Source: a virus. Taken from it: 64,000 nucleotides of DNA. Of this stretch, positions 1 to 64,000 are shown one piece after another. Numbering within the stretch: the stretch's first letter is position 1; each line of letters begins with the position of its first letter. Where the stretch lies: positions 1-64,000 of the IMG/VR virus record IMGVR_UViG_3300030328_003618; one strand, given 5' to 3'. The notes beneath the pieces are model-generated. The model saw only the letters and a program-made list of their open reading frames with translations, was not told the DNA's origin and did not search any database. The translations under genes were made by a program, and so were the position numbers.

Positions 1-710
1 TTCTCTTGCTTTGCAGTTTCGTTTCGTTTTGCATCTATAATAGTTTCCCTTTCAGAAGCTATAGCCTTATTTAGTGTGTTGCGGACTTTCTTTGCTTCAA
101 TATCAATCATGTCGTTATCCAACATTCTTTCTATTGCATTTTCTAATTCTACTCCTTCAAATCCATCAGCGATTAAACTTCGCTCAACAAGTTCTTTGTC
201 TTCTAAATTAATAAGATTTTGGAAATTATCAATCTTTTCGTTTTTTTCTGGATAACTTTTTTTCAAAAGTTCGTTTTCCTCTTGTAAAGATTTATATACT
301 TCCTTAAATTCTTCTTTTGTTTTTACTTCTACTCCAACCTCTTTGAAAAAGTTCTCAAAGCTTGGCTCTATATTTTTATCAACAACATCAATTCCAGTAT
401 CAGTATTAGCATTATCAGTGCTATCAGAATCACTTCTTTGGTGTTGTTCATCTTCTTTTAAATACTCTAACCCTTTATCCCAACTAAAACCATCGTCTTG
501 ATTATTATCGTTGGTACTATCTTCTACGTTGTTTTCTTGAGTATTGTTATTTTCAACACTCTCTTCTTTTTCTTCTGATGTGAAAAAAGCATCTGGATTA
601 AAAGAATATTCCACTTCAGTAGTTTGTTCTTCTTTTACTTCATTTGATGTTTCTTCGGTTGTAGTTTCTTGAACAACCTCTGTTTCATTTACTTTTTCTT
701 CTTCATTCAT
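1..710 (-). CDS. Scaffold-like acidic protein (N-terminal part, cut by window edge)
   Basis: The reading frame opens at 710 and runs off the left edge, so only about 236 N-terminal residues are visible. The first 120 residues are extremely rich in Glu, Asn, Thr and Asp and look disordered; a Glu/Lys-rich, probably helical or coiled-coil stretch follows. It lies directly downstream of the portal gene in the late operon, where tailed phages usually keep scaffold or capsid-assembly genes. The scaffold role is inferred from position and composition only; no family motif is recognised. Confidence 0.6.
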   Translation of the reverse strand, partial: MNEEEKVNETEVVQETTTEETSNEVKEEQTTEVEYSFNPDAFFTSEEKEESVENNNTQENNVEDSTNDNNQDDGFSWDKGLEYLKEDEQHQRSDSDSTDNANTDTGIDVVDKNIEPSFENFFKEVGVEVKTKEEFKEVYKSLQEENELLKKSYPEKNEKIDNFQNLINLEDKELVERSLIADGFEGVELENAIERMLDNDMIDIEAKKVRNTLNKAIASERETIIDAKRNETAKQE

Positions 711-739
711 TGCTTATAAATTTATAAAAAAAATTATTA

Positions 740-2953
740 CTATACTCCTTCTCCTTCAGGCGAACCTTGTTGCATTGCTTGTTTATCTTCTTCGTTACTG
801 TTTTGAAGCATCATTTTATCTAACTCGTTTTGTTGTGCAACGCTTTGTCCATCAGACTGAAACTCTTGCTCTTGGTCAAGTTTCCCTTGGTCTGCATTAA
901 TCTTCATTTCAGCAACTCTAATATCTGTTTCAGAATTAATCTTAGCAACCTCGATAGGCACTTGCATTTTCTGTGCTTCAATCTCATTTTTCTGAGATTC
1001 AATCTGTTGCATACTTTCTTGGTTAGCTTGTTCTTTCTCTTGCATTACCTTAATACCATCTGTAAGTATTTTCTCTACTTCAACAGCACTTTCAGCATTT
1101 AAAGCTTTCATTGTAGATAACGGGTCAAGACTTCCTGCAGAAGCCATTCTATCCATCATGCTAAACATAGATTGCTTTTTAGATAGTTCCTTAGCAGAGT
1201 TTTCTACAAATAAACCTATTTCATCTAAGGCAGAAGTCTTTTTCCATTTAAACACTTCTATTCCCATATCTCCAAATATGTTTATCATTCTATCTGAATC
1301 AGCCCAACAGTATCTAAACAAGTTAGCAGAACTATTTAGTACATCGCCTATTAATTCATAGTGAATATCAAATAATGGAGCAGTTATTAATGTAGATTGC
1401 ATTACGCTTCTTTCATTAACACCAACAGCATCGCTTGATTTTGTAATACCAGCCCTACTTGCAGTAATACCCGTTAGTTGGTCGGCAGTTTGCTCAAGCA
1501 TAACTTTTAAGTTAATTAACTGACCTACTGATTGCGATAATGTTAAATCTACTTGTTGGAACTGATTAAAGGAACGTGTTTGCATACCTTCCTCGTTAGT
1601 ATTGATTACAGCTAAACCACTATTCTTTAAATGATAAAGAACATCGTTAAGCTTCATTCCTTTAGGTTTTTGAGCTACATCATAAACTAATGCTTTACCT
1701 CCTGAACGTGCTAATGCTAATTCTATGTGATAATTTACTATATTGTAAAGCAATTGAATATTTTTTAAGCTATCAACAATAGATAATGTAGATTGATTAA
1801 AAGCGTTTCGTATAACTCCAAAGAAACTTAGCTTACAATTTGCATAGTTATCTTCAAACCGAATAATATTTGGTTTTCGCCCATATTTCAAAACAATTTT
1901 ATGACCTACTTGTATACAATACCTTATGTCGTTAATGACTCTTTTGACAACCTTTTCACCTTCTTTTGGTATGTAGTCGTCTTTGACCATCTTATAGTAA
2001 TCTATCTCTTCGTCGTACTTGTTAGGTGATACTTTATACTTGATAGTTTTTAAAGACTTCCATTCTATCTCTACAACTCTAATCTTTAACGCTCTACTTT
2101 CTGAAGTCATGTAAGCATCGTAAGAAGAATTAAATTGCATGATTTGGTCTGTCTCCATTTTTTCAAGTTCTTCTAGTTCATCAACTACAGAACCTTCTAA
2201 ATGAAACCTATCTACAATTTCGTTTACTGTATACCAGTTATCTATTCCAGCGTATTTGCAATCTTGTAATGTTTCTTTATCGCTATCTATATCGTAAATA
2301 ACTGTTCTTGGGTCTATCCTTTCTACATAAGGATCACCATTCTTAACTATTACTCTATAAAACTCTTTACCAGTAATTGCTAAATCGTAAAACCCTCTTT
2401 TAAATAAAGATTTAAGTTTTTGTTTTTGAGCTATATATTGAAGCCCTACGTGTACTTGCTCTTCAACAGCATCACGAAACTTCATGTTTTGAAAAGACTC
2501 TATATCTTCTGGAATCTCTTGACCTACTTCTTGGTCTTTAATTTCTGAACCTAATACTTTTTCAATTTCCCTTCTGTGAGGTCTAAGCAAAACCTCTGCT
2601 GCCATTTGAACTTTCTTTTCGTTCTTTCTTCTAATGGCATTTTTATTTATAACATTAACACTCCATCTTAAAGGTTGAGAAACTACTTCACCCACTAATA
2701 GGTCTATCTTAGGCATTATGATGGGGTAGTTTACTAATCTAGCAGGAGCAGTAATACCATACATATCTGTAACGTACTTAAACTGTTTAGAATCAAACTG
2801 TCCATGTACTAACAAATAGTTTTCGTAATCTTTAATCCTTTCTTGAGTAAACTTATTAGAACCTTTGTGGTTTTGAAGTACAGCTTCTAGGCAATCTTTG
2901 TGCCACTCTTCTGTCTTTCTTTCTTCTGGAATATTCTGCTTTGGAAACTTCAT
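740..2953 (-). CDS. Portal protein
   Basis: A 737-residue protein lying 7 bases downstream of the terminase gene, the classical portal position. The portal is the dodecameric ring at the capsid vertex through which DNA is packaged and ejected. The N-terminal half contains a KIDLLVGE segment and WSVNV-type strands of the kind I associate with crAss-like portals. Residues from about 640 to the C-terminus are Gln/Glu-rich and helical (repeated EIEAQKMQ-like stretches), as in portal crown or barrel extensions. Length fits crAss-like portals (about 700-800 aa). The call rests on synteny, length and sequence character. Confidence 0.85.
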   Translation of the reverse strand: MKFPKQNIPEERKTEEWHKDCLEAVLQNHKGSNKFTQERIKDYENYLLVHGQFDSKQFKYVTDMYGITAPARLVNYPIIMPKIDLLVGEVVSQPLRWSVNVINKNAIRRKNEKKVQMAAEVLLRPHRREIEKVLGSEIKDQEVGQEIPEDIESFQNMKFRDAVEEQVHVGLQYIAQKQKLKSLFKRGFYDLAITGKEFYRVIVKNGDPYVERIDPRTVIYDIDSDKETLQDCKYAGIDNWYTVNEIVDRFHLEGSVVDELEELEKMETDQIMQFNSSYDAYMTSESRALKIRVVEIEWKSLKTIKYKVSPNKYDEEIDYYKMVKDDYIPKEGEKVVKRVINDIRYCIQVGHKIVLKYGRKPNIIRFEDNYANCKLSFFGVIRNAFNQSTLSIVDSLKNIQLLYNIVNYHIELALARSGGKALVYDVAQKPKGMKLNDVLYHLKNSGLAVINTNEEGMQTRSFNQFQQVDLTLSQSVGQLINLKVMLEQTADQLTGITASRAGITKSSDAVGVNERSVMQSTLITAPLFDIHYELIGDVLNSSANLFRYCWADSDRMINIFGDMGIEVFKWKKTSALDEIGLFVENSAKELSKKQSMFSMMDRMASAGSLDPLSTMKALNAESAVEVEKILTDGIKVMQEKEQANQESMQQIESQKNEIEAQKMQVPIEVAKINSETDIRVAEMKINADQGKLDQEQEFQSDGQSVAQQNELDKMMLQNSNEEDKQAMQQGSPEGEGV

Positions 2954-2960
2954 CTATATA

Positions 2961-4895
2961 TTAATCAAATTTATAATCGTAGGTTGGTGCGTTGCTCGAA
3001 CCTTCAATACCATTAACTGATACAATATTACCATTTACATTTTTAAAATGAGGTATAAACAGTTTATTATCCTCACTATCGTTTTCCCTTGCTTTTACCG
3101 TTCTTAAATTATCAGCATCGTGCATTAAAGCCATACCAAAAGCCATTGCTCTATCCGTATTGGCTGTTCCGTAAACACACAATTCATTTAACAAAGGTAA
3201 GAAGTAAATATCTTCCCAATGTTGTTTTATGTATTCATCTAAAAATTCTGTTACCATTTTCTTTTGGTGCGTCTTCATATGTACACCGTATTTATTTGTT
3301 ACGGTACTATATGGACTATCGGCACTTCTAGGTCTTTCTTTTAAAAATCGAAAAACTTTATTATTGATAAAGAACTTAAAAAAGTTATCGTCGTTATATT
3401 CTACTAATATTTTACTATCGTAAAAGATAGCTAATTTCAAACAGTTTTCATAAAAGGCTTGTTTACTTTCTGGTCTATCGGTATAAAAAGCAACTGGATA
3501 TTCGCCAGGTGTTTCTACTCCAATAAATCTTCTATAAACACACATACATCCTTTTGAGCGTTTATCACCTACCCTACCATTCTTTTTTATCTCTTCTAAA
3601 TCATCGTCAATATGGTAAGGGTCAACTGCTGCTACATCTGCATTTTTTAAATCTATTAATGGCATATCTACAATCTCAAAAGGAAACGGATTATCTTCGG
3701 TATCGTAATCTTCTTTATTCCCAAAATCTTCCACCCATATTGGATAGCTACCAAATATTTCTTTACCGTTTTCATTTTTTTGCCACTCTAATCTTCCTCT
3801 ACGTACTATATCAAACTTATTATTTGTTTTTATGTTCGCTATTTGTTTATTTAATAAGTCTAATCTAAATGGAGAGCCACCCGTTCTAAGAAAAGCATGC
3901 TCTACTTTTAAAGGCATTTCTTGTCTAAAAGCGTATAAGTCAGAAATATCTCCCGATTGTCTTTTCTTTTCTGCTCTGTTTTCAATATCCTTAGTTGCCC
4001 CTTCTACATCAGACTTACCAAACTTAATATCAAAATAACCTGGATATACTTTAGCAGCAGGAATAAACAATGGCTTTAGATTGTACTTATCTGCATTGAT
4101 AAACATTTCCATGTAGTCATCAGATTCTATCTCCATTTGGTTAGAAGTTCCCCCAATGATAGGTGTACCAAACTGAATAGCTCCATCTCTAAAACACTCT
4201 TCGTTTGCTTGATAACCTTTCTTTAGCTTTAGAAATTCACCAGCTTCTTCAAATACCATATAGTTTAATGAAGTACCACGAAAAGCGCCAGGATTGTCCA
4301 TAACACGAAAATGTACCATAGACTTCATTCCTTTATCTACCCATACACCATCTTCTTTTACCTTATATCCAGACATAAGAATATCTTCATTATCACGAAG
4401 AACTTTTGGTCTAAGTTGTTTAGGTAGTTCGTTGTAAGACAACATCATTTTCTTTTTAAAGTCAAGTACGTAGTCTTCCTTTTGAGAGCCTATTCCATTT
4501 TCAGAATGACTATAACAAACCCACTCGTGTAAAAGTAAGTTTGCGTTCATAAATGAAAACCCTTTACGTCTTGCTTTTAAAACAATAAGTCCATACCCAT
4601 TTTCTTTAGCATCGTATACTGCTTGAAAATATTCATGGTCTTGGTCACGATATATAGGAGAAATCATTCCTTTACGCCTAGCGTTGGGTGCTAGTCCATG
4701 TATCTTAGAAAAATTTAGGTAAAAATAATAGTTGCCAGGAATCCATGTTCCCCCCGTTGGCTTATATCCGTTAAGTATTCTTTTTCTTTGTTCTTTCCAG
4801 AAATGAGCATATTCTAAAGTGCCAGGTGTGAACTTCTTATAATTCTTTAAGTTCTTATCAAATATAACAGGCTTATACTTATTTCCTTCAATCAT
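2961..4895 (-). CDS. terL: Terminase large subunit (TerL)
   Basis: The packaging motor: an ATPase that pumps DNA into the prohead, with a nuclease that cuts the concatemer. Visible motifs in 644 residues are a variant Walker A (LKARRKGFS, about 106-114), Walker B with catalytic acids (YMVFEEAGE, about 212-220), a coupling motif GGTSN (about 248-252), and a C-terminal RNase H-like nuclease with Asp at about 425 (AAVDPYHID) and Glu at about 499 (LVEYN). Its start overlaps the stop of the preceding gene by one base, so the two are translationally coupled. The arrangement TerL then portal is that of crAss-like and many other tailed phages. Confidence 0.93.
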   Translation of the reverse strand: MIEGNKYKPVIFDKNLKNYKKFTPGTLEYAHFWKEQRKRILNGYKPTGGTWIPGNYYFYLNFSKIHGLAPNARRKGMISPIYRDQDHEYFQAVYDAKENGYGLIVLKARRKGFSFMNANLLLHEWVCYSHSENGIGSQKEDYVLDFKKKMMLSYNELPKQLRPKVLRDNEDILMSGYKVKEDGVWVDKGMKSMVHFRVMDNPGAFRGTSLNYMVFEEAGEFLKLKKGYQANEECFRDGAIQFGTPIIGGTSNQMEIESDDYMEMFINADKYNLKPLFIPAAKVYPGYFDIKFGKSDVEGATKDIENRAEKKRQSGDISDLYAFRQEMPLKVEHAFLRTGGSPFRLDLLNKQIANIKTNNKFDIVRRGRLEWQKNENGKEIFGSYPIWVEDFGNKEDYDTEDNPFPFEIVDMPLIDLKNADVAAVDPYHIDDDLEEIKKNGRVGDKRSKGCMCVYRRFIGVETPGEYPVAFYTDRPESKQAFYENCLKLAIFYDSKILVEYNDDNFFKFFINNKVFRFLKERPRSADSPYSTVTNKYGVHMKTHQKKMVTEFLDEYIKQHWEDIYFLPLLNELCVYGTANTDRAMAFGMALMHDADNLRTVKARENDSEDNKLFIPHFKNVNGNIVSVNGIEGSSNAPTYDYKFD

Positions 4896-5437
4896 TACTT
4901 AAACATTTCTTCTTGTTCAAAAATAGATAAATCATCATCACCTCCAACACCAGCCATTTTATTGCCACTTTCTATTTCTTGAATAATAGCATTTTTAAGT
5001 TCTCTTCTTGACTTAGCAGCTTTACCCATTTCTACTTGAAGATCGTTTATTGTACTTATATTTTCTGCATCAACTTTTAACTGCTTAAAAACCATTATTA
5101 CTTCTGCCGACTTATCTACCATTGAACGATACTCTTCATAGTCAGGGTCGTAATTAATTGATTTATATTCTTTAATAGCATCTATTATTAAAGGCTTGTC
5201 TTTAAATGTACATTTGTCTTTTTCAAGTAACATGTTGTTTACCATTGTTTCTCTTTGTTCTTTAGGTAAAGACCTATATGGAGAACGGTAATCATGCATA
5301 GCAACAATCCACTTAACTGCTTTAGAGCCTAAGTATTTATGCTTGTATACTTTAAAAAGATTAGGTAGCAAAGCCACTCCTTTATCCTTCATAAGGATAT
5401 TACCTTCTGTATCAATATCTATTAAAGTTCCAAACAT
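4895..5437 (-). CDS. Hypothetical protein upstream of TerL
   Basis: A 180-residue protein that I do not recognise. It is mostly helical and charged, with a DYRSPYRSLPKEQRE segment near residue 50 and an acidic C-terminal tail (GGDDDLSIFEQEEMF). It overlaps TerL by one base and the preceding gene by 16 bases, so it is part of the packaging transcript. Small proteins immediately upstream of TerL can be small terminase subunits, but no DNA-binding motif is evident, so that role is only a positional possibility. Confidence 0.8.
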   Translation of the reverse strand: MFGTLIDIDTEGNILMKDKGVALLPNLFKVYKHKYLGSKAVKWIVAMHDYRSPYRSLPKEQRETMVNNMLLEKDKCTFKDKPLIIDAIKEYKSINYDPDYEEYRSMVDKSAEVIMVFKQLKVDAENISTINDLQVEMGKAAKSRRELKNAIIQEIESGNKMAGVGGDDDLSIFEQEEMFK

Positions 5438-5661
5438 ATTCCTATTGCACCAATTATCTTGTTTTGTTTTAAAAGCTTATTTATTTGCTTAACATAGATA
5501 CCTTCTTCGGTACTAACTTCTGCCATTAAAAGCTTTAATACAGCTTCAACAACACCAGAAACTGCTCTCTGTTCTCTTGTTCCGTATAGTCCATCGTTAC
5601 GTAGAAATAAAACTTCTCCATCGATGTATACAGAAGACTCTGTAATTCTCTTAACTATCAT
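5422..5661 (-). CDS. Hypothetical small protein
   Basis: A 79-residue protein of unknown function. It begins with a beta-rich half (MIVKRITESSVYIDGEVLFL) followed by a helical half ending in ICLEL. Both ends overlap the neighbouring genes by a few bases, which supports expression within the packaging operon. Confidence 0.7.
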   Translation of the reverse strand: MIVKRITESSVYIDGEVLFLRNDGLYGTREQRAVSGVVEAVLKLLMAEVSTEEGIYVKQINKLLKQNKIIGAIGICLEL

Positions 5662-5984
5662 TCTGGAAAAAAATTAAAATTGTAATAATACTCTCCTATT
5701 ACGTTGCATCGCCTTAATATGTTTGCTTGTATCATTGAGTTGATACCGTTGTATATAGTCTTTCTAGTAACATTAAGAAAGAGCATTATCTCAATTGGGT
5801 TTATATAAGCCACTCCATTATGTGCTAAAAACTTATTGCTATTATCTAGTAAAAACAAATATAAATCTCTACCACTATCCTTCATTGATATAATAGCTGT
5901 TAGTTCGCTATGACCAATTTTACTATCCTCCAACTTCTTGTAAGGTGATTTATCTAATGTTGATTCTTTAGTATTCTTTGCCAT
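5658..5984 (-). CDS. Winged-helix DNA-binding protein
   Basis: A 108-residue protein. Residues about 55-100 form a helix-turn-helix pattern (EIMLFLNVTRKTIYNGINSM) followed by an ILRRCNVIGEYYYNFN hairpin, as in winged-helix proteins of the MarR or replication-initiator type. It overlaps the MazG-like gene by 17 bases and the next gene by 4. Four genes upstream of TerL, it could be a transcription regulator of the late block or a small-terminase analogue; the sequence does not decide. Confidence 0.65.
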   Translation of the reverse strand: MAKNTKESTLDKSPYKKLEDSKIGHSELTAIISMKDSGRDLYLFLLDNSNKFLAHNGVAYINPIEIMLFLNVTRKTIYNGINSMIQANILRRCNVIGEYYYNFNFFPE

Positions 5985-6336
5985 GTCTATAACCTCTAGT
6001 TTGATTGTATTTTAATTTTAAATCAATATGCTTTTGTATATCGATATGATAATAACCACACAAGTCTAAAAGCCTGATTATAGCATCAGCTATTTCATCT
6101 TCTACCGTATCCTTGATAGCTTCTTTAAAAGCAGTCTGAAAGTCATGCTTGGCATTTAAGATACCCTCGTAATAAGTTAAATCGGCTTTTAAGGAATGTC
6201 TGTGAGCTTCCAATGCTTCACCTAATTCAGATACAACAAGCATAAGCATAGTTCCTAATTGCTTATCTCCACCATCGTAGAAACCTTTCTTCCTATTGCC
6301 CTCATGTATTTTTTCTGAAAATACTGTTAAGTCCAT
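5968..6336 (-). CDS. MazG-like nucleotide pyrophosphohydrolase
   Basis: A 122-residue all-alpha protein with the MazG signature: ExxE within SELGEALE (about residues 36-42), then DEIAD (about 80-84) in a second helix, the metal-binding ExxE...ExxD arrangement. MazG-type enzymes hydrolyse NTPs or alarmones to monophosphates. Phage copies are thought to tune nucleotide pools or (p)ppGpp during infection. It is the first gene of the minus-strand packaging operon, just downstream of a TATATTTG promoter box. Substrate cannot be told from sequence. Confidence 0.8.
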   Translation of the reverse strand: MDLTVFSEKIHEGNRKKGFYDGGDKQLGTMLMLVVSELGEALEAHRHSLKADLTYYEGILNAKHDFQTAFKEAIKDTVEDEIADAIIRLLDLCGYYHIDIQKHIDLKLKYNQTRGYRHGKEY

Positions 6337-6356
6337 TGTTAATGTCTATTTTCTTT

Positions 6357-6364
6357 CAAATATA
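6357..6364 (-). promoter_or_regulatory. Bacteroidetes-type -7 box for the packaging operon
   Basis: On the minus strand TATATTTG matches the TAnnTTTG -7 consensus of Bacteroidetes primary sigma factors and lies about 20 bases before the ATG at 6336. No good -33 TTG is placed at the usual distance, so the assignment is moderate. Confidence 0.45.
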
Positions 6365-6445
6365 CAAAAAAATAAATAACGTAAAAAATTATTACATTTT
6401 TGGTATTTACGCTTGTGTAAACCAAATTCAATCATTAGCTTTGTT

Positions 6446-6463
6446 GGGGGGATTATAGGGGGG
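6446..6463. other. G6-ATTATA-G6 block in the divergent control region
   Basis: Two perfect runs of six G separated by ATTATA, in a genome where even four consecutive G are uncommon. It sits between the two divergent transcription units. It could be a protein-binding site, a G-quadruplex former or a replication or packaging signal; nothing in the sequence decides. Confidence 0.6.
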
Positions 6464-6500
6464 CAAGGTTTCGTCATTAACAACAAGCTTAAACAAAACT

Positions 6501-6517
6501 GATTTCCTTTGGAAATC
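6501..6517 (+). promoter_or_regulatory. Hairpin upstream of first plus-strand gene
   Basis: Perfect 7-bp inverted repeat (GATTTCC, loop TTT, GGAAATC), 26 bases before the ATG at 6543. It may be a divergent relative of the leader hairpins described further along the plus strand, although its sequence differs. Confidence 0.5.
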
Positions 6518-6542
6518 CTACTAGTTGAAAGCTAAGACTACA

Positions 6543-6896
6543 ATGTATACAATGAATAACAATGATAAACAATATAGCGATGACTACAAGCCTAACGTTT
6601 GTATAGCTGATTACACTATTAAATACTTTCCGACTAAGTATGAGAAAATGTTACTAGGTACTGATAAGGAAAAAAAGTATGCAAGTAAGTATGTTAATTC
6701 TATTCACGTATTTAAAGAATCAATACTTTTGAATGATGAAAGTCAGTTTGTGAACGAGGAATTAAAAATAAGCCATTTAAAGAGGGTTTTAGCTAGAAGA
6801 GGTGTAAAGTATAGCGAAGACCATACTTATGTCCTTAGAAACCTTAATATACATTCTCACAGCAAGGCTACATATACTTTAAATAATAAAGATTAG
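6543..6896 (+). CDS. Hypothetical protein, first plus-strand gene
   Basis: A 117-residue, basic, Tyr- and Asn-rich protein that I do not recognise. I chose the ATG at 6543; a TTG at 6525 is in frame, and a second ATG nine bases downstream is also possible. It opens the plus-strand block and is followed one base later by the next gene, so it probably heads the earliest transcript. Confidence 0.65.
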   Translation: MYTMNNNDKQYSDDYKPNVCIADYTIKYFPTKYEKMLLGTDKEKKYASKYVNSIHVFKESILLNDESQFVNEELKISHLKRVLARRGVKYSEDHTYVLRNLNIHSHSKATYTLNNKD

Positions 6897-6897
6897 T

Positions 6898-7218
6898 GTG
6901 AGTAAGCATTTAGGTGTAAATAGTAAGAATAGGATTATAGCAACATATATGCGAGATAACAAGCCACCACCTCCTAATTGGTCTTGGGATTATCACAAGT
7001 CATGGGATGCTTTAATGCCTGTAATAGATAAGATAATATGTGAAGAGAAGACTATGTTTTATTTTACTGCTCCCAACTATGTGCCAGGTATTGAAAAGTA
7101 TTCTTTTGCTATATCCCCTAATGCTAGTGATAAAATAAAAAAGAAAGGTCTTACCATGTTAGAAATAGCTTATGAAGGAGTTGTTAAACACATTAAAAGA
7201 AAACAATCATCGGTATGA
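6898..7218 (+). CDS. Phage hypothetical protein (WDxLMPVIDKI family)
   Basis: A 106-residue protein starting with GTG two bases after the previous stop; no ATG is near. The segment SWDALMPVIDKIICEE is a recurrent pattern in small phage proteins of unknown function. Its end overlaps the next start as ATGA, indicating translational coupling. Confidence 0.65.
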   Translation: MSKHLGVNSKNRIIATYMRDNKPPPPNWSWDYHKSWDALMPVIDKIICEEKTMFYFTAPNYVPGIEKYSFAISPNASDKIKKKGLTMLEIAYEGVVKHIKRKQSSV

Positions 7219-7577
7219 ATAATGATAACGTTAGTTTTTACGTACCCCTATACGGTGTACTAATAAAAGTAATTAGGGGTAACACTAAAGATATGCGTAA
7301 GGTATTTAAAGAAGTTACTGGCATAGATAGATACAACCTAATGAATCCATTAGAGTTTGCTAAAACAATTCAAGTAGATAATAAAAAAGAAGGATCATAC
7401 ATAGTCTTACTTCTTACTGAACACGTTAACACCCCAATACTTGTCCACGAATCTGTACACATAGCTAAAGCTGTTATGCGTATATCTGGCGTTAAACTAA
7501 TGGATGAAGAAACTGAAGCCTACATAACTCAATACTGCTTCTCCGTTATTGACTCTTACTTTAAAATTGATAACTAA
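7215..7577 (+). CDS. Putative zinc metallopeptidase-like protein (HESVH)
   Basis: A 120-residue protein with an HExxH zinc-binding motif (HESVH, about residues 78-82) in a hydrophobic helix, and a following EETEAYITQY helix at about 98-107 that could supply a third ligand, as in gluzincin-like phage proteins. Its size is small for a complete protease. Early position suggests action on host proteins or in regulation, but the substrate is unknown. Its start overlaps the preceding stop by four bases. Confidence 0.6.
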   Translation: MNNDNVSFYVPLYGVLIKVIRGNTKDMRKVFKEVTGIDRYNLMNPLEFAKTIQVDNKKEGSYIVLLLTEHVNTPILVHESVHIAKAVMRISGVKLMDEETEAYITQYCFSVIDSYFKIDN

Positions 7578-7590
7578 TAAATATATAACT

Positions 7591-7803
7591 ATGTCCGATA
7601 TTAACTTTTACAAGAAAATACCAGAAACAATCCAAGCTATCCAATACAACGGTACTAACATTAAAGAAGTAATTAAATTCCTTAAAGTAGAAGAGAACTC
7701 CCCTCTTATACCCAACAAAGGAGAATACGTTGTTAAATACATTTCTGGTGAATACGAAATATTCTCAAGAGAAAGCTTTAATAGATACTTTGAAAATATA
7801 TAA
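7591..7803 (+). CDS. Small conserved phage protein (QAIQY...GEY type)
   Basis: A 70-residue protein resembling a widespread family of small phage proteins with the pattern KKPxxIEAIQW-G-N-xEV, then PGDYIIKG-GEFYPC. Here KKIPETIQAIQYNGTNIKEV and GEYVVKYISGEYEIFSRE are seen. The function of the family is unknown. I use the ATG at 7591, preceded by an A/T-rich leader, rather than an in-frame upstream ATG inside the previous gene. Confidence 0.7.
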   Translation: MSDINFYKKIPETIQAIQYNGTNIKEVIKFLKVEENSPLIPNKGEYVVKYISGEYEIFSRESFNRYFENI

Positions 7804-7813
7804 GCAACAAAAA

Positions 7814-7848
7814 GAAAGGGACATACAACCACGCAATTAGTCCCTTTC
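7814..7848. terminator. Terminator-like hairpin between convergent genes
   Basis: Nine-base-pair stem (GAAAGGGAC / GTCCCTTTC) with a 17-base loop, located between the end of the first plus-strand unit (7803) and a convergent minus-strand gene ending at 7894. No long T run follows, so it may be weak or bidirectional. Confidence 0.55.
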
Positions 7849-7893
7849 ATCTCCTTACTAAACCTTATGAAAAATAATACACTCCTAAGATAA

Positions 7894-8145
7894 CTATTTT
7901 TTACCTCCGTACCTGTAAGCTTTTGGCTTACCCGTAGCCATTGATTTCTTTTTTTCTACAGATGAACCAAAACCAGTGTTCTTATAAGTAGTAGGGTCAA
8001 AAAATCCCTTCTCCTTTAAATACCTGCTTTGCCTTTCTGTTCTATCTTGGTTGCTTTGTCGCTCTCTTGCTTTAATAGCTTTTCTTTTAGCTGTTAACTC
8101 TCGTTTAGCAGCATCAGTAGATGACTTATTCTTTTTACCTGGCAT
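7894..8145 (-). CDS. Small basic protein
   Basis: An 83-residue, very basic (Lys/Arg-rich) protein starting MPGKKNKSS and ending YRYGGKK. It is the only minus-strand gene inside the plus-strand early block. I prefer the ATG at 8145 to an in-frame ATG 12 codons upstream, because it directly follows an A/T-rich leader and gives a uniformly charged protein. Basic proteins of this kind can bind nucleic acid or be virion components; no family is recognised. Confidence 0.6.
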   Translation of the reverse strand: MPGKKNKSSTDAAKRELTAKRKAIKARERQSNQDRTERQSRYLKEKGFFDPTTYKNTGFGSSVEKKKSMATGKPKAYRYGGKK

Positions 8146-8224
8146 AATATAAATCTTTATAATCCCTAATATACAAAACATTTATACACAATACACCCGT
8201 ATAGCCATCTACTACGTAATCAAT

Positions 8225-8310
8225 AGCCCCTACTGTTTGTTACTGTGTGAGTCGAGCGATACTGTGTGAACCGAGCGGGAAGTCTTTCTATATAAACCCC
8301 CAGTAGGGCT
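8225..8310. repeat. Inverted repeat enclosing an 18-base tandem repeat
   Basis: AGCCCCTACTG (8225-8235) is matched by CAGTAGGGCT (8301-8310), apart from one extra C. Inside it, TACTGTGTGAGTCGAGCG (8241-8258) is repeated at 8260-8277 with two changes, giving a 19-base period. Such nested direct and inverted repeats suit a protein-binding or replication-control site. Confidence 0.6.
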
Positions 8311-8394
8311 TTATCGTGTCGCTATAGCGCCCCTCTTTCGTCTTCGCCTCATTATTTCCCAATGTTACTTGAATGTTCTTTAACTCTATTGTAG

Positions 8395-8402
8395 TATATT
8401 TG
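8395..8402 (+). promoter_or_regulatory. Bacteroidetes-type -7 box
   Basis: TATATTTG, matching TAnnTTTG, with a TTG about 23 bases upstream (longer than usual). It would give a long 5' leader (about 185 bases) for the gene at 8595. Confidence 0.45.
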
Positions 8403-8564
8403 TAGGCTTTGCATCTTCTATGCGTAAGCTATCACTCACATCTTTACTACATCGTTAACAAAGTGTTTGGTTGTATTCGTTATAACCAAAAAAAAGAAAC
8501 GTTTAATTACGTTGTAGAGATACGAAGTTAGTCATTTTATTTGACAATGTCAAGTGTTTTCTCC

Positions 8565-8576
8565 CAATGTGCATTG
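8565..8576 (+). promoter_or_regulatory. Leader hairpin 1 (reduced copy)
   Basis: CAATG-TG-CATTG followed by GAACTTTAAATT and the ATG at 8595. The right flank is the same as in the full leader hairpins, but the long left arm is missing. Confidence 0.55.
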
Positions 8577-8594
8577 AACTTTAAATTATATATT

Positions 8595-8927
8595 ATGATA
8601 CATGCAATTTTATTCAGCACCGATAATCAGTATGAAAATGCTGATGAACGAATTGAACTTCAAGACTTCACAAGTCAAGAAGAATTTATCAATGCTAAAA
8701 GATTTTATTCTTATTATGATAACGGTGCGAGCCATCATCTGCTTAGAATAGATGAAGATTTATCAAATAAATTCTTAGCATTAGATTGGGATAGCAAAAG
8801 AATTGAATTATTCCATTCAATAGATTGGAAAAACTATCGACCTCAAGAAACGTGTAAATGCGAAACAGGATATGCAGTAACAGAGCATAGTCCTAATTGC
8901 AAATACATGAAAAATCTTCATGGTTAA
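8595..8927 (+). CDS. Hypothetical protein with C-terminal Cys motif
   Basis: A 110-residue protein of unknown function. The C-terminus carries CKCETGY...HSPNCKY, a possible small metal site. The chosen ATG at 8595 follows the conserved A/T-rich leader seen after leader hairpins. It is first in a series of separately led small genes. Confidence 0.65.
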   Translation: MIHAILFSTDNQYENADERIELQDFTSQEEFINAKRFYSYYDNGASHHLLRIDEDLSNKFLALDWDSKRIELFHSIDWKNYRPQETCKCETGYAVTEHSPNCKYMKNLHG

Positions 8928-8933
8928 TGTAAT

Positions 8934-8963
8934 CAAAGCACAAAGTTAACCCTTTGTGCTTTG
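8934..8963 (+). promoter_or_regulatory. Leader hairpin 2
   Basis: Perfect 12-bp stem CAAAGCACAAAG / CTTTGTGCTTTG with a 6-base loop, followed by GAACTTTAAA and the ATG at 8982. This is one of the cleanest copies of the family. Confidence 0.8.
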
Positions 8964-8981
8964 AACTTTAAATATATAATT

Positions 8982-9182
8982 ATGATGAATGTTAAAGAAT
9001 TTAACGAAAAATTTAGCAAAGAAATATACGAAAATTGCAAAGATAAAGAAATGTATCATGCAGTATTGTCGCTTGCTTATTATGATTATCAATCAGATTT
9101 TAAACTGGGAAAGACAGATTGGAACGTAAAAGAATTTTTTAGACCGCTTACACGTGATGAAATAGAAGCTGTATTCTCTTAA
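8982..9182 (+). CDS. Hypothetical small protein
   Basis: A 66-residue acidic protein (two adjacent ATG codons at the start) with KEFNEKFSKEIYENCKDKEM and a C-terminal FFRPLTRDEIEAVFS. No family is recognised. It is preceded by leader hairpin 2 at the usual distance, which supports expression. Confidence 0.65.
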   Translation: MMNVKEFNEKFSKEIYENCKDKEMYHAVLSLAYYDYQSDFKLGKTDWNVKEFFRPLTRDEIEAVFS

Positions 9183-9205
9183 TTTTAACTTTCTAACTAA
9201 AAGTA

Positions 9206-9228
9206 TCAAGATACCCAATGTATCTTGA
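9206..9228 (+). promoter_or_regulatory. Leader hairpin 3
   Basis: Nine-base-pair stem TCAAGATAC / GTATCTTGA. The arms differ in sequence from other copies but still pair perfectly. It is followed by ACTTTATAAA and the ATG at 9248. Confidence 0.75.
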
Positions 9229-9247
9229 ACTTTATAAACTTAATATC

Positions 9248-9334
9248 ATGTATAACATTTACAGATTTGCATTAGTAATCATATTAAGTGCAATATTATT
9301 AGCATTTAGTATGTACGTATCTTTGCTCGGCTAA
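9248..9334 (+). CDS. Single-span membrane peptide (28 aa)
   Basis: A 28-residue peptide, almost entirely one hydrophobic helix (RFALVIILSAILLAFSMYV). Its reality is supported by leader hairpin 3 placed at the standard distance from its ATG. It would insert in the inner membrane; its function is unknown. Confidence 0.55.
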   Translation: MYNIYRFALVIILSAILLAFSMYVSLLG

Positions 9335-9379
9335 AGCCTCGTTCTTTCCCTTTGTTATTGGGATAATTCGTTTTTCTTT

Positions 9380-9407
9380 CAAAGCACATTTCACCCATTG
9401 TGCTTTG
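9380..9407 (+). promoter_or_regulatory. Leader hairpin 4
   Basis: Nine-base-pair stem CAAAGCACA / TGTGCTTTG with CCC in the loop. The ATG at 9410 follows after only two bases, unlike other copies, where 10-30 A/T-rich bases intervene. Confidence 0.75.
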
Positions 9408-9409
9408 AT

Positions 9410-10147
9410 ATGACAAATATTACTGAAAATGCACAAGTAGCTCAAGGAGTTGCTGATGCAAACGCTGAAAACAACAGCGTAAAAACAAATGAAGTTGCTA
9501 ATGCTGAAACTACTGTACAAACAGAAGAAAAAGCAGTAGAAACTCAAACAGTATCTGCTATTGACGCTATGCTTCAAAAACATAGCGAATTAATAACAGA
9601 AAGCACAGTATCTCCTAGAGATATAGTTGATTGGTTTGTACCATCAGATGACGGTTCTTCTGTAAACGCAGTTTATAGTGGAATTGCCGACATTAATGGT
9701 AGATTTCAAATATTGTTTGAAGTATTTGACAGTAACACTTATGTAAGGCTTCCTGATGACTTAGGAGCATTCGTAGGAGGAAGGCAAACTCCTTCTCAAT
9801 CGTTTGGTAGTTGTAAAAGATTAATCAACATCTTAAAAGAAGTTGGTGGTTATTATGACGAAAAACTAAGTCAGTTATTTGACATAGCTTATTCTACCTA
9901 TATGGTAGCAGATGACTATGTTGACCAAAAAGGTTTAATCTTTGACAGAGATGAAAAAGATAACTATGGTAATAAAATAACAAGAAAGCTAGTATGGACT
10001 ATGGATAAGCGTAAAGCTATGCAGTCTGTAATTAATGACTTTGTTACCTTTATATCTTCAAAAGGTGTAGAACACCCAGAAATACCAATGGTATTAGATA
10101 AGAGGTCAAGAGAAGGTTATTCAGCAATCATAAGTGAAATTGAATAA
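9410..10147 (+). CDS. Hypothetical protein
   Basis: A 245-residue protein. The first 60 residues are Ala/Asn/Glu/Thr-rich and probably disordered. The rest is folded, with RDIVDWFVPSDDGSS, a helical LINILKEVGGYYDEKLSQL stretch and an acidic C-terminus. I recognise no family. It stands alone between leader hairpins 4 and 5, so it may be a separately controlled early gene. Confidence 0.7.
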   Translation: MTNITENAQVAQGVADANAENNSVKTNEVANAETTVQTEEKAVETQTVSAIDAMLQKHSELITESTVSPRDIVDWFVPSDDGSSVNAVYSGIADINGRFQILFEVFDSNTYVRLPDDLGAFVGGRQTPSQSFGSCKRLINILKEVGGYYDEKLSQLFDIAYSTYMVADDYVDQKGLIFDRDEKDNYGNKITRKLVWTMDKRKAMQSVINDFVTFISSKGVEHPEIPMVLDKRSREGYSAIISEIE

Positions 10148-10155
10148 TAAAGTAA

Positions 10156-10183
10156 TCAAGGCACAACACCCGTTGTGTCTTGA
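10156..10183 (+). promoter_or_regulatory. Leader hairpin 5
   Basis: Twelve-base-pair stem TCAAGGCACAAC / GTTGTGTCTTGA including one G-T wobble, then ACTTTAAATT and the ATG at 10201. Confidence 0.8.
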
Positions 10184-10200
10184 ACTTTAAATTATATGTT

Positions 10201-10428
10201 ATGAAAATAATGAGTGGAAACCGAGAGGTTAATCTTAACGATTATTCAAATGAACAACTACAAGTATTAATCAAGGGATTATGTAAAAAAATCGTAAAAC
10301 TTGAAAAAGAAAATAGATTGTTTAAGTTGCCTACACCAAAATTAGGTAACATAGAAAGTAAATTCATGGAAGATAAAATAAACGATGAATTTACTGATGA
10401 TTCTAGTTTTTACCACTATTATCCTTAA
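10201..10428 (+). CDS. Hypothetical small protein with coiled coil
   Basis: A 75-residue protein. Residues 15-45 form a likely coiled coil (LKKEN-type heptads in KGLCKKIVKLEKENRLFKL) and the C-terminus is acidic. Preceded by leader hairpin 5. Function unknown. Confidence 0.65.
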   Translation: MKIMSGNREVNLNDYSNEQLQVLIKGLCKKIVKLEKENRLFKLPTPKLGNIESKFMEDKINDEFTDDSSFYHYYP

Positions 10429-10436
10429 TAAAACTA

Positions 10437-10467
10437 AAAGCACAAAGGCTATCACCCTTTGTGCTTT
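10437..10467 (+). promoter_or_regulatory. Leader hairpin 6 (orphan)
   Basis: Twelve-base-pair stem AAAGCACAAAGG / CCTTTGTGCTTT with a short loop and the usual GAATTTAATTATATA flank, but no start codon or gene follows. This suggests the gene behind it was lost, or that the hairpin works on the upstream transcript. Confidence 0.7.
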
Positions 10468-10555
10468 GAATTTAATTATATACTTTTTTTATCAGTATTA
10501 CTAAACACAAGCCTTATCACCTTCCTTGCTAAAGGTTGCATTTTTCAAGTTTTTT

Positions 10556-10590
10556 CAAAACATAGTTTTTTTCTTTCCCTTTGTGTTTTG
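10556..10590 (+). promoter_or_regulatory. Leader hairpin 7
   Basis: CAAAACA / TGTTTTG stem (7 bp) with a long T/C-rich loop ending in CCCTTTG, then AACTTTAAATTTATTA and the ATG at 10610. CCTTGCTAAAG at 10524-10534 recurs at 12944-12954, upstream of another leader element. Confidence 0.65.
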
Positions 10591-10609
10591 AACTTTAAAT
10601 TTATTAATT

Positions 10610-11884
10610 ATGTATTTAAGAATTTCTAATGACAATGAGATTAACTACAAGGCTTTCACTCTTGTAGGAGCATCTACGAAGACTGGTAACGAAACTATTG
10701 GTCAATTCGGAACAGGTAATAAGTATGCTTTAGCATATTTGTTGAGGAACAACTATCAAGTTAGAATATTTTCGGGAGAGAAGGAGATTAAAATCTCAAC
10801 TAAAGAAGAAACTTTCGGAGATCAAAGCTTTAATGTTATTCATGTAAACAACGAGCCTACTTCTATAACTACCAAGATGGGTAAAGAATGGAAGTTATGG
10901 CAAGCTGTAAGAGAGTTTTATTCAAACGCTTTAGACGCTGGTGATGCAGAACTAAACTGTACTACCAAAATCAAAGGCGTTAAAGGTAAAACTCACATTT
11001 ACATTAATCTAACAGACGAGCTTACTGACATGGTAACTAAAGATTTTCATTTATATTTTTCAGATGATAGTCAAGTTCTTTATGAAAATGAGCATGGTAA
11101 GATTCTAGAAAACTGTGGTAAGACAGTTATTTACAGAAAAGGAATTAAGTGTTATGAAACACATGAAACCTCTGTTTATAACTATGATATACCTAACGTT
11201 AAGATAAATGAATCAAGAGTAGTTGTGTATAGTTGGGAAGTAAACAGAGAAGTCTGGAAGATTATACTAACGTGTGATAATAAAGGAATTATTAAGAATA
11301 TCCTTACAAATTTCTTAGCACAGCTAGAGTATTCTTTTGAACCACCTTACGGTATAAGCCCTTCTAAAGAGTTTATTGAAGTTTGTAATGAGATAAACGT
11401 GCAACCTTCTGGCTTAATATCTTTGCTTAATAGTAATGAGGTTAATGGATATACATTTGTTCCTGAAAGTCTTTATTCTTATGTTAATTCTAAACTAGAA
11501 ACTAAAGAAGAGTTGAAAGACCTTAGATTTGACAAAGCAAGTGGCGTTCAGTACAGAATTGTAGAAAAACCTACTCAACTTCAGATGAATACTATACATG
11601 AAGCAGAAAACTTTTTAGCTGAATGTAAGTTACCAAACAATTTTGACGTAGTTGTAGGGAACTTTTCTAATCCAAGGGTACTAGGACATGCTAATCAAGA
11701 AGATAAGCAAATTATACTATCCGAAAAAGGCTTAGAGAGAGGTTTACATGATGTTGTTAACACTATTATTGAAGAACATATTCATTTAGAATATGATGTA
11801 CGTGATTGTACTAGGGAATTTCAGCTAGAAGCTATAAATTTGCTAATCAACTACGCTAAGAAAATGAACTCTTATAATATTTAG
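10610..11884 (+). CDS. Putative GHKL-type ATPase-like protein
   Basis: A 424-residue protein. IGQFGTGNKYALAYL (about residues 30-44) resembles a GHKL ATP-lid glycine box, and REFYSNALDAGD (about 101-112) resembles the N-box (E...N..D) that binds Mg-ATP in histidine kinase, gyrase B and MutL ATPases. The order glycine box then N-box is reversed relative to classical members, so this may be a divergent or permuted form. The C-terminus has an EEHIHLEYD...CTREFQ segment (from about 388) that looks like a helical metal-binding module. Overall function is unknown. It has its own leader hairpin. Confidence 0.45.
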   Translation: MYLRISNDNEINYKAFTLVGASTKTGNETIGQFGTGNKYALAYLLRNNYQVRIFSGEKEIKISTKEETFGDQSFNVIHVNNEPTSITTKMGKEWKLWQAVREFYSNALDAGDAELNCTTKIKGVKGKTHIYINLTDELTDMVTKDFHLYFSDDSQVLYENEHGKILENCGKTVIYRKGIKCYETHETSVYNYDIPNVKINESRVVVYSWEVNREVWKIILTCDNKGIIKNILTNFLAQLEYSFEPPYGISPSKEFIEVCNEINVQPSGLISLLNSNEVNGYTFVPESLYSYVNSKLETKEELKDLRFDKASGVQYRIVEKPTQLQMNTIHEAENFLAECKLPNNFDVVVGNFSNPRVLGHANQEDKQIILSEKGLERGLHDVVNTIIEEHIHLEYDVRDCTREFQLEAINLLINYAKKMNSYNI

Positions 11885-11910
11885 TTTGTTGTATTTTTCA
11901 TAAGTGAAAT

Positions 11911-11944
11911 CGAAGTACGAAGGGTTTTTGCCCTTTGTGCTTTG
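11911..11944 (+). promoter_or_regulatory. Leader hairpin 8
   Basis: Fourteen-base-pair stem CGAAGTACGAAGGG / CCCTTTGTGCTTTG with several G-T wobbles, then ATTGTTTAACTATTT and the ATG at 11963. Confidence 0.75.
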
Positions 11945-11962
11945 ATTGTTTAACTATTTACT

Positions 11963-12241
11963 ATGGAGTTATTTATAAAGCACTATTTTCAACTTAAAGA
12001 CCTTCTTACAAGGTTGGATTCCCAGAATGAAGAAGTCAACTCGGAGATTAATAATCTTAGGGCTGAAAGTATTATCAATTCAGAGTTTTTAAAAAAATAT
12101 TATATTGAACAAGTCAGTCTACACAATTTTAGAAAAGATTTGTTGAATTTTATTTTCAAACACGCTGAAAACATTGAGGATACTGATGAAATGAAAGAAT
12201 TTATCCGAATTGTACAAGAAAAGTACAACGAGGCTAAATGA
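11963..12241 (+). CDS. Hypothetical coiled-coil protein
   Basis: A 92-residue, strongly helical, charged protein with probable coiled coil (about residues 10-40). It is preceded by leader hairpin 8. No family is recognised. Confidence 0.65.
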   Translation: MELFIKHYFQLKDLLTRLDSQNEEVNSEINNLRAESIINSEFLKKYYIEQVSLHNFRKDLLNFIFKHAENIEDTDEMKEFIRIVQEKYNEAK

Positions 12242-12293
12242 TTGTTACTAAATTTTGGTTAATTAATTATTTAAAATTTAAGTTAAATTTACT

Positions 12294-12587
12294 ATGGAAA
12301 AATTTAAAGATTTTAAAGAACTAAAGGGTATTAACGTACCTTTTGATAGAAAAAGAGCAGGTGTATTGTTTAAAAGGCTACTCACAGAGTACCACAAGCA
12401 CAAGTTGTCATTAATTTTTAATGACAAAGGAAAGGTAACGGGTTTTTATATGATTGATACAAAAACAGGAACACCTTTGAAACACAAAATATTTATCAAA
12501 CACGATAAGTTAATGTGTACTTGCAGTAAATTTGGAAAACAGGCGTTTGACATGGATATTTATATACCTTCAATAAATAGAGTATGA
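12294..12587 (+). CDS. Hypothetical protein
   Basis: A 97-residue basic protein with LLTEYHKHKLSLIFNDKGKV and a C-terminal CTCSKFGKQ, two nearby cysteines. No family is recognised. Its stop overlaps the start of the next gene (ATGA), so the two are coupled. Confidence 0.65.
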   Translation: MEKFKDFKELKGINVPFDRKRAGVLFKRLLTEYHKHKLSLIFNDKGKVTGFYMIDTKTGTPLKHKIFIKHDKLMCTCSKFGKQAFDMDIYIPSINRV

Positions 12588-12871
12588 AAAAGAAAAGTTC
12601 GTTAGTTAGTATGATATTATCAACGTGTTTATTTATAACATTATCAATAACTTGCTATGTAGCAAAGTTTAATGACAATGTATTTTTAAGCTTTACGTTC
12701 TTAATTTTTTCAATACTTTGTTTTATTACGTCAATAAGCTGTTTAAGAGATTACAAATATTTATCTGGAAAGTTGAAAGAAAGTCAATTCAAAAGACATT
12801 CACAGTATCAGTATTGGTATTACATCTACGGAAAAGATGCTTACCAATACTATTTAAAAAGATATAAGTAG
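12584..12871 (+). CDS. Small membrane protein with two spans
   Basis: A 95-residue protein with two hydrophobic helices (about residues 9-28 and 33-52) followed by a basic, Tyr-rich cytoplasmic tail. Coupled to the preceding gene by an ATGA overlap. It could be an early inner-membrane factor such as a superinfection-exclusion protein; that is a guess from topology only. Confidence 0.65.
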   Translation: MKKKSSLVSMILSTCLFITLSITCYVAKFNDNVFLSFTFLIFSILCFITSISCLRDYKYLSGKLKESQFKRHSQYQYWYYIYGKDAYQYYLKRYK

Positions 12872-12897
12872 AAAAGTTAACCATAGTAAGTAGTCTT

Positions 12898-12935
12898 AGG
12901 GTGATAAGTAGAAATACTTGTTGCCCTATTTTTTT
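12898..12935 (+). terminator. Intrinsic terminator
   Basis: Thirteen-base-pair stem with a GAAA loop (AGGGTGATAAGTA / TACTTGTTGCCCT, three wobbles) followed by ATTTTTTT. It closes the unit ending at 12871. Confidence 0.8.
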
Positions 12936-12963
12936 AATACTTGCCTTGCTAAAGACTGTACTT

Positions 12964-12982
12964 TCCCTTTGTGTTTTGAATT
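12964..12982 (+). promoter_or_regulatory. Leader element 9 (right arm only)
   Basis: CCCTTTGTGTTTTGAATTATAA, matching the right arm and flank of leader hairpin 7, ahead of the ATG at 12998. I find no convincing left arm, so it may act as sequence rather than structure. Confidence 0.5.
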
Positions 12983-12997
12983 ATAAAACTATTTATT

Positions 12998-13204
12998 ATG
13001 AGTTTAGAAGAATATGTAGAAGGTTTAAATGATTTCTTAAAAGCTAATCCAAAAGCTAAAGAACTACCAGTAGTTTATGCTAGTGACCCTGAAGGAAATA
13101 ATTGGCACTATACTTTTAGTAGTCCAACTATGATAACTAAAATTGGTCATTCAAGAAGTACATCTTATGATTTAGATGAAGCTGATGAAATTTGTATAAA
13201 TTAA
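12998..13204 (+). CDS. Small conserved phage protein (LPVVYASDPEGN)
   Basis: A 68-residue protein with LPVVYASDPEGNNWHYT, a pattern seen in many small phage proteins of unknown role that pair an N-terminal helix (EEYVEGLNDFLKANP) with a beta-rich domain. It is followed 5 bases later by a DpnD/PcfM-like gene. Confidence 0.65.
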   Translation: MSLEEYVEGLNDFLKANPKAKELPVVYASDPEGNNWHYTFSSPTMITKIGHSRSTSYDLDEADEICIN

Positions 13205-13209
13205 CAATC

Positions 13210-13380
13210 ATGGCTAAATTTAATATAGAAGTGATTGAAACATTGTCTAAGACAATTGAAGTAGAGGCTGATGACATGGATGAAGCTAATGTTATATTAA
13301 GCCAAAGATATCATAATGAAGATATTATTTTAGATTCTTCAGATCATGTATCTACAGAATTTAAAATTTTAAAAGATTAA
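13210..13380 (+). CDS. DpnD/PcfM-like protein
   Basis: A 56-residue protein reading MAKFNIEVIETLSKTIEVEA...EANVILSQRY...D...STEFKI. This matches the short DpnD/PcfM-like C-terminal domain common on plasmids and phages (F-x-IEExLSxxVEVEA followed by a YxxxEIVLD strand). Its function is not established. I use the ATG at 13210; an in-frame ATG lies inside the previous gene. Confidence 0.7.
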   Translation: MAKFNIEVIETLSKTIEVEADDMDEANVILSQRYHNEDIILDSSDHVSTEFKILKD

Positions 13381-13382
13381 AT

Positions 13383-13573
13383 AAACTCTCCAAGCTAATG
13401 GATAAGCAGTGATTATAAGATGATATATGTGAAGATAATCACAACACTTCCAAGAGTGTTAGCTTGCCTGAAAAGGCTTTATGAAGTTAGATAACAAATG
13501 TGGATACTTTGTAATTTATTGCACCGTGGACGAAGCATTATAAGTTTATTCCACTTGGGGACTTGGAGAGTTT
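13383..13573 (+). ncRNA. Structured RNA candidate with long closing stem
   Basis: A 191-base intergenic segment whose ends form a perfect 12-bp stem (AAACTCTCCAAG 13383-13394 with CTTGGAGAGTTT 13562-13573). Inside are several hairpins: GTGATTAT/ATAATCAC (13409-13442), AACACT/AGTGTT (13443-13460), GCC-TGAAAA-GGC, ACAAA/TTTGT, and TGC/GCA. A helix next to the closing stem pairs TGGATAA with TTATTCCA. AAGCTAA near the 5' end can instead pair with TTAGCTT (about 13459), so two folds compete. A T-rich tract follows the closing stem. The multi-branched shape suggests a ribozyme, riboswitch-like leader or regulatory RNA; I cannot match it to a known class. Confidence 0.6.
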
Positions 13574-13580
13574 TTAAATA

Positions 13581-13814
13581 ATGTTAAATGTAAAAAGCGA
13601 TATGAACGAAGTGAATAATGATTCTTTACATAATGTTAGTGGCTGGTTTTTGGTTGAAATTACAAAACCAATGTCTACTACATTTAAAAAAGGAATGAAT
13701 GCTTGGTGCAAGTACACAAGTAATAGAAATGACTTTAAGCTAAAAACATTGGCTGAGGATTATGAACAAGGATTTGGATTTGCATATAAACCGCACTTTA
13801 AAATTTGCCACTAA
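13581..13814 (+). CDS. Hypothetical small protein between two RNA elements
   Basis: A 77-residue protein with GWFLVEITKPMSTTFKKGMNAW and a C-terminal FGFAYKPHFKICH. I do not recognise it. It starts 8 bases after the structured RNA candidate and ends 4 bases before the interrupted tRNA, so the RNA could act as its 5' leader. Confidence 0.55.
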   Translation: MLNVKSDMNEVNNDSLHNVSGWFLVEITKPMSTTFKKGMNAWCKYTSNRNDFKLKTLAEDYEQGFGFAYKPHFKICH

Positions 13815-13817
13815 CAT

Positions 13818-14047
13818 GAGAGAATGGCGGAATTGGTATACGTGCCCTACATGGGTAGGGGGTAGAATAAAGAAATAAAGACAGACGTAAGTACTTAAAG
13901 TAAGTAAAAACAGTGTGAGAACTGTAATACCTTACAATTCGGTGGCTTTTAGGAAGACTTTGACTAAAGAATCTCAATCTTAATCAAGGACACAAAAAAG
14001 TAATGCTCCTAATCTCTACACTGCAGGTTCGAATCCTGCTTCTCTTA
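13818..14047 (+). tRNA. Interrupted class II tRNA-like gene (Leu-like ends)
   Basis: The ends form a tRNA: acceptor strand GAGAGAA (13818-13824) pairs fully with TTCTCTT (14040-14046, one G-T), the discriminator base is A, and no CCA is encoded. The D-arm GCG-GAATTGGTATA-CGT (13827-13843) is of bacterial tRNA-Leu type, and the T-arm is GCAGG-TTCGAAT-CCTGC (14023-14039). Between D-arm and T-arm lie about 180 bases instead of about 40, so roughly 140-150 bases are inserted in or near the anticodon arm. The insert begins with a CCCTAC-ATGG-GTAGGG hairpin and contains other small hairpins. It may be a very small intron, a degraded group I intron or a tRNA-like regulatory RNA. The anticodon cannot be assigned. 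Confidence 0.6.
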
Positions 14048-14087
14048 CAATTACTATTCAGACATAGTGATTTTTTAAAGTTCAATT

Positions 14088-14117
14088 AAGGCACAATGGG
14101 ATTACCCGTTGTGCTTT
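14088..14117 (+). promoter_or_regulatory. Leader hairpin 10
   Basis: Thirteen-base-pair stem AAGGCACAATGGG / CCCGTTGTGCTTT with two wobbles, then GATGTTTAACTTTAAA and the ATG at 14144. Confidence 0.8.
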
Positions 14118-14143
14118 GATGTTTAACTTTAAAAAATCGTAAT

Positions 14144-14542
14144 ATGGAAAATTACAAAATTTACATTGATACAGACAAACCGTCTGTAAAAATCAAATTT
14201 AGTATTAGTTACTTGAAACCTAGCGAATCTTGGAATTGGGCTACTAGCGAAACTAGAGAAACTGGCTATCGAGTTACGGGAGTACCAGTTGAAAGATGGG
14301 CTGATGGTAAAGGGGAAAGCTTTACAGCTTTTAGTGGCTTTGGAGCAACCTTATTGCCTTGTAAAAGACGCTCTCAAAAGCGTTATGAACAAGCAATAGA
14401 TATTTTACAAGAAAGACTACTTGATTATGTTCGTTATTTTGAAAAGAAAGGCTATCATATTTGTCGTGATGCAATTAATACGTTAATCGAAGAAAAAGAA
14501 CACAGAGATTACAAAAAACATTTAAATGCAACAGGAATATGA
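14144..14542 (+). CDS. Hypothetical protein
   Basis: A 132-residue protein of unknown function. The N-terminal half is beta-rich and Trp-containing (SESWNWATSETRETGYRVTG), and the C-terminal half is helical and basic. Preceded by leader hairpin 10, and coupled to the next gene by an ATGA overlap. Confidence 0.65.
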   Translation: MENYKIYIDTDKPSVKIKFSISYLKPSESWNWATSETRETGYRVTGVPVERWADGKGESFTAFSGFGATLLPCKRRSQKRYEQAIDILQERLLDYVRYFEKKGYHICRDAINTLIEEKEHRDYKKHLNATGI

Positions 14543-14742
14543 AAAAGCCAACAAAAAAACAGTACGAAGAATATTTAAATTCTATTTCTCCATCACAAGA
14601 TAGTGAGGAATGGATAATTGGTGGTGTTCCAAGGTTTTATTATAAATACCTTAATCAATATGGAACAGCTATTAGAAAATATGATAAAATAGGTTTTCAA
14701 GTAGGTTATAATGAATATGTTTTATCTAAAAAATCAATATAA
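14539..14742 (+). CDS. Hypothetical small protein
   Basis: A 67-residue protein, Tyr-rich, with EEWIIGGVPRFYYKYLNQYG. Not recognised. Overlaps both neighbours (ATGA upstream, one base downstream), so it is part of a coupled string of small genes. Confidence 0.6.
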   Translation: MKKPTKKQYEEYLNSISPSQDSEEWIIGGVPRFYYKYLNQYGTAIRKYDKIGFQVGYNEYVLSKKSI

Positions 14743-15008
14743 TGGAAGGACTATTTAAAGCATTAGATGAAATGCCTAATAAATTTAGTAGCACTGAATT
14801 TTGTAAAAAAGCAAGAGAATTTGGAATTACTACTAGACAAGTACAAGACGCAGTTTGTTCTGAATTTTTAAAACAAAATGCTGTTCATGTAGAAAAAAGA
14901 ACTTATACTAAAAATAAAGATAAAAGTCATCTTGAAAAATGTATCGATTATCTTAAATCAAAAGGATATAAAGTTCTTAAACCTGTAACTGAATATAAAG
15001 AATTATAA
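14742..15008 (+). CDS. Hypothetical protein with helix-turn-helix-like N-terminus
   Basis: An 88-residue protein. FSSTEFCKKAREFGITTRQVQDAV (about residues 15-38) has the spacing of a helix-turn-helix, and the basic C-terminal part (KSKGYKVLKPVTEYKEL) resembles small phage DNA-associated proteins. DNA binding is an inference. Confidence 0.5.
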   Translation: MEGLFKALDEMPNKFSSTEFCKKAREFGITTRQVQDAVCSEFLKQNAVHVEKRTYTKNKDKSHLEKCIDYLKSKGYKVLKPVTEYKEL

Positions 15009-15011
15009 GTT

Positions 15012-15266
15012 ATGGATAAAGAATTGATTAAAACAATAGCTAGAAATGAATATTCTCATTCAATAGAGAATGATTTTGAAAATACTTCTGTATACAAAAT
15101 TGAAGGTAGTGAAAGCTATTTAATTTTTTGGAATAGTTCAAATGGCGAAGAGCCAGAATTCAAATACGCATTATCTGAAATACTTGAGCTTATAATAGAT
15201 GAAGAATATGAAGGTACTGTTAGTGATGGATGGAACGAAATAATGTTTAAAACCTTTAATATTTAA
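15012..15266 (+). CDS. Hypothetical acidic protein
   Basis: An 84-residue acidic protein (ESYLIFWNSSNGEEPEFKYALSE...). Not recognised. It starts 3 bases after the preceding stop and ends 2 bases before the next start, within the same operon. Confidence 0.6.
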   Translation: MDKELIKTIARNEYSHSIENDFENTSVYKIEGSESYLIFWNSSNGEEPEFKYALSEILELIIDEEYEGTVSDGWNEIMFKTFNI

Positions 15267-15268
15267 AT

Positions 15269-15520
15269 ATGGCAAGTAAAGTATATCCAATTTGGACAAA
15301 AGTAGAAGCGTGTATCTACAAAAGCGACAAGTCATTTGGAGCAAAAGAAACAAGTAGCCAAGAAATATTTGTAGGTACAGGACCAAAAAACTCTCACAAA
15401 ATTGCTGAAATATGCACAACAAGGAGAGAACATGGTGATGAAATTGTTTTTAAATTTAGCCTTGATGGAGAAATAGTAAAAACAATTCGATTTGATAAAG
15501 AAACTAAAAAGATGATTTAA
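15269..15520 (+). CDS. Hypothetical beta-rich protein
   Basis: An 83-residue basic protein with alternating hydrophobic strands (KVEACIYKSDKSF, EIVFKFSLDGEIVKTIRFD). Not recognised. It is the last gene before a strong terminator and the attC-like array. Confidence 0.6.
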   Translation: MASKVYPIWTKVEACIYKSDKSFGAKETSSQEIFVGTGPKNSHKIAEICTTRREHGDEIVFKFSLDGEIVKTIRFDKETKKMI

Positions 15521-15537
15521 AGATCGTTCTTTGATAC

Positions 15538-15584
15538 GGTGAGGAAAGACACATTCGCAAAATTATTTCCTCACCTTTTTTTTT
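15538..15584 (+). terminator. Strong intrinsic terminator before the cassette array
   Basis: Perfect 10-bp stem GGTGAGGAAA / TTTCCTCACC followed by nine T. It ends the operon 14144-15520, so the cassette array beyond needs its own promoter or read-through. Confidence 0.9.
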
Positions 15585-15639
15585 ACAACGATTAGTATAA
15601 GCACATACCCGATAGGGTTGGGTTTATACCTTGTTAGCT
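15583..15639 (+). repeat. attC-like site a
   Basis: Left core TTACAAC (15583-15589), stem GTATAA...TTATAC, right core GTTAGCT (15633-15639). It lies just after the terminator and so marks the start of the array. Confidence 0.6.
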
Positions 15640-15682
15640 GACGAAGTGAACTGTTTAAAAATTTAAAAAACAAAATATTATT

Positions 15683-15898
15683 ATGGACAATTATTTAAAA
15701 GACTTAGAAGAAATGAGCGAGCGAGGTGCAGACTTTGCTGAATACTACCACAAATTACTTGATGGTGTAAAAGACCTACAAGACAATCAAAGAGCAATGT
15801 TTGTTTGGGTTTTGATGAACAAAATTAGAGAAATTGGTTATGAGAACGGAAATAGAGCGACAAAAGAAGCTATGATTAAATTTTTAAATTGCAGCTAA
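15683..15898 (+). CDS. Cassette gene 1, hypothetical
   Basis: A 71-residue helical, acidic protein (LEEMSERGADFAEYYHKLLDGVKDL). Function unknown. Its TAA stop is part of the left core of attC-like site b, a typical cassette arrangement. Confidence 0.65.
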   Translation: MDNYLKDLEEMSERGADFAEYYHKLLDGVKDLQDNQRAMFVWVLMNKIREIGYENGNRATKEAMIKFLNCS

Positions 15899-15951
15899 CG
15901 TATTGTATAAAATGCGTTGAGGAACGAAATGAATTTTATATGGTGTTATGC
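15893..15951 (+). repeat. attC-like site b
   Basis: Left core AGCTAAC (15893-15899), stem TATAAAAT / ATTTTATA, right core GTTATGC (15945-15951). The loop contains GAGGAACGA, shared with site c. Confidence 0.7.
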
Positions 15952-15975
15952 ACCTTTAATTTAAAACTAATTAAA

Positions 15976-16173
15976 ATGAAAAAAAGAGAACTATATAAAT
16001 TAGAATTTGTAAAAAACACTGACAACAAATGTATAGCTGTAATCAGAACTGATAATAATTACGGATTGCAAGGTTATGTTTATTCTGATGGTAGAATAAG
16101 AAAAGATTACACACCTTACACTATACCAAACTACATAGTAGAGGAATGTATGGGTATGTTTAATGGTGCATAA
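15976..16173 (+). CDS. Cassette gene 2, hypothetical
   Basis: A 65-residue basic protein (MKKRELYKLEFVKN...). The start at 15976 follows TAATTAAA, the leader type used by neighbouring genes; a longer frame from 15889 would run through attC-like site b and is rejected. Function unknown. Its stop lies within the next core. Confidence 0.65.
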   Translation: MKKRELYKLEFVKNTDNKCIAVIRTDNNYGLQGYVYSDGRIRKDYTPYTIPNYIVEECMGMFNGA

Positions 16174-16228
16174 CGGTTTGGCTATGTGCTGAACGAGGAA
16201 CGAGTATAGCATATAGCTAGTGTTATAT
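16168..16228 (+). repeat. attC-like site c
   Basis: Left core GCATAAC (16168-16174), stem GCTATGTGCT / AGCATATAGC (10 bp with one G-T), right core GTTATAT (16222-16228) followed by GC, so the outer ends GCATAAC and GTTATATGC are nearly complementary. The loop has GAGGAACGA. Confidence 0.75.
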
Positions 16229-16259
16229 GCTTTTTATTAACAGATTAAAACAGATTAAA

Positions 16260-16457
16260 ATGAGATTTATAGCTTCGATAAAATGGTTAGATAACGGAAA
16301 CATACAAGATGATATGATTCTAAAAATTGGGGACATAGAAGAAGACGATGACGACATTTTCTTCTACTTAGATTCTGAAAGAGAATTGGAAGAATTTAAA
16401 AAAGAGGGTGTTCACGATTGGATTATTCTTGATGCAGTTAAAGATAGTTGCATATAA
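16260..16457 (+). CDS. Cassette gene 3, acidic hypothetical
   Basis: A 65-residue strongly acidic protein with a GDIEEDDDDIFFYLD core. The start at 16260 follows ACAGATTAAA twice; the upstream in-frame ATG overlaps the attC-like right core and is rejected. Function unknown. A DNA mimic is conceivable from the charge only. Confidence 0.65.
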   Translation: MRFIASIKWLDNGNIQDDMILKIGDIEEDDDDIFFYLDSERELEEFKKEGVHDWIILDAVKDSCI

Positions 16458-16546
16458 CGGATGAGTATATAAATAGTGGCGACTAAACGCAAAGATAGAT
16501 GATGGCACTAACGATGCCGAGCCATTATTTATATACATTGTTAGGC
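16452..16546 (+). repeat. attC-like site d (longest stem)
   Basis: Left core ATATAAC (16452-16458), 16-bp stem GTATATAAATAGTGGC / GCCATTATTTATATAC with one wobble, right core GTTAGGC (16540-16546), which fits the GTTRRRY consensus exactly. The 40-base loop holds a second small hairpin (TGGC/GCCG). Confidence 0.8.
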
Positions 16547-16566
16547 ATCTTTTAAACTTATTAGAT

Positions 16567-16728
16567 ATGTATTTTGTAAACCATTATGTTATTGATTGGA
16601 CTAAAGTAAAAACACAAGAAGATGTAATTGCTATTTTAAAAAACCTACAATTAGCATTTGAAAACCCCTCTGAAGATTTAGAGAAACTTTGTGTTTTGGT
16701 AAATAAGCAGACAGGTGAAAAAGTTTAA
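16567..16728 (+). CDS. Cassette gene 4, hypothetical (53 aa)
   Basis: A 53-residue protein, MYFVNHYVIDWTKVKTQ..., ending KQTGEKV. It begins 20 bases after the right core of site d, the typical cassette spacing. Function unknown. Confidence 0.6.
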   Translation: MYFVNHYVIDWTKVKTQEDVIAILKNLQLAFENPSEDLEKLCVLVNKQTGEKV

Positions 16729-16732
16729 TTGT

Positions 16733-16784
16733 GCCTAATGGTATAAGCAAATACCGTTTAAATGGAATTTAATTAATGTTATAA
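16733..16784 (+). repeat. attC-like site e (degenerate)
   Basis: GCCTAAT (16733-16739; a canonical core would be GCCTAAC), a short GGTAT/ATACC hairpin, and GTTATAA (16778-16784). The stem is much weaker than in sites b-d. Confidence 0.4.
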
Positions 16785-16795
16785 AAAGTAAAATT

Positions 16796-16975
16796 ATGGA
16801 ACCAGAGGAAAAAAGAATGTTAAGAACAATGAGATATATGGCTTGGGAAAGAGCCAAAGGAGAGTTAAGGAGTATGTTAGAAACCTATTGGCACGATAAT
16901 GATAAATATGGCATAATGAAAGAAGCCATAGATGAATTTATTGATGATGTTCAAGGTCACGCAAAGCAAGAATAA
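16796..16975 (+). CDS. Cassette gene 5, hypothetical (59 aa)
   Basis: A 59-residue helical protein (MEPEEKRMLRTMRYMAWERA...). Function unknown. It starts 11 bases after the candidate right core of site e. Confidence 0.6.
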   Translation: MEPEEKRMLRTMRYMAWERAKGELRSMLETYWHDNDKYGIMKEAIDEFIDDVQGHAKQE

Positions 16976-16984
16976 TTTTATTGT

Positions 16985-17014
16985 TTATAACGCTACAACT
17001 AAACACAGTTATTT
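16985..17014 (+). repeat. attC-like site f (truncated)
   Basis: TTATAAC (16985-16991) and GTTATTT (17008-17014) only 16 bases apart with no real internal stem. Possibly a deleted site. Confidence 0.3.
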
Positions 17015-17030
17015 TTAAAGATTTATTAAG

Positions 17031-17297
17031 ATGAAAAGACCAAAACAAACAGATAAAGAATGTAGAAGGCAAGGAATGACAGATGTTCCAGTTGCTAATT
17101 ACTCTAAAATGCAGGATAAGTATATTGATTACTTAGAAAAGAAACTTAAAAATAATGGTGTTTTAGATGATGTTATTAAACACCGTGAACTGTTAATTGG
17201 TTTTTATAGGCATTTCTATTCTGAAATAGGATGGATAACACATGAGGATTCAGCTATTGAAACAATTGATAAATACTTAAAATCAATTAATGGTTAA
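17031..17297 (+). CDS. Cassette gene 6, hypothetical
   Basis: An 88-residue basic, helical protein with KECRRQGMTDVPVANYSKMQDKY. Phage-like in character but not recognised. The palindrome after it is poor, so the boundary to the next gene is unclear. Confidence 0.6.
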   Translation: MKRPKQTDKECRRQGMTDVPVANYSKMQDKYIDYLEKKLKNNGVLDDVIKHRELLIGFYRHFYSEIGWITHEDSAIETIDKYLKSING

Positions 17298-17340
17298 TAA
17301 TGGTAAGGCTATGATTAGTGCCATTTAAAATAAATAAATT

Positions 17341-17661
17341 ATGGAATACGAACTAAAAAGAATAGAAGCACCAAAAATTGAGGGTATGGATGAAATGGCA
17401 TTAAATATAGCCAATGTTACCCAACGTTTTATTTCTGAGGTGCAAAAACAAGAAGAGGAACTATTTACAACTGCTTTACGAACTATGGCAGAACCTCCAA
17501 TAAAAGGTGAAATAACGAAGGGAAAAATAAGGTGGAGAGGAATTAGAATAATAAGGCAACAAATAGGACTTGACTCTTATAGTTGGTTAGAGCAAAGAGG
17601 TAAACAAATAAGTCCTAAATTTCACATAGGAGCAAAGTTGCCTGACTTAAATGTTGGGTAA
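17341..17661 (+). CDS. Cassette gene 7, hypothetical
   Basis: A 106-residue protein: an N-terminal helical part and a basic C-terminal part with GKIRWRGIRIIRQQIGL. Function unknown. Its stop TAA lies in the left core of site h. Confidence 0.65.
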   Translation: MEYELKRIEAPKIEGMDEMALNIANVTQRFISEVQKQEEELFTTALRTMAEPPIKGEITKGKIRWRGIRIIRQQIGLDSYSWLEQRGKQISPKFHIGAKLPDLNVG

Positions 17662-17721
17662 CGCCCCTTGTATGGTGGCGTATGGAATGCAATGAAATAT
17701 GCACTATACAAATTGTTGTGT
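17656..17721 (+). repeat. attC-like site h
   Basis: Left core GGGTAAC (17656-17662), stem TTGTATGGTG-GCGTAT / ATATGC-AC-T-ATACAA with minor bulges, right core GTTGTGT (17715-17721). Confidence 0.7.
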
Positions 17722-17757
17722 GTAGTGTGGATTATTAACAGATAAAAACTAATTGAA

Positions 17758-17934
17758 ATGAAAAAGTACATTCTAAAAGAATTAAAATACGGTTCTTATT
17801 TTCTTGATTTAAAAATGGGATGGGGTGAAGATATAAATTTAGCTTTATTTTTTGATAGCGTTGAAGATGCTGAACGAGAGATGGAAAAACAATCAAGCGG
17901 TATTTATACTGTTATAACTATTTACATGAAATAG
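17758..17934 (+). CDS. Cassette gene 8, hypothetical (58 aa)
   Basis: A 58-residue protein with DLKMGWGEDINLALFFDSVE and a hydrophobic beta end (YTVITIYMK). Function unknown. It is bracketed by attC-like sites h and i. Confidence 0.6.
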   Translation: MKKYILKELKYGSYFLDLKMGWGEDINLALFFDSVEDAEREMEKQSSGIYTVITIYMK

Positions 17935-17940
17935 CATTAC

Positions 17941-17992
17941 ACACAACGGTTTGAGTATGGAGCGTTTTAATGCTCTATACTTAGTGTTATGT
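17941..17992 (+). repeat. attC-like site i
   Basis: Left core ACACAAC (17941-17947), stem AGTATGGAGC / GCTCTATACT (10 bp with one G-T wobble), right core GTTATGT (17986-17992). Confidence 0.7.
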
Positions 17993-18012
17993 ACTTTTAA
18001 TATAAGGAATAT

Positions 18013-18210
18013 ATGAAAGCAAGAGATTTAATAAAAGAATTGGAAAAACACCCAGATTGGGAAGTTACGGTAAGCGTTGATATTTCAACAAATGAGGATG
18101 AAAATGATAGACGAGCATTTGGTGAGCAAATAATAGAAGTTATAAATGAAAATAGTAGTAACCAATTTACTATATGTTTTGATGGTTATGATAACTATAA
18201 TTGTACATAA
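18013..18210 (+). CDS. Cassette gene 9, phage-like hypothetical
   Basis: A 65-residue acidic protein, MKARDLIKELEKHPDWEVTVSVD..., a pattern (helix, then a strand with V-V-D) seen in many small phage proteins of unknown role. The stop TAA is part of the left core of site j. Confidence 0.65.
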   Translation: MKARDLIKELEKHPDWEVTVSVDISTNEDENDRRAFGEQIIEVINENSSNQFTICFDGYDNYNCT

Positions 18211-18274
18211 CATCCTTGTAAACGAGCTTGAGCGACAGTCGAGGTACGAGATTGCGTTTACAATACTGTTATAT
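18205..18274 (+). repeat. attC-like site j
   Basis: Left core ACATAAC (18205-18211), perfect 9-bp stem TTGTAAACG / CGTTTACAA, right core GTTATAT (18268-18274). The loop has GAGGTACGA, close to the GAGGAACGA of sites b and c. It is the last site; the P-II operon begins 80 bases further on. Confidence 0.75.
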
Positions 18275-18278
18275 TTTT

Positions 18279-18301
18279 AAGACACATACCCTATGTGTCT
18301 T
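18279..18301 (+). promoter_or_regulatory. Leader hairpin 11
   Basis: Perfect 10-bp stem AAGACACATA / TATGTGTCTT with CCC in the loop, followed by GATTATTTATAATCC and a promoter-like box, then the P-II gene at 18354. It links the nitrogen operon to the same control family as the other early genes. Confidence 0.8.
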
Positions 18302-18316
18302 GATTATTTATAATCC

Positions 18317-18324
18317 TATATTTG
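18317..18324 (+). promoter_or_regulatory. Promoter -7 box of the nitrogen operon
   Basis: TATATTTG, 29 bases before the ATG at 18354, fits the Bacteroidetes TAnnTTTG box. The nearest upstream TTG (18300-18302) is 14 bases away, shorter than usual. Confidence 0.5.
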
Positions 18325-18353
18325 CAGTATTATTTAATTAAATCAATTATTTT

Positions 18354-18692
18354 ATGAAAAAAGTTGAAACCATCATCAGAAAATCTCAATTCGATGATGT
18401 GAAATCGGCTCTCATGAACGTTAAGGTAACTTTCTTTAGTTATTGGGACGTGACTGGTGTCGGTAATGAGAAAATTGGTAACGTCTACAGAGGTGTTGAG
18501 TACAATACATCTGATATTCAAAGACGATACCTATCAATAGTTGTATCTGATGAATTTTTAGATAGAACTGTAAAAGCTATTCTTGATTCTGCTTATACTG
18601 GCAAAGTTGGAGATGGTAAAATATTTGTAAGTGATATCCAAGAAGCATATCGCATCAGAACTCGTGAAAGAGGAAACCAAACGCTTAATTAA
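18354..18692 (+). CDS. glnK: Nitrogen regulatory protein P-II (GlnB/GlnK family)
   Basis: A 112-residue P-II signal protein. P-II trimers bind ATP/ADP and 2-oxoglutarate and, through the T-loop, plug or release AmtB. Visible features are the N-terminal strand MKKVETIIRK, a T-loop with NVYRGVEY (Tyr50 corresponds to the uridylylated Tyr51 of enteric P-II), and the C-terminal signature YTGKVGDGKIF (81-91) followed by YRIRTRERG. The T-loop reads GVGNEK where enteric proteins have GFGRQK, so the ligand-binding Gln is Glu; YNTSDIQRR after the loop is, as I recall it, typical of Bacteroidetes P-II. It is followed by amtB after one base, the widespread glnK-amtB arrangement. A phage copy is very unusual. 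Confidence 0.93.
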   Translation: MKKVETIIRKSQFDDVKSALMNVKVTFFSYWDVTGVGNEKIGNVYRGVEYNTSDIQRRYLSIVVSDEFLDRTVKAILDSAYTGKVGDGKIFVSDIQEAYRIRTRERGNQTLN

Positions 18693-18693
18693 T

Positions 18694-19920
18694 ATGGAAA
18701 TGTTAACGGTAAACAACGTATGGATGATGATATGCACTGGATTAGTGTTTTTCATGCACCTTGGTTTTTCATTCTTAGAGATTGGATTAACTAGACAAAA
18801 GAATACTATCAATATTTTATTCAAGAACATCTTCATAATTTGTATGGGGCTTCTTGTTTATTACATTGGTGGTTTTAACCTAATGTATCCTGGATTTTCT
18901 GAAGGGGATTTAGGTATCTTAAAGTTTGCAGGATTTGGAATTGATGCTCCTGTAAATGGTATGACTGCTGAATACGCTAGTGGAGGATATACTTGGTGGA
19001 CAGATTTCTTGTTTCAAGGTATGTTTGCAGCTACTGCTGCAACTATTGTAAGTGGAGCTGTAGCAGAACGTATCAAGCTAACGAGCTTCATGCTATTTAG
19101 TTTTATCTATGTAGGATTTGTATACCCTATAGTAGGTAGCTGGAAATGGGGAGGAGGATTCTTAGATAGTCTAGGATTCTACGACTTCGCAGGTTCTACA
19201 TTAGTACATTCAGTCGGTGGATGGGCTGCTTTAGTAGCTGTATGGTTACTTGGAGCTAGATTAGGTAAGTTTAATAAAGGCAAAGCTATTCCAATATTTG
19301 GTCATAACATTCCTTTTGCTACGGCAGGAGTATTAATATTGTGGCTAGGTTGGTTTGGTTTTAATGGAGGGAGTGTACTTAGTGCAGACCCTACATTAAC
19401 TAGTTTAACTTTAGTAACAACTTGCTTAGCCGCTGCCGCAGGAGGAATAGGGGCTGCTATTACATCTTATATTAAAGATAGTAGTTTTGACTTATCCATG
19501 TTCTTAAATGGAATCTTAGGAGGTCTTGTAGCTATTACAGCAGGAGCAGACCAAATGAGTCCTAATGAATCTGTAGTAATAGGATTAATTGGAGGTATAC
19601 TTGTAGTTCTTGTTGTAAATCTGTTAGACAAACTTAAATTAGATGATCCGGTAGGAGCTATTGCAGTTCACTTAGGTTGTGGAATTTGGGGAACTTTAGC
19701 TGTAGGTATCTTTGGTAACATGGCAGGATTCAATCAGTTCCTAACACAGCTTTCAGGAGTTTGCATAATTGGAGCTTTCTGCTTAATCTCTTCATTCATA
19801 ATTCTTTTTATCATTAAGAAGACTATGGGGCTTAGAGTTTCTAGAGAAGAAGAACTTGAAGGACTAGACACAGCAGAACATAAAATGTCAGCTTATCCTG
19901 ACTTTAGACTTAAATCTTAA
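18694..19920 (+). CDS. amtB: Ammonium transporter AmtB
   Basis: A 408-residue inner-membrane Amt/Mep/Rh channel that takes up ammonium. It has about eleven hydrophobic spans. The conserved pore residues are present: Asp164 in YDFAGSTLVH, the twin histidines His172 (STLVHSVGG) and His326 (AIAVHLGCG), and the GWFGFNGGS segment (about 219-227). Length is normal and the C-terminal tail is complete, so it looks functional. I start at 18694, directly after the P-II stop; a longer frame from 18631 overlaps P-II and adds no membrane segment. P-II upstream and porin downstream suggest regulated ammonium uptake during infection. Confidence 0.96.
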   Translation: MEMLTVNNVWMMICTGLVFFMHLGFSFLEIGLTRQKNTINILFKNIFIICMGLLVYYIGGFNLMYPGFSEGDLGILKFAGFGIDAPVNGMTAEYASGGYTWWTDFLFQGMFAATAATIVSGAVAERIKLTSFMLFSFIYVGFVYPIVGSWKWGGGFLDSLGFYDFAGSTLVHSVGGWAALVAVWLLGARLGKFNKGKAIPIFGHNIPFATAGVLILWLGWFGFNGGSVLSADPTLTSLTLVTTCLAAAAGGIGAAITSYIKDSSFDLSMFLNGILGGLVAITAGADQMSPNESVVIGLIGGILVVLVVNLLDKLKLDDPVGAIAVHLGCGIWGTLAVGIFGNMAGFNQFLTQLSGVCIIGAFCLISSFIILFIIKKTMGLRVSREEELEGLDTAEHKMSAYPDFRLKS

Positions 19921-19930
19921 TTTTAAAAAA

Positions 19931-20890
19931 ATGAAATATATATTTTTATTATTGGCACTTATTACTACAGTGTCTTACGGACAAGACAACACTAAATCAG
20001 TTTCTTTTGAAGGTAGTTTAGATGTTTATTACAGAAGGAATTTAAGCACAGCAAATACAGAAGTAGCACCAGCTACTTCTTTTGCTAACCTAAATGGATT
20101 CTCTCTTGGAATGTTTAATTTAATAAGTAGTTACGATACAAAAAATACTGGGTTTGTAGCAGACTTAGTATTTGGACCAAGAGGTGAAGATGCAGTATTT
20201 TTATCAAGTGGAAACTCAAGCATTATCAATCAGCTATATGCTTATTGGGATGTTAGCGACAATGTTACCTTGACGATGGGTAACTTCAATACCTTTCTAG
20301 GTTACGAAGTAATATCTCCTACTGGAAACTTTAACTATTCTACTAGTTATATGTTTTCATATGGACCATTTTCTCATAGTGGATTAAAGGCAGACATCAA
20401 ACTAGCAAGTGATTTCACTTTTATGTTAGCTGTTTTAAATGCTACTGATGAAACGGAATTTAATTCTTCAAACTTCAGTACACTTGGAACGCAATTAGCT
20501 TATAAGAACACTTATTTAAACGCTATTTATGGTAAACAAAGCCCAACTTCTGAAGCTACTTTTCAAGTAGATTTAACTGGTTGTTATGATTTATCTAAAA
20601 AGTTTTATTTAGGAATTAATAGTACCTATAACGATACTGAAGGAGATGGATTTTATGGCGTTGCTTTATATCCTCAATATTCATTTGGTAAACTAAAAGC
20701 TGGAATTAGAACAGAATATTTTTCTGATAAAGTTTCTGATGTTATAAACTTAACAAGCACTTTAGATTATACAATTGAGAATTTAAATCTAAAACTAGAA
20801 TATAGATTTGATAAATCTAGTGATGTAGTATTTGAGCAAAAAGATAACCTATCTAGCGTTATTCTAGCCGCAATTTACTCTTTTAATTAA
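19931..20890 (+). CDS. Outer-membrane beta-barrel porin (BBP2-like)
   Basis: A 319-residue protein with a signal peptide (MKYIFLLLALITTVSYGQ, cleavage near residue 17) and alternating amphipathic strands to a C-terminal aromatic-containing strand (AAIYSFN). Segments such as FNTFLGYEVISPTGNFNYS and FSYGPFSHSGLKAD fit the putative beta-barrel porin-2 (OmpL-like) family, whose genes often sit next to amt in Bacteroidetes. It would let ammonium or another small solute cross the outer membrane. It starts 10 bases after amtB, so it is in the same operon. Phage-encoded outer-membrane porins are rare. Confidence 0.85.
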   Translation: MKYIFLLLALITTVSYGQDNTKSVSFEGSLDVYYRRNLSTANTEVAPATSFANLNGFSLGMFNLISSYDTKNTGFVADLVFGPRGEDAVFLSSGNSSIINQLYAYWDVSDNVTLTMGNFNTFLGYEVISPTGNFNYSTSYMFSYGPFSHSGLKADIKLASDFTFMLAVLNATDETEFNSSNFSTLGTQLAYKNTYLNAIYGKQSPTSEATFQVDLTGCYDLSKKFYLGINSTYNDTEGDGFYGVALYPQYSFGKLKAGIRTEYFSDKVSDVINLTSTLDYTIENLNLKLEYRFDKSSDVVFEQKDNLSSVILAAIYSFN

Positions 20891-20902
20891 ATTTATTTTT
20901 TT

Positions 20903-20935
20903 ACCAAAACACTTTCTTTCCCCTTGTGTTTTGGT
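20903..20935 (+). promoter_or_regulatory. Leader hairpin 12
   Basis: Perfect 10-bp stem ACCAAAACAC / GTGTTTTGGT, then TATTTTAAATTTATTTAATT and the ATG at 20956. Confidence 0.8.
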
Positions 20936-20955
20936 TATTTTAAATTTATTTAATT

Positions 20956-21852
20956 ATGGAAAATCAAATTAACGAAGCTCAAAGCAAAGGACAAATGGTA
21001 ATGGATTTGTTAGAGCAACATGATTTATTCTGGGAGGTAAGGAAAGAAAAGCTTTACACAAGAGAAGGAATTGAGTCTAAGCATGTTTCTGTTCGCAGGA
21101 CTGATGTAGACACAGAGTTTATGGCTTGTAAAGACAGTTATGAAATATTTCAAAACTGGGATTTAGCAGAATTAACTCATGAAATCTCCACAAAATTAGG
21201 AGGTGATATAGTAAAAGGAGGTTTGTTGCAAAAAGGACGTAAAGTCTTTATGCAGATTGATAGTGGTACAATTAAAAATATTGGTCAGAATAACGATCAG
21301 ATTGATAAATACATAACTATAACTAATAGTCATGATGGTAGTTCGGGAGTAGGTCTTGGAATGACTAACAAAACTATTAGTTGTTCTAATGTCTTTCATA
21401 AGGCTTATAGAGATTTAAATCATAAAGTAAGACATACTAAAACTATGCGTGAAAAAATTGACGCTATTATGTTTGGTATGGATGATTTTAAAAATTCTGA
21501 ATTAAACCTTTATGATACATTTAGAAGAATGAGTGATGTAAAAGTTGAACCTAATCATATTAAGAATTTAGTTAAAAGTCTACTAGGTGTTGATTTAGAT
21601 ATGAAAGCACAAGAGGCTCAAGAAACTTTTTCTAAAAACGCTCTTAATAAAGCAAAGAATTTAACTATTCGTATTGCTGAAGAAACTGCTCAAAAAGGTC
21701 AAACTTTATGGGGATTATTTTCAGGTGTAACTTCTTACACCAATAGAGATTTACCAGGAAATAAAGATTTAATGGAAAGCAAAATGATAGGTTCTGGTCA
21801 AAAACTAGACAATAAAGCATTTAGCGAAATCTCTAAATTAGTTTATTCTTAA
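20956..21852 (+). CDS. DUF932 phage/plasmid protein
   Basis: A 298-residue protein matching the DUF932 pattern: an N-terminal region with SYEIFQNWD, then GRKVFMQID, IDKYITITNSHDGSSGVGLG (about residues 117-136) and ISCSNVFHKAYRD. DUF932 proteins occur on plasmids and phages, often beside replication and recombination genes, and their biochemical role is unsettled. It is preceded by leader hairpin 12 and followed by the PRTRC cassette. Confidence 0.75.
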   Translation: MENQINEAQSKGQMVMDLLEQHDLFWEVRKEKLYTREGIESKHVSVRRTDVDTEFMACKDSYEIFQNWDLAELTHEISTKLGGDIVKGGLLQKGRKVFMQIDSGTIKNIGQNNDQIDKYITITNSHDGSSGVGLGMTNKTISCSNVFHKAYRDLNHKVRHTKTMREKIDAIMFGMDDFKNSELNLYDTFRRMSDVKVEPNHIKNLVKSLLGVDLDMKAQEAQETFSKNALNKAKNLTIRIAEETAQKGQTLWGLFSGVTSYTNRDLPGNKDLMESKMIGSGQKLDNKAFSEISKLVYS

Positions 21853-21896
21853 TTATCAAAAGCCACGATGGGTATATCCCGTTGTGGCTTGATAAT
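21852..21896 (+). promoter_or_regulatory. Leader hairpin 13 (longest)
   Basis: A stem of about 20 bp: ATTATCA plus AAGCCACGATGGG pairs with CCCGTTGTGGCTT plus TGATAAT, with a few wobbles and one bulge. The ATG at 21911 follows after 14 A/T-rich bases. It begins at the stop codon of the DUF932 gene. Confidence 0.8.
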
Positions 21897-21910
21897 TAAA
21901 AATTTAAACT

Positions 21911-22519
21911 ATGATTTTTACACAAATTTTAGAGAAGTTAGACAACTTAGATGTTGTCGTAACATTTAAGAAGCTTGGAGATGAATTTACTGTTTCAGTA
22001 TTGCCAAAACCAAGAACTTCTGATGAAAGCTCAAAGCTAATTGTTCCATTTATTGTAACTGGTACTAATATACCTAGCATAATAGATGAAATCAGTAAAG
22101 CCTTAGAAAGTCAATTAACTCAAATTTCGGAAGTAACTACCAACATGAATGCTTTTATCGATTCAGCAGAAAAAATGAAAGCAGAATCAAAAATGGAGGA
22201 AGAGAAGAAAAAGAAACAAAAATCTCTTGACGAAAAAGTAAAAAAGAAATTAGAAAATTTCGACAAATTAATCGACGAGAAATCTTTTAAGGAAGCACAA
22301 AAGCTAATCGATAGTGCGTTTAAAATAGACGCAGAAAGCTCGTTAGCCAAGTCGTGTAAACAGAAACTTGATGACAACAACAAAAGTATTGGATTGTTCC
22401 AAGAACAAGCTTATACAGCACCAGCGCAACCAAAAGTTAATGAACCAAAACCATTAAGTCCTGACCAAATAGAGGCTATGATGGAAGATAGATATCGAAA
22501 ATTAAATTTCAATGGCTAA
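21911..22519 (+). CDS. PRTRC system protein E
   Basis: A 202-residue protein. The N-terminus (MIFTQILEKLDNLDVVVTFKK...FTVSVLPKP) matches the PRTRC protein E pattern; then comes a long Lys/Glu-rich coiled coil (about residues 95-135) and a Pro-rich C-terminus. PRTRC (ParB-related, ThiF-related cassette) genes are normally found on plasmids; their role is unknown. It overlaps the PRTRC C gene by 8 bases, starting the usual E-C order. Confidence 0.75.
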   Translation: MIFTQILEKLDNLDVVVTFKKLGDEFTVSVLPKPRTSDESSKLIVPFIVTGTNIPSIIDEISKALESQLTQISEVTTNMNAFIDSAEKMKAESKMEEEKKKKQKSLDEKVKKKLENFDKLIDEKSFKEAQKLIDSAFKIDAESSLAKSCKQKLDDNNKSIGLFQEQAYTAPAQPKVNEPKPLSPDQIEAMMEDRYRKLNFNG

Positions 22520-22718
22520 AACTGAAAGATTAGAAAGAGTATTTAAGTTCAAGGAACTTACTCTTGCAGACCCAAATCAGAACTTTACATTAAAGCAAGT
22601 GTTAGATTTTTACGCTAACTCTTATCCTGAATTAGTAAATTCTCATTTATCAGAACCTAATGTTGTAAACAATAAAATTGAATACACATTTGAAACTAAA
22701 ATAGGAACTAAGGGATGA
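22512..22718 (+). CDS. PRTRC system protein C (ubiquitin-like)
   Basis: A 68-residue protein matching PRTRC protein C: RVFKFKELTLADPN, then LKQVLDFYANSYPELVNSHL and a C-terminal YTFETKIGTKG. The family has been described as a ubiquitin-like beta-grasp fold. The conserved C-terminal GTKG, ending in glycine, fits a tail that a ThiF/E1-like enzyme could adenylate; conjugation has not been shown as far as I know. It overlaps the flanking frames, indicating coupled translation. Confidence 0.8.
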   Translation: MAKTERLERVFKFKELTLADPNQNFTLKQVLDFYANSYPELVNSHLSEPNVVNNKIEYTFETKIGTKG

Positions 22719-22782
22719 GTTATTTAATGGAAAAAGTTTATAGGTCACTTCCAGATGAAGTAATAAAAACTGTAAGAAGAAT

Positions 22783-23787
22783 ATGCAGAAGGGAAAAGAA
22801 AAACCACGTTATATTGGACAATGCGTTACATACGACAATATGCCGAAGAGTGCTCAACGAATCAGAAAGAGAAAAACGTATAAAGGTTCCGAAAGGAACC
22901 TCACGTTTTACCCTGTAATATCTGTAATTGATAAATATCGCATATTTAAGATAGACAATGTTTTTCTTTCTTTATTAAGCATATTAAACAAACATACAGA
23001 AATTGATTTAAAAGAAATAAATAGTTTTAATCAAGATCAGTTGATAAGTTTTCTGAATTTAAAAATGAACAATCTTCTTAAAGATGAAAGGGAATTTTAT
23101 AATTTTGATAACATAACTTTTAATGGAAAGTCAATTATACTTTATTCTGAAGAATCAGAAATGGGTAATTGCTTTACATTAGATTGTATTCATAATGTTG
23201 ATGACGAAAACCTTAAAAAAATTGTAAGGTATGTTGTAGGAGCTTTAATTATAAAATATAAGTTTCCTACAATGAGTAGTTTTTTTGATAGCACAGTAGA
23301 GTATTATTTTAGTGCCGATAATGAAAATTTAGAAGTAGATGGTACTGAAGATGAATATAGGTTATCGTTTAACAAAGAAATAAATTTATGTATAAATGAA
23401 TTTATTAATGGAAACAACGATTGGCATCATGAATACATAATGGAAATGCCAAATCATACTGCTCAAGTAAAAATTATTTTAGAATTGATTAATCATTATA
23501 AAACTTATAGTTGTAATGATTTTTCTTTTGATTTGTTACTTTATGATGAATTAACAAATGATAATGAAGAAAGCATTTCTTACGAAAACTACAATTGTAT
23601 TTTACCAAAAAACGATTCTGTTTTTAACGAATATGAAGTTCATTTAAACGATTATTGGAATAATTATAAATTTCAATCTCTTGTTTATAAGAAAGAATAT
23701 TCTTTAGATGGAATCAAAAGCACGATAAAATATAATGATACATATAATTACATTAAAAAAATAATATCCATTTTATGGAAGATTTAG
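22783..23787 (+). CDS. Probable PRTRC system protein F-like
   Basis: A 334-residue protein between PRTRC C and B, the position PRTRC F usually occupies. It is acidic, Asn/Tyr-rich and mostly helical, with a basic N-terminus (QRIRKRKTYKGSER). Similarity is too weak to call by eye, so the name is by position. The first 136 bases overlap another open frame (22715-22918) coupled to PRTRC C; one of them is spurious there, and the true start could be the internal ATG at 22840. It overlaps PRTRC B by 13 bases. Confidence 0.5.
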   Translation: MQKGKEKPRYIGQCVTYDNMPKSAQRIRKRKTYKGSERNLTFYPVISVIDKYRIFKIDNVFLSLLSILNKHTEIDLKEINSFNQDQLISFLNLKMNNLLKDEREFYNFDNITFNGKSIILYSEESEMGNCFTLDCIHNVDDENLKKIVRYVVGALIIKYKFPTMSSFFDSTVEYYFSADNENLEVDGTEDEYRLSFNKEINLCINEFINGNNDWHHEYIMEMPNHTAQVKIILELINHYKTYSCNDFSFDLLLYDELTNDNEESISYENYNCILPKNDSVFNEYEVHLNDYWNNYKFQSLVYKKEYSLDGIKSTIKYNDTYNYIKKIISILWKI

Positions 23788-24482
23788 AAAAAGCTGTGTT
23801 TAAGCCGATACAAAATTTAAATCCTAAAAAAACTATGATTTTTTATAGTAATGAAGAGGATAAAAATTATGTAGAAGTTAGAGAAGTAAATGAAAACGGT
23901 AAAATGTTAGTAGGTAAGCCTGCTAGTTTAAAAACAATAAATTTTCTTAAAGATTTAGTTGTTGATAATGATGATGAAAAAAACATAACTAAAATAGATT
24001 GTAAACCTAACAACTTTTTTTGGTTAGATAATAGTTTTGATAATACGTTAATTGCGTGGACTTGTAAACCAGAAAAGAAAATTATTTCAATTGGTGCTAA
24101 AAATAGAACTTATTATTGCCCTAATACTTTTTGGGTATATGATGGAGAAGATGTTTATGTTTTTGCATATAAGAAGTTTAGACATTTTCAAACAAGATTG
24201 TATAGGTTAGCTACTCCAAATGTTTACGATAACGGTAAAATATGTTGGGGAAATGCTCTTAATAAAAGAAATTATGTTTTTAAAAGTTTAAAAATGATAA
24301 AGCATAACGTTCAAAGTCTTTTTTGGGAATCTGATTTTAACAATCACTTGCAAAGTGGTTTACCAATAGATGAAGAAGTGTTTTACAACATGGGAGAAAA
24401 AGACCAATATAAAAAACACATAGAGATAAAAAGCAATATTAAAGACGTTTTAAATGCACTTAATAAAAAGTTTTCTATCTAA
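23775..24482 (+). CDS. PRTRC system protein B
   Basis: A 235-residue protein matching PRTRC B: NFFWLDNSFDNTLIAWTCKPEK (about 77-98), then YCPNTFWVYDGEDVYVFAYK and RLYRLATPNVYDNGKICWGNAL (about 141-162). This family has been suggested, as I recall, to have an E2-like fold; that is not visible here. It overlaps both neighbours, consistent with one cassette transcript. Confidence 0.75.
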   Translation: MEDLEKAVFKPIQNLNPKKTMIFYSNEEDKNYVEVREVNENGKMLVGKPASLKTINFLKDLVVDNDDEKNITKIDCKPNNFFWLDNSFDNTLIAWTCKPEKKIISIGAKNRTYYCPNTFWVYDGEDVYVFAYKKFRHFQTRLYRLATPNVYDNGKICWGNALNKRNYVFKSLKMIKHNVQSLFWESDFNNHLQSGLPIDEEVFYNMGEKDQYKKHIEIKSNIKDVLNALNKKFSI

Positions 24483-25203
24483 TCCATTATCGCCTATTAA
24501 TATAGATTTAATAGGCGTAGGTGGTACTGGTTCTTATGTTCTTCAAGGTTTAGCTAAATTAAATTTAGTTCATCAAGAAGTTGTGATTAACAGTCAAGGC
24601 TTTAAAGTAAACGTTTATGATCCTGATATTATTAGTGAATCTAATACTGTTAGGCAGTTATACAACGAATATGAAATTGGAGAAAATAAAGCTATGACTA
24701 TTGTTAGCAATATCAATAGAAATTATGGCTTTGATTGGAATGCTTTTGAAGAAAAGTATGATGTAAAAAATGCAAAAGAAACACAAATTATTATATTGTG
24801 TCCTGATAACATGAAGTCAAGAAAAAAAGTCTATGATTACGTTGCTCATAAAACAAAAGGACAAGCAATAAATTATGGAGAAGGTGTTTATATTATTGAT
24901 TTTGGTAACAGTTACGACTATGGACAAGTATACGTAAGTTACGTTCCAGGCAAAAACGTTAAAAAAGATGTAGCTCAATATGGTTTTCCTAAAGGTTATT
25001 TAGAAACCAAAGAAGATTTAGAAGAGCCTAGTTGCTCTGTTGCAGAAGCTATATCAAAACAAAAATTATTTATGAACCCAATCTTAGCTAATCATGGACT
25101 TAACTTGTTAGACGAGCTTCTAACAAAAGACCAAATGATTCATAAAGGAATATATGTTTCTTTAGAAACGTTAGCGTCTAAAAGTATTCATTGGCATGAA
25201 TAA
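24454..25203 (+). CDS. PRTRC system ThiF-family (E1-like) protein
   Basis: A 249-residue adenylating-enzyme protein. INIDLIGVGGTGSYVL (about 16-30) is the Rossmann nucleotide-binding loop of ThiF/MoeB/E1 enzymes, and KVNVYDPDIISESNTVRQ supplies the acidic residue and the Asn/Arg that act on ATP. EEPSCSVAEAISKQ near the C-terminus is the conserved Cys-containing segment of PRTRC ThiF proteins. It would activate the C-terminus of a ubiquitin-like partner, most simply the PRTRC C protein encoded three genes upstream. It overlaps PRTRC B by 29 bases. Confidence 0.85.
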   Translation: MHLIKSFLSNPLSPINIDLIGVGGTGSYVLQGLAKLNLVHQEVVINSQGFKVNVYDPDIISESNTVRQLYNEYEIGENKAMTIVSNINRNYGFDWNAFEEKYDVKNAKETQIIILCPDNMKSRKKVYDYVAHKTKGQAINYGEGVYIIDFGNSYDYGQVYVSYVPGKNVKKDVAQYGFPKGYLETKEDLEEPSCSVAEAISKQKLFMNPILANHGLNLLDELLTKDQMIHKGIYVSLETLASKSIHWHE

Positions 25204-25238
25204 TACAACATTATAGTTGTGATAAAAAAACTGTATTA

Positions 25239-25286
25239 AAGACATAAAGGAAGTCAAACATTAGTTTGGCTTTCCCTTTGTGCCTT
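25239..25286 (+). promoter_or_regulatory. Leader hairpin 14 (double)
   Basis: Outer stem AAGACATAAAGG / CCTTTGTGCCTT and inner stem GGAAGTCAAAC / GTTTGGCTTTCC form a long, nested hairpin. The ATG of dnaB (25310) follows 24 bases later. Confidence 0.75.
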
Positions 25287-25309
25287 GGTTATTTAATATA
25301 TTATTTATT

Positions 25310-26743
25310 ATGGGAGAACAGTTAAGTTTCGATAACTTACCAAATTTCATTGGACAAACCAATGTAGAGATAGAAGAAATTGTTTTAGGAACTTTTATAA
25401 ATTATGCAGACACATATTATTTGTTGTCAGATAGCGTATCTGTAAAAGACTTTTCAAATACTGAAACAAGACTTATTTATGCAGCTATATCAGAATTAAG
25501 TAAAATATCAAAAATTGATATTACAACTGTAACTGATATGCTAATTAAAAAAAAGTATGTTCTTTTATCAAACGTCAAAAGCGAAATCAATCTTATTTCT
25601 TATTTAGAGATAATATGCGATAAAGCAGACAGTGATAAAAACATTAAAGACCACGTTAAAATATTAAATGGATACACACAAAGAAGAGAGTTATTTTCTT
25701 TGTCCAGAAATATTAGCGAAATGTGTAATGATAGCCAAGATGGATTAGAAATTATTCAATCTATTCATAAAAGCTTGTTAGATATTCAAGAATTAGCAGA
25801 AGTTGAGGATTTTAATGTTGAGAAATCTATGATTAGTTTCATGGATGATTTAGAAAGCGAAACGTTTTTAGGAGTTAAAAGTGGAATACCATGCTTAGAT
25901 AATTTTATTTATCAGTTTGATTTAAATAATCTAATAATTATTGCTGGCGCACCATCTATGGGTAAAACAGCATTTGCATTAGAAATATTTAAAAACAATA
26001 TAATGAACGGAGATAATTTTCCTATTTTCTTTTCATTAGAAATGACTGATTTAGAATTAACAAAAAGATTAATCAGTTCTTTTACTTGCATAGAAATGCA
26101 CAAGTTTAGAGATAAGTCTTTAGACAGTATTGATAAAAGTCAAATAAAAGAAACTGTTAATACTTTTAAATCTAAAAGTTATTTTATTGATGACAAATCA
26201 AGAAAGCTAGGTAAAATAGTTAATCAAATTAGAAAACAAGTAATAAGACATGGTAGTAAGCTAGTAATAATCGATTATCTTCAGTTAATCGGCTTTAAAT
26301 CTAAATCTGGAAATAGAGAGCAAGAAATTGCTACTATATCGAGATCACTTAAAGAAGTAGCAGCAGAATTAAAAATCGTTATAATAGCTTTAAGCCAACT
26401 TAATAGACAAGTTAACGCTAGGACTAATAAAAGACCTATGTTATCTGATTTGAGAGAATCTGGTGCGATAGAACAAGATGCAGACATGGTTATATTTCCA
26501 TATAGACCTGCTTATTACGAAATGCAAGATAAAGGAATACCAGAATTAGAAACTGATGTTGAAATTATTATTGCAAAAGGTCGTAGTACGGGAGTAGGAA
26601 CTGTTTATGCAAACTACGTAAGTAAATATGTAAAATTCATTAGCGACTTTAAAGAAAATGCGAAAATCCAAATATTGGCAAATTCAACAATCGGTATCCA
26701 AAACCACTGGACTAAAATCGGTAATAGTAACAATAATAATTAA
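25310..26743 (+). CDS. dnaB: Replicative DNA helicase, DnaB-like
   Basis: A 477-residue hexameric helicase: an N-terminal helical domain (about 1-165) and a RecA-like motor. Visible motifs are Walker A GAPSMGKT (213-220), Walker B LVIIDYLQL (about 310-318) and ALSQLNRQVNAR with SDLRESGAIEQDAD, characteristic of DnaB. The short acidic linker and normal length suggest a full protein. It unwinds DNA at the phage fork. No phage primase or polymerase is seen in the window, so it may load host enzymes. I use the ATG at 25310 after leader hairpin 14. Confidence 0.93.
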   Translation: MGEQLSFDNLPNFIGQTNVEIEEIVLGTFINYADTYYLLSDSVSVKDFSNTETRLIYAAISELSKISKIDITTVTDMLIKKKYVLLSNVKSEINLISYLEIICDKADSDKNIKDHVKILNGYTQRRELFSLSRNISEMCNDSQDGLEIIQSIHKSLLDIQELAEVEDFNVEKSMISFMDDLESETFLGVKSGIPCLDNFIYQFDLNNLIIIAGAPSMGKTAFALEIFKNNIMNGDNFPIFFSLEMTDLELTKRLISSFTCIEMHKFRDKSLDSIDKSQIKETVNTFKSKSYFIDDKSRKLGKIVNQIRKQVIRHGSKLVIIDYLQLIGFKSKSGNREQEIATISRSLKEVAAELKIVIIALSQLNRQVNARTNKRPMLSDLRESGAIEQDADMVIFPYRPAYYEMQDKGIPELETDVEIIIAKGRSTGVGTVYANYVSKYVKFISDFKENAKIQILANSTIGIQNHWTKIGNSNNNN

Positions 26744-26777
26744 AGCTTTTTGGAACTCGATTAGAAAAATATTAAAA

Positions 26778-26819
26778 CAAAAACATGAGGTAAACTTAAA
26801 AGGATACTTCATGTTTTTG
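26778..26819 (+). promoter_or_regulatory. Leader hairpin 15
   Basis: Thirteen-base stem CAAAAACATGAGG / CTTCATGTTTTTG with one mismatch or wobble. The next ATG (26875) is 55 bases away, farther than in other copies. A TACATTTG promoter-like box lies at 26865-26872, almost touching that ATG, so translation may instead start at 26887. Confidence 0.6.
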
Positions 26820-26874
26820 AAAAATAAAGAGAACTAAAAGTTATGAAATTAATTGTAATTTAATTACATTTGTA

Positions 26875-27117
26875 ATGGATAATAGTATGTTTAGACTTAT
26901 ATTAAAACGAAGTGTTGTTGATGAGTGCGACGACATTGAAAAAGTTTGTAGGCAGCTTTTAGAATTAGGAATAAAAACTTTAAACGACAAGGAAAACATG
27001 ATGAAAACTGCTTTGTGGTATCACAGAGATACAGGATTCTTAGAAAAGATAGAAACAAAGGAACAATTAGAATTTGCAGAAGAAAACGACGAATATCAAC
27101 TTTTATTTTTAAATTAA
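26875..27117 (+). CDS. Hypothetical acidic protein
   Basis: An 80-residue protein (MFRLILKRSVVDECDDIEKVCRQ...) of unknown function. A start at the second Met (26887) is possible because of the promoter-like box just before 26875. It ends one base before the AAA ATPase gene. Confidence 0.6.
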   Translation: MDNSMFRLILKRSVVDECDDIEKVCRQLLELGIKTLNDKENMMKTALWYHRDTGFLEKIETKEQLEFAEENDEYQLLFLN

Positions 27118-27118
27118 T

Positions 27119-27805
27119 ATGAAGCCGAATACACTTATTCTCGGAGCATCTGGTACAGGAAAATCTTCTAGTATCAGAAATTTACCAAAGGACACAACGA
27201 TTATCTTTAATACAGAGAGAAAAACGTTGCCGTTTAGAGAAGGTAAAGATTTTAAAATGAACTTTGCGATACACAACTACGCACAGTTTGAAAAAGCCTT
27301 TGACAAGGCATTAAAAAGCGATAAGATAACTCACATTGTTGTTGAGTCTTTAACGTCTTTGATAGAAATGATTGATGAACATGCTGAACGTATTACGGGA
27401 GGTGGTTTTGACAAATGGGCTCTTTATAATACTACATTAGCAGAAGTCTTTAAAAAGTCAAAGTCATCTTTAGACAAGTATGTTTTTATGATTTCGATTG
27501 ACCAAGTAATTGAAACTTCTGAAGGTATTGCAGAAAGATATGCAGTAGTTCAAGGTAATAGATGGAAAAAGTCTATTGAGAAAGAATTTGTTAACGTATT
27601 GTATTCTACTGTCGAAGAAAAAGATGGAGATTTTAAATACGTATTTTTAACAAACAAAAATTCTAAATACAGTAACGTTTCAGCTAAAACTCCTTTAGAT
27701 TTAGCACCAGAGTATATTCCTAACGATTTAGATTTATTTCAAAAGCGTTGTGAAAAATACTTTGAAACAGATGAAAAGTTAGAAAGTATTGATATTTATT
27801 TATAA
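27119..27805 (+). CDS. RecA-like AAA ATPase (AAA_24, Sak4-type)
   Basis: A 228-residue P-loop ATPase: Walker A GASGTGKS (9-16), ITHIVVESLTSL as Walker B (about 80), and QGNRWKKSIEKEF. It fits the AAA_24 family of phage recombination ATPases (Sak4-like single-strand annealing or RecA-like proteins). Downstream are an SSB-like gene, a NinB-like gene and nucleases, so it most likely drives recombination or replication repair. Annealase activity is inferred. Confidence 0.75.
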   Translation: MKPNTLILGASGTGKSSSIRNLPKDTTIIFNTERKTLPFREGKDFKMNFAIHNYAQFEKAFDKALKSDKITHIVVESLTSLIEMIDEHAERITGGGFDKWALYNTTLAEVFKKSKSSLDKYVFMISIDQVIETSEGIAERYAVVQGNRWKKSIEKEFVNVLYSTVEEKDGDFKYVFLTNKNSKYSNVSAKTPLDLAPEYIPNDLDLFQKRCEKYFETDEKLESIDIYL

Positions 27806-27824
27806 ATCCTAAAATTTAATTAAA

Positions 27825-28481
27825 ATGGATGCATTCGATTTTGTACAAAAATCAGAGTTAAAGTCAACACCTACTTATGCTCAACACCCAGATATTGCTT
27901 TAGCAGTAATTGAAAGTGCCGAGTATAAGCAAGGACCATTTGGTAAAACGCCAGATGCAGAAATGTTTGACCTTGTTTTTAGATTAATTACTACAGCAAG
28001 TCAAAACAAAGCTAAATCAGCCGATAACGCTGGTGATATAATTAGGTATAAAGCAGTATTACCTCACACGACTTTTAATGAAAGGACAAATGAAGTTAAG
28101 GCTTCAGTATTTAAAAGATTGTGCGAAAGTTCTGAATCGACAGATTACGCTAGTTATAAAACAAACAGAAAAAAACTTTGTTCTGATTTAACTGGAAAAC
28201 AAGTTAAGATTGTTATAGTTTTAGAAGAAGCGTTTATAGTTGATAAAGTAACTACGGAGCCTTTGTTGAAGAATTTTACAAAGGTTACTATTGTAGAACA
28301 TCCTAACAATACGATTAATAAAAGTATGAATGATATTCAAAAAATCATTCCTTTAAATCCTAAAAAAAGACTAAAATACGACAAGGCTAAGTCTTATTGG
28401 GATAAATTGCATGGTCAGCAAGAACCTAAAGATGATGTTTTAGAACAAAAGTCTGATGATCCTTGGGATAAAATAATGTAA
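27825..28481 (+). CDS. SSB-like protein with acidic C-terminal tip
   Basis: A 218-residue protein whose folded N-terminal part resembles the partner that commonly follows Sak4-type ATPases, and whose tail ends KSDDPWDKIM, like the acidic, aromatic tip of SSB proteins that binds repair enzymes. It probably binds single-stranded DNA, but no OB-fold signature can be proven by eye. It starts 19 bases after the ATPase. Confidence 0.6.
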   Translation: MDAFDFVQKSELKSTPTYAQHPDIALAVIESAEYKQGPFGKTPDAEMFDLVFRLITTASQNKAKSADNAGDIIRYKAVLPHTTFNERTNEVKASVFKRLCESSESTDYASYKTNRKKLCSDLTGKQVKIVIVLEEAFIVDKVTTEPLLKNFTKVTIVEHPNNTINKSMNDIQKIIPLNPKKRLKYDKAKSYWDKLHGQQEPKDDVLEQKSDDPWDKIM

Positions 28482-28486
28482 AAATA

Positions 28487-28512
28487 AAAAGGAAGTGTAA
28501 AGGCTTCCTTTT
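28487..28512 (+). promoter_or_regulatory. Leader hairpin 16
   Basis: Perfect 9-bp stem AAAAGGAAG / CTTCCTTTT with an 8-base loop and a T-rich tail (TTGTTTTCTT), immediately followed by the ATG at 28521. It could also act as a terminator. Confidence 0.7.
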
Positions 28513-28520
28513 GTTTTCTT

Positions 28521-28961
28521 ATGGAGTATATAGCAAAAGTAGAACAAGGTCAAATAATATTCTCTAATAGAGAGATATTAGAATTACAAATACAAAGCCT
28601 AGAAGGTAAAAACATTATTGTTAAGCTTCAAAAATTTGTAAAAAAACGTAGTGATAGACAAAATAGATGGTATTGGGGAGTAGCTATTCCAACCATTATA
28701 AGAGGAATAGAGCAACAAAACGGAGAAGTATTAGACAAAGGTACTGCTCATGCGTTAGCGTTGAATATAACTGATGGTATTAAGCTAGAATCTAAAATGC
28801 TATTTGGTTATAACGTTATAGAAGTTAAACAAAAAAGAACTTCTGATATGACTGTTGAAGAATTTAGTGAGTTTTATAAAAAATTACAAAAAGCTTTTGC
28901 AGAAAAAGACATTATAATACCAGACCCTAATCAAGATAATTTCATAAATCAGATATGTTAA
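28521..28961 (+). CDS. NinB-like recombination protein
   Basis: A 146-residue protein with KKRSDRQNRWYWGVAIP (about 41-57), the conserved basic/aromatic helix of NinB/YbcN-like phage recombination proteins, and a C-terminal FYKKLQKAFAEKDIIIPDPN typical of them. NinB (Orf) binds single-stranded DNA and assists annealing. It is placed among other recombination genes. Confidence 0.7.
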   Translation: MEYIAKVEQGQIIFSNREILELQIQSLEGKNIIVKLQKFVKKRSDRQNRWYWGVAIPTIIRGIEQQNGEVLDKGTAHALALNITDGIKLESKMLFGYNVIEVKQKRTSDMTVEEFSEFYKKLQKAFAEKDIIIPDPNQDNFINQIC

Positions 28962-29119
28962 ACATTGAAGAAAAAATAGAAGAAATTGCTGATACTGTTG
29001 AATTAAAATTTGATTTAGAAAAGTTTTATCCTTTTGAAGAAAAAATAAATGAATTGTTTAATAGAATAGAAGACAATGTTAACAGTTACAAAACACAAAA
29101 AGATAATAGAAGCATTTAA
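28955..29119 (+). CDS. Small coiled-coil protein (54 aa)
   Basis: A 54-residue acidic, helical peptide MLNIEEKIEEIADTVELKFD... overlapping the end of the NinB-like gene by 7 bases and the next gene by 44. The tight coupling and amphipathic composition suggest a real small gene; the long downstream overlap is the main doubt. Confidence 0.45.
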   Translation: MLNIEEKIEEIADTVELKFDLEKFYPFEEKINELFNRIEDNVNSYKTQKDNRSI

Positions 29120-29459
29120 GGAAATTAAGCTACCAAATAATTTTGGTTTAGAAAGTAAACAAATTAAATGGAAAGTTCCTGGCGAAATTCTTAACGAAGA
29201 ATTTGAGTTTGTTTTAAAAGATGAATTAATATCTTATTTTAAATCAATTAATTATACTGTATCAACATGGAGTTGTGTGTATAATGATGAATCTTTTACT
29301 TCAATATCTGTTCACGTAGAACCTATACATGGAGAAGATATGATGTATAATTTATTTTTCCTCAAAAAACTTTTTGACGATATAAATCAAATACATGGAA
29401 CAGAAGAATATGAAGAAAGGTTTAGAGAAGTAATGAAAAAAGTTATATCAAACCCTTAA
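29076..29459 (+). CDS. Hypothetical protein
   Basis: A 127-residue protein with LPNNFGLESKQIKWKVPG and YTVSTWSCVYNDESFTSISV. No family is recognised. Located between the NinB-like gene and a nuclease. Confidence 0.6.
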   Translation: MLTVTKHKKIIEAFKEIKLPNNFGLESKQIKWKVPGEILNEEFEFVLKDELISYFKSINYTVSTWSCVYNDESFTSISVHVEPIHGEDMMYNLFFLKKLFDDINQIHGTEEYEERFREVMKKVISNP

Positions 29460-29465
29460 TATTTA

Positions 29466-29495
29466 AAAGAGCATTGGTTTTTCCCTTTGCTCTTT
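29466..29495 (+). promoter_or_regulatory. Leader hairpin 17
   Basis: Perfect 8-bp stem AAAGAGCA / TGCTCTTT, then GATTTTTATT and the ATG at 29506. Confidence 0.75.
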
Positions 29496-29505
29496 GATTT
29501 TTATT

Positions 29506-30117
29506 ATGAACGATTTATTTCCAAAAGTAAATACTGATAATTTTCAGTCGAAAGAAGAACGTTATTTTTATTGGTTTTTAGTTGATTTATACAACGAAGG
29601 TTATGTTTCTAATGTTTTGTATGAGCCATTTACTTATGACTTGTCAGAGCCTATTACAAAGCCTTATGTTGTGAAAGAACAACTAAAGACAAAAGTAAAA
29701 ATAACTAAAGGGGAAGAAACAATTCAAAAAGGATTGGTTTATACTCCTGATTTTGTAGTCCATTTTACAAGAAAAGCTTTAGGTGTTTTTGTAGAAACAT
29801 TAAATACTGAAGATAAGCTGATGAAAGGTCAATCTCAAACTAAATTTATTGGAACAGAAAGAGGTTTTGATATAATATCTGTGTTTGAGGTTAAGCCTGA
29901 TTTTGACCAAAACAATATGACTAGGTATACAAAAGTAAAAATGAATTGGCTTTGTCAAAGAGAACAAATATTTGTTAATCTTGTTAAAGTGCCAAGCATA
30001 TTTAAAAAGTATTTTGTTCCTAGTCGATATTTAATAACTGATAAAAGTGCAAAACTTAGAAAAATTGACTTTAACGTTAGAAAGTTGGAACAATTTGTTA
30101 GTGAGGTATCAAAGTAA
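29506..30117 (+). CDS. Putative PD-(D/E)xK nuclease
   Basis: A 203-residue protein with KEERYFYWFLVDLYNEGYV at the start, YTPDFVVHF (about 83-91) and VFEVKPDFDQNN (about 127-138). The PD...ExK spacing is that of restriction-endonuclease-fold enzymes such as phage resolvases. It may cut branched or replicating DNA. The chosen ATG at 29506 follows leader hairpin 17; an upstream ATG at 29494 lies in the hairpin and is rejected. Confidence 0.55.
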   Translation: MNDLFPKVNTDNFQSKEERYFYWFLVDLYNEGYVSNVLYEPFTYDLSEPITKPYVVKEQLKTKVKITKGEETIQKGLVYTPDFVVHFTRKALGVFVETLNTEDKLMKGQSQTKFIGTERGFDIISVFEVKPDFDQNNMTRYTKVKMNWLCQREQIFVNLVKVPSIFKKYFVPSRYLITDKSAKLRKIDFNVRKLEQFVSEVSK

Positions 30118-30124
30118 AAACATA

Positions 30125-30616
30125 ATGATTGATAGCTTCGATAGAGGATATGTTATATTACATAATCAATCAAATGAATACGTTAATACAGCAGTAACTA
30201 AATTTAAGTACAGTAAACATTCTTTAAATCATTTAATAGAAAAGTTAAAAGAAAAAGAAGAAGTTCCTAAAGAGTATGTTAATGAAATAGAAGAATTTTA
30301 CAGAGAAAAAGATAGTGTAGATACTATACCTTTAAGTCTTACTCAAATTCGAGATGTTTTATTAGATGCTGATTTATTAATTGAATTTGTAAAGAAAAAA
30401 CAAATTGATTGGGAAATAATAGACATTAATAGTGTTATTAGTTTATTTCCAAAAAAGAAAAAAGCTCGAGCAAATCCAAAAGAAAAAGTTCTTTTAGAGA
30501 ACATGAGTAAAAATGCATTACGGTTTGAAGCATTGAAATTAGAAGAACAAACCGAAAGACTAATTGAAGAGGTAAAAAGTTTAATTGAAAAAGCAAAAGG
30601 AAATGATTACAAGTAG
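30125..30616 (+). CDS. Hypothetical protein with coiled coil
   Basis: A 163-residue charged, helical protein. The N-terminal GYVILHNQSNEYVNTAVTKF part is folded; the C-terminal 60 residues form a coiled coil after a KKKKARANPKEK stretch. Not recognised. It overlaps the next gene by 14 bases. Confidence 0.6.
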   Translation: MIDSFDRGYVILHNQSNEYVNTAVTKFKYSKHSLNHLIEKLKEKEEVPKEYVNEIEEFYREKDSVDTIPLSLTQIRDVLLDADLLIEFVKKKQIDWEIIDINSVISLFPKKKKARANPKEKVLLENMSKNALRFEALKLEEQTERLIEEVKSLIEKAKGNDYK

Positions 30617-31460
30617 CGACCAAGCAAGGGATTATTTAGAACATTTAAAAAACACAGACCCGAACAAAAAACGTCGAATAGACGAAGATGACAATTGGTA
30701 TTTTGACGAAAAAGAGTATATCTCTAATTCAATGTTAAAACAATTTCAGAAAGGTGGTATAAGAAATTATATGTGTTATCTAAATGGAGAACTTAAAAAG
30801 TCATCAAAGGCTTTTAATATAGGTAGTGCTTTTCATTGCATGGTTTTAGAGCCAGAAGAATTTGGAGCAAGATACTACGTTATTGATGACGAAGAGATTT
30901 GTGAAGAAATAGGTGGTAAAAAACCTAGAATGACTAAGAAGTATAAAGAGTGGTATCAAAACGAAGTTGTTCCATCTGCAGAAGGGTTAACTATTCTATC
31001 TCAAGATGAGATGAACAATTTAGATAAAATGTTTGCATCATTCTCTAAGATAGAAGAAGCAACAAGTTTAATTAAAGCTTGTGATTTAGTTGAAAGTATT
31101 TATACTAATAATTTTAACGGTACTAAAGTAAAGTGTAAAGTTGATGGTATAAAGTTTGACAACTTTGTAATGGATTTAAAAAGCACAAGTTCTAATGTAA
31201 TGGAATTTGAAAAGAGTTGCAGAATGTTTGATTACGATCAAGCTGCTGCTTTATATTGCGATATTGTAGATATTAAAGACTATTACTTTATTGTAGTAGA
31301 AACTATGTATCCTTACAATGTAGGTGTATTTAAAGCAGATAGTTCTTTTCTAGAAAGAGGTAGAGCAAAGTATGAGCAAGGATTAAAAGACTTGACTTAT
31401 CATTTGTCTAATCCTGATTTAGATGTAAGTAAAAAATTCATTAGTCAAACATTGTATTAA
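30603..31460 (+). CDS. RecE/exonuclease VIII-like PD-(D/E)xK nuclease
   Basis: A 285-residue protein with ISNSMLKQFQKGGIRNYM and FNIGSAFHCMVLEPEEF (N-terminal third), then CKVDGIKFDNFVMDLKS (catalytic D...DxK) and FDYDQAAALYCDI. This is the pattern of the phage DUF3799/exodeoxyribonuclease VIII-like family, which resects double-stranded DNA to expose 3' ends. With the AAA_24 ATPase and SSB-like protein it would form a recombination module. An ATG 18 bases upstream is an alternative start. Confidence 0.7.
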   Translation: MITSSDQARDYLEHLKNTDPNKKRRIDEDDNWYFDEKEYISNSMLKQFQKGGIRNYMCYLNGELKKSSKAFNIGSAFHCMVLEPEEFGARYYVIDDEEICEEIGGKKPRMTKKYKEWYQNEVVPSAEGLTILSQDEMNNLDKMFASFSKIEEATSLIKACDLVESIYTNNFNGTKVKCKVDGIKFDNFVMDLKSTSSNVMEFEKSCRMFDYDQAAALYCDIVDIKDYYFIVVETMYPYNVGVFKADSSFLERGRAKYEQGLKDLTYHLSNPDLDVSKKFISQTLY

Positions 31461-31461
31461 T

Positions 31462-31740
31462 ATGGCAAAAACTAGGAAACAGTTTGAAGAATTTCATGCA
31501 AACAATCCTCAAATTTTTAGATTGTTTTGCTATTTTACTAAACAAGTAATTAATGCTGGACATCAAAAATATTCAGCAGAAGCTATCTTTAATCAAATAA
31601 GATGGTATACCACAGTAGAAACTCGTGGTGATGAATACAAAGTAAATAATGATTACAAGCCTTATTATAGTCGTAAATACATGAAAGAATTTAATTCTAA
31701 TGTGTTTAGAGTAAGAGCAAGTGTAGCAGATATTGAATAA
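31462..31740 (+). CDS. Conserved Bacteroidetes-phage hypothetical protein
   Basis: A 92-residue protein matching a recurrent phage pattern: FHANNPQIFRLFCYFTKQV, AEAIFNQIRWYTTVET, then YKVNNDYKPYYSRKYM and a C-terminal FRVR. The family's function is unknown. It starts one base after the exonuclease stop. Confidence 0.65.
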   Translation: MAKTRKQFEEFHANNPQIFRLFCYFTKQVINAGHQKYSAEAIFNQIRWYTTVETRGDEYKVNNDYKPYYSRKYMKEFNSNVFRVRASVADIE

Positions 31741-31744
31741 CCAT

Positions 31745-31782
31745 AAGCGATAATAGTGTAATGCTATTGTCGCTTTTTTTTA
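31745..31782 (+). terminator. Terminator and leader hairpin 18
   Basis: Twelve-base-pair stem AAGCGATAATAG / CTATTGTCGCTT with one wobble, followed by a T run, then AAATTAATT and the ATG at 31791. It combines the leader-hairpin position with an intrinsic-terminator tail. Confidence 0.75.
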
Positions 31783-31790
31783 AATTAATT

Positions 31791-32168
31791 ATGAGAGATA
31801 TTTTAGTTAAAGCAAAAAATATAGACAGTCCTAAAGAATGGATAGTTGGTGTTCCACAATATAATTGGGTAGGTAAAGAAGGTTTAGAATTACAAGAAAT
31901 TAAAAACACTTTAGGCAACGCTTATAATATTGAAAAAGAAACTGTTTGTCAGTTTACTGGATTAAAAGATTCTAAAAAGAACGATATTTTTGAAAACGAT
32001 ATTATTGAAATAACCTATGAAGGCGAAAGTGCTACAAAGTGGGTAGTATATTTTAATAAGATAATGGGAGTTTACAGACTTAAAATGTTTTCTGGACATG
32101 GAGAGAGAATGATATTCCCATTAAACGAAAGAGCAGTTGTAGTTGGTAACATTAAGGATTTAAATTAA
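31791..32168 (+). CDS. YopX-like phage protein
   Basis: A 125-residue protein with the YopX pattern: MRDILVKAKN..., EKETVCQFTGLKDSKKNDIFENDII and a C-terminal beta-rich part ending VVGNIKDLN. YopX proteins are common in phages; their function is unknown. The stop overlaps the J-domain gene by one base. Confidence 0.8.
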   Translation: MRDILVKAKNIDSPKEWIVGVPQYNWVGKEGLELQEIKNTLGNAYNIEKETVCQFTGLKDSKKNDIFENDIIEITYEGESATKWVVYFNKIMGVYRLKMFSGHGERMIFPLNERAVVVGNIKDLN

Positions 32169-32797
32169 TGAAAGACTTATACGAATTATTAGAAGTAGAT
32201 AAGAAAGCTACTAAAGAAGAGATTAAGCTAGCCTATAAACGGCTAGTTAAACTTTTTCATCCAGACTTAGTGCCTGGTAAGGAAAAAGAATTTAAAGCTA
32301 TTAAAGAAGCTTATAACGTGTTGTCTGATGATAGACGTAGGCAAACGTATGATATTACTGGTAGTACAACAGAGATAACTGAAAAGATTAAGATAGAATA
32401 TTTTAAAGCTGTTTTTGATGGTCTTATAGTAAACATTATTACTGAATCTAATTTTCAAACTTTAAGCGATGTCATTGGTGGCTTAAACAAAATGACAATG
32501 AAACTGAAAGAGAAAAAAAAGGATATTGTTAATCAAGTAGATATGCTTACAAGCTTCTATAAGAAAATACACAAAAAGAAAGAGTCCAAGCCACAGTTTT
32601 TTTACGAAAATTTTATATTTAAAATAGAAGAGTTGCAAAAGAACGCAAATGAATTGTCTGTAGAAATTGAAATGTTCGATGAATTAATACAAGAAATACA
32701 CAAGAACCACGATTTTTTCTACTCTTATCAAGACAATCCTAGTTCGGTAACAATGCTAGAAAGATTTCAAGGGAATGAAGATAGAGAGTTAGGCTAA
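32168..32797 (+). CDS. J-domain (DnaJ-like) protein
   Basis: A 209-residue protein with an N-terminal J domain (about 1-66): DLYELLEVDKKATKEEIKLAYK, the HPD tripeptide at 31-33, and FKAIKEAYNVLSDDRRRQTYD. It lacks the Gly/Phe region and zinc fingers; the rest is a helical, coiled-coil domain of its own. J proteins stimulate Hsp70 (DnaK), so this one may recruit the host chaperone for replication or capsid assembly. It is the last gene of the plus-strand block and ends at a terminator. Confidence 0.85.
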   Translation: MKDLYELLEVDKKATKEEIKLAYKRLVKLFHPDLVPGKEKEFKAIKEAYNVLSDDRRRQTYDITGSTTEITEKIKIEYFKAVFDGLIVNIITESNFQTLSDVIGGLNKMTMKLKEKKKDIVNQVDMLTSFYKKIHKKKESKPQFFYENFIFKIEELQKNANELSVEIEMFDELIQEIHKNHDFFYSYQDNPSSVTMLERFQGNEDRELG

Positions 32798-32816
32798 CTA
32801 AGGTTAGCTTTTTTTT
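32793..32816 (+). terminator. Terminator ending the plus-strand block
   Basis: Stem GCTAAC / GTTAGC with a short loop and eight T. It overlaps the stop of the J-domain gene and separates the convergent early and late blocks. Confidence 0.88.
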
Positions 32817-32841
32817 ATTCTATAATGCTAGGGCAGTCGTT

Positions 32842-33063
32842 TTATTTATTAAACTTACGCTTAAATTCATCGTAACTAATATCTAATATCAAAGCCTTAG
32901 TGCTTCCCATTAGATATACAGCAGTTTTAAGTTTAGGTTGAGCCTTTACCTCGGAGCTAGTTTCGACATACCCTCTAAAGTAGGTTACTTTGTCTTTGTT
33001 GATTACATAGTCTTGAGCATCACCTTTCTTATTGACTACTTTTACCTCAATTATTTCTGTCAT
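32842..33063 (-). CDS. Hypothetical small protein, end of late block
   Basis: A 73-residue beta-rich protein with VKVVNKKGDAQDYVINKDKVTYFRGY. Not recognised. It is the last gene of the minus-strand late operon, downstream of the holin-like gene. Confidence 0.6.
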   Translation of the reverse strand: MTEIIEVKVVNKKGDAQDYVINKDKVTYFRGYVETSSEVKAQPKLKTAVYLMGSTKALILDISYDEFKRKFNK

Positions 33064-33095
33064 TTTCTTTTGCTATCTAATTAAAGACGTTAAAA

Positions 33096-33302
33096 TTAAT
33101 TAACGTCTTTAAATAATTCTATAAAAGTTTCTTCACTAATTACACCTAGTAAAGCTAAAATAGCTAAAACTATAGTAACTAATAAAGCTACTTTCTTTCT
33201 ATCGACTCTTAGCTTTCCAATCTTTTCAATACCATCTACAGTTTTTTCTACTGTCTTTGGTTTTAATAAAAAAGACTTAGCTAACCCTAACAACTTTTTC
33301 AT
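33096..33302 (-). CDS. Holin-like single-span membrane protein
   Basis: A 68-residue protein with a basic N-terminal part, one hydrophobic helix (VALLVTIVLAILALLGVI, about 38-55) and a short acidic tail. Size and topology suit a class III-like holin or a holin partner. It lies in the lysis and fibre region, but other small membrane roles are possible. Confidence 0.5.
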   Translation of the reverse strand: MKKLLGLAKSFLLKPKTVEKTVDGIEKIGKLRVDRKKVALLVTIVLAILALLGVISEETFIELFKDVN

Positions 33303-33309
33303 TGCCAGA

Positions 33310-33420
33310 TTATTTTGATTGAGGTCTAATGTACGTATTGTTCTTAGTTCCTCCGTAACTTTTAGGTTTAGTTAAAACTACTAATCCTTTTGTCGGTTTT
33401 TTACTTCCTCCGTATCCCAT
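33310..33420 (-). CDS. Small Gly/Lys-rich peptide (36 aa)
   Basis: A 36-residue basic peptide starting MGYGGSKKPTKG and containing a second KSYGGTKN. It is closely packed between neighbours. The GYGG-K-P pattern resembles small phage peptides of unknown role; the C-terminal YRYGGKK of the protein at 7894-8145 is similar in character. Confidence 0.45.
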   Translation of the reverse strand: MGYGGSKKPTKGLVVLTKPKSYGGTKNNTYIRPQSK

Positions 33421-33449
33421 GATTTAAAATTTAAAAATTAACAATTTAT

Positions 33450-33506
33450 TTAATAACCTGTTTTTGGTGTTGTTTTTGGTTTTTTTGGTTTTTTCTTTTT
33501 TCCCAT
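33450..33506 (-). CDS. Very small Lys/Pro-rich peptide (18 aa)
   Basis: An 18-residue frame MGKKKKPKKPKTTPKTGY, preceded by an A/T-rich leader just after the stop of the next late gene. Such a composition could be accidental in A-rich DNA, so it is uncertain. Confidence 0.3.
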   Translation of the reverse strand: MGKKKKPKKPKTTPKTGY

Positions 33507-33510
33507 AATA

Positions 33511-33867
33511 TTACTTTTTTCCTTTGTCGCACATTGCTTTCATATAACCTTCAATATTGGCAATACCTACTGTTATAGTGTTGACTTCTTTTTCAATATT
33601 ACAAATCTTATTTTCTAGTTTTGTATAAGCTTCATCACAATTTTGCTTATAAGAATCTATTTTCTTTTCTGAATCAGAAACATGTTCAACTAGTTTTTCT
33701 TTTAGTTCTTTGTTTAGTCTTGTGTTCATAGAAGTTTTGTTTTTTATATTATACCAAAAACCAACAAGCGATCCTACAAAAATAACTAATTGAGCAACTA
33801 CCATAATCGGTAAATCAACATCTGTAACCGAAACATTACTTGTAGCATTAAGTAAAAAAAAATTCAT
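33511..33867 (-). CDS. Membrane-anchored coiled-coil protein (spanin/holin-like)
   Basis: A 118-residue protein with a short periplasmic N-terminus, one transmembrane helix (MVVAQLVIFVGSLVGFWYNI, about 22-41) and a long coiled coil (about 50-118). This topology occurs in inner-membrane spanins and XhlA-like lysis proteins. It lies upstream of the holin-like gene in the same transcript. The role is inferred from topology and position. Confidence 0.55.
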   Translation of the reverse strand: MNFFLLNATSNVSVTDVDLPIMVVAQLVIFVGSLVGFWYNIKNKTSMNTRLNKELKEKLVEHVSDSEKKIDSYKQNCDEAYTKLENKICNIEKEVNTITVGIANIEGYMKAMCDKGKK

Positions 33868-33900
33868 TTCACTAGGTTTTTTTAAAAATAAGTTTTTTAT

Positions 33901-33947
33901 ACTATTATTACTAAATGAAATGTATTTATTATTTCTACGTTAATAGT
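33901..33947 (-). promoter_or_regulatory. Inverted repeat between fibre and lysis genes
   Basis: ACTATTA (33901-33907) and TAATAGT (33941-33947) bracket a 33-base A/T-rich loop in the 104-base gap between genes. It could be a weak terminator or RNA-stability hairpin on the late transcript. Confidence 0.4.
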
Positions 33948-33971
33948 AATATATTGTTTTTAATCAGTCTT

Positions 33972-34637
33972 TTACATTATTGCAAAAAAGTCGCCTCCTG
34001 TTGTATCTACTGAGCTTCCTAGCCCTTTTATCTCTGTCCTATCTAAAGTTAAGTTACCACTAGAACTAGTAGCCCTTACATTAATAGTACCAGCACTATG
34101 ACCAGCATTAGCACTAATTGCACCCGTTGCTACTTGTCTATTAACATTGTGGGTAGTAAAAGTTCTGTTAGTTCCTGTTGGTATCTGTTGAGTAAGAATA
34201 ACATTTACACAGCATGAAGTAATCATAATTAATGAATCCTCTTCTACTGTTATATCTCCACTATGAGGACTTGGCTGTCCTCCCGTTCTTTGTGATGCTC
34301 CTACTCCTCCTGAATCTGTAAAACTTCTAATATGAACACTAACACCATTCCAAACACTAGCACTAAAACTAAGCGTTAATGTATTGCTTCCAGTTGGAGG
34401 ATTCTCTAAATAATAAAAAGCCATTTTTTGACCTAAACCACCTCTATTAATTTGGTACAATTCAGTCATGGCTTGACCTCCATACGTAGCTCCTGTAAAA
34501 TTTCTATTATTAGTCATAGAAAGTTGGACAACAATTAATCCATCACTACCAGTATTTTGAGTATGAGTATAGTTTTTAGAACTAGCTCCAGGAGTAGCAC
34601 TTGAGTTAGTTGTATTTCCTTTAGTAGGAGTTGCCAT
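33972..34637 (-). CDS. Tail fibre/adhesin-like beta-rich protein
   Basis: A 221-residue Ser/Thr/Gly-rich protein made of repeating beta strands (YTHTQNTGSDGLIVVQLSM, GGQAMTELYQINRG, LTLSFSASVWNGVSVHIRSF). Such beta-sandwich modules occur in phage receptor-binding proteins. It starts one base before the end of the preceding gene's region and belongs to a fibre cluster. Confidence 0.6.
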   Translation of the reverse strand: MATPTKGNTTNSSATPGASSKNYTHTQNTGSDGLIVVQLSMTNNRNFTGATYGGQAMTELYQINRGGLGQKMAFYYLENPPTGSNTLTLSFSASVWNGVSVHIRSFTDSGGVGASQRTGGQPSPHSGDITVEEDSLIMITSCCVNVILTQQIPTGTNRTFTTHNVNRQVATGAISANAGHSAGTINVRATSSSGNLTLDRTEIKGLGSSVDTTGGDFFAIM

Positions 34638-34919
34638 TTATAACTGATTTATATTAGTTACCTCTATTAAACCTAAATCTTCTGTATTATCAACTTGAGT
34701 TCTAGCTTCATGTACAAAAGGAAAATCAGCAAAAAATGTACTAATACTAACAATACCTAATTCAATTTTTGTTTTGTTTTCTCCTATAAACTTACCTAGA
34801 GAAGAATCGTAATCTTCATTAATTTGATTAATGATATTAACGTCTTCAGTATGACCTACATCGGTATATTTAAGGCTATCAGTTCCTTCTAATTCTATTT
34901 TAGAAATAATTGTTATCAT
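34638..34919 (-). CDS. Hypothetical structural protein
   Basis: A 93-residue acidic protein with ELGIVSISTFFADFPFVHEARTQ. Not recognised. It fits tightly between fibre-like genes and may be a fibre chaperone or adaptor; that is inference from position. Confidence 0.55.
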   Translation of the reverse strand: MITIISKIELEGTDSLKYTDVGHTEDVNIINQINEDYDSSLGKFIGENKTKIELGIVSISTFFADFPFVHEARTQVDNTEDLGLIEVTNINQL

Positions 34920-34920
34920 A

Positions 34921-35265
34921 TTATTCTTCTTCTACTAGTGCAACATTAGCAACGTCAATACCAAAAGTATCAGCAATAATCTTTCTTTGATCTTCTGCAT
35001 AAGTAGCTATTGACCATGTTGGAACATCGCTAACTGGATAAGTAAAGTTTTTTAACCTTTCTCCTTCCTTCTCTGCCTTGAAAAAATACTTTCCTTCGTT
35101 ATATGCTTCAGAAGAAACATACACGTTGTATTCAACCTTTAACAGCCCATCGTTTACAACTCCTTTATCTGATACAGCAACCTTAATAATTGGATTTGTG
35201 AATGTAGTTCCAAAGTCTGCAACTAAATCTCCTGTAATTTGATAATGTATTTTATTCTTAATCAT
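34921..35265 (-). CDS. Hypothetical structural protein
   Basis: A 114-residue beta-rich protein (IHYQITGDLVADFGTTFTNPIIKVAVSDKGV). I start at 35265; a longer frame would overlap the previous gene by 23 bases. Ends in an acidic tail (VALVEEE). Possibly a fibre accessory protein. Confidence 0.6.
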   Translation of the reverse strand: MIKNKIHYQITGDLVADFGTTFTNPIIKVAVSDKGVVNDGLLKVEYNVYVSSEAYNEGKYFFKAEKEGERLKNFTYPVSDVPTWSIATYAEDQRKIIADTFGIDVANVALVEEE

Positions 35266-35284
35266 CTCTTTTATATTTATATAT

Positions 35285-36424
35285 TTATGCTTCTTGTTGT
35301 ACTGCAATTACATCCCACTTAGTATCTGTTGAATTATATTTACATCCTACGTATGTGAGTTTGTTTGCTACTGTTGTTGTTGGTAATGTTACTCCTATTG
35401 CTCTGAAAATAGCATTCCATGTTAATGTTCTTGCGGTTCCATCGTCCTTAAATCTAAATACTAAATCTTGGCTTTGTACTGGTGTTCCTGTTGGCGCTGC
35501 TAAAGTTGTGTTAGCTGACATAGCCGTTAAAACTCCATCAGTTTCCTCATCAGCATTAATTGTAAACGTTGCCGAGTTGGTAGCTTCTTGGACACTTGGA
35601 AGTAATAAGGCATCTTCTATTTTAGCCCCGTTATACCCTTTCATTGTGCCATTATCTAACCATTCCCAAGTTTTATTTGGTGTTGTGTCATTGTCATATA
35701 AAGCTAATGTTATGCCCGTAGTTGTGCCTGCTCCTTTTATTGCAGTGCGGTCTTGTAGACTTATTTTTTCGCCATCTATGTCATCTCCTCCTCCGACGTT
35801 AAAGCCTCGTCCAGTAACTCCCTCAATAAAAAAACAAGCTTGAGCTGCACCATCCCCGTTTCTTATCCAATGACTTTTTACATTGTTTTTAGTCATTATC
35901 CATTGTTGATAAACATTGGTAACGGTTTGCTCTATTCTGTCCGTAATATCGCTATTTGTTGCTAGGTGTCTAAATTGTTGTGTTGCAATGTCTGAAACGT
36001 TATTTGCAAGCGTTAAGCCTTGCGTTCCTGCTCGATTTTCTATTTTAGCTATTGCGGTTGTATAGTCTGAGGTCGAAATAAAGTAACCTCTTGAATTTAG
36101 ATTAAAAACTTCATTTCCACTTAATCCTAAAACCTTAAAAATGGCAGGTGCAGCAGTTCCCGTACTAAAAACGTTTCGAGAATCTAAAACAATACCAACG
36201 GGCGCTGTTGTTGTTGTTGTTCCCGCGTCAAATGTTAAAACTTTAGTGTCTAAGCTAACTGTTCTATCTGATGTTACTGTATCATCAGCAGTATAAATGG
36301 TATCACCACCACTACTAGCATTTCCTAGCTGACTTGCAGGAACTTGACCTGAATTATCAAGTGTAGCAACACCATTATTAGCACCTTTTTCACTTGTTGT
36401 TATGTAATCTCCTATCTTTCTCAT
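35285..36424 (-). CDS. Tail fibre protein
   Basis: A 379-residue protein. The N-terminus RKIGDYITTSEKGANNGVATLDNSGQVP is the typical attachment repeat (GVATLDxxGKVP) of phage tail fibres; the rest is beta-rich with Thr/Asn repeats and a C-terminal head-like domain (RFKDDGTARTLTWNAIFRAIG). It is likely part of the host-recognition apparatus. No intramolecular chaperone is visible. Confidence 0.75.
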   Translation of the reverse strand: MRKIGDYITTSEKGANNGVATLDNSGQVPASQLGNASSGGDTIYTADDTVTSDRTVSLDTKVLTFDAGTTTTTAPVGIVLDSRNVFSTGTAAPAIFKVLGLSGNEVFNLNSRGYFISTSDYTTAIAKIENRAGTQGLTLANNVSDIATQQFRHLATNSDITDRIEQTVTNVYQQWIMTKNNVKSHWIRNGDGAAQACFFIEGVTGRGFNVGGGDDIDGEKISLQDRTAIKGAGTTTGITLALYDNDTTPNKTWEWLDNGTMKGYNGAKIEDALLLPSVQEATNSATFTINADEETDGVLTAMSANTTLAAPTGTPVQSQDLVFRFKDDGTARTLTWNAIFRAIGVTLPTTTVANKLTYVGCKYNSTDTKWDVIAVQQEA

Positions 36425-36433
36425 AATTTATTT

Positions 36434-36796
36434 TTATGATGTTTCAGTTATTCTAGCATTTCCATTTACAGAAGCCCAAACACCATGCAAAATACCGTTG
36501 TATTTGTCAACAATAAGAGATTCGTTAGGACTTAAACTAATAGTATAATCAGAAGTAGTAGCACCAGTACCTAATTTAATATACAAAATAGCTGTACTAT
36601 CGTTTGTAATAACAGCTTCTACTCTATTTGCATTAGCAGCTAATAGTTGAACAGAAGTTGCACTAGAAGCAACGCTAGACGTTACAGAAGAACTTGCAGA
36701 ACCTCCCCCACCAGATACACTAATAAGGTTTGATACTAATCGATTGTTTTCTTGAACTAAAAACTCTAATGGAGTTCTTGGGGTTAAATTTCCCAT
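36434..36796 (-). CDS. Small tail protein with beta domain
   Basis: A 120-residue protein. After a Gly/Ser linker, residues 40-120 match a recurrent phage tail/neck domain: SATSVQLLAANANRVEAVITNDSTAILYIKLG, then ISLSPNESLIVD and GVWASVNGNARIT. It may tie fibres to the tail. Confidence 0.7.
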   Translation of the reverse strand: MGNLTPRTPLEFLVQENNRLVSNLISVSGGGGSASSSVTSSVASSATSVQLLAANANRVEAVITNDSTAILYIKLGTGATTSDYTISLSPNESLIVDKYNGILHGVWASVNGNARITETS

Positions 36797-36802
36797 AGCA
36801 AT

Positions 36803-37621
36803 TTATTTAAGTTTAATTATACCGTAATTGCCATTGGATAAATTTCGTTTTCTTTTACAAAGTTCATAACCTTCTCGGCTACCTTCGTCATTTGTATTAC
36901 CTTCTATACAAGAGGCAACACTTTCTTCTACCTTTTCTATAACACCAATGTGCCTTGCTCGGTTATCAGACTTTCTAATAACCAAAAATAAATCCCCTAA
37001 TTCGGGAACTACCTCTCCTTTCTTTAACTCTTCGGGAGAGTAATATGTTGCAGTAGTGCTATCTTTTATAGCGTACTGTTTTGTTTCTTCACACGACCAA
37101 GACCACTTCATAATGTCTTTCATATCTATTCCTAAAGAAGCGCATGAATGATCTAATGCAGTCGATACAACACCATTACACCAAGCAGCCCATTCTCCTT
37201 CATTACCTTTCATAAACGCTCTTACCCAAGGTCCAGAATTAGGATGAATTTCTGTAGGATGCTCTTCGCAAAATTGTTGCATATATTGAACAAGCCTTTG
37301 TTTAACATCAATCTCTCCTTCAACTTCTCTAAATGCCCTTCTCATAGGAGCTACTAAACGTAGCCAAGTAGTTGTATCTACTTGACCAGTTTGTTCAATG
37401 TTTTTTAACGATTGAAATTCTTTTACAGCAGAAGCAGTTGCTTTGCCATACCAATCGTCTATATCAACACGAGTGCTAAATTTAGGAGAATGATACCTAT
37501 GTAGGTTTAACCATTCTTGAACTTTTTTAGCCCAACCATCTTTTTTAGTTCCAACCTCTATAATGTCTTTAGGAGGTTTTAACTCGGCTAAGTAATCAGT
37601 TCTATTTAACAACTCTTCCAT
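36803..37621 (-). CDS. Endolysin: peptidoglycan-binding plus CHAP-like amidase
   Basis: A 272-residue lysis enzyme. Residues about 25-90 form a peptidoglycan-binding domain (WYGKATASAVKEFQSLKNIEQTGQVD). The C-terminal part is NlpC/CHAP-like, with Cys148 in EWAAWCNGVVS, His224 in RARHIGVIEKV and a polar residue in CIEGNTND (about 238-245), a Cys-His-polar triad. It would cut peptide bonds in host peptidoglycan. No signal peptide is seen, so export would depend on a holin. It lies between fibre and structural genes, apart from the holin candidates. Confidence 0.85.
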   Translation of the reverse strand: MEELLNRTDYLAELKPPKDIIEVGTKKDGWAKKVQEWLNLHRYHSPKFSTRVDIDDWYGKATASAVKEFQSLKNIEQTGQVDTTTWLRLVAPMRRAFREVEGEIDVKQRLVQYMQQFCEEHPTEIHPNSGPWVRAFMKGNEGEWAAWCNGVVSTALDHSCASLGIDMKDIMKWSWSCEETKQYAIKDSTTATYYSPEELKKGEVVPELGDLFLVIRKSDNRARHIGVIEKVEESVASCIEGNTNDEGSREGYELCKRKRNLSNGNYGIIKLK

Positions 37622-37623
37622 TT

Positions 37624-38085
37624 TTACTTTGATAGAAAGTCTACTAAAATAGTAAAACTTCTATTTTTTTGAGGATTAATACTCAATGCTTCAAAAGCAG
37701 ACTTGTCTACTTTATGTAAATCTAAATCTTCAATAGGAGCATTTAAATATTTAGTCATTTCACTTTGATATTTTTGCTCTTCGTCTTCTCCTTTAAAAAC
37801 AAATCTGTTAGGATTTCCATTTGCTTCTTCTTCAGAAATAAGTTTAACAGAACCATCTTCGTTCTTTTCAACAAACTCATCTAAAAGCTCCATTTGTTTC
37901 CTTCTGTAACTATTAGCAATAGACTCAAATTTAGCTTCGTTTTTACCTAAAGCGTAAAGCATTTTACCACTTACCGTTGGCGTTGAATTTAATAAATCAA
38001 CTACTGCTCTTCCTAAAATTAAAACAATTTCGTTTGTAATCTGTTGCTCTTCTTGCACTTCTTGTGCCTCTGCAATTACTTCCAT
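37624..38085 (-). CDS. Hypothetical acidic protein
   Basis: A 153-residue acidic protein with a Gln/Glu-rich N-terminus and KFESIANSYRRKQMELLDEF in the middle. Not recognised. It is separated from the endolysin by two bases. Confidence 0.6.
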   Translation of the reverse strand: MEVIAEAQEVQEEQQITNEIVLILGRAVVDLLNSTPTVSGKMLYALGKNEAKFESIANSYRRKQMELLDEFVEKNEDGSVKLISEEEANGNPNRFVFKGEDEEQKYQSEMTKYLNAPIEDLDLHKVDKSAFEALSINPQKNRSFTILVDFLSK

Positions 38086-38116
38086 TTTCTTTTTCTTTTA
38101 AATTAAAAATTAACTA

Positions 38117-38133
38117 TTCACTAAAATAGTGAA
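38117..38133 (-). promoter_or_regulatory. Intercistronic hairpin in the late block
   Basis: Perfect 7-bp stem (TTCACTA / TAGTGAA) with a 3-base loop in the 55-base gap between two late genes. It lacks a downstream T run on the minus strand, so it may be an RNA processing or stability element. Confidence 0.5.
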
Positions 38134-38140
38134 AAAAACA

Positions 38141-38851
38141 TTATGGTCTAACATGCTCCATACTAACATATGATAGTTCAAAAACATCTGAAGCGTCTTC
38201 TCTTAAAGCTGTAAAATCAATAACTAATTCGTGTGATGATAAATCAGCCATTGCTACATTATTACTACTTATATTAAAAGGAAAATAATCTAACCTACTT
38301 TTTGCGTAAATATTAAAATGCAATATAGTATTACTTACTTTTGTAATTTCTACATTAATCCAAAATTGATCTAAAACAGTATTTCCAGCAGAAACATTCC
38401 AAATTAAAAAATTAGTTGGAGTAGTGTAAATTCCTGCAGAATCTTTACCATAAACTCTAGCGTCAATATCTAATTTACCAGTTGTAGCTACAGTGCTCAT
38501 TTTACCTGTATAAACAACTCTTATCATTTCGTTGTTTTTAAGATTGTTAATACCAGTAAACTCAACTAAATTTAAAGTTTGCCTAACATTTATTGCGTTT
38601 GTTAAAGCGTGGTCTCTACTAGTGTGAGCTAAATAACTTTGAGGTTTAGAAACAACACACAATTTATCTAATATTTTTTGCAAAACAGTATTAAAGCTAT
38701 CATCTGTTGCTACATCAATTGAACTGTCAATAGAACAAGATTTACTAGGACCATCGTATTTTAGATTTCCAGTTACTTGTGCATTTTTTGCATTGCTATC
38801 TAAATTATCTGTGCAATTACCATCTGAACTGCCACATCCACAATCACTCAT
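38141..38851 (-). CDS. Structural protein with Cys-rich N-terminus
   Basis: A 236-residue protein beginning MSDCGCGSSDGNC, followed by a short helical part with DKLCVV and a beta-sandwich-like C-terminal domain. Clustered cysteines are shared with the two following proteins (489 and 303 aa), suggesting one assembly. It may be a virion adaptor or decoration protein; function inferred. Confidence 0.6.
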   Translation of the reverse strand: MSDCGCGSSDGNCTDNLDSNAKNAQVTGNLKYDGPSKSCSIDSSIDVATDDSFNTVLQKILDKLCVVSKPQSYLAHTSRDHALTNAINVRQTLNLVEFTGINNLKNNEMIRVVYTGKMSTVATTGKLDIDARVYGKDSAGIYTTPTNFLIWNVSAGNTVLDQFWINVEITKVSNTILHFNIYAKSRLDYFPFNISSNNVAMADLSSHELVIDFTALREDASDVFELSYVSMEHVRP

Positions 38852-38855
38852 ATTT

Positions 38856-40325
38856 TTATATTTTTGAAGTTATACATCTAAGTTTTTCTATTTCATCACA
38901 AGTTAAGCAGTCAAAAGTTGTTATCCAAAGCAACGCTTCAAGTAATTCAGAATCTTTAAACATTCCACTATAATGTCTACCTACTATTGCTCTATTTGTA
39001 GCTTCACAACTCTTCTTAGCTAACTTAGTATTTATTTCACACTTTAGTTCATCTAAACAACAATCCTCAGTTGTAGGCTCTGTAACTACTGGATACGCAG
39101 TAACAGGATTTACATTAAGAACTACTGATGAAGTACCACCATTACTCCCACCACCTCCTAACGTAACTGGTATGTTTATATCAACTTCATCATTAGATAA
39201 AGGTTTAAATTTTTGGTTTAAATTAATAGGCGCATAATGTTTTCCACTAATAGTAGAAGCGTATGTTTGGTGCGAAGCATCCATTGGATCTGTTAATGCT
39301 CCACTATAATTTTCAAATAAATATTTTTCGTAAGTTAAATTTTTAGTTAAATCAGTATTAAAAGAAATCGTATACCAAGCACCACTATTAAAAGCTGTTA
39401 TTTTGCAATTTACAATTATAGTTTTACCTACATATAAAAAAACAAAATAATCTATATCTCCTAGGTTAACAACAGTATAAACAGTAGCAGGCGTTGATAA
39501 ATCAAACTTTGTTAATTTAACATCGTCTCCATCAACATAAGCATAATATCCTATTTGACTTCCTTCTTCAATCATCAAGCCTAATATATCTGTTCCTTTT
39601 GTTATTATAGTTGTTGCTACTCCCGTTGTTGGGTTTACTTTAATGATATTATTATCTTCAGAATAATAATACATATCATCATGTGTACTATGAGTTAAAA
39701 ACTTAACTGCATTTCCAGAAGTTTGATTTAAATAATTACGAGCTAATTGATTAGTTAAACCACCACCTTCGTTTGTAACTTCTCCTTCTAAATCTAATTG
39801 CGTTATCCATTTACCAACAACACCATCAAATCTACTACCAGAAGTTATAATATAATTTCTTTTATAATCATAACACATAGAAGAGTTTGGGTCGCTAAAA
39901 AAATATCCTCTTGGCGTAGGATTATAATCACTATCGTATTCCCCAGTACCAGCGCCTATAATGTAGTATGTGTTTAATTTTTTTGAATAAATCCAACCCC
40001 AACCAATTCCTCCAAAAATTTTAGGATGACCTGATATTTGTTTTTTAAAAACCCATTTGTTTGTACTATCTACTTCTAAAAGTTTGTTAGAGCCACCACC
40101 TATACCCTGAATCATTTGGTAAGAATCTTTTTTTTCATCCCACCAAACAGTTCCCCAACCTAAACCTACATTGTTATCAGATTCTTGAAGAACTAATTCT
40201 TTATGCCTGTATTTGTTTCCATCAGTATAAGTATTAATAATAGCATAAAATCTATTAATTAATTCTTGTCTCTTTGCAGCGAAATTATTTATAGAATTAT
40301 TTAAAGTAATAGCGTAAGTTCCCAT
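38856..40325 (-). CDS. Beta-propeller-like structural protein with Cys-rich C-terminus
   Basis: A 489-residue protein. Residues about 45-390 contain repeated Trp/Gly/Tyr-rich strands (GLGWGTVWWDEKKDSYQMI, GGIGWGWIYSKKLNTYYII) typical of a beta-propeller. The C-terminal 80 residues have CCLDELKC...C...FDCLTCDEIEKLRC, a Cys pattern that recurs in Bacteroidetes phage structural proteins. It is probably a tail or appendage component. Confidence 0.6.
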   Translation of the reverse strand: MGTYAITLNNSINNFAAKRQELINRFYAIINTYTDGNKYRHKELVLQESDNNVGLGWGTVWWDEKKDSYQMIQGIGGGSNKLLEVDSTNKWVFKKQISGHPKIFGGIGWGWIYSKKLNTYYIIGAGTGEYDSDYNPTPRGYFFSDPNSSMCYDYKRNYIITSGSRFDGVVGKWITQLDLEGEVTNEGGGLTNQLARNYLNQTSGNAVKFLTHSTHDDMYYYSEDNNIIKVNPTTGVATTIITKGTDILGLMIEEGSQIGYYAYVDGDDVKLTKFDLSTPATVYTVVNLGDIDYFVFLYVGKTIIVNCKITAFNSGAWYTISFNTDLTKNLTYEKYLFENYSGALTDPMDASHQTYASTISGKHYAPINLNQKFKPLSNDEVDINIPVTLGGGGSNGGTSSVVLNVNPVTAYPVVTEPTTEDCCLDELKCEINTKLAKKSCEATNRAIVGRHYSGMFKDSELLEALLWITTFDCLTCDEIEKLRCITSKI

Positions 40326-40326
40326 A

Positions 40327-41238
40327 TTAACAATCTAAACAAATATTAGTACATATCTTATTAGCAGACTTAATTGTTTTATTAGCACAATCGCTTAAAC
40401 CTTTTTCTAGTTGAGCTTTAGCTTGCTCTAATTTAGATTTAATTAATAATACTTTTTCTGCTAATTCATCATGGCAGTCAGAACAACAATCGTCTCCTAA
40501 CTTAATTATAGCGTCTTTAACACACTTTTGCACATTACAATCAAACAATACACATTTTTGCTTTCTAGCTACTTCTACGTTTGATTTATTATATACAATA
40601 TAAGTAAATTCATATACACCATCTTGAAAATCTGGACCACTATTACCAGTAGGAGGTGTGTTAGTTCCGTATAAATCAGTAATTTCAAACTCTACAGAGT
40701 TGTCAGTTCCTACCCCATAAGCTGTAGGGTCATCAACCATAGTTACAGTTAAGTTACCACTTAAACCTACGTTTACATCTAATCCATTATACGTAGTTCC
40801 TGGGTTTTTAGATATAACTTTAACAGTATCAGCATTAACTTTTTCCATGTACCAACCAGAAGTTTGACATTTTCCATTAGCTGTATTTACTAAGTTGTCA
40901 ACTACTGTTTCTATGTTAGTGAAAAAATAGGAATTAGAAACGTCTACTCCATTAACATCTACAACAATAACTCCTTCATTACCACCAGTTATTTGAAACT
41001 GTCCATAGGCTTTTGTAGCTGGCACAAAGTCTTTTATATTAATATCGTTATACATTGTTCCATCAGGAAACTTAACATTAAATCTAGTTTTACCAATATC
41101 GTATTTGGTAATGTTACTTCCTATACCATATCCATCAGTACACGCTACTGTTTCGCATGGTTCAGTTTCACAAGTTATGTCAGATAGCTTATACTTACTA
41201 CAACATGTTACTGTACTTATACTAAAATCTAATTTCAT
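40327..41238 (-). CDS. Cys-rich structural protein
   Basis: A 303-residue protein with cysteine clusters at the N-terminus (CCSKYKLSDITCETEPCETVAC) and C-terminus (DCCSDCHDELAE...CANKTI...CTNICLDC) around a beta-rich middle. Adjacent to the similarly Cys-rich 489-aa protein. It may form disulfides or metal sites in the virion. Confidence 0.6.
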   Translation of the reverse strand: MKLDFSISTVTCCSKYKLSDITCETEPCETVACTDGYGIGSNITKYDIGKTRFNVKFPDGTMYNDINIKDFVPATKAYGQFQITGGNEGVIVVDVNGVDVSNSYFFTNIETVVDNLVNTANGKCQTSGWYMEKVNADTVKVISKNPGTTYNGLDVNVGLSGNLTVTMVDDPTAYGVGTDNSVEFEITDLYGTNTPPTGNSGPDFQDGVYEFTYIVYNKSNVEVARKQKCVLFDCNVQKCVKDAIIKLGDDCCSDCHDELAEKVLLIKSKLEQAKAQLEKGLSDCANKTIKSANKICTNICLDC

Positions 41239-41240
41239 TT

Positions 41241-44200
41241 TTAATCATTTACTCGTTTAACAATATTTTTAACAACAACATAAGGATATAATGGTGTTCC
41301 TGTAAATTTAAAACTTCCTTCAATAATATCTGTTGCAGCTTTTCCAAAATTACCTTTAGCAGTATTTACTATAACATCTAAAACATCTTGAGTCATAGCT
41401 TCAGCAGGCATTTGTATTTGCCTTCTCCAAGGTTCGTCATCTAAATTAGAAGCAACATAATCACTAAATGTTCCTAAACCATAAAAGTTACCAGTTACGG
41501 TGCTTAACGTTTTCCAACCAGCAAACTTTAAAGCTTCTTCAGGATCATCAAAACTACTACCTAATGTAAATGTTTTTAAAATATCAACAGCAACAATAGC
41601 GGCAGCAGATAAAACAGTAATATTTGCAAACCTTTTTAAAAGCTTTTGTGCGTTATCTTTACTCTTATCACTATTTTGGTAGTCTATAACCCCTTCAATT
41701 AATAACATTGATAATTTACTACGTGCACTACCAAACATAGTAAAAAATCTTGCAAATACATTTTTATCACTAGCTAAAGCAGTTCTGTTATTTAAATCAA
41801 AAGTTGGTTGAGTTTTATTTACAATCTCTTCCGTTCTTCTAGCTACGTGCTCAAAATACTCTTGTTCATTTTTATTTTTGCTAACCATTAAAGTTCCATC
41901 TTTATTAGCGTAAGGTCCGTTTTTATCTTGTGCTTCAAGTTCTACAGCTTTCCATATAGAAGTAACAGTCGCAATATCAAAAGCTTTAATACCAGAAAGC
42001 ATAGCATTTTTAGAAAATTCAAGGTCTTCTTCTTTAGATGACCCAAATATTTTACGTAAGTTTTTTGTAAAAGGTATTCTAACACTATCTTCTGCTATAC
42101 GAGAGTCTTGTAAAGCTTCTCCCAACTCCCTACTTATTGCACCTAAAAATCTTTCTTTTAAAATTGGAGAATATTTTAAAATACTAGCATAAGTAGCATC
42201 GCTTTTATCCATGTTCCATTCAGCAGGAAATATCGATTTATTACTACCTATTTTTTTTCTTTTTAATTGCTTATATATTTCTTTAGGATTAATACCAGCA
42301 ATCATTCCAACACCCCATCCCGCTTCTTTTAAATATTGATTATCAATTACTTCAGCAGCAGCTAAATAAGATATTGGTTGTTTAAAATAAACAGGCAAAG
42401 ATAAAGCTAACACTGATGAACTAAAGTTAGCCATCATTTTGTTTATATAGTTTGTAATTTTCTTTTCTCCTTTAGAACTATATAGATTACTACTATCTGT
42501 TAATCTATTTACGTTACCTTGCAACGCATCAATTAAATCTATTATTTGTTTGTAGTCTTTTCTTGATTTATCTTTTTTATATTCTTTTCTAAGTTTAGAT
42601 AAAATCTTATTTGCGTTTTTAATAGATAAGTTATATCCAGCGTAATAACCAACATTATCAATATACTTATTAAGAACTTCGTATGCATCACTAATTCTAA
42701 TAGCGGCTTTTTCATTTCCTTTTTTAGAATATCTACTACTTAAAAAATCAACATTTCTTTTTTGTTGACGTTCTATCTCTCTATCTGCAACACCATAACT
42801 TGTAGGAAAATAATTAGATTCTAGTGGTAAAGGAACACCCGTTTCTGCAATATGAGCTTTATTAAGTTCTATACCCATATCTTTAAGTGCTTGGTCAATT
42901 TGACTTACAACTTCAACAAGTCTTTTATTATTTTTAATTATATTATTAATATTAATTTCTTGTTCGCTAGTTAAATACATGGCTTTTTGCTCTTCTCCTT
43001 TGTTTGAAGGTAATACCCTACCTTCAATAACATCTTGTAAAACGAACCCTGTTCTTTTCTCAGGATTACCACCTGACATTTTTTCTCTATTTTTTTCCAT
43101 TCTAAGATTTAGAAAAATAGACAACAATTCGGATTCAGTAACTTTTACTTTACGACCTTCTTTATTAACTTCTATTTCATAAGTTTCAATTTGGTCTATA
43201 TTTTTATTTTTATTCCAAAAATATGAACCATCAATATTTTCTATAATATTTGTAATTTCTGCAAAATGATCTCTAGCTTTTCCTTGAACTCTCAAACTTC
43301 TATCTCTAGCAGTGTTAAATTCATCATATAGCATTTTTTGTAAAGCACTATCTGATTGACCACTTAAAAATTTAGAATGAAGCCTAGCGTTACTTGAAAT
43401 GTTAGTTAAGTATTTTGATATAATTTCAACTAGCCTATTTAAGACTTTATTATCTTTAAAAACCCCCTTGTTAAACCAATAATTATTTCTTTTTTTAGAA
43501 GCATCTTCAATTTCTTTTTCAAGAACTTTAAAAGCGTCTTCAATTGTAATATGACTATTGCCAGGTAGAATTAAATTTAAATTATCTAGGTTTACTTTTT
43601 TAATTCTTTTCTTTATCTCTATAAATTTATTAGCTAATTCAGTTCCTTTTTCAACAACTGTTTTTCTTTCTCTTTCTGTAGGAGTTCCAAACAATCTTTC
43701 CCAAGGATAATTTTTAACTTCTTTTTCTCCTTGTGCTAATTCAGATAAATAAAATAAAGAATATAAAGTAATTGGATTACTAAGGTTGTTTTCACCACTC
43801 TTTAATATTTTGTCAAAATCTTTTAAATCTTCTATCTCGTCAAGACCTACTACATTTTTATAATCATTTTTAGAGTCTACATCAATCTCTTTTAATTCGT
43901 TTACACTTTCTCTATAAGCATCTTTTAAGATAGTTATATGCTCGTTTAAATCATTTATAGAATAGTTTTCTTTATCGTTACTTCTTTCTAATAAAAAATT
44001 TATTTTTAGTTTTCCAGTTAAATCTAAAAAGCTTTCTTCTAAAACAGTATTTTGCTTTAACTCACCTTTATTATTTATTATTTCATCTTTTTGAATATTA
44101 TAACTTTTACGAACTAAATCTTCTAATTTTGAATCTTCGGTATAAGATGTTGATGACCTTTTAAATGGCGCTTTCTGATAGCTTATAATATCTGTTCCTT

Positions 44201-44843
44201 GTGTTATATCCCTAGATAACGTTTTGTTTTCTCTAAAGGCTTTAAACAACTCGTATTTAATGTTTGGAGAACCAGCTAATCTTCTAACCATGTTCCAAAA
44301 CTTTCTAACCCATTTTTTAAAACCAGGGGCAGTATATTCTTCTGTATAATATCTACCTATTTTTTCAACTAACTTTTCTTCCCCATATTTTTTAATAGCC
44401 TTTTTTACCATTGGAGCATTACGATACATACCTATGTATATATGTGCATACTCATGCGGTGGCGTTTCTAAATAAGCATCGTTAGCCCAAGCAACCATAG
44501 AATGTAAACCATTCCTAATACTCATACCTTTATCGCCAGGCTCTAACGGTACAAAAGTTCCATCTTCTTTTACAACCCCTCCTTTGTTTATTACAAAATC
44601 TGGAAATGTTTTTTTTAAGCTATCTATTATTTCGCCAGATAATAAAGGATTTTTGTTTATTTCTTGTAAAGTTTTATTTTGAGGAATTATATTTTCGTCT
44701 AAAACACTTTCTTCTACTTTAATTTTCTTTTTTACAGTAGGTACTTCAGATTCATTATTAGCAAAAATTTGCCAAGCCTTATCTTCACCATGCTTTTTTA
44801 CTAAAGCTATAAAATCAGGATTATTTATATTAGGACATAACAT
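41241..44843 (-). CDS. Virion cargo protein with zincin domain (1200 aa)
   Basis: A 1200-residue, largely helical protein. Near the N-terminus, HEYAH (about 130-134) in TPPHEYAHIYIGMY is an HExxH zinc-protease motif, with GEEKLVEKIGRYYTEE about 20 residues on as a candidate third ligand. The long rest is charged and helical, ending with hydrophobic segments (about 1040-1120). Large helical proteins next to the RNA polymerase polyprotein are internal, ejected cargo in crAss-like phages. A role as polyprotein protease or host-entry protease is inferred. Confidence 0.65.
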   Translation of the reverse strand: MLCPNINNPDFIALVKKHGEDKAWQIFANNESEVPTVKKKIKVEESVLDENIIPQNKTLQEINKNPLLSGEIIDSLKKTFPDFVINKGGVVKEDGTFVPLEPGDKGMSIRNGLHSMVAWANDAYLETPPHEYAHIYIGMYRNAPMVKKAIKKYGEEKLVEKIGRYYTEEYTAPGFKKWVRKFWNMVRRLAGSPNIKYELFKAFRENKTLSRDITQGTDIISYQKAPFKRSSTSYTEDSKLEDLVRKSYNIQKDEIINNKGELKQNTVLEESFLDLTGKLKINFLLERSNDKENYSINDLNEHITILKDAYRESVNELKEIDVDSKNDYKNVVGLDEIEDLKDFDKILKSGENNLSNPITLYSLFYLSELAQGEKEVKNYPWERLFGTPTERERKTVVEKGTELANKFIEIKKRIKKVNLDNLNLILPGNSHITIEDAFKVLEKEIEDASKKRNNYWFNKGVFKDNKVLNRLVEIISKYLTNISSNARLHSKFLSGQSDSALQKMLYDEFNTARDRSLRVQGKARDHFAEITNIIENIDGSYFWNKNKNIDQIETYEIEVNKEGRKVKVTESELLSIFLNLRMEKNREKMSGGNPEKRTGFVLQDVIEGRVLPSNKGEEQKAMYLTSEQEININNIIKNNKRLVEVVSQIDQALKDMGIELNKAHIAETGVPLPLESNYFPTSYGVADREIERQQKRNVDFLSSRYSKKGNEKAAIRISDAYEVLNKYIDNVGYYAGYNLSIKNANKILSKLRKEYKKDKSRKDYKQIIDLIDALQGNVNRLTDSSNLYSSKGEKKITNYINKMMANFSSSVLALSLPVYFKQPISYLAAAEVIDNQYLKEAGWGVGMIAGINPKEIYKQLKRKKIGSNKSIFPAEWNMDKSDATYASILKYSPILKERFLGAISRELGEALQDSRIAEDSVRIPFTKNLRKIFGSSKEEDLEFSKNAMLSGIKAFDIATVTSIWKAVELEAQDKNGPYANKDGTLMVSKNKNEQEYFEHVARRTEEIVNKTQPTFDLNNRTALASDKNVFARFFTMFGSARSKLSMLLIEGVIDYQNSDKSKDNAQKLLKRFANITVLSAAAIVAVDILKTFTLGSSFDDPEEALKFAGWKTLSTVTGNFYGLGTFSDYVASNLDDEPWRRQIQMPAEAMTQDVLDVIVNTAKGNFGKAATDIIEGSFKFTGTPLYPYVVVKNIVKRVND

Positions 44844-44852
44844 ATTGCTAAA

Positions 44853-47800
44853 TTAGTTTTTTATTATTTTACACCTTTTCTTTAAATCTTCTGCGTCTTC
44901 TAAATTTACTGTTTCTTCGTTATTAAAAACAATGTAATCTAGTTTTCTTTCAGCAGCAAAAGATTTAATTTTTATAACTTCACTCCTTCCTGTTCCTTCT
45001 ACTTTCTTAAACTGATATAAGTTTTCATCACCTTCTATTGTAAATCTTACACCATCTGCTCCTTTAATTGCATTTGGTGGTCCGTATTTGTTTTCAATAA
45101 ACGCATATAAACTTTTACCCTCTTCTTCTAAGAAAACGTTTTTCTTGTATTTCTTAATTGGATAGTTTAAGTCATTATAACTTTGAGCAAGCCTAAATTG
45201 TTTTAAATCGTATACTTTTTTCTCTTTTTCACCTCTACTTTTAATGTTTGAAATTTCTTTTAAATATTCTAATGTATAGCTATTAGGCATTATCGATATA
45301 ATACTTCCTAGCTTATTACTTAAACCATATTTAAAAAGTTGGTAGGCTAAAAATCTATTTTGTTCTTGATAACTTAACTTTTCAAAATCTCTTTTAGCAA
45401 TTTGCTTTTGTGTACTTGTTAAAAATCTAATGTCTTGTTTACCAGATAAAACACTTTCACTTACATCTGTTATGGGGTCTACAACATTTCTTAGTTGCAA
45501 TAATTTTATAAACTTATTATTTGCTTTTTCATTTGTTTCTAACGACTCAATGCTTTTAATTTCTTTAAAATCTTTATAGTCTTTAACTGTGTCTACTAAT
45601 TTTTTTAGATTTTTCTTTGGTCCTTTTCCAATCTCTAATTCAGTATTCTTTTGTAAAAATTGATTAACTTTTTCAATGTCATTTTCATTTTCGGTTAATA
45701 CATTTTCTATATAAGCACCTAAATTAGTTTTTGCTCCATCTATGTTTATGTCTTCTTTTAAGTATTTAAACAATAAACTATAATTGTTTCTAGCTGTTGT
45801 TTTAGCTTTTCCTTTTATTGTTTCTATTTTTTCATTAACATAATCTGTAACAGTAGCATCTCCTGTTATTTGTTTGTAGCTATATTCAATTGATTCTAAA
45901 ACAGTATCTTTTAAGTCTTCAATAATGGTTGTTACTCCGTTTTCTAGTATGTCAGCTATTTGACTTTCATCAAGTAAGTTTTGAGAAATCATTAAACTAA
46001 ATAAATCATCAACTCTTCTTTTTTCTACAGAAGGATCATACTCTCTAACATCAGAATAATTTCTTGAATTTTGAATTGCTTCTATTTCTTTGTAATAGTT
46101 TTGATTTTCAGTAATAAAATGATGCGACATTAAACCAATCGCAGCGTCAACTAACTTTTCATAATGACGAACAAAAGGTTTTTGAGAATAATTATTGTAA
46201 TTTAATTTAGTTTTACTTTCTTCACTTTTAATAGTATTAAAAACTTTTTTTAAATCTCTTAGCAAATAACCATCATTCGGTAAATCACCATCTAATTGAA
46301 CAATAGAAGTTACAGCGTTTAACTCTTGAGATAGTTGACTAAAATATTGTAGAGTTTCTAAATTATTTCTTTCCTCACTATCTTCTTTTTGTTTTTCTAT
46401 TTCTTTAGATAATGTTTTTTCAAATTTATTTTTATTTGCTTTTTCAGTATAAGCGTTATTTTCAAACTGGTCTTGCGTGTAGTATGATTTAACTTCTTTT
46501 TTATTGATAAACTTAATAACAGTTTTTAAAGGAATACCACCTATTAACATTGCAACAACAACATTAATGTTACGACCATCAATACCAGAACGAAGTAATA
46601 TTGGATTAGAAGCCATATCTAAAGCACCTTGTAATAACATTGCGAGGTCATTAGAAGTCTTGTCATATTCGTTTACACCTACTCCATTTAGATTATAAGT
46701 TACACCATCAATAGTAATTTCTGTTTCTTCTCTAAACCTAGTATTAGCTTGATACAAAGCAGAATTTAATTTACCAGCAACAGCAAGTATACCAACAGCA
46801 GTTTCTCCAAATGACATTCTAGCGTCAGTAGCTGACATTTCAGAAGATGAAGCAAAGTCAAACTTACTAGGAAGACCTTCTGTTTTTTTACTTGTTTTTT
46901 TAGATACAAAATCTTTAAATGCTTGCACATCTTCTTTTGAACCTAATATTTGATATTGATTTTCATTACCTATTACAAGTTCGTCAGTAACACCTGATTT
47001 TTCAATATATAATATTTTGTTTTCTTTTTGTAAATTTTTAACGTACTCATCAATTTGTTCAGCAGTAGGTACTGTTGTTTTACTTATTGCTTGTAAAAAA
47101 GCAACTTTATTTTTAAAAGAAACTACATTAGAATTGTCAACTAAAACTGTATATTTTTTACCATCGTTTTTTTGAGCAAACTGATTAGCATATTCTTCGT
47201 TTGATGTTAAATAAATTCCACTTCCAAACTTATTACCTCTTTCTTTTTGTAATGATTCAGAGTAATTGAATTTTGACAAACCTTTTTTTGCACCCTTGTA
47301 AAATATTTTATTATTAGGAAACACACTATTTAAATACGCAGAATATTGTCTTTCTGTACCTATTTCAGCTAATTCAGGTGTTTGTTTAAATATTTCATCA
47401 ACTCCTTCTTTAACATCAGCCTCTCCTTCTGTTTCTCCTTGTTTTAACTCTTCATCTATTTCTTCTACAAATTTTTCAAATTCATCAAGATTGATAGTAC
47501 CGTCTTCTATCCTTTGTTTATAATCTTGAGATTGAGATAACCTATTTATAATTTTATAAATTTCATTAGCCTTACTGTTTTCATTTATAACAGTTTTTCC
47601 ATCTTTAACTCTAACGTCTGGTTTATAAATAAATACTTTATCTCCATCGTGGTCAGCATCAGATTTAATTGTAAATGAATGTGGAAGTATTGCAATGTTT
47701 GCATCTCCTTCTATAAAACCTACAACTCTTGCGTTAATAGTAGAAATCGCGTCAGAAGCGGGAACTCTAACTCCTGGTACAAACAGTCCACCTTTTTCAT

Positions 47801-50800
47801 TTTGTTCTTTTAAAAACTTCTCAGCTTGCTTTTTAGCTTCTTCTCCTTGACCAAACATGCTATATGGCAATATGATTTCATTTTCTTTTAGTCTATTGTC
47901 CATATCAGGAACCATCTTTAGATAAGCACCTGGCACTCTAACATCAAGACCTTTAGATTGTAACCTACTAAGTATAACTTGCTTTAATTGCGGAGTCATT
48001 GCAGGATGGTCAATTTTGTTTATTGTCTTTTTATTGTCTAAAACACTTTGTGCTTCATCTAAATCTTCTTGTTGTTCTGGCGTTCTATTTTCTATAGCTT
48101 CTAAACGCTTTTTATTCCTTCTTGCTCTATCTAATATTTTACCTTCTTTTTTGTTGTATTTAATAATATCTTTTAATAATTCAGAAGTGTCTGGGTCTTG
48201 TAAATCATCAACTTTTTTTAATAACTCATTTAGTATTTCTTCAGTATTAAAAAGTTTGTCAAACTCTCTAGAATTTAAGTAATTATCCTCACCTTCTTCA
48301 AGCCCCATTTGCTCCCATATATACTCTATAATTTTTTCTTCAAGTTGTTTAGACTCATTTAAAGCATTTTCTTGATCGCTATTATTAGTCCATATTTTTA
48401 CACCTTGAGTAGATAATTTAGCAAACTGTCTATTTAACTCTTTAGCTTCTTTGTTTTCATTAAAAGGAATATAAAAGTTTTGACTAACGTATTCGTATTT
48501 AGAGTTTTTAATTTTATCAAAATCATTTTCTGAAACAGCATTATAAAGTTCTTCAACTTTCATAGCCTTTATATCGGCTTTAGAGCCTTTTATAGCGTCT
48601 TTATCAATTATTTGAATATAATGTGTATCTCCATATTTTTCTTCAAGCATTTCAAGCATTTTAGCAATTCTGTAAAAATTACTTTCTTCGTAATTATCAC
48701 CCATCATTGCTTTAGCCATTTCAACAATGTTGTTGTTTTCTTCATCCCCAAAATAATTTACTGAAGAGTTTTTATGATAAATATTTTCTCCTTTATTATT
48801 AATCATATACTCCCCATCTTTAGAGTTATAACTAATCGGGTCTAACTGTTTATCTCCTAATTGTTTTTGAATAGCTTCTGTCATCCCTTTACTTCTCCAA
48901 AGAAATGAATCAGAAATAGGGTTTCCATCTTTGTCGTTCATTTCATAAACAACAGTCATTGTTTTTTTATCGCTTAAATCAACACGTAAACCAGTAGAAT
49001 CAAAACCACTATTACGTTTTAAAATATTTGATTTATCTACTTTTCCTTTTTTAATTAATCTTGTAGCAACTGGTTCAGATAAAATATCATTAATAGCAAG
49101 TCTATTAACACGTTCATTTAATACATAAGACAATATCATCTCGTCAATAGTCTTGTATTTACCATCTTTTCCTACATGGTCTTTTTGAACAGTATCTAAC
49201 AAACCTACTTTTGTTAATACTTTTTTAAGTATTGAAGTTTCTTTTTTTATTGCTGATACTTTCTTTTTAATACCCTTTTTTTCTATTTCGCTTAAATTAT
49301 TTTTTTCTAATTGAGAATCTAATTTTTCATCTGTTTCTGCTTTTAAATAGATTGGGTCAAAACTTTTAACTACAACTTCACCATCAACATCATAAGCAAA
49401 ATTATATGATAATTTATTCCACTCTTCTAAGTATTTCTTTTTTTGTTCTTCGTTTTTAAGCTTTTTATAACCTTGATTTAAATGATATTGGTCAACTCTA
49501 CGTTGTTCGTTTAATCTGTTTTTAATAGCATCGTTATCTAATCTATCTACTTGTATATAGTTAGAATGTGAACGATCATTAATCATTACTTTTTGATAAT
49601 ACCTACTACGGTCTTGGTCGTTACTAAAAAACATAAATTGACTTATAAATAAATCAATACCACTTAATGCACTATGTTCTTTAACAGAATCTCCAAAATA
49701 ATTTACAGCATCGTCTATAGCCCATTTAAAAATACCCGTTTGATATATTGAATTAAAAACAGGGTTATCTCTAAATAAATAAACATCTCCATCTTTAGTT
49801 TTTACTTTAGAGTTATTTTTTTCTTTTGCAAATCTCCCCCTATTTGATATGTCTGCAAAAATTCTATTTAAGGCTGAACCAAATCTAATAGTGCTTACTG
49901 TGTTTCCAGAAGAATTAATAAACATGTTTGCATTCTGAATAGAACCATCATACATTTGACTTGCAAAGTTCATTAAAGTGTTAACTCTACCTTTATCTTC
50001 TGCAAACTTTCCTTTATATCTTTTGTTTTCAGGATTTTTATCTTTAGTTAATTGTTCTGCTGCTGTGTTTAAAATATCAGACATAAAAAACTTTATAGAT
50101 AAATTTTGTCGTTTTTTAACATCAATTTCATTTGCAATATCTTGTAACGCTTTTGCTCTTTTAGTAAGCTTACCTTTATCGTTTTTTTTGTTTAAATTTT
50201 GCTCGTCATTAATTAGCCAATTAGTATATTCTTCAACATGAAACTCTCCGTTTACGTCAAACAATACATTTCCAAGCCTATTAACTTCGTTTAATTCAAA
50301 CCTTAAAAGTTTATCTGTAAAACCAAACCCGTACATTGACCTTTCTTTTCTATTTATTAATTGCTTTAAAAGTTCAGCAATTGATTTCTTTTTACCTTGG
50401 TCTTCTTCTGTACCAACGATAGGTGATGCCAAAAACGGTGCGCTTGTTAATCTTAATTTTAAATTTAAGGTTCTGCTTTTTCTTTTATTAGATTGACTTA
50501 CATCTCTTATCTGTATTTCTTTTAAACCTTCTTTGTCTTTTTTTATTAATATTGCTTTTTGAGGTATTGATTGATTAGACAAAGATTGATGCAATACTGT
50601 TTGTAAAGAATCAGTACCAAACTGTTCGTCATATTCTTGTAATGCTAATAAAGTATTGTAAAGAGCAAGAGGTACTTCATTGTTTCCTTTTTTTGAATCT
50701 TCAGCGATTCTAGACATTAACTCTTCTGTAGTGCTACTTTTCATAGCGGCATTAGTCAAATAAGCATAGGCTTCGTCATTATGTATCATTTGACCTTGAC

Positions 50801-53800
50801 TATTGATTAATCTGGCTAATAATGCATTAACAGAAGTAATCATTTTTTTAGAACCCTTTATTGCTTCTTTTTCTATTTTACCTTTTTCAGATTCAGACTT
50901 TTCGTTTTCTTTAATAGATTTATTAATTTCTATTTCATCAATTTGTTCTGTAGGTAAATGAACTAAATACTCAACTACATTGTTTATGTGTTGCTTATAG
51001 GTTATTCCATCTTCGTAAATAGTTTCATTTAATAGAATTTCAGTTTGGTCTAAATAACTTAAATCATTAAAATTAACTCCATCAAACTTATTGTTTTCTT
51101 CTTTTAATAAGTTGTATTTATAATTTAATTTATTTGTTTGAGCATCACCTTCTGCTAACTCTTCACTAAATATCTCTTTAATATCTCCAAGTATATTTTG
51201 TGCCTGAAAAGAAGTGTCTCTAAAAAATAAAGCGTTTATTGTAAACTTCTTAATGTAGTTTAATAAAAACTCATTATTAAAATTAGCATCAGTTGTATCA
51301 AGAGCCTTTCTTTCATATTTTTCAATACCTTCTAAATAAGAAGTTTCAACCATTATAGGCTTACTGTTAAATACTAAAGAGTCAGATAAGTAATCAATAT
51401 AGTTGCTAGGACTATACCCAGTAAACATTCTTTTAATCGTTCTCCACAACTTTTTTGCTATTGACAACCATTTAGTTATTTGATTCTTAGAAAGCTTCTC
51501 TTCGAGCTTAGGAATAGCGTTTTCAGACATAGCTTGAACCAAGGCTTCCATAGCTTGTGTCTGAACAGTATCATTTGAATACGCTTTTTGTGCGTTAGTA
51601 AAAAACTTTGTTCCTTTAATCCAGTCTAATGCTAGACTAACAATTTTTTTATCAGCTATTAAATCAATATAGACATGAGCAAATTCATGAGCTAATGTAC
51701 TTTGAAAAGCTTCGTTGCTAATAGTAATACCTTCTTGGCTAACTTTACCTAATATTTCTACACCGTATTTATCAAAAAGAATATCAACAGTGCTAACAGG
51801 AATCATCGGGAACATCTTTTTAAAATGTTCTTTTATTTTTTGATATAACTGTAGATTATCTGCTATTTTTTGCGATTCAGCAGCTTTAGATAAAATACCC
51901 TTTCTTTGTTTTTTTTCTTTTCCTTTTTTTCTTCTAAAGCTTTTTATTTGATCCTTTCTATCTTCTGCTTCTTTTTGATTTTTTTGATTCTTTTTTTCAT
52001 CAAGCTTATCTTGTTGATTTATTGTAGAAGGTGTTTCATCACCAGATACAGTATTATCGCCAGTAAGATTAGAATCCCCAACATCTTCTTTAGTTTCTTC
52101 TACTACGTCTTCTTCTGTTTTAGGTTTGCCAAATTTAGAATTAAAAAAATCTGTAATTTGTTTTTGAGTTAAGCTAAATTCTTTTTTTCCATCAAAAAAG
52201 AATCCAGCCTCTTTTGCATCCATTGTTAAGTTTATTATCGGAATACCATAAACTTTACCATAATGGTCAGTTACTCTTTGTATTTTAGAACCATCTTCTG
52301 ATGTTATTCTTTGTATAACACCATATTGATAAACTTCTTGTTCTGCTTTTCCCCCTTCTACTTCTTTTACATCTTTGGATATTAACTGACCTAACCCTTC
52401 AACAGCTTCATTATTACTATTTTTTGCTATTGCATTTATTTCAGCATTATCGTATTCTCTTAAAACTTCTACTGATGTTTCTTTTTCAATTTTTACTATA
52501 TCGGTAGTTTCTTTAGTAGTAGGTTTTATTTCTTCTACTTCTACTTCTTCTATTTTTTCTTCTTGTTTAGCTTCGGGTTTTGTTTCTTCTTTACTGTCCT
52601 TATCAGTTTCTTTGCTACCTTCGGTTTTTTCATCCTTTTTAGGTTTTATTGCATTTGAAAATCTTTCATCTTTTTCTGCTCTTTTTTCTATTTCATTCTT
52701 TATAACAGACGCACTTCTTCTATTTTTTTTATTTTTTATATCAGATAGTGCTTGATTATAAGTTTCACGAATATCATCTTCAGTAATACTTTTATCATTA
52801 ATTGCTTGTTTAAGAGAAGTATTTGTTCTATATGTTGTAGGTTCTTTAGTTTCTTCCGTTGGTTTAGACTCTTTCTTTTCTTCTTTTTTCCCTTCTTCTT
52901 TCTTTTCTTTTGTAGGATTCTTTAATTCATTAGAAAACTCTTGCATTTCTATAGCAGATAGCTTTTCTTTTTTATTTGAGTCTTTATTTTCCTTGTTTTC
53001 TAAATTTTCTTTTTCTTGAGCAAGTTCTTCTGCTGTTAATGATTTTAGACCTTCTCTGTACTTAAATGCATCAAAAGTTTCTGTTTTTTCTGTCTTTTTT
53101 TCTTTAGGTTTTTCTTCTTTCTTTTCTTTCTCTTTTTCTTTGAGCATTTTTTCTTTAGCTTCTTCTACTTCAGTTTTTAAAGCATCAGCCATTTCTTGCT
53201 CTCGTTCTGTAAAATCTTGTTCGTCTATAATTTTACTAGCTAAATAATTTACTCTTTCTTGACTTACATTACCTTCTTTAAATTCTTGATATTCTTCTTC
53301 TGTAATTTCTCCTGCTAATCTTCCTTCTTTTTTAGCCTTAGAAACTTTTTCTTTAAAATCAGTTTTGTAAACCTTGTCTATTTCTTGATTTAAATCTTCT
53401 TGAGTAGTAATTGCACCACCAACTATTTTTTCTGCTATAGCTTGATAAGCCAATACCTTATCACTAAACTCATTTGCATTTAAAGTTTCGGGCTTACGTA
53501 GTTCTAAAATTTCACTATAATTAACTCTAATAGCATCAATTAATGTTTTAAACAAACTGTTTTTTTCTTGATTAAGTTTTACAGATTCTTCAACTTGTGC
53601 GTCTATTATATCTCCTGATTTTTCTCTTACTTCTTCATCAGTAACAATTTTTGACTGTATGTTTTTAAACGCTCTATTAAGATTAAATAATTGATATTGA
53701 GCTACAGGGTCATTTATAGCACTTACAACTTTTTGCTGATCTACAAACTCAGCCATTTCATCAATTATCTCACCAGTTACTTTATAATCGCTTTGTGTAA

Positions 53801-55271
53801 TTTGTTTTTTCTTTAAGGCTTTATCTAAAGCTAATTTTATATCATCTCTGTTTTTTGTTTTATCACGTATTACATCATCTGCAACAAGATTAAACAAACT
53901 TTCATTTCCAATATTTCTTTCGCCAGGGTACGCTCTTAGTTTCATACCAGCCATACCACCACCGATAATACCACCAAGTATACCAGCAAATACGCTATTA
54001 GTAAAAGTGCTTTTAGAGTCTTTACCATCAGTAAAAAAACCACCAAAAGAATCAGATTCTAAATCAAAAACTTCTTTACCAAATTTTCCTTTCCCTTCCG
54101 TAGCTTTTTCATCAGCAAAGATTTCATCATACATTTGTTTAGCACCTTCCTCAATATATGTTTGAGAAAACTCTTGACCAAACTCTATTGCAGCACCTTC
54201 AAACAAATCTATACCTCTTAATGCTTTAGTATAATTAGGTAAGAAAGAATCCATTAATTGTTTAGGAGACTTTCTAGCCGCACCTTTAAATGTTTTTTTA
54301 GAAGCAGCTTTTACTATTTGTTTCTGAATACTTCTTGCTGGTATTTTACCAATCCATTCTAATGCCGCACCTTCTGTTAAAGAAACTAAAGAAGCAACTC
54401 CTAATGAAAATCTTGCAGCACTAGTAGGGTCTAAGCCTGCTTCTCTTGCTTCATCTTGAACCATGTTATACATCATGGTTGTACCACCAATAAAACTTCC
54501 CATACGGGCAGAGTTTTTAATTGATTTTTCAGAAAGTTTTTTAATTTTATTTAGGTTAAGCCTCATGCTTTTTTCTACAGCATCATCAACTTTACCAACT
54601 ATTCCTTCATTAAACTTTGGTGTCTTTTTTACTACTTTACCAGTTTTACTTTTATTAAATATGTTTTTAACTGCATCATCAATAGCATATCTAGCTTTAG
54701 CACCAGCTTTATAGGCATCACTTGTTCCTTCAATAAGTTTTTCACCTCTTGCTATTGCTCTGCTACCTTTTGAAAGCATTTGACCTGCTTTAGCAAACTT
54801 GGCAATACCCGCAACAAATCCAATTCCATTTCCTAATCCAGCCCAAAAATGAGAAGATGTAATATCTCCAAATTCTTTTATTGGTTTATAGTAATCATCT
54901 GAATATATGTATTCAAAATTTTCTGATACTTTGTTAACGTTTTCAATCCAATCATTTGCAAACTCTGTTTCATGTATTGCATTAGAAATTGTAGGTAATA
55001 GATTAAATGCACCTTCTACTGTACCAACAACAAAGCTATTCCAAAAACCAGATGCAGCATCATATAACGCTCCTTGGTCAAACTCTACATCGGTATCAAT
55101 TTCTTTTTGTTGCCTTATACCAGGATTATAAGGGTCTATTGTTTCTTGTATATTACTAAGATTTTTAGATACGTTATCTAAATTAAAATTTTGATCTAAA
55201 TTAGATAATGCTTCCTTGTGTAGTTCAGGATTAAATTGTCTTTCGTTTTCAGAAGTTGGGTTTTCTGGCAT
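44853..55271 (-). CDS. Giant virion RNA polymerase polyprotein (3472 aa)
   Basis: A 3472-residue protein. From the N-terminus there are Gly/Ala-rich hydrophobic stretches (about 40-440); a Lys/Glu-rich, low-complexity linker (about 690-1120); a zincin motif HEFAH (1195-1199); and a long helical region. The RNA polymerase part has GVRVPASDAISTINARVVGFIE then KSDADHDGDKVFIYKPD, whose DADHDGD (2538-2544) matches the Mg-binding DxDxD loop of two-barrel polymerases and crAss-like virion polymerases. About 110 residues later an ADP-ribosyltransferase-like segment appears (FYKGAKKGL, then FGSGIYLTSNEEYANQF, about 2650-2700), followed by more polymerase-like sequence. It would be packaged, injected and transcribe early genes. 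Confidence 0.85.
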   Translation of the reverse strand: MPENPTSENERQFNPELHKEALSNLDQNFNLDNVSKNLSNIQETIDPYNPGIRQQKEIDTDVEFDQGALYDAASGFWNSFVVGTVEGAFNLLPTISNAIHETEFANDWIENVNKVSENFEYIYSDDYYKPIKEFGDITSSHFWAGLGNGIGFVAGIAKFAKAGQMLSKGSRAIARGEKLIEGTSDAYKAGAKARYAIDDAVKNIFNKSKTGKVVKKTPKFNEGIVGKVDDAVEKSMRLNLNKIKKLSEKSIKNSARMGSFIGGTTMMYNMVQDEAREAGLDPTSAARFSLGVASLVSLTEGAALEWIGKIPARSIQKQIVKAASKKTFKGAARKSPKQLMDSFLPNYTKALRGIDLFEGAAIEFGQEFSQTYIEEGAKQMYDEIFADEKATEGKGKFGKEVFDLESDSFGGFFTDGKDSKSTFTNSVFAGILGGIIGGGMAGMKLRAYPGERNIGNESLFNLVADDVIRDKTKNRDDIKLALDKALKKKQITQSDYKVTGEIIDEMAEFVDQQKVVSAINDPVAQYQLFNLNRAFKNIQSKIVTDEEVREKSGDIIDAQVEESVKLNQEKNSLFKTLIDAIRVNYSEILELRKPETLNANEFSDKVLAYQAIAEKIVGGAITTQEDLNQEIDKVYKTDFKEKVSKAKKEGRLAGEITEEEYQEFKEGNVSQERVNYLASKIIDEQDFTEREQEMADALKTEVEEAKEKMLKEKEKEKKEEKPKEKKTEKTETFDAFKYREGLKSLTAEELAQEKENLENKENKDSNKKEKLSAIEMQEFSNELKNPTKEKKEEGKKEEKKESKPTEETKEPTTYRTNTSLKQAINDKSITEDDIRETYNQALSDIKNKKNRRSASVIKNEIEKRAEKDERFSNAIKPKKDEKTEGSKETDKDSKEETKPEAKQEEKIEEVEVEEIKPTTKETTDIVKIEKETSVEVLREYDNAEINAIAKNSNNEAVEGLGQLISKDVKEVEGGKAEQEVYQYGVIQRITSEDGSKIQRVTDHYGKVYGIPIINLTMDAKEAGFFFDGKKEFSLTQKQITDFFNSKFGKPKTEEDVVEETKEDVGDSNLTGDNTVSGDETPSTINQQDKLDEKKNQKNQKEAEDRKDQIKSFRRKKGKEKKQRKGILSKAAESQKIADNLQLYQKIKEHFKKMFPMIPVSTVDILFDKYGVEILGKVSQEGITISNEAFQSTLAHEFAHVYIDLIADKKIVSLALDWIKGTKFFTNAQKAYSNDTVQTQAMEALVQAMSENAIPKLEEKLSKNQITKWLSIAKKLWRTIKRMFTGYSPSNYIDYLSDSLVFNSKPIMVETSYLEGIEKYERKALDTTDANFNNEFLLNYIKKFTINALFFRDTSFQAQNILGDIKEIFSEELAEGDAQTNKLNYKYNLLKEENNKFDGVNFNDLSYLDQTEILLNETIYEDGITYKQHINNVVEYLVHLPTEQIDEIEINKSIKENEKSESEKGKIEKEAIKGSKKMITSVNALLARLINSQGQMIHNDEAYAYLTNAAMKSSTTEELMSRIAEDSKKGNNEVPLALYNTLLALQEYDEQFGTDSLQTVLHQSLSNQSIPQKAILIKKDKEGLKEIQIRDVSQSNKRKSRTLNLKLRLTSAPFLASPIVGTEEDQGKKKSIAELLKQLINRKERSMYGFGFTDKLLRFELNEVNRLGNVLFDVNGEFHVEEYTNWLINDEQNLNKKNDKGKLTKRAKALQDIANEIDVKKRQNLSIKFFMSDILNTAAEQLTKDKNPENKRYKGKFAEDKGRVNTLMNFASQMYDGSIQNANMFINSSGNTVSTIRFGSALNRIFADISNRGRFAKEKNNSKVKTKDGDVYLFRDNPVFNSIYQTGIFKWAIDDAVNYFGDSVKEHSALSGIDLFISQFMFFSNDQDRSRYYQKVMINDRSHSNYIQVDRLDNDAIKNRLNEQRRVDQYHLNQGYKKLKNEEQKKKYLEEWNKLSYNFAYDVDGEVVVKSFDPIYLKAETDEKLDSQLEKNNLSEIEKKGIKKKVSAIKKETSILKKVLTKVGLLDTVQKDHVGKDGKYKTIDEMILSYVLNERVNRLAINDILSEPVATRLIKKGKVDKSNILKRNSGFDSTGLRVDLSDKKTMTVVYEMNDKDGNPISDSFLWRSKGMTEAIQKQLGDKQLDPISYNSKDGEYMINNKGENIYHKNSSVNYFGDEENNNIVEMAKAMMGDNYEESNFYRIAKMLEMLEEKYGDTHYIQIIDKDAIKGSKADIKAMKVEELYNAVSENDFDKIKNSKYEYVSQNFYIPFNENKEAKELNRQFAKLSTQGVKIWTNNSDQENALNESKQLEEKIIEYIWEQMGLEEGEDNYLNSREFDKLFNTEEILNELLKKVDDLQDPDTSELLKDIIKYNKKEGKILDRARRNKKRLEAIENRTPEQQEDLDEAQSVLDNKKTINKIDHPAMTPQLKQVILSRLQSKGLDVRVPGAYLKMVPDMDNRLKENEIILPYSMFGQGEEAKKQAEKFLKEQNEKGGLFVPGVRVPASDAISTINARVVGFIEGDANIAILPHSFTIKSDADHDGDKVFIYKPDVRVKDGKTVINENSKANEIYKIINRLSQSQDYKQRIEDGTINLDEFEKFVEEIDEELKQGETEGEADVKEGVDEIFKQTPELAEIGTERQYSAYLNSVFPNNKIFYKGAKKGLSKFNYSESLQKERGNKFGSGIYLTSNEEYANQFAQKNDGKKYTVLVDNSNVVSFKNKVAFLQAISKTTVPTAEQIDEYVKNLQKENKILYIEKSGVTDELVIGNENQYQILGSKEDVQAFKDFVSKKTSKKTEGLPSKFDFASSSEMSATDARMSFGETAVGILAVAGKLNSALYQANTRFREETEITIDGVTYNLNGVGVNEYDKTSNDLAMLLQGALDMASNPILLRSGIDGRNINVVVAMLIGGIPLKTVIKFINKKEVKSYYTQDQFENNAYTEKANKNKFEKTLSKEIEKQKEDSEERNNLETLQYFSQLSQELNAVTSIVQLDGDLPNDGYLLRDLKKVFNTIKSEESKTKLNYNNYSQKPFVRHYEKLVDAAIGLMSHHFITENQNYYKEIEAIQNSRNYSDVREYDPSVEKRRVDDLFSLMISQNLLDESQIADILENGVTTIIEDLKDTVLESIEYSYKQITGDATVTDYVNEKIETIKGKAKTTARNNYSLLFKYLKEDINIDGAKTNLGAYIENVLTENENDIEKVNQFLQKNTELEIGKGPKKNLKKLVDTVKDYKDFKEIKSIESLETNEKANNKFIKLLQLRNVVDPITDVSESVLSGKQDIRFLTSTQKQIAKRDFEKLSYQEQNRFLAYQLFKYGLSNKLGSIISIMPNSYTLEYLKEISNIKSRGEKEKKVYDLKQFRLAQSYNDLNYPIKKYKKNVFLEEEGKSLYAFIENKYGPPNAIKGADGVRFTIEGDENLYQFKKVEGTGRSEVIKIKSFAAERKLDYIVFNNEETVNLEDAEDLKKRCKIIKN

Positions 55272-55304
55272 TTTCTTTTTTTTTGTATAAACAAATATAA
55301 TATC

Positions 55305-56915
55305 TTATTGATAACCGTATTTAGATAAACTATAATTTACTAACTCTTCAGCTTCTTGCTGTGTATATGGTTGATTAGTATTAGGATTAATTTGCCTTAT
55401 AGTATTAGATACCATTTGTTGAAATATTTGTTCGTTGTTTATCATATCTCCTTGATTGGTATTTCCTGGCTCATAAGCTTGAACATTAGTACCTATGTTT
55501 CTAAATTTAGCATGTTCAGCAGCAAACCCTTTATCTTTTACTAAATTTTCAACGTTAATGTAAACATAACCAGTATATCCAGGTATTTCTTCAATTTCTG
55601 TTTTTTCATCATCATTAATAAAAGGTCTATATTTTACGCCTTCTTGCCAGTTTCTTCTGTTGTACGTATCTTTAAAATTGTATTGGTCAGCAATAGCTTC
55701 TGGATAAAAAACTTTAGCTTTTATAAAAGATTCTACATTTCCGTTGTCTGGATTTGTTAAAGCTAATTTCTGTATTAAATTAACGGTAGCACCTCTTAAA
55801 TCATACTTTCCTTTATTATCTTCTACATCATCTTCACTTCTGTTTCCATAATGCATATCATAAACTTTTGGATTAGTATTATTTAACCATTCTGTAAAAA
55901 ATTTAGTATCACGTGGAGTCATTGGCTTTGCAGCACCTAAAGCATTAGGACTTGCGTTTGGTCCTTCGGTTGGCATCATTTCGCCAGGTTGTTGTTTTAA
56001 TTTATCATATGTAGTTCCTAAAGTATTTGTAATTTGTGTTTTGCTTGAACCTTTACCTTTACCTTTTCCTCTACTTTGATTGTATTGTATTTTTGATTTA
56101 AGAAATTCTAAATCATATGGATTCATAGCATTCCATTTCATAGCTGTTTCTGGACTTCCAGCATGTTGCTTTCCATATTTATTAGCCATTTCATTAGCTT
56201 GTTCCTCGCTAGTTCCAGTTGAAATTAAATAATCGTATACATTTTTTTCTGTAACAATGTTATCTGCTGACCAAGGCTTTAAAGGGTCTTTAAAGTTCTT
56301 TTTAAAGAACTGTGGATTTATACTCCCTTTCTTTTCAATCATACCTACTTGTATTCTATCTAACAAACCTCTTTTACGCAAAGCCATTTGTTCTTCCATA
56401 CTTAGTCTTTTTCTTTCCCTAACTATTTCACCATCTTTCATTTTAGGATTTCCTTTGCTATCAAATACGGGAACATCAATTTCTGCTTTACCTACAAACA
56501 TATCCTTTTGTTTAGCATCAATATACTGTGCGTATTGAGCTTTATTAGATACAGCGTTCTTCATTTCGCTAGAAGTTAAGATACTTCTTTTATACTCTCC
56601 TAAATCAGTTAAGCCACCAGAAGAAACATATTTTTTTAAATCACCATTAAACTTAGTAATTCCTTTTATAATATTCATTCTTGCTCTTTGCTCAACTTCT
56701 TCAAGTGCTTTTTGGTCTTCTGGCAAAACATCAAACTGCGCCATTAAATCTAATTGCTCTTGTATACCAGCTTCGGCTTGCATTTGAGCAGCTAACTGTT
56801 TTTCAGAACGTTGCTCCATTCGTTCTAACATCATTAAGTTAGAAGCCTTGTCTTGACGTTTTTGAGCCCAATTATCTGTTCCTGATAATGCAGCGTATAA
56901 TCCGAAATCTCCCAT
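55305..56915 (-). CDS. Internal virion protein
   Basis: A 536-residue, charged, mostly helical protein (Gln/Glu/Met-rich helices over the first 100 residues, and SRGKGKGKGSSK at about 280). Not recognised. It lies between the 883-aa and 3472-aa proteins, the place of internal cargo proteins in crAss-like phages. Confidence 0.6.
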   Translation of the reverse strand: MGDFGLYAALSGTDNWAQKRQDKASNLMMLERMEQRSEKQLAAQMQAEAGIQEQLDLMAQFDVLPEDQKALEEVEQRARMNIIKGITKFNGDLKKYVSSGGLTDLGEYKRSILTSSEMKNAVSNKAQYAQYIDAKQKDMFVGKAEIDVPVFDSKGNPKMKDGEIVRERKRLSMEEQMALRKRGLLDRIQVGMIEKKGSINPQFFKKNFKDPLKPWSADNIVTEKNVYDYLISTGTSEEQANEMANKYGKQHAGSPETAMKWNAMNPYDLEFLKSKIQYNQSRGKGKGKGSSKTQITNTLGTTYDKLKQQPGEMMPTEGPNASPNALGAAKPMTPRDTKFFTEWLNNTNPKVYDMHYGNRSEDDVEDNKGKYDLRGATVNLIQKLALTNPDNGNVESFIKAKVFYPEAIADQYNFKDTYNRRNWQEGVKYRPFINDDEKTEIEEIPGYTGYVYINVENLVKDKGFAAEHAKFRNIGTNVQAYEPGNTNQGDMINNEQIFQQMVSNTIRQINPNTNQPYTQQEAEELVNYSLSKYGYQ

Positions 56916-56926
56916 TGTATCTTATT

Positions 56927-59578
56927 TTATTGATTGTTAGCTTTATTTAATTCATCTTCTATCTTTGCTTTTCTATCCTTTAAAGTATCTGTTGCTTTAT
57001 CTACTTGAAATTGTTGAGCCATTTTTAAAGCATGAGTATTATATTGCTTTCCTTTTAGCATCTCTCTTGATAATTCATCATATATACTTCCTTTTCCGTA
57101 TTGCTTTTCAAACATTGAACGCTCATGTATGTTTTTCATTTTATCACGAACAAGTTGAGCACCCATTTCTTTGTTCAACATAGCAACTTTAAAGCTATCT
57201 TCAAATTTTCTTCTATTTAAAGTTTCATCAGCACTTGCCGCTCTATCAAACCTTTGTTGATTCATTCTACGAACTCCCGAATCTTCTGCAGCTATTTGAG
57301 CATATCTATTCTGTAAAGTTCCAGCAGCCCTACCTAAGTTTCCTAAAGCAACACCCGAAGAACCACCAGACAACCTTCTAATGTTTTTTACGTCATAACC
57401 AAATCCACGTTCAGCTAATTGTTTACGTAATCCCATCTCTTTACCAGTAAGCCCCATGTTTCTTTGCCTATATGCTTCGTCTGTATAAGCATTAAACATT
57501 GCTCCTTTCTGATACTCTGGCACTTCTTCCATAGCTCCTTTAAGACCTATCATTCCCATGCCAATATCTCCTGCTGTAGCAATTAAATTACCGTATTTAT
57601 CTCCACTATCTAACATAGATAAATCAGGCGTAAACTCTTCTAATTTTTTAGCGTTGTTTAACTGTTTATCTATTTCAGCTAATTGTTCGTTTAAATAGTC
57701 TTTGTCTATATAGTCATCACCTTCTGTATCATAATCTACATCTGTTTCAGCCATATCATTAGGGTCTGGCTGTTTTGTGTTATCAATTGTAATTTCTTGA
57801 TTTACAATTTTGCTTGTGTCAGAAGTTCCAGTATCTGCAGTAGCTTTTTTATCTAACTCAGTTTGTTGTAAACTTAAATCATAGTCTTTAAAAGAATCTA
57901 ACTCTTTTATTTTATTAAATTCTTTTTCAAGGTTTGCAAAATCTTGAAAGCGTTCTCTTTGTTGAGGACTTCTGTAATCATCGCCAGCTTTAACAGAAAC
58001 ACCTCTTCCTGCATAACCTCCAATAGGTACGTTTTTTCTGATTTCTTTAACTTTTTCAGCAAAGTTGTTTTGAGCATTTTCTATTGAAGCTAATTTAGAT
58101 TCTGTTGCTTTTACTTGTTCCCTAAGCTTTTTTTGATCTTCGGGTTTAGCTGTTAAAATTTCAGAATTTAATTTATTTAATTTATTTTCAGCAAAGACTT
58201 TTGCGTTTTCGATGTTTTGTTCTATAAATGGTATTCTAGCTTTATTTTCATAAACCTCTCCTATAACATCATGGTCTTTATCTTCTTGATATAAATCGTT
58301 TTCTGATTGTTCAAATATTTGCCTTGCCTTTTCAACAGACTCTTTAGTTACACCTTCTTTTTTAATTATATTTTCAATTTCATCAGTGTATAATCTAGTC
58401 TTGTCTTTTATATTAGAAGTTTGAACAGAACCGTCTTCACCTATTTTTATTTTTTTATATGAATTAGATATTCTTTTTTCTTCAACAGTTTTTGTATCTC
58501 CTTTTTTAAGAACATTAACTGCTTTACGTTCACTAGCAACAACATATTGATTATCTCCAATAGTAACAACATTAATACTTTCTTTAAAAGGATATTGAGA
58601 TTTATTATAAGTGCCAAGCAATCTATCTCTTTCGTCTCCGTCTTTATTTGTTGTTTTTAAATAAGCCACCCATTTTTTATCATCAGTAGAACTTCTTATG
58701 TCAAAGTTAGGTTCAGCATCTAAATTAGTTTTATTGCTACCTGAAATATAAGTAGATGGGTCTATATGAGTTTCTAATTGTGTACCTACATCTCCCGTAA
58801 ATACTCTATATTTAATGTGAGGACCTGTACCAGAACCAGAACCTACTCCGTATCCACCTAAATCATCACCTCTTTTTACTCTCTTCCCGATTATGTTTTT
58901 TTGTTCTTCAGGAGTCATAGCATCTAAGTGCATATATTGCGACCTCGTACCATCATCGTTTTTAATTATAAGATAATAACCACCCGATTGTTCTTTGTCT
59001 GTACCTACTAACGTTGGAGAACCATCTAAAGAAGCTACTTCTACAACACCATCTGTTAAAGATATAACCCTGTCATTATCAGTAGTCATATCTATTCCTT
59101 TAGAATGTTGTCCTTCTCTATTTTTAAAATCTTTACCTCTTACACCGTAACCATCTGTAATATTTATAGTCCTATCTCCTATAGTAACTTTTTGTTGTTT
59201 TTTTAAAGTTTTTCCTTTTGCCATATTCGTAGACTTAAAAATTTCATATTTATTTTTATCAGGCTCTTCTTTAAATGTATAAATTTTACCCGTTTCTTTA
59301 TTTCTATAAGCTTTGTATCCAGCTTTTATATCACCTTCAATAGCCATTTTAAATGTAGGGTGATTTTCTTTTTTTAATATCTCTCCCGTTTGAGGATTTC
59401 TACTAAAAGCGTGATAAGCACCATCAGTTTCTTTAGGTTGAGAATAATCAAACTCTTCTGGTTTTCCTAAAGCCTCCCAATAACCCCTTAAATTATAAGT
59501 TTCTTCATTTGTATTTTTTATATTATCAGGAAGAGTTTCTTTAAACTTTTTAAACTTAATATCATCACTATTTGGCAT
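56927..59578 (-). CDS. Virion protein with M23-like peptidase domain (altered site)
   Basis: An 883-residue protein. About residues 130-280 form a LytM/M23 peptidase-like domain: GQHSKGIDM (His and Asp ligands), YMHLD, and GTGPHIKYRV. In active M23 enzymes the last motif is HxH; here the second His is Lys, so zinc binding may be lost. The remainder is helical and charged, with Arg-rich segments near the C-terminus (YKQRN-like), as in internal virion proteins. A cell-wall role at entry is plausible; activity is doubtful. Confidence 0.7.
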   Translation of the reverse strand: MPNSDDIKFKKFKETLPDNIKNTNEETYNLRGYWEALGKPEEFDYSQPKETDGAYHAFSRNPQTGEILKKENHPTFKMAIEGDIKAGYKAYRNKETGKIYTFKEEPDKNKYEIFKSTNMAKGKTLKKQQKVTIGDRTINITDGYGVRGKDFKNREGQHSKGIDMTTDNDRVISLTDGVVEVASLDGSPTLVGTDKEQSGGYYLIIKNDDGTRSQYMHLDAMTPEEQKNIIGKRVKRGDDLGGYGVGSGSGTGPHIKYRVFTGDVGTQLETHIDPSTYISGSNKTNLDAEPNFDIRSSTDDKKWVAYLKTTNKDGDERDRLLGTYNKSQYPFKESINVVTIGDNQYVVASERKAVNVLKKGDTKTVEEKRISNSYKKIKIGEDGSVQTSNIKDKTRLYTDEIENIIKKEGVTKESVEKARQIFEQSENDLYQEDKDHDVIGEVYENKARIPFIEQNIENAKVFAENKLNKLNSEILTAKPEDQKKLREQVKATESKLASIENAQNNFAEKVKEIRKNVPIGGYAGRGVSVKAGDDYRSPQQRERFQDFANLEKEFNKIKELDSFKDYDLSLQQTELDKKATADTGTSDTSKIVNQEITIDNTKQPDPNDMAETDVDYDTEGDDYIDKDYLNEQLAEIDKQLNNAKKLEEFTPDLSMLDSGDKYGNLIATAGDIGMGMIGLKGAMEEVPEYQKGAMFNAYTDEAYRQRNMGLTGKEMGLRKQLAERGFGYDVKNIRRLSGGSSGVALGNLGRAAGTLQNRYAQIAAEDSGVRRMNQQRFDRAASADETLNRRKFEDSFKVAMLNKEMGAQLVRDKMKNIHERSMFEKQYGKGSIYDELSREMLKGKQYNTHALKMAQQFQVDKATDTLKDRKAKIEDELNKANNQ

Positions 59579-59580
59579 GG

Positions 59581-60381
59581 CTATAATAAATTAAATTGTG
59601 GGTCTTTAGCAGTTTTAGTTAAATACTTTCTAGCTTCTTTTTCTGATTCTAAGGTAACGTTTCTATTAGCGGCAATTAAATCTAAACCAGCACTAGCGGC
59701 ATCACCAACCAAAGGTATTTTATCTAACAAATTAGAAGCTTGTCCTAATCTTTCTTGACGTTTTGCTTCTTTTCTAGCTTTTACACCTTCGGGAGTTAAA
59801 TCTAATTCTTCTCCTTCATTATTTTTATAAATCTTTCTTCCCGAACTATCTATAAAATATTCTCTATCTTCCTTACCTACAGATTTAATTAATTCTGAAT
59901 CAGATTTATTACCTATAATACTATTAACATCAGAATCAGATTTATCTCTAGCAACTCTTGTACTCTGTTCTTCTAACACTTTAGTTAAATTATTTCCAGC
60001 AGTGCTTGTAGCTATATCTTTACCTCCACCAATTCCACCTCCTTCAATCATATTTCCAGCATTACTTCCTCCACCAATACCACCCAATCCTACAACAGCT
60101 TTAGCAGTTTCAAAACCAAATTTTGCTTTAGCCATTTGTGCGGCAGCATATTCATCGTCTGTTTCTTTAAATACTTCTGCAGTGTCAGTACCTTTTGCTA
60201 AACTTTTTGAAATACCTCTTGATAAACCACCTGGCAATCCTGTTTTACCCCACCAGTTTTTTTCTCCCGTATCTTTATATCCCATTACAGCTAAGGCAGT
60301 TTTTTTCCAACCATCAACCTTATCCATCCCAACAAATCTTTCTTGCCTAGCTAGTTCTCTATTATCTTCAAATATTGCCAT
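59581..60381 (-). CDS. Internal virion protein, Gly-rich
   Basis: A 266-residue protein with a Gly-rich middle (GLGGIGGGSNAGN, GGGIGGGKD at about 97-120) and helical ends; a hydrophobic KIPLVGDAASAGLDLI segment lies near residue 225. Not recognised. It lies between the large right-end structural gene and the M23-like protein. Confidence 0.6.
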   Translation of the reverse strand: MAIFEDNRELARQERFVGMDKVDGWKKTALAVMGYKDTGEKNWWGKTGLPGGLSRGISKSLAKGTDTAEVFKETDDEYAAAQMAKAKFGFETAKAVVGLGGIGGGSNAGNMIEGGGIGGGKDIATSTAGNNLTKVLEEQSTRVARDKSDSDVNSIIGNKSDSELIKSVGKEDREYFIDSSGRKIYKNNEGEELDLTPEGVKARKEAKRQERLGQASNLLDKIPLVGDAASAGLDLIAANRNVTLESEKEARKYLTKTAKDPQFNLL

Positions 60382-60383
60382 AA

Positions 60384-63300
60384 TTATTTCCTATTAGAAA
60401 GTCTATAATGATTTATTAAGTTATCAATTTTAATTGGATACTCTGTGTTATTACTAAATTCAAAAATCATAGATAACCATCTACCTCTCATACGGTCTGG
60501 TTGAGTTTCTGTTCTAACTGGAAGTCTAAGGTTATCTTCTAAGAACCTAACTCTTCCATCTTGGTTTACGTCATAAAAACGTTTCTGTTCTTCTGTGGAA
60601 AAAATAAAATTATTTAACTTTTCTGAACCTTGCTTATTTACAGCTAATCTTACACTATCAAATATTTTTGCAAACTCTCCATTATCACTTACAGTAACTC
60701 TTAAACTTGTTTTCCAATTTTGACCGTAATAGTTAGCGTGTAACAAATTTTTACCATGTACAAAAAATTGCTTACTAACTACATCTGCTTGTTCTGTAAT
60801 TAAGAACTTGTTGTGAGAGATGTAGAAATTAGGTTTAAAGCTATGAAATTGTGTAAACGATTGTATGTATTCAGAATAAACAACAGTTGCTCTAAATGGC
60901 GTTATTTTGCTTTTATCAGCTAATAAAGTATATGACCAATCATCAGAAGATGAATTTCTGTAAAACAAATAGTTTTGACCAGCTCCAATTTGAGCCAAAG
61001 GAGTAACAACATTGTTTTTTACTTGGTTAACAAACATTAAGTTTGAACCAGTTTTTAAGGAAACATATTGTAATACATTGTAATTGTTGCCTACTGTGTT
61101 TGCTTCTACGGGAAGAATAATACCGTTATTTACTGTGCTTGCACCAGTCCAATGAACAAATACTGTTTCGTTATTTGAATAATGATTAACCGAATCAATT
61201 ATATCTGATGTTACTACAAGGTTTGCTCCTGTGCTTATATATTCATCTCTATTAAAAGTCCAAAGTACATCTCTATCTTTTGAGTTCCATGCACCAGAAA
61301 TACCTTCACCAAAAGCAGGATTATCTTTGTTTAAGAAATATTTTGATTCTCTTTCAAAGAAAGAATGCATACCTCGTTGATCTGACAAGTAGTTTAATCC
61401 ATCTTGTGCAAATCGCATTGCTTTACCATTGAAAACGTCTATCCAATAAAACGCTTTTCCAGTATTTACTAACGACCATTGGTTTTGATTACCTACTGAT
61501 GTAGATATGTAATCAATACCATCTAATGCTGGACCGACACCCGTTGTTAAAGATTGTGTTGTTTCACTTTCTAATGCTGCTCTATCAAAGGCTCTTAGTC
61601 TACCAAAAGCTTTTTCTTGTAATGAATATATTTGATTAAACAAAAAAGTTGAACTTGTAATCGGACCATGCACTCCCATTAAATCTTCAAAAGAGTTTAC
61701 TTCAAAACTTCTCCAAGTATCAATAGTATCACCGTAAAACTTATTCTTTGTATGCCTCCATCTTACTGGGTATTGATTTATATTTTGAAAACCAATAGGT
61801 ACAGAAGCAAAAAACGAAGTTAATTCACTAAATGTTAAAACATCGTTGTAATTAAATTCTTCAATTAAACTTCCGTTGCTGTTGTCAAACAAACCATTAG
61901 GAAAAGCATTATCTTGACCGTCTTGAGTTCGCCCAGGTCTTGCTCCAACATCTGTATACATTGGGTTTAATATAGAGGCGGCTTGTCTTAAACTATAATT
62001 ATTTACACTTTCTAAAGGAAACACTACTCCATAAGAAACATCGGTGTTATAATTATTTCCATTAATCCTTCCATAAACTCTTAAAAACCCTACAAAATCT
62101 AAATAACAATCACCACCATAAACTTCAATTTGATTGTAAGTATCATTATTAGGAGTGCCAAATGTAATGTTGTTTACTGGCTGAAAATGACCTGTTGAAT
62201 AAAAAACAGTTTGCTCTAAAGAACTTTGTGTTAAGCCTCCGTATGCGTTATTAGGTAATTGGTTTTGATTGTTTCTTGTATAATTACATATTAAAGCACC
62301 AGCTTGTGTGTTGTGTGCAAACGTAGAGTTATTTGTTCCATCATAAGCAAAACATGAACTTGTTGCGTTATTTGGTAGCCAATTTCCATGTTTGTAAAAA
62401 ATAGAGTTTTTAGCAGAACCATAATACTCGTCATTTGTATTTCCAAAATTTTCTTCGCTATCTGCATAAGCGGGAGTTTTAAAAAAAACTAAATTTTTAA
62501 AAGTTAAACCAGTTTCATAATCTGGTATTGTTTGACCTTTAGCTATATTTAATTGATAACTTATTGTTGCGTAATTACCATATTGAGGTCTTATATTGCT
62601 AGTTATAGAATCATGACTAGTATTATAGCTTCTATACCATTTACTTATAACACATGGAGAGTTTACGTTGTTTGTTCCATTAGAATATGTTTGAGCAGCG
62701 TTATTATAATAAGAACCATTGTTGCTTATGCTACCACCAACATAACAAGAACCAACAATTTTTAATCTATCAGAAGATTGTACTGTTGGTATAGTTGTAG
62801 GGTCAAAATCATTATCTGGCGCGTGTAATATTGTTTGATTAGGTCTTGTTTTGTATTTATCATTACCGTTATTGCTATATGAACAACCATATAATAACCC
62901 ATTAGTTACCCCAGTAGTATTGTCATACCTTTGATGTCCTACAGGGTGAGGTCTTGATTCACCTCCTATAGCTACATTGTTTACAACTGGTAATACAAAA
63001 CCTTGATGTAATATTGTTTTATGTCTATCTGTTCTTACTATTGAAAATCCACTTATCTTATCTTTAATTCCAGTAATATTAATACCTCCTACCTCAATAC
63101 CCATTATTCTTAATTGACAATAATTGGTATTATTATAAGTGTTGTTATTTAATATAGATGTTACATTTAAATTTGCATTGTAATAATCGTTAGTTGTTGA
63201 AGCTGGATATGATAAACTACCACTTCCGTTAACAACCGTTCCATCTAATTTTAACCTTCTCCAATTATAATCAGTATCATGTTGTTCTGGAAATTGAAAA

Positions 63301-64000
63301 TCAGCTAAATGAAAAGCAAAATATGGATTACCTATCTTGTCATAAAAAAGAATAGCAAACCTATAAACTTCTCCACGAAAATAACCAGTATACAAATGTT
63401 CTACTTGAGTACCTTTGTAGTTAGCATAGTCATCATTAATAGTATAAGCCTCTATATCAGATTGATTTAATCTTTTTATAGTGTCAGTAGTCATTGTTGG
63501 TTGATTAGTCAACGGTGGCGATGTAGGTGCTAAACCAAGCGTATCGCTAATCATACCTCTAAACTTAGGAGTTATAGTAAGACCAGATAACACATTTTCT
63601 ATTTCTTCAGAAGTAATTTCTAATATGTTTTCATTAATGTTTCCGTAATACAGAACACTATCTTTAATATCTAAAGTTTTTGCTGCTCCAATACCTTGAA
63701 ACCTCTCTGCTATTGTAGCAGTTATTAATGGCTCACCATCGTTATTTAAATGGTCAAACGTAGCACTATCAACACCTACTGTTTTATCTATTGCTGTTTC
63801 TATAAATATATTGGATGAATCTACAACAGAATTTGTTTTTGAATATAAATAAGCTACTTGTATTCTATCATATCTTTGGTCTATACCTTTTACTTCTATT
63901 TGATTTCCTTTTGGAGTGTCTATACCACTACCCTCCATTTCATAGGCGTTCCAATTGCTACTGTTAACTTCATCGGAAGTAACAAATATTTTTTTAGTTG
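60384..64000 (-). CDS. Large tail/virion structural protein (cut by window edge)
   Basis: The frame stays open to the right edge, so the gene continues beyond the window; at least 1205 residues are visible. It is beta-rich (Asn/Tyr/Thr/Ser), with segments such as YISTSVGNQNQWSLVNTG, FYWIDVFNGKAMRFAQDG and SDQRGMHSFFERE that resemble large tail or stabilisation proteins of crAss-like and other Bacteroidetes podoviruses. The internal ATG at 63938 is not its start. It probably forms the tail or neck. Confidence 0.65.
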   Translation of the reverse strand, partial: TKKIFVTSDEVNSSNWNAYEMEGSGIDTPKGNQIEVKGIDQRYDRIQVAYLYSKTNSVVDSSNIFIETAIDKTVGVDSATFDHLNNDGEPLITATIAERFQGIGAAKTLDIKDSVLYYGNINENILEITSEEIENVLSGLTITPKFRGMISDTLGLAPTSPPLTNQPTMTTDTIKRLNQSDIEAYTINDDYANYKGTQVEHLYTGYFRGEVYRFAILFYDKIGNPYFAFHLADFQFPEQHDTDYNWRRLKLDGTVVNGSGSLSYPASTTNDYYNANLNVTSILNNNTYNNTNYCQLRIMGIEVGGINITGIKDKISGFSIVRTDRHKTILHQGFVLPVVNNVAIGGESRPHPVGHQRYDNTTGVTNGLLYGCSYSNNGNDKYKTRPNQTILHAPDNDFDPTTIPTVQSSDRLKIVGSCYVGGSISNNGSYYNNAAQTYSNGTNNVNSPCVISKWYRSYNTSHDSITSNIRPQYGNYATISYQLNIAKGQTIPDYETGLTFKNLVFFKTPAYADSEENFGNTNDEYYGSAKNSIFYKHGNWLPNNATSSCFAYDGTNNSTFAHNTQAGALICNYTRNNQNQLPNNAYGGLTQSSLEQTVFYSTGHFQPVNNITFGTPNNDTYNQIEVYGGDCYLDFVGFLRVYGRINGNNYNTDVSYGVVFPLESVNNYSLRQAASILNPMYTDVGARPGRTQDGQDNAFPNGLFDNSNGSLIEEFNYNDVLTFSELTSFFASVPIGFQNINQYPVRWRHTKNKFYGDTIDTWRSFEVNSFEDLMGVHGPITSSTFLFNQIYSLQEKAFGRLRAFDRAALESETTQSLTTGVGPALDGIDYISTSVGNQNQWSLVNTGKAFYWIDVFNGKAMRFAQDGLNYLSDQRGMHSFFERESKYFLNKDNPAFGEGISGAWNSKDRDVLWTFNRDEYISTGANLVVTSDIIDSVNHYSNNETVFVHWTGASTVNNGIILPVEANTVGNNYNVLQYVSLKTGSNLMFVNQVKNNVVTPLAQIGAGQNYLFYRNSSSDDWSYTLLADKSKITPFRATVVYSEYIQSFTQFHSFKPNFYISHNKFLITEQADVVSKQFFVHGKNLLHANYYGQNWKTSLRVTVSDNGEFAKIFDSVRLAVNKQGSEKLNNFIFSTEEQKRFYDVNQDGRVRFLEDNLRLPVRTETQPDRMRGRWLSMIFEFSNNTEYPIKIDNLINHYRLSNRK

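Follow-up and report, generated by a model that had tools for sequence, protein, structure and literature searches.

The cassette array

Between positions 15587 and 18270 the window, by which we mean the whole stretch of 64,000 nucleotides that was analysed, holds an array of nine cassettes with ten hairpin sites. A portal protein and a large terminase were identified in the window and the virus record extends to 70.7 kb, which upholds the placement of the array inside a phage genome by an earlier note on this DNA; the phage is a marine one. Nine open reading frames of 53–106 amino acids occupy the + strand (15683–18210), with hairpins bounded by AAC or AAT and by GTT between them; every one of the short same-strand genes and intervening hairpins described in that note was found, and the arrangement exceeds chance in a permutation test. 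The array starts at AAC 15587–15589, directly 3' of a terminator-like hairpin, and, as had also been noted, stops just before a nitrogen-uptake (P-II/Amt) operon. A search for relatives of Amt retrieved 80 viral sequences, the closest at 85–92% identity. The features are as follows.

15530..15586, + strand: terminator-like hairpin with T-run, left flank of the array (read from sequence)
15587..15635, + strand: site a (AAC 15587–15589 ... GTT 15633–15635); folding sense -7.9, antisense -4.2 kcal/mol
15589..15898, + strand: cassette 1 (site a body and ORF 15683–15898, 71 aa); ends GTTAGCTG / CAGCTAAC
15897..15947, + strand: site b; 84% identity to a Polaribacter phage P12002S site
15899..16173, + strand: cassette 2 (ORF 15976–16173, 65 aa); ends GTTATGCACC / GGTGCATAAC
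16172..16224, + strand: site c; fits family consensus AACGGTTTGnnTATG...TATAnnnnnTGTT
16174..16457, + strand: cassette 3 (ORF 16260–16457, 65 aa); ends GTTATATGC / GCATATAAC
16456..16542, + strand: site d
16458..16738, + strand: cassette 4 (ORF 16567–16728, 53 aa); ends GTTAGGCA / TGCCTAAT; weak PHROG 9119 match
16737..16780, + strand: site e (AAT core); shared with L026 and L008, where the genes on either side differ
16739..16990, + strand: cassette 5 (ORF 16796–16975, 59 aa); ends GTTATAAA / TTTATAAC
16989..17174, + strand: site f, long, loop contains the start of ORF 6; arms also in L094
16991..17300, + strand: cassette 6 (ORF 17031–17297, 88 aa); ends GTTATTAA / TTAATAAT
17299..17418, + strand: site g, long, loop contains the start of ORF 7; common to L094
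17301..17661, + strand: cassette 7 (ORF 17341–17661, 106 aa); ends GTTACCCAAC / GTTGGGTAAC
17660..17717, + strand: site h
17662..17946, + strand: cassette 8 (ORF 17758–17934, 58 aa); ends GTTGTGTGTA / TACACACAAC
17945..17988, + strand: site i; fits family consensus
17947..18210, + strand: cassette 9 (ORF 18013–18210, 65 aa); ends GTTATGTAC / GTACATAAC
18209..18270, + strand: site j, constant last site (putative anchor, attI-like role); kept with its right flank in relatives
18354..18692, + strand: P-II nitrogen regulator, flanking phage gene outside the array
18679..19920, + strand: ammonium transporter Amt, flanking phage gene (from translation)

The hairpins listed earlier are all present, but sites f and g are long, with right arms inside coding sequence; a reading of these two as degenerate was dropped once their right cores had been located there. 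The loop motif proposed to be shared (GAGGAACGA-like) is restricted to sites b, c and j. The site bodies are varied, and the consensus fit is poor for e and f. Nearly all of the cassette proteins lack a Pfam or PHROG assignment above noise, and an Rfam search of the array region gave no match.

Complementarity of the cassette ends

In all nine cassettes the GTT word at the start is the exact reverse complement of the AAC- or AAT-ending word at the end of the same cassette. The complementary lengths for cassettes 1–9 are 8, 10, 9, 8, 8, 8, 10, 10 and 9 nt; their sum of 80 was reached in none of 200,000 permutations, and the mean match of other pairings is 4.1. The two halves of one and the same site are complementary over just 3–5 nt. 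Complementarity of the cassette ends, not of the cores of a single site, is a mark of integron cassettes. In the broad sense, then, these are integron cassettes, with mutually complementary terminal cores in nine of nine, and the sites are integron sites, being imperfect hairpins with AAC/GTT cores and a variable centre.

The property extends to other arrays. Complementarity of at least 5 nt was found in 26 of 49 neighbouring pairs from independent arrays (1.3% at random), and two further independent sets gave 14 of 20 with at least 4 nt (against 5.6%) and 14 of 25 (against 4.9%). A detector that combines the consensus with a stem returned 237 sites, compared with three in reversed sequence. 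A detector relying on complementary GTT/AAC words alone was dropped, as in this AT-rich DNA the reversed null was as high as the real count. Strict matches to the long site occur in 56 of the 121 Flavobacteriaceae genomes sampled.

Cassette exchange among related phages

Two cassettes of the window are present in other phages at 93–96% identity, with flanks of only 51–63%: cassette 7 recurs in L094 at 96.2% (flanks there 53–55%) and cassette 9 in L132 (93%) and L127 (94%). L026 is collinear with the window to 15582 (85%) and carries a different array beyond this point, while L094 and L098, whose flanks are 98.9–99.3% identical, have different arrays. In relatives site j stays together with the right flank, and the genes that precede it vary. 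The number of cassettes at one locus ranges from none in L025, where site j alone represents an empty site, to one in L007 and two in L008; L019, L022 and L004 also differ.

The phage isolates Freya_1–10 have arrays that end at an attI-like point adjoining an integrase of about 270 amino acids. Freya_9 and Freya_10 differ by one 307 bp cassette, at AAC|ACCCC adjoining the integrase; they are 100% identical across 9,407 nt upstream and the junctions have only 3 bp ('AAC') in common. The pairs Freya_5/6 and Freya_1/2 show a similar cassette difference beside the integrase. The comparison of related genomes that the earlier note had called for thus reveals exact single-cassette changes at the cores, both in relatives of the window phage and in the Freya isolates.

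Position of the junctions and polarity

The note had placed the breakpoints at the G|TT of the right cores, and this was our first reading also. It was overturned by the comparison of L025 with L008, by the ends of the alignments, which favour AAC over GTT (25:3 for starts, 26:4 for ends), and by the Freya isolates: the breaks lie within the left core (R''), at AA|C. Because the junctions are here, a cassette consists of a site and its downstream gene, the reverse of the classical integron cassette, and, since the hairpin moves with the downstream gene, the polarity is opposite to that of classical integrons. The proposal of an integron-type cassette array therefore stands with regard to the attC-like sites and the missing integrase, but not with regard to the classical cassette orientation.

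The predicted folding of the window sites is more stable for the sense strand in nine of ten, with one tie. The stem score of the detector favours sense-strand G-T pairs, a possible bias, and hence the strand test was redone with a criterion that treats both strands alike, on sites defined by pattern; the sense strand was predicted to be the more stable in 95 of 102. The spacers are asymmetric, the left being longer, as in the orientation of classical attC sites.

We considered whether the array could be a classical integron cluster, with attC sites recognized on the bottom strand by a host IntI, crossover at G|TT of R' and each attC body, 3' of its gene, travelling with that upstream gene. 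The cores are arranged alike, the cassette ends are complementary in the same way, the spacer asymmetry fits, and in E. coli IntI1 acts on attC sites of a Polaribacter phage (PMC9892861); for P12002L_attC2 it recombines the bottom strand but not the top one (strand names as used by Qi et al., which may or may not follow gene direction at this site; PMC9892861). This is not the situation at the AA|C junctions, where the body lies 5' of the gene and goes with it, nor in the Freya pairs, and the predicted folding preference for the sense strand points away from it. With the evidence from the recombinases, given below, we regard this explanation as very improbable.

Recombinases associated with the sites

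No tyrosine recombinase was found in the phage of the window when the 70.7 kb record was searched for Pfam Phage_integrase (PF00589) and for the recombinase of the family, and the integrase reported missing from the window is missing from the whole record. With ten tandem attC-like sites and no such match, the array has the make-up of a CALIN.

In flavobacterial chromosomes the matching arrays are convergent with a dedicated recombinase of about 375 amino acids. All 40 of 40 sites converge on its 3' side, and site density there is 12.9 versus 0.56 per 100 kb (23-fold). A second recombinase group adjoins the phage arrays; here all sites are on the same strand and nearly all lie upstream. In phages with a recombinase the cassettes end at an AAC just 5' of the integrase start, after which a conserved TATATA-rich stretch follows in most cases; the insertion point is a few dozen bases from the start codon. 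An attI-like point beside an integrase is present in these phages and not in the window.

The IntI-specific insertion, described as essential (PMC8138268), is absent from all of the aligned phage and chromosomal recombinases. Their TIGR02249 matches are split and below the cut-off, and none of 301 Flavobacteriaceae genomes has a match above the IntI cut-off. The chromosomal recombinases exceed the cut-off of NF040815, which is also the best-scoring family for the phage recombinases, although below its cut-off. Viral recombinases with visible arrays are not a single clade separate from those without (12 changes), in part because the detector misses sites; we do not claim a single origin.

A different enzyme or route might move the cassettes, the link to the recombinases being incidental. 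HUH/RAYT-type single-strand transposition, the machinery of group II introns or slippage during replication of the hairpins come to mind, given that hairpins suit single-strand mechanisms and that the recombinase reaction is a predicted one. The orientation rule and the enrichment at one recombinase family, the second group beside the phage arrays and the proximity of the insertion point to the integrase start codon make such a route very improbable, and a 3 bp AAC overlap suits exchange at the core by a tyrosine recombinase. That the hairpins are ordinary terminators or repeats between the genes of a phage operon, which homologous recombination has shuffled, is hardly credible, for all that the DNA is AT-rich, the genes short, the hairpins close to stop codons and phage mosaicism common, in view of exact complementarity between cassette ends across a span of 120–270 bp, the only 3 bp that the Freya_9/10 junctions have in common and the near absence of sites from reversed sequence.

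Our preferred explanation is that this is a mobile cassette array of an integron-like system common to Bacteroidota and their phages, which we hold to be very probable. In this model a hairpin site and the one small gene after it make up a cassette (C-body-GTT-gene-TAA). The folded gene-sense strand, the putative substrate, would be nicked by a tyrosine recombinase within the left core, at AA^C, and cassettes would be joined head to tail. The entry point for new cassettes would be a constant site where the array ends on its 3' side, either the attI beside an integrase or, here, the last hairpin, site j. The recombinase may have been lost from the window phage or never present, for which reason an enzyme of the host or of a co-infecting phage would have to move this array in trans. 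As the phage has no such recombinase, we infer the mobility of its array from relatives. The cargo may benefit the phage.

Relation to known integrons

Qi et al. (2023; PMC9892861) described clusters of attC sites without an integrase (CALINs) in virulent phages, among them Polaribacter phage P12002L. There is thus a precedent for an arrangement that the earlier note had considered very unusual in a phage. Those clusters resemble the window array in being integrase-less, attC-like and filled with small genes, and P12002S, the sister phage of P12002L, has a homologue of site b. With nine cassettes the window array is long by comparison. Qi et al. (2023) reported no dedicated Bacteroidota recombinase, reversed polarity or natural gain and loss; these three appear to be new with respect to the literature searched, bioRxiv excluded.

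With classical integrons (IntI, attI and attC; class 1 and Vibrio chromosomal) the present system shares a tyrosine recombinase, an attI-like point next to the integrase, sites that form hairpins, cassette ends with circular complementarity and one small gene per cassette. It differs in the position of the crossover, which, read along the gene, is the AA|C in the left core, in the hairpin 5' of the gene, in genes that face the integrase end and in a recombinase without the IntI insertion. In the IntegronFinder 2.0 survey Bacteroidota integrons, earlier just In0, came to include one complete example, from Salinibacter ruber (PMC9024848). The present site family, from the same phylum, is common in the sampled Flavobacteriaceae. 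Since the recombinase scores under the IntI cut-off, surveys based on IntI would be expected to miss the system, and NF040815 (XerA-like / 'site-specific tyrosine recombinase/integron integrase') is a generic family with no cassette function attached.

Implications

Integrons are commonly viewed as bacterial devices based on one integrase family, IntI. Our data point to a second integron design, which abounds in one of the major marine phyla and is found in complete form in its phages. We consider it likely that this is a separate integron class of Bacteroidota and their phages, with a non-IntI (XerA-like) recombinase and reversed cassettes in which the hairpin precedes the gene and the genes face attI. 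Phages with complete versions would then exchange small genes, those for counter-defence among them, within a bloom, and many of the 'temperate-phage' integrases of flavophages would be cassette integrases. We examined ten large cassette genes of phage arrays, and five of these clearly encode DNA methyltransferases.

Near-identical phage isolates of one bloom differ by single cassettes, and phages would in this way gain a site-specific route for exchanging small genes. An isolated phage–host pair makes the origin of the cassettes, the strand that recombines and the need for an IntI-type insertion testable. For Freya- and Danklef-like phages, the reading of an integrase as the sign of a temperate life style would change.

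Cassette array and flanking genes

The array comprises nine cassettes, each bearing a single + strand ORF of 53-106 aa, and ten hairpin recombination sites (a-j). A terminator-like hairpin immediately precedes it, and the P-II and Amt genes follow; the earlier note had likewise placed the end of the array before a nitrogen-uptake operon. The features discussed are as follows.

15587-18270, ORFs on the + strand, cassette array
17298-17663, + strand ORF, cassette 7
17945-18211, + strand ORF, cassette 9
18354-19920, P-II and ammonium transporter operon

The virus record containing the window is 70.7 kb in length and carries genes for a portal, a large terminase and a DnaB-like helicase; the window is therefore phage DNA. 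The ORFs at 17031-17297 and 17341-17661 begin within the loop of the site that belongs to the same cassette, as does that at 3844-4089 of Freya_10, an isolated Polaribacter phage, so that in these cases the coding sequence takes in the right arm and core. The P-II/ammonium transporter operon is present in many marine viral contigs (the window; L001-L029), often with a variable array as genomic neighbour.

Terminal complementarity

If a cassette was once circular then its start core must complement its end core. This provides our strongest test against chance and is independent of hairpin scoring. In all nine window cassettes the two are complementary over 8-10 nt, GTT/AAC triplet included; for example, GTTATGCACC at 15945 complements GGTGCATAAC at 16165-16174 and GTTATGTAC at 17986 complements GTACATAAC at 18203-18211. 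The two cores within one window site match over 3-5 nt only. None of 200,000 permutations reached the complementarity sum observed for the nine cassettes. In independently collected arrays 26 of 49 neighbouring pairs display complementarity of at least 5 nt (random, 1.3%), and in chromosomal arrays found via the recombinase 14 of 20 display at least 4 nt (random, 5.6%); for phage arrays found via a recombinase the figure is 14 of 25 (random, 4.9%).

Identical ends (GTTATAAA ... ATTGTTTATAAC) enclose unrelated genes in cassettes at 16739-16990 of the window and in viral contigs L008 (7531-7751 and 7790-7988) and L026 (4565-4774); window cassette 1 and Polaribacter phage P12002S give a similar comparison. 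Such cassettes may be informative about cassette formation.

Cassette exchange and polarity

Cassette 7 has a 96.2% identical copy in phage contig L094, and cassette 9 has copies of 93-94% identity in L132 and L127. The 150 nt on each side of the cassettes common to other phages are 51-63% identical in a forced alignment, about the level of unrelated sequence. Among phages with a related P-II/Amt region, the conserved flanks enclose no cassette (L025), one (L007), two (L008) or other cassette sets (L019, L022 and L004), and in L094 and L098 flanks of 98.9-99.3% identity surround different arrays. These alignments show cassettes that are, as judged by sequence, common to different phages.

In every compared case the conserved left flank runs as far as ...AAC or ...AAT, and the final hairpin remains with the right flank. 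Over all alignments, AAC outnumbers GTT by 25:3 at the starts and 26:4 at the ends, contrary to the G|TT breakpoints that the earlier note had anticipated. Each hairpin therefore goes with the gene downstream of it, and exchange takes place at AA|C. The classical integron has the opposite arrangement, with exchange at G|TT and each hairpin downstream of its gene.

Folding favours the gene-sense strand at nine of the ten window sites (the tenth is a tie) and at 95 of 102 sites defined by pattern. The advantage comes largely from a G-T wobble that is conserved after TAT in 79 of the 102. Better sense-strand folding is consistent with this being the recombined strand.

A candidate recombinase

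The window phage encodes no recombinase. Among 301 flavobacterial genomes searched with a model of IntI, the classical integron integrase, none gave a match above the cut-off. Below it, the best matches were to a recombinase about 375-400 aa long, frequently located at contig ends; in draft Flavobacteriaceae genomes it lies less than 1 kb from a contig end unusually often, a position expected where repetitive arrays interrupt assembly. We compared 20 regions around this recombinase with 20 random regions of the same genome set. Site density was 12.9 per 100 kb against 0.56, and all 40 sites near the recombinase were on the opposite strand and on its 3' side. The catalytic R-K-H-R-H-Y residues are invariant in this chromosomal family.

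Searching viral contigs with the chromosomal family identified phage contigs that encode a relative of about 267 aa, neighboured by phage replication genes. The sites detected in 19 such contigs are always on the strand of the recombinase and nearly all upstream. Their arrays typically stop at an AAC, a few dozen bases short of the recombinase start codon, and a conserved TATATA-rich stretch often comes next. Both recombinase groups score below the IntI cut-off, fall outside the IntI branch of an unrooted tree and, in an alignment, lack the IntI-specific insertion that IntI1 and two further IntI proteins contain.

Freya_1-10, North Sea Polaribacter phages isolated on one host strain, carry a 271-aa member of the family, annotated `integrase', at the end of a cassette array. 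A single 307-bp cassette, sitting precisely at AAC|ACCCCTATAAC ahead of this gene, distinguishes Freya_9 from Freya_10; over the 9,407 nt upstream the two match perfectly. Other pairs diverge at the same point, Freya_5 from Freya_6 by 472 bp and Freya_1 from Freya_2 by two cassettes totalling 842 bp. Every insert begins C-body-GTT and finishes ...AA. Freya_8 is without a 902-bp internal block and has AAC at the junction. Homologous recombination is excluded for the Freya_9/10 pair, since the junctions have only 3 bp (AAC) in common. The sequences show cassettes entering at the array 3' end, beside the integrase, and the gene is probably a cassette integrase. The authors describing the isolates (Freya_1-10 and Danklef_1-5; MT732458-MT732472) took it as evidence of a temperate lifestyle, with no mention of integrons or cassettes (PMC8776804). 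The Danklef isolates likewise vary in length (47.2-48.2 kb); over the second half of the integrase region used as query, they share 99.6%.

Distribution of the site family

Sites c and i fit AACGGTTTGnnTATG...TATAnnnnnTGTT. Pattern scans gave matches both in viral contigs and in bacterial genomes; many of those listed for the genomes are in Bacteroidota, and some of those listed in other phyla resemble chance. A detector built from the sites and pattern matches identified 237 sites across the loci under study and three in the reversed sequences. Of 121 genomes sampled from one flavobacterial family, 56 contain a strict long-site pattern; the reversed control gave just a few matches. One genome, G054, has 88 strict long sites, and its large arrays lie at about 53,854-58,344, 1,553,074-1,566,239 and 3,130,159-3,142,517 of C1, two of them convergent with IntI-like recombinase matches; these arrays are superintegron-like.

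Relation to integrons and probable mechanism

The window array is an integron-like cassette array, resembling the attC clusters without integrase (CALIN). The suggestion of such an array in a phage is upheld. We do not class it as a classical integron, since two of the traits that define one were looked for and not found: G|TT crossover with the site body 3' of the gene, and the IntI-specific insertion. Phage carriage, thought very unusual in the earlier note, has precedent, as integrase-less attC clusters are reported in virulent phages, including one in a Polaribacter phage, and were partly tested with IntI1 (Qi et al., 2023; PMC9892861). In Bacteroidetes, IntegronFinder 2.0 placed a complete integron only in Salinibacter ruber (PMC9024848). 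In the journal articles searched, we found no description of the recombinase, the polarity or natural cassette exchange, and these may be new.

We envisage that the sense strand of a site folds and would be nicked at AA^C by a tyrosine recombinase. The window array, which has no integrase of its own, would probably be acted on in trans by an enzyme from the host or a co-infecting phage, and site j would stand in for attI.

DNA methyltransferase-like genes are frequent phage-cassette cargo (L004 6038-6661, L019 2847-3451; L128, L164, L215, L227, L416 and L134). Of ten larger cassette genes from phage arrays, Pfam clearly identifies five as DNA methyltransferases and weakly matches a sixth, which suggests a counter-defence role for part of the cargo.
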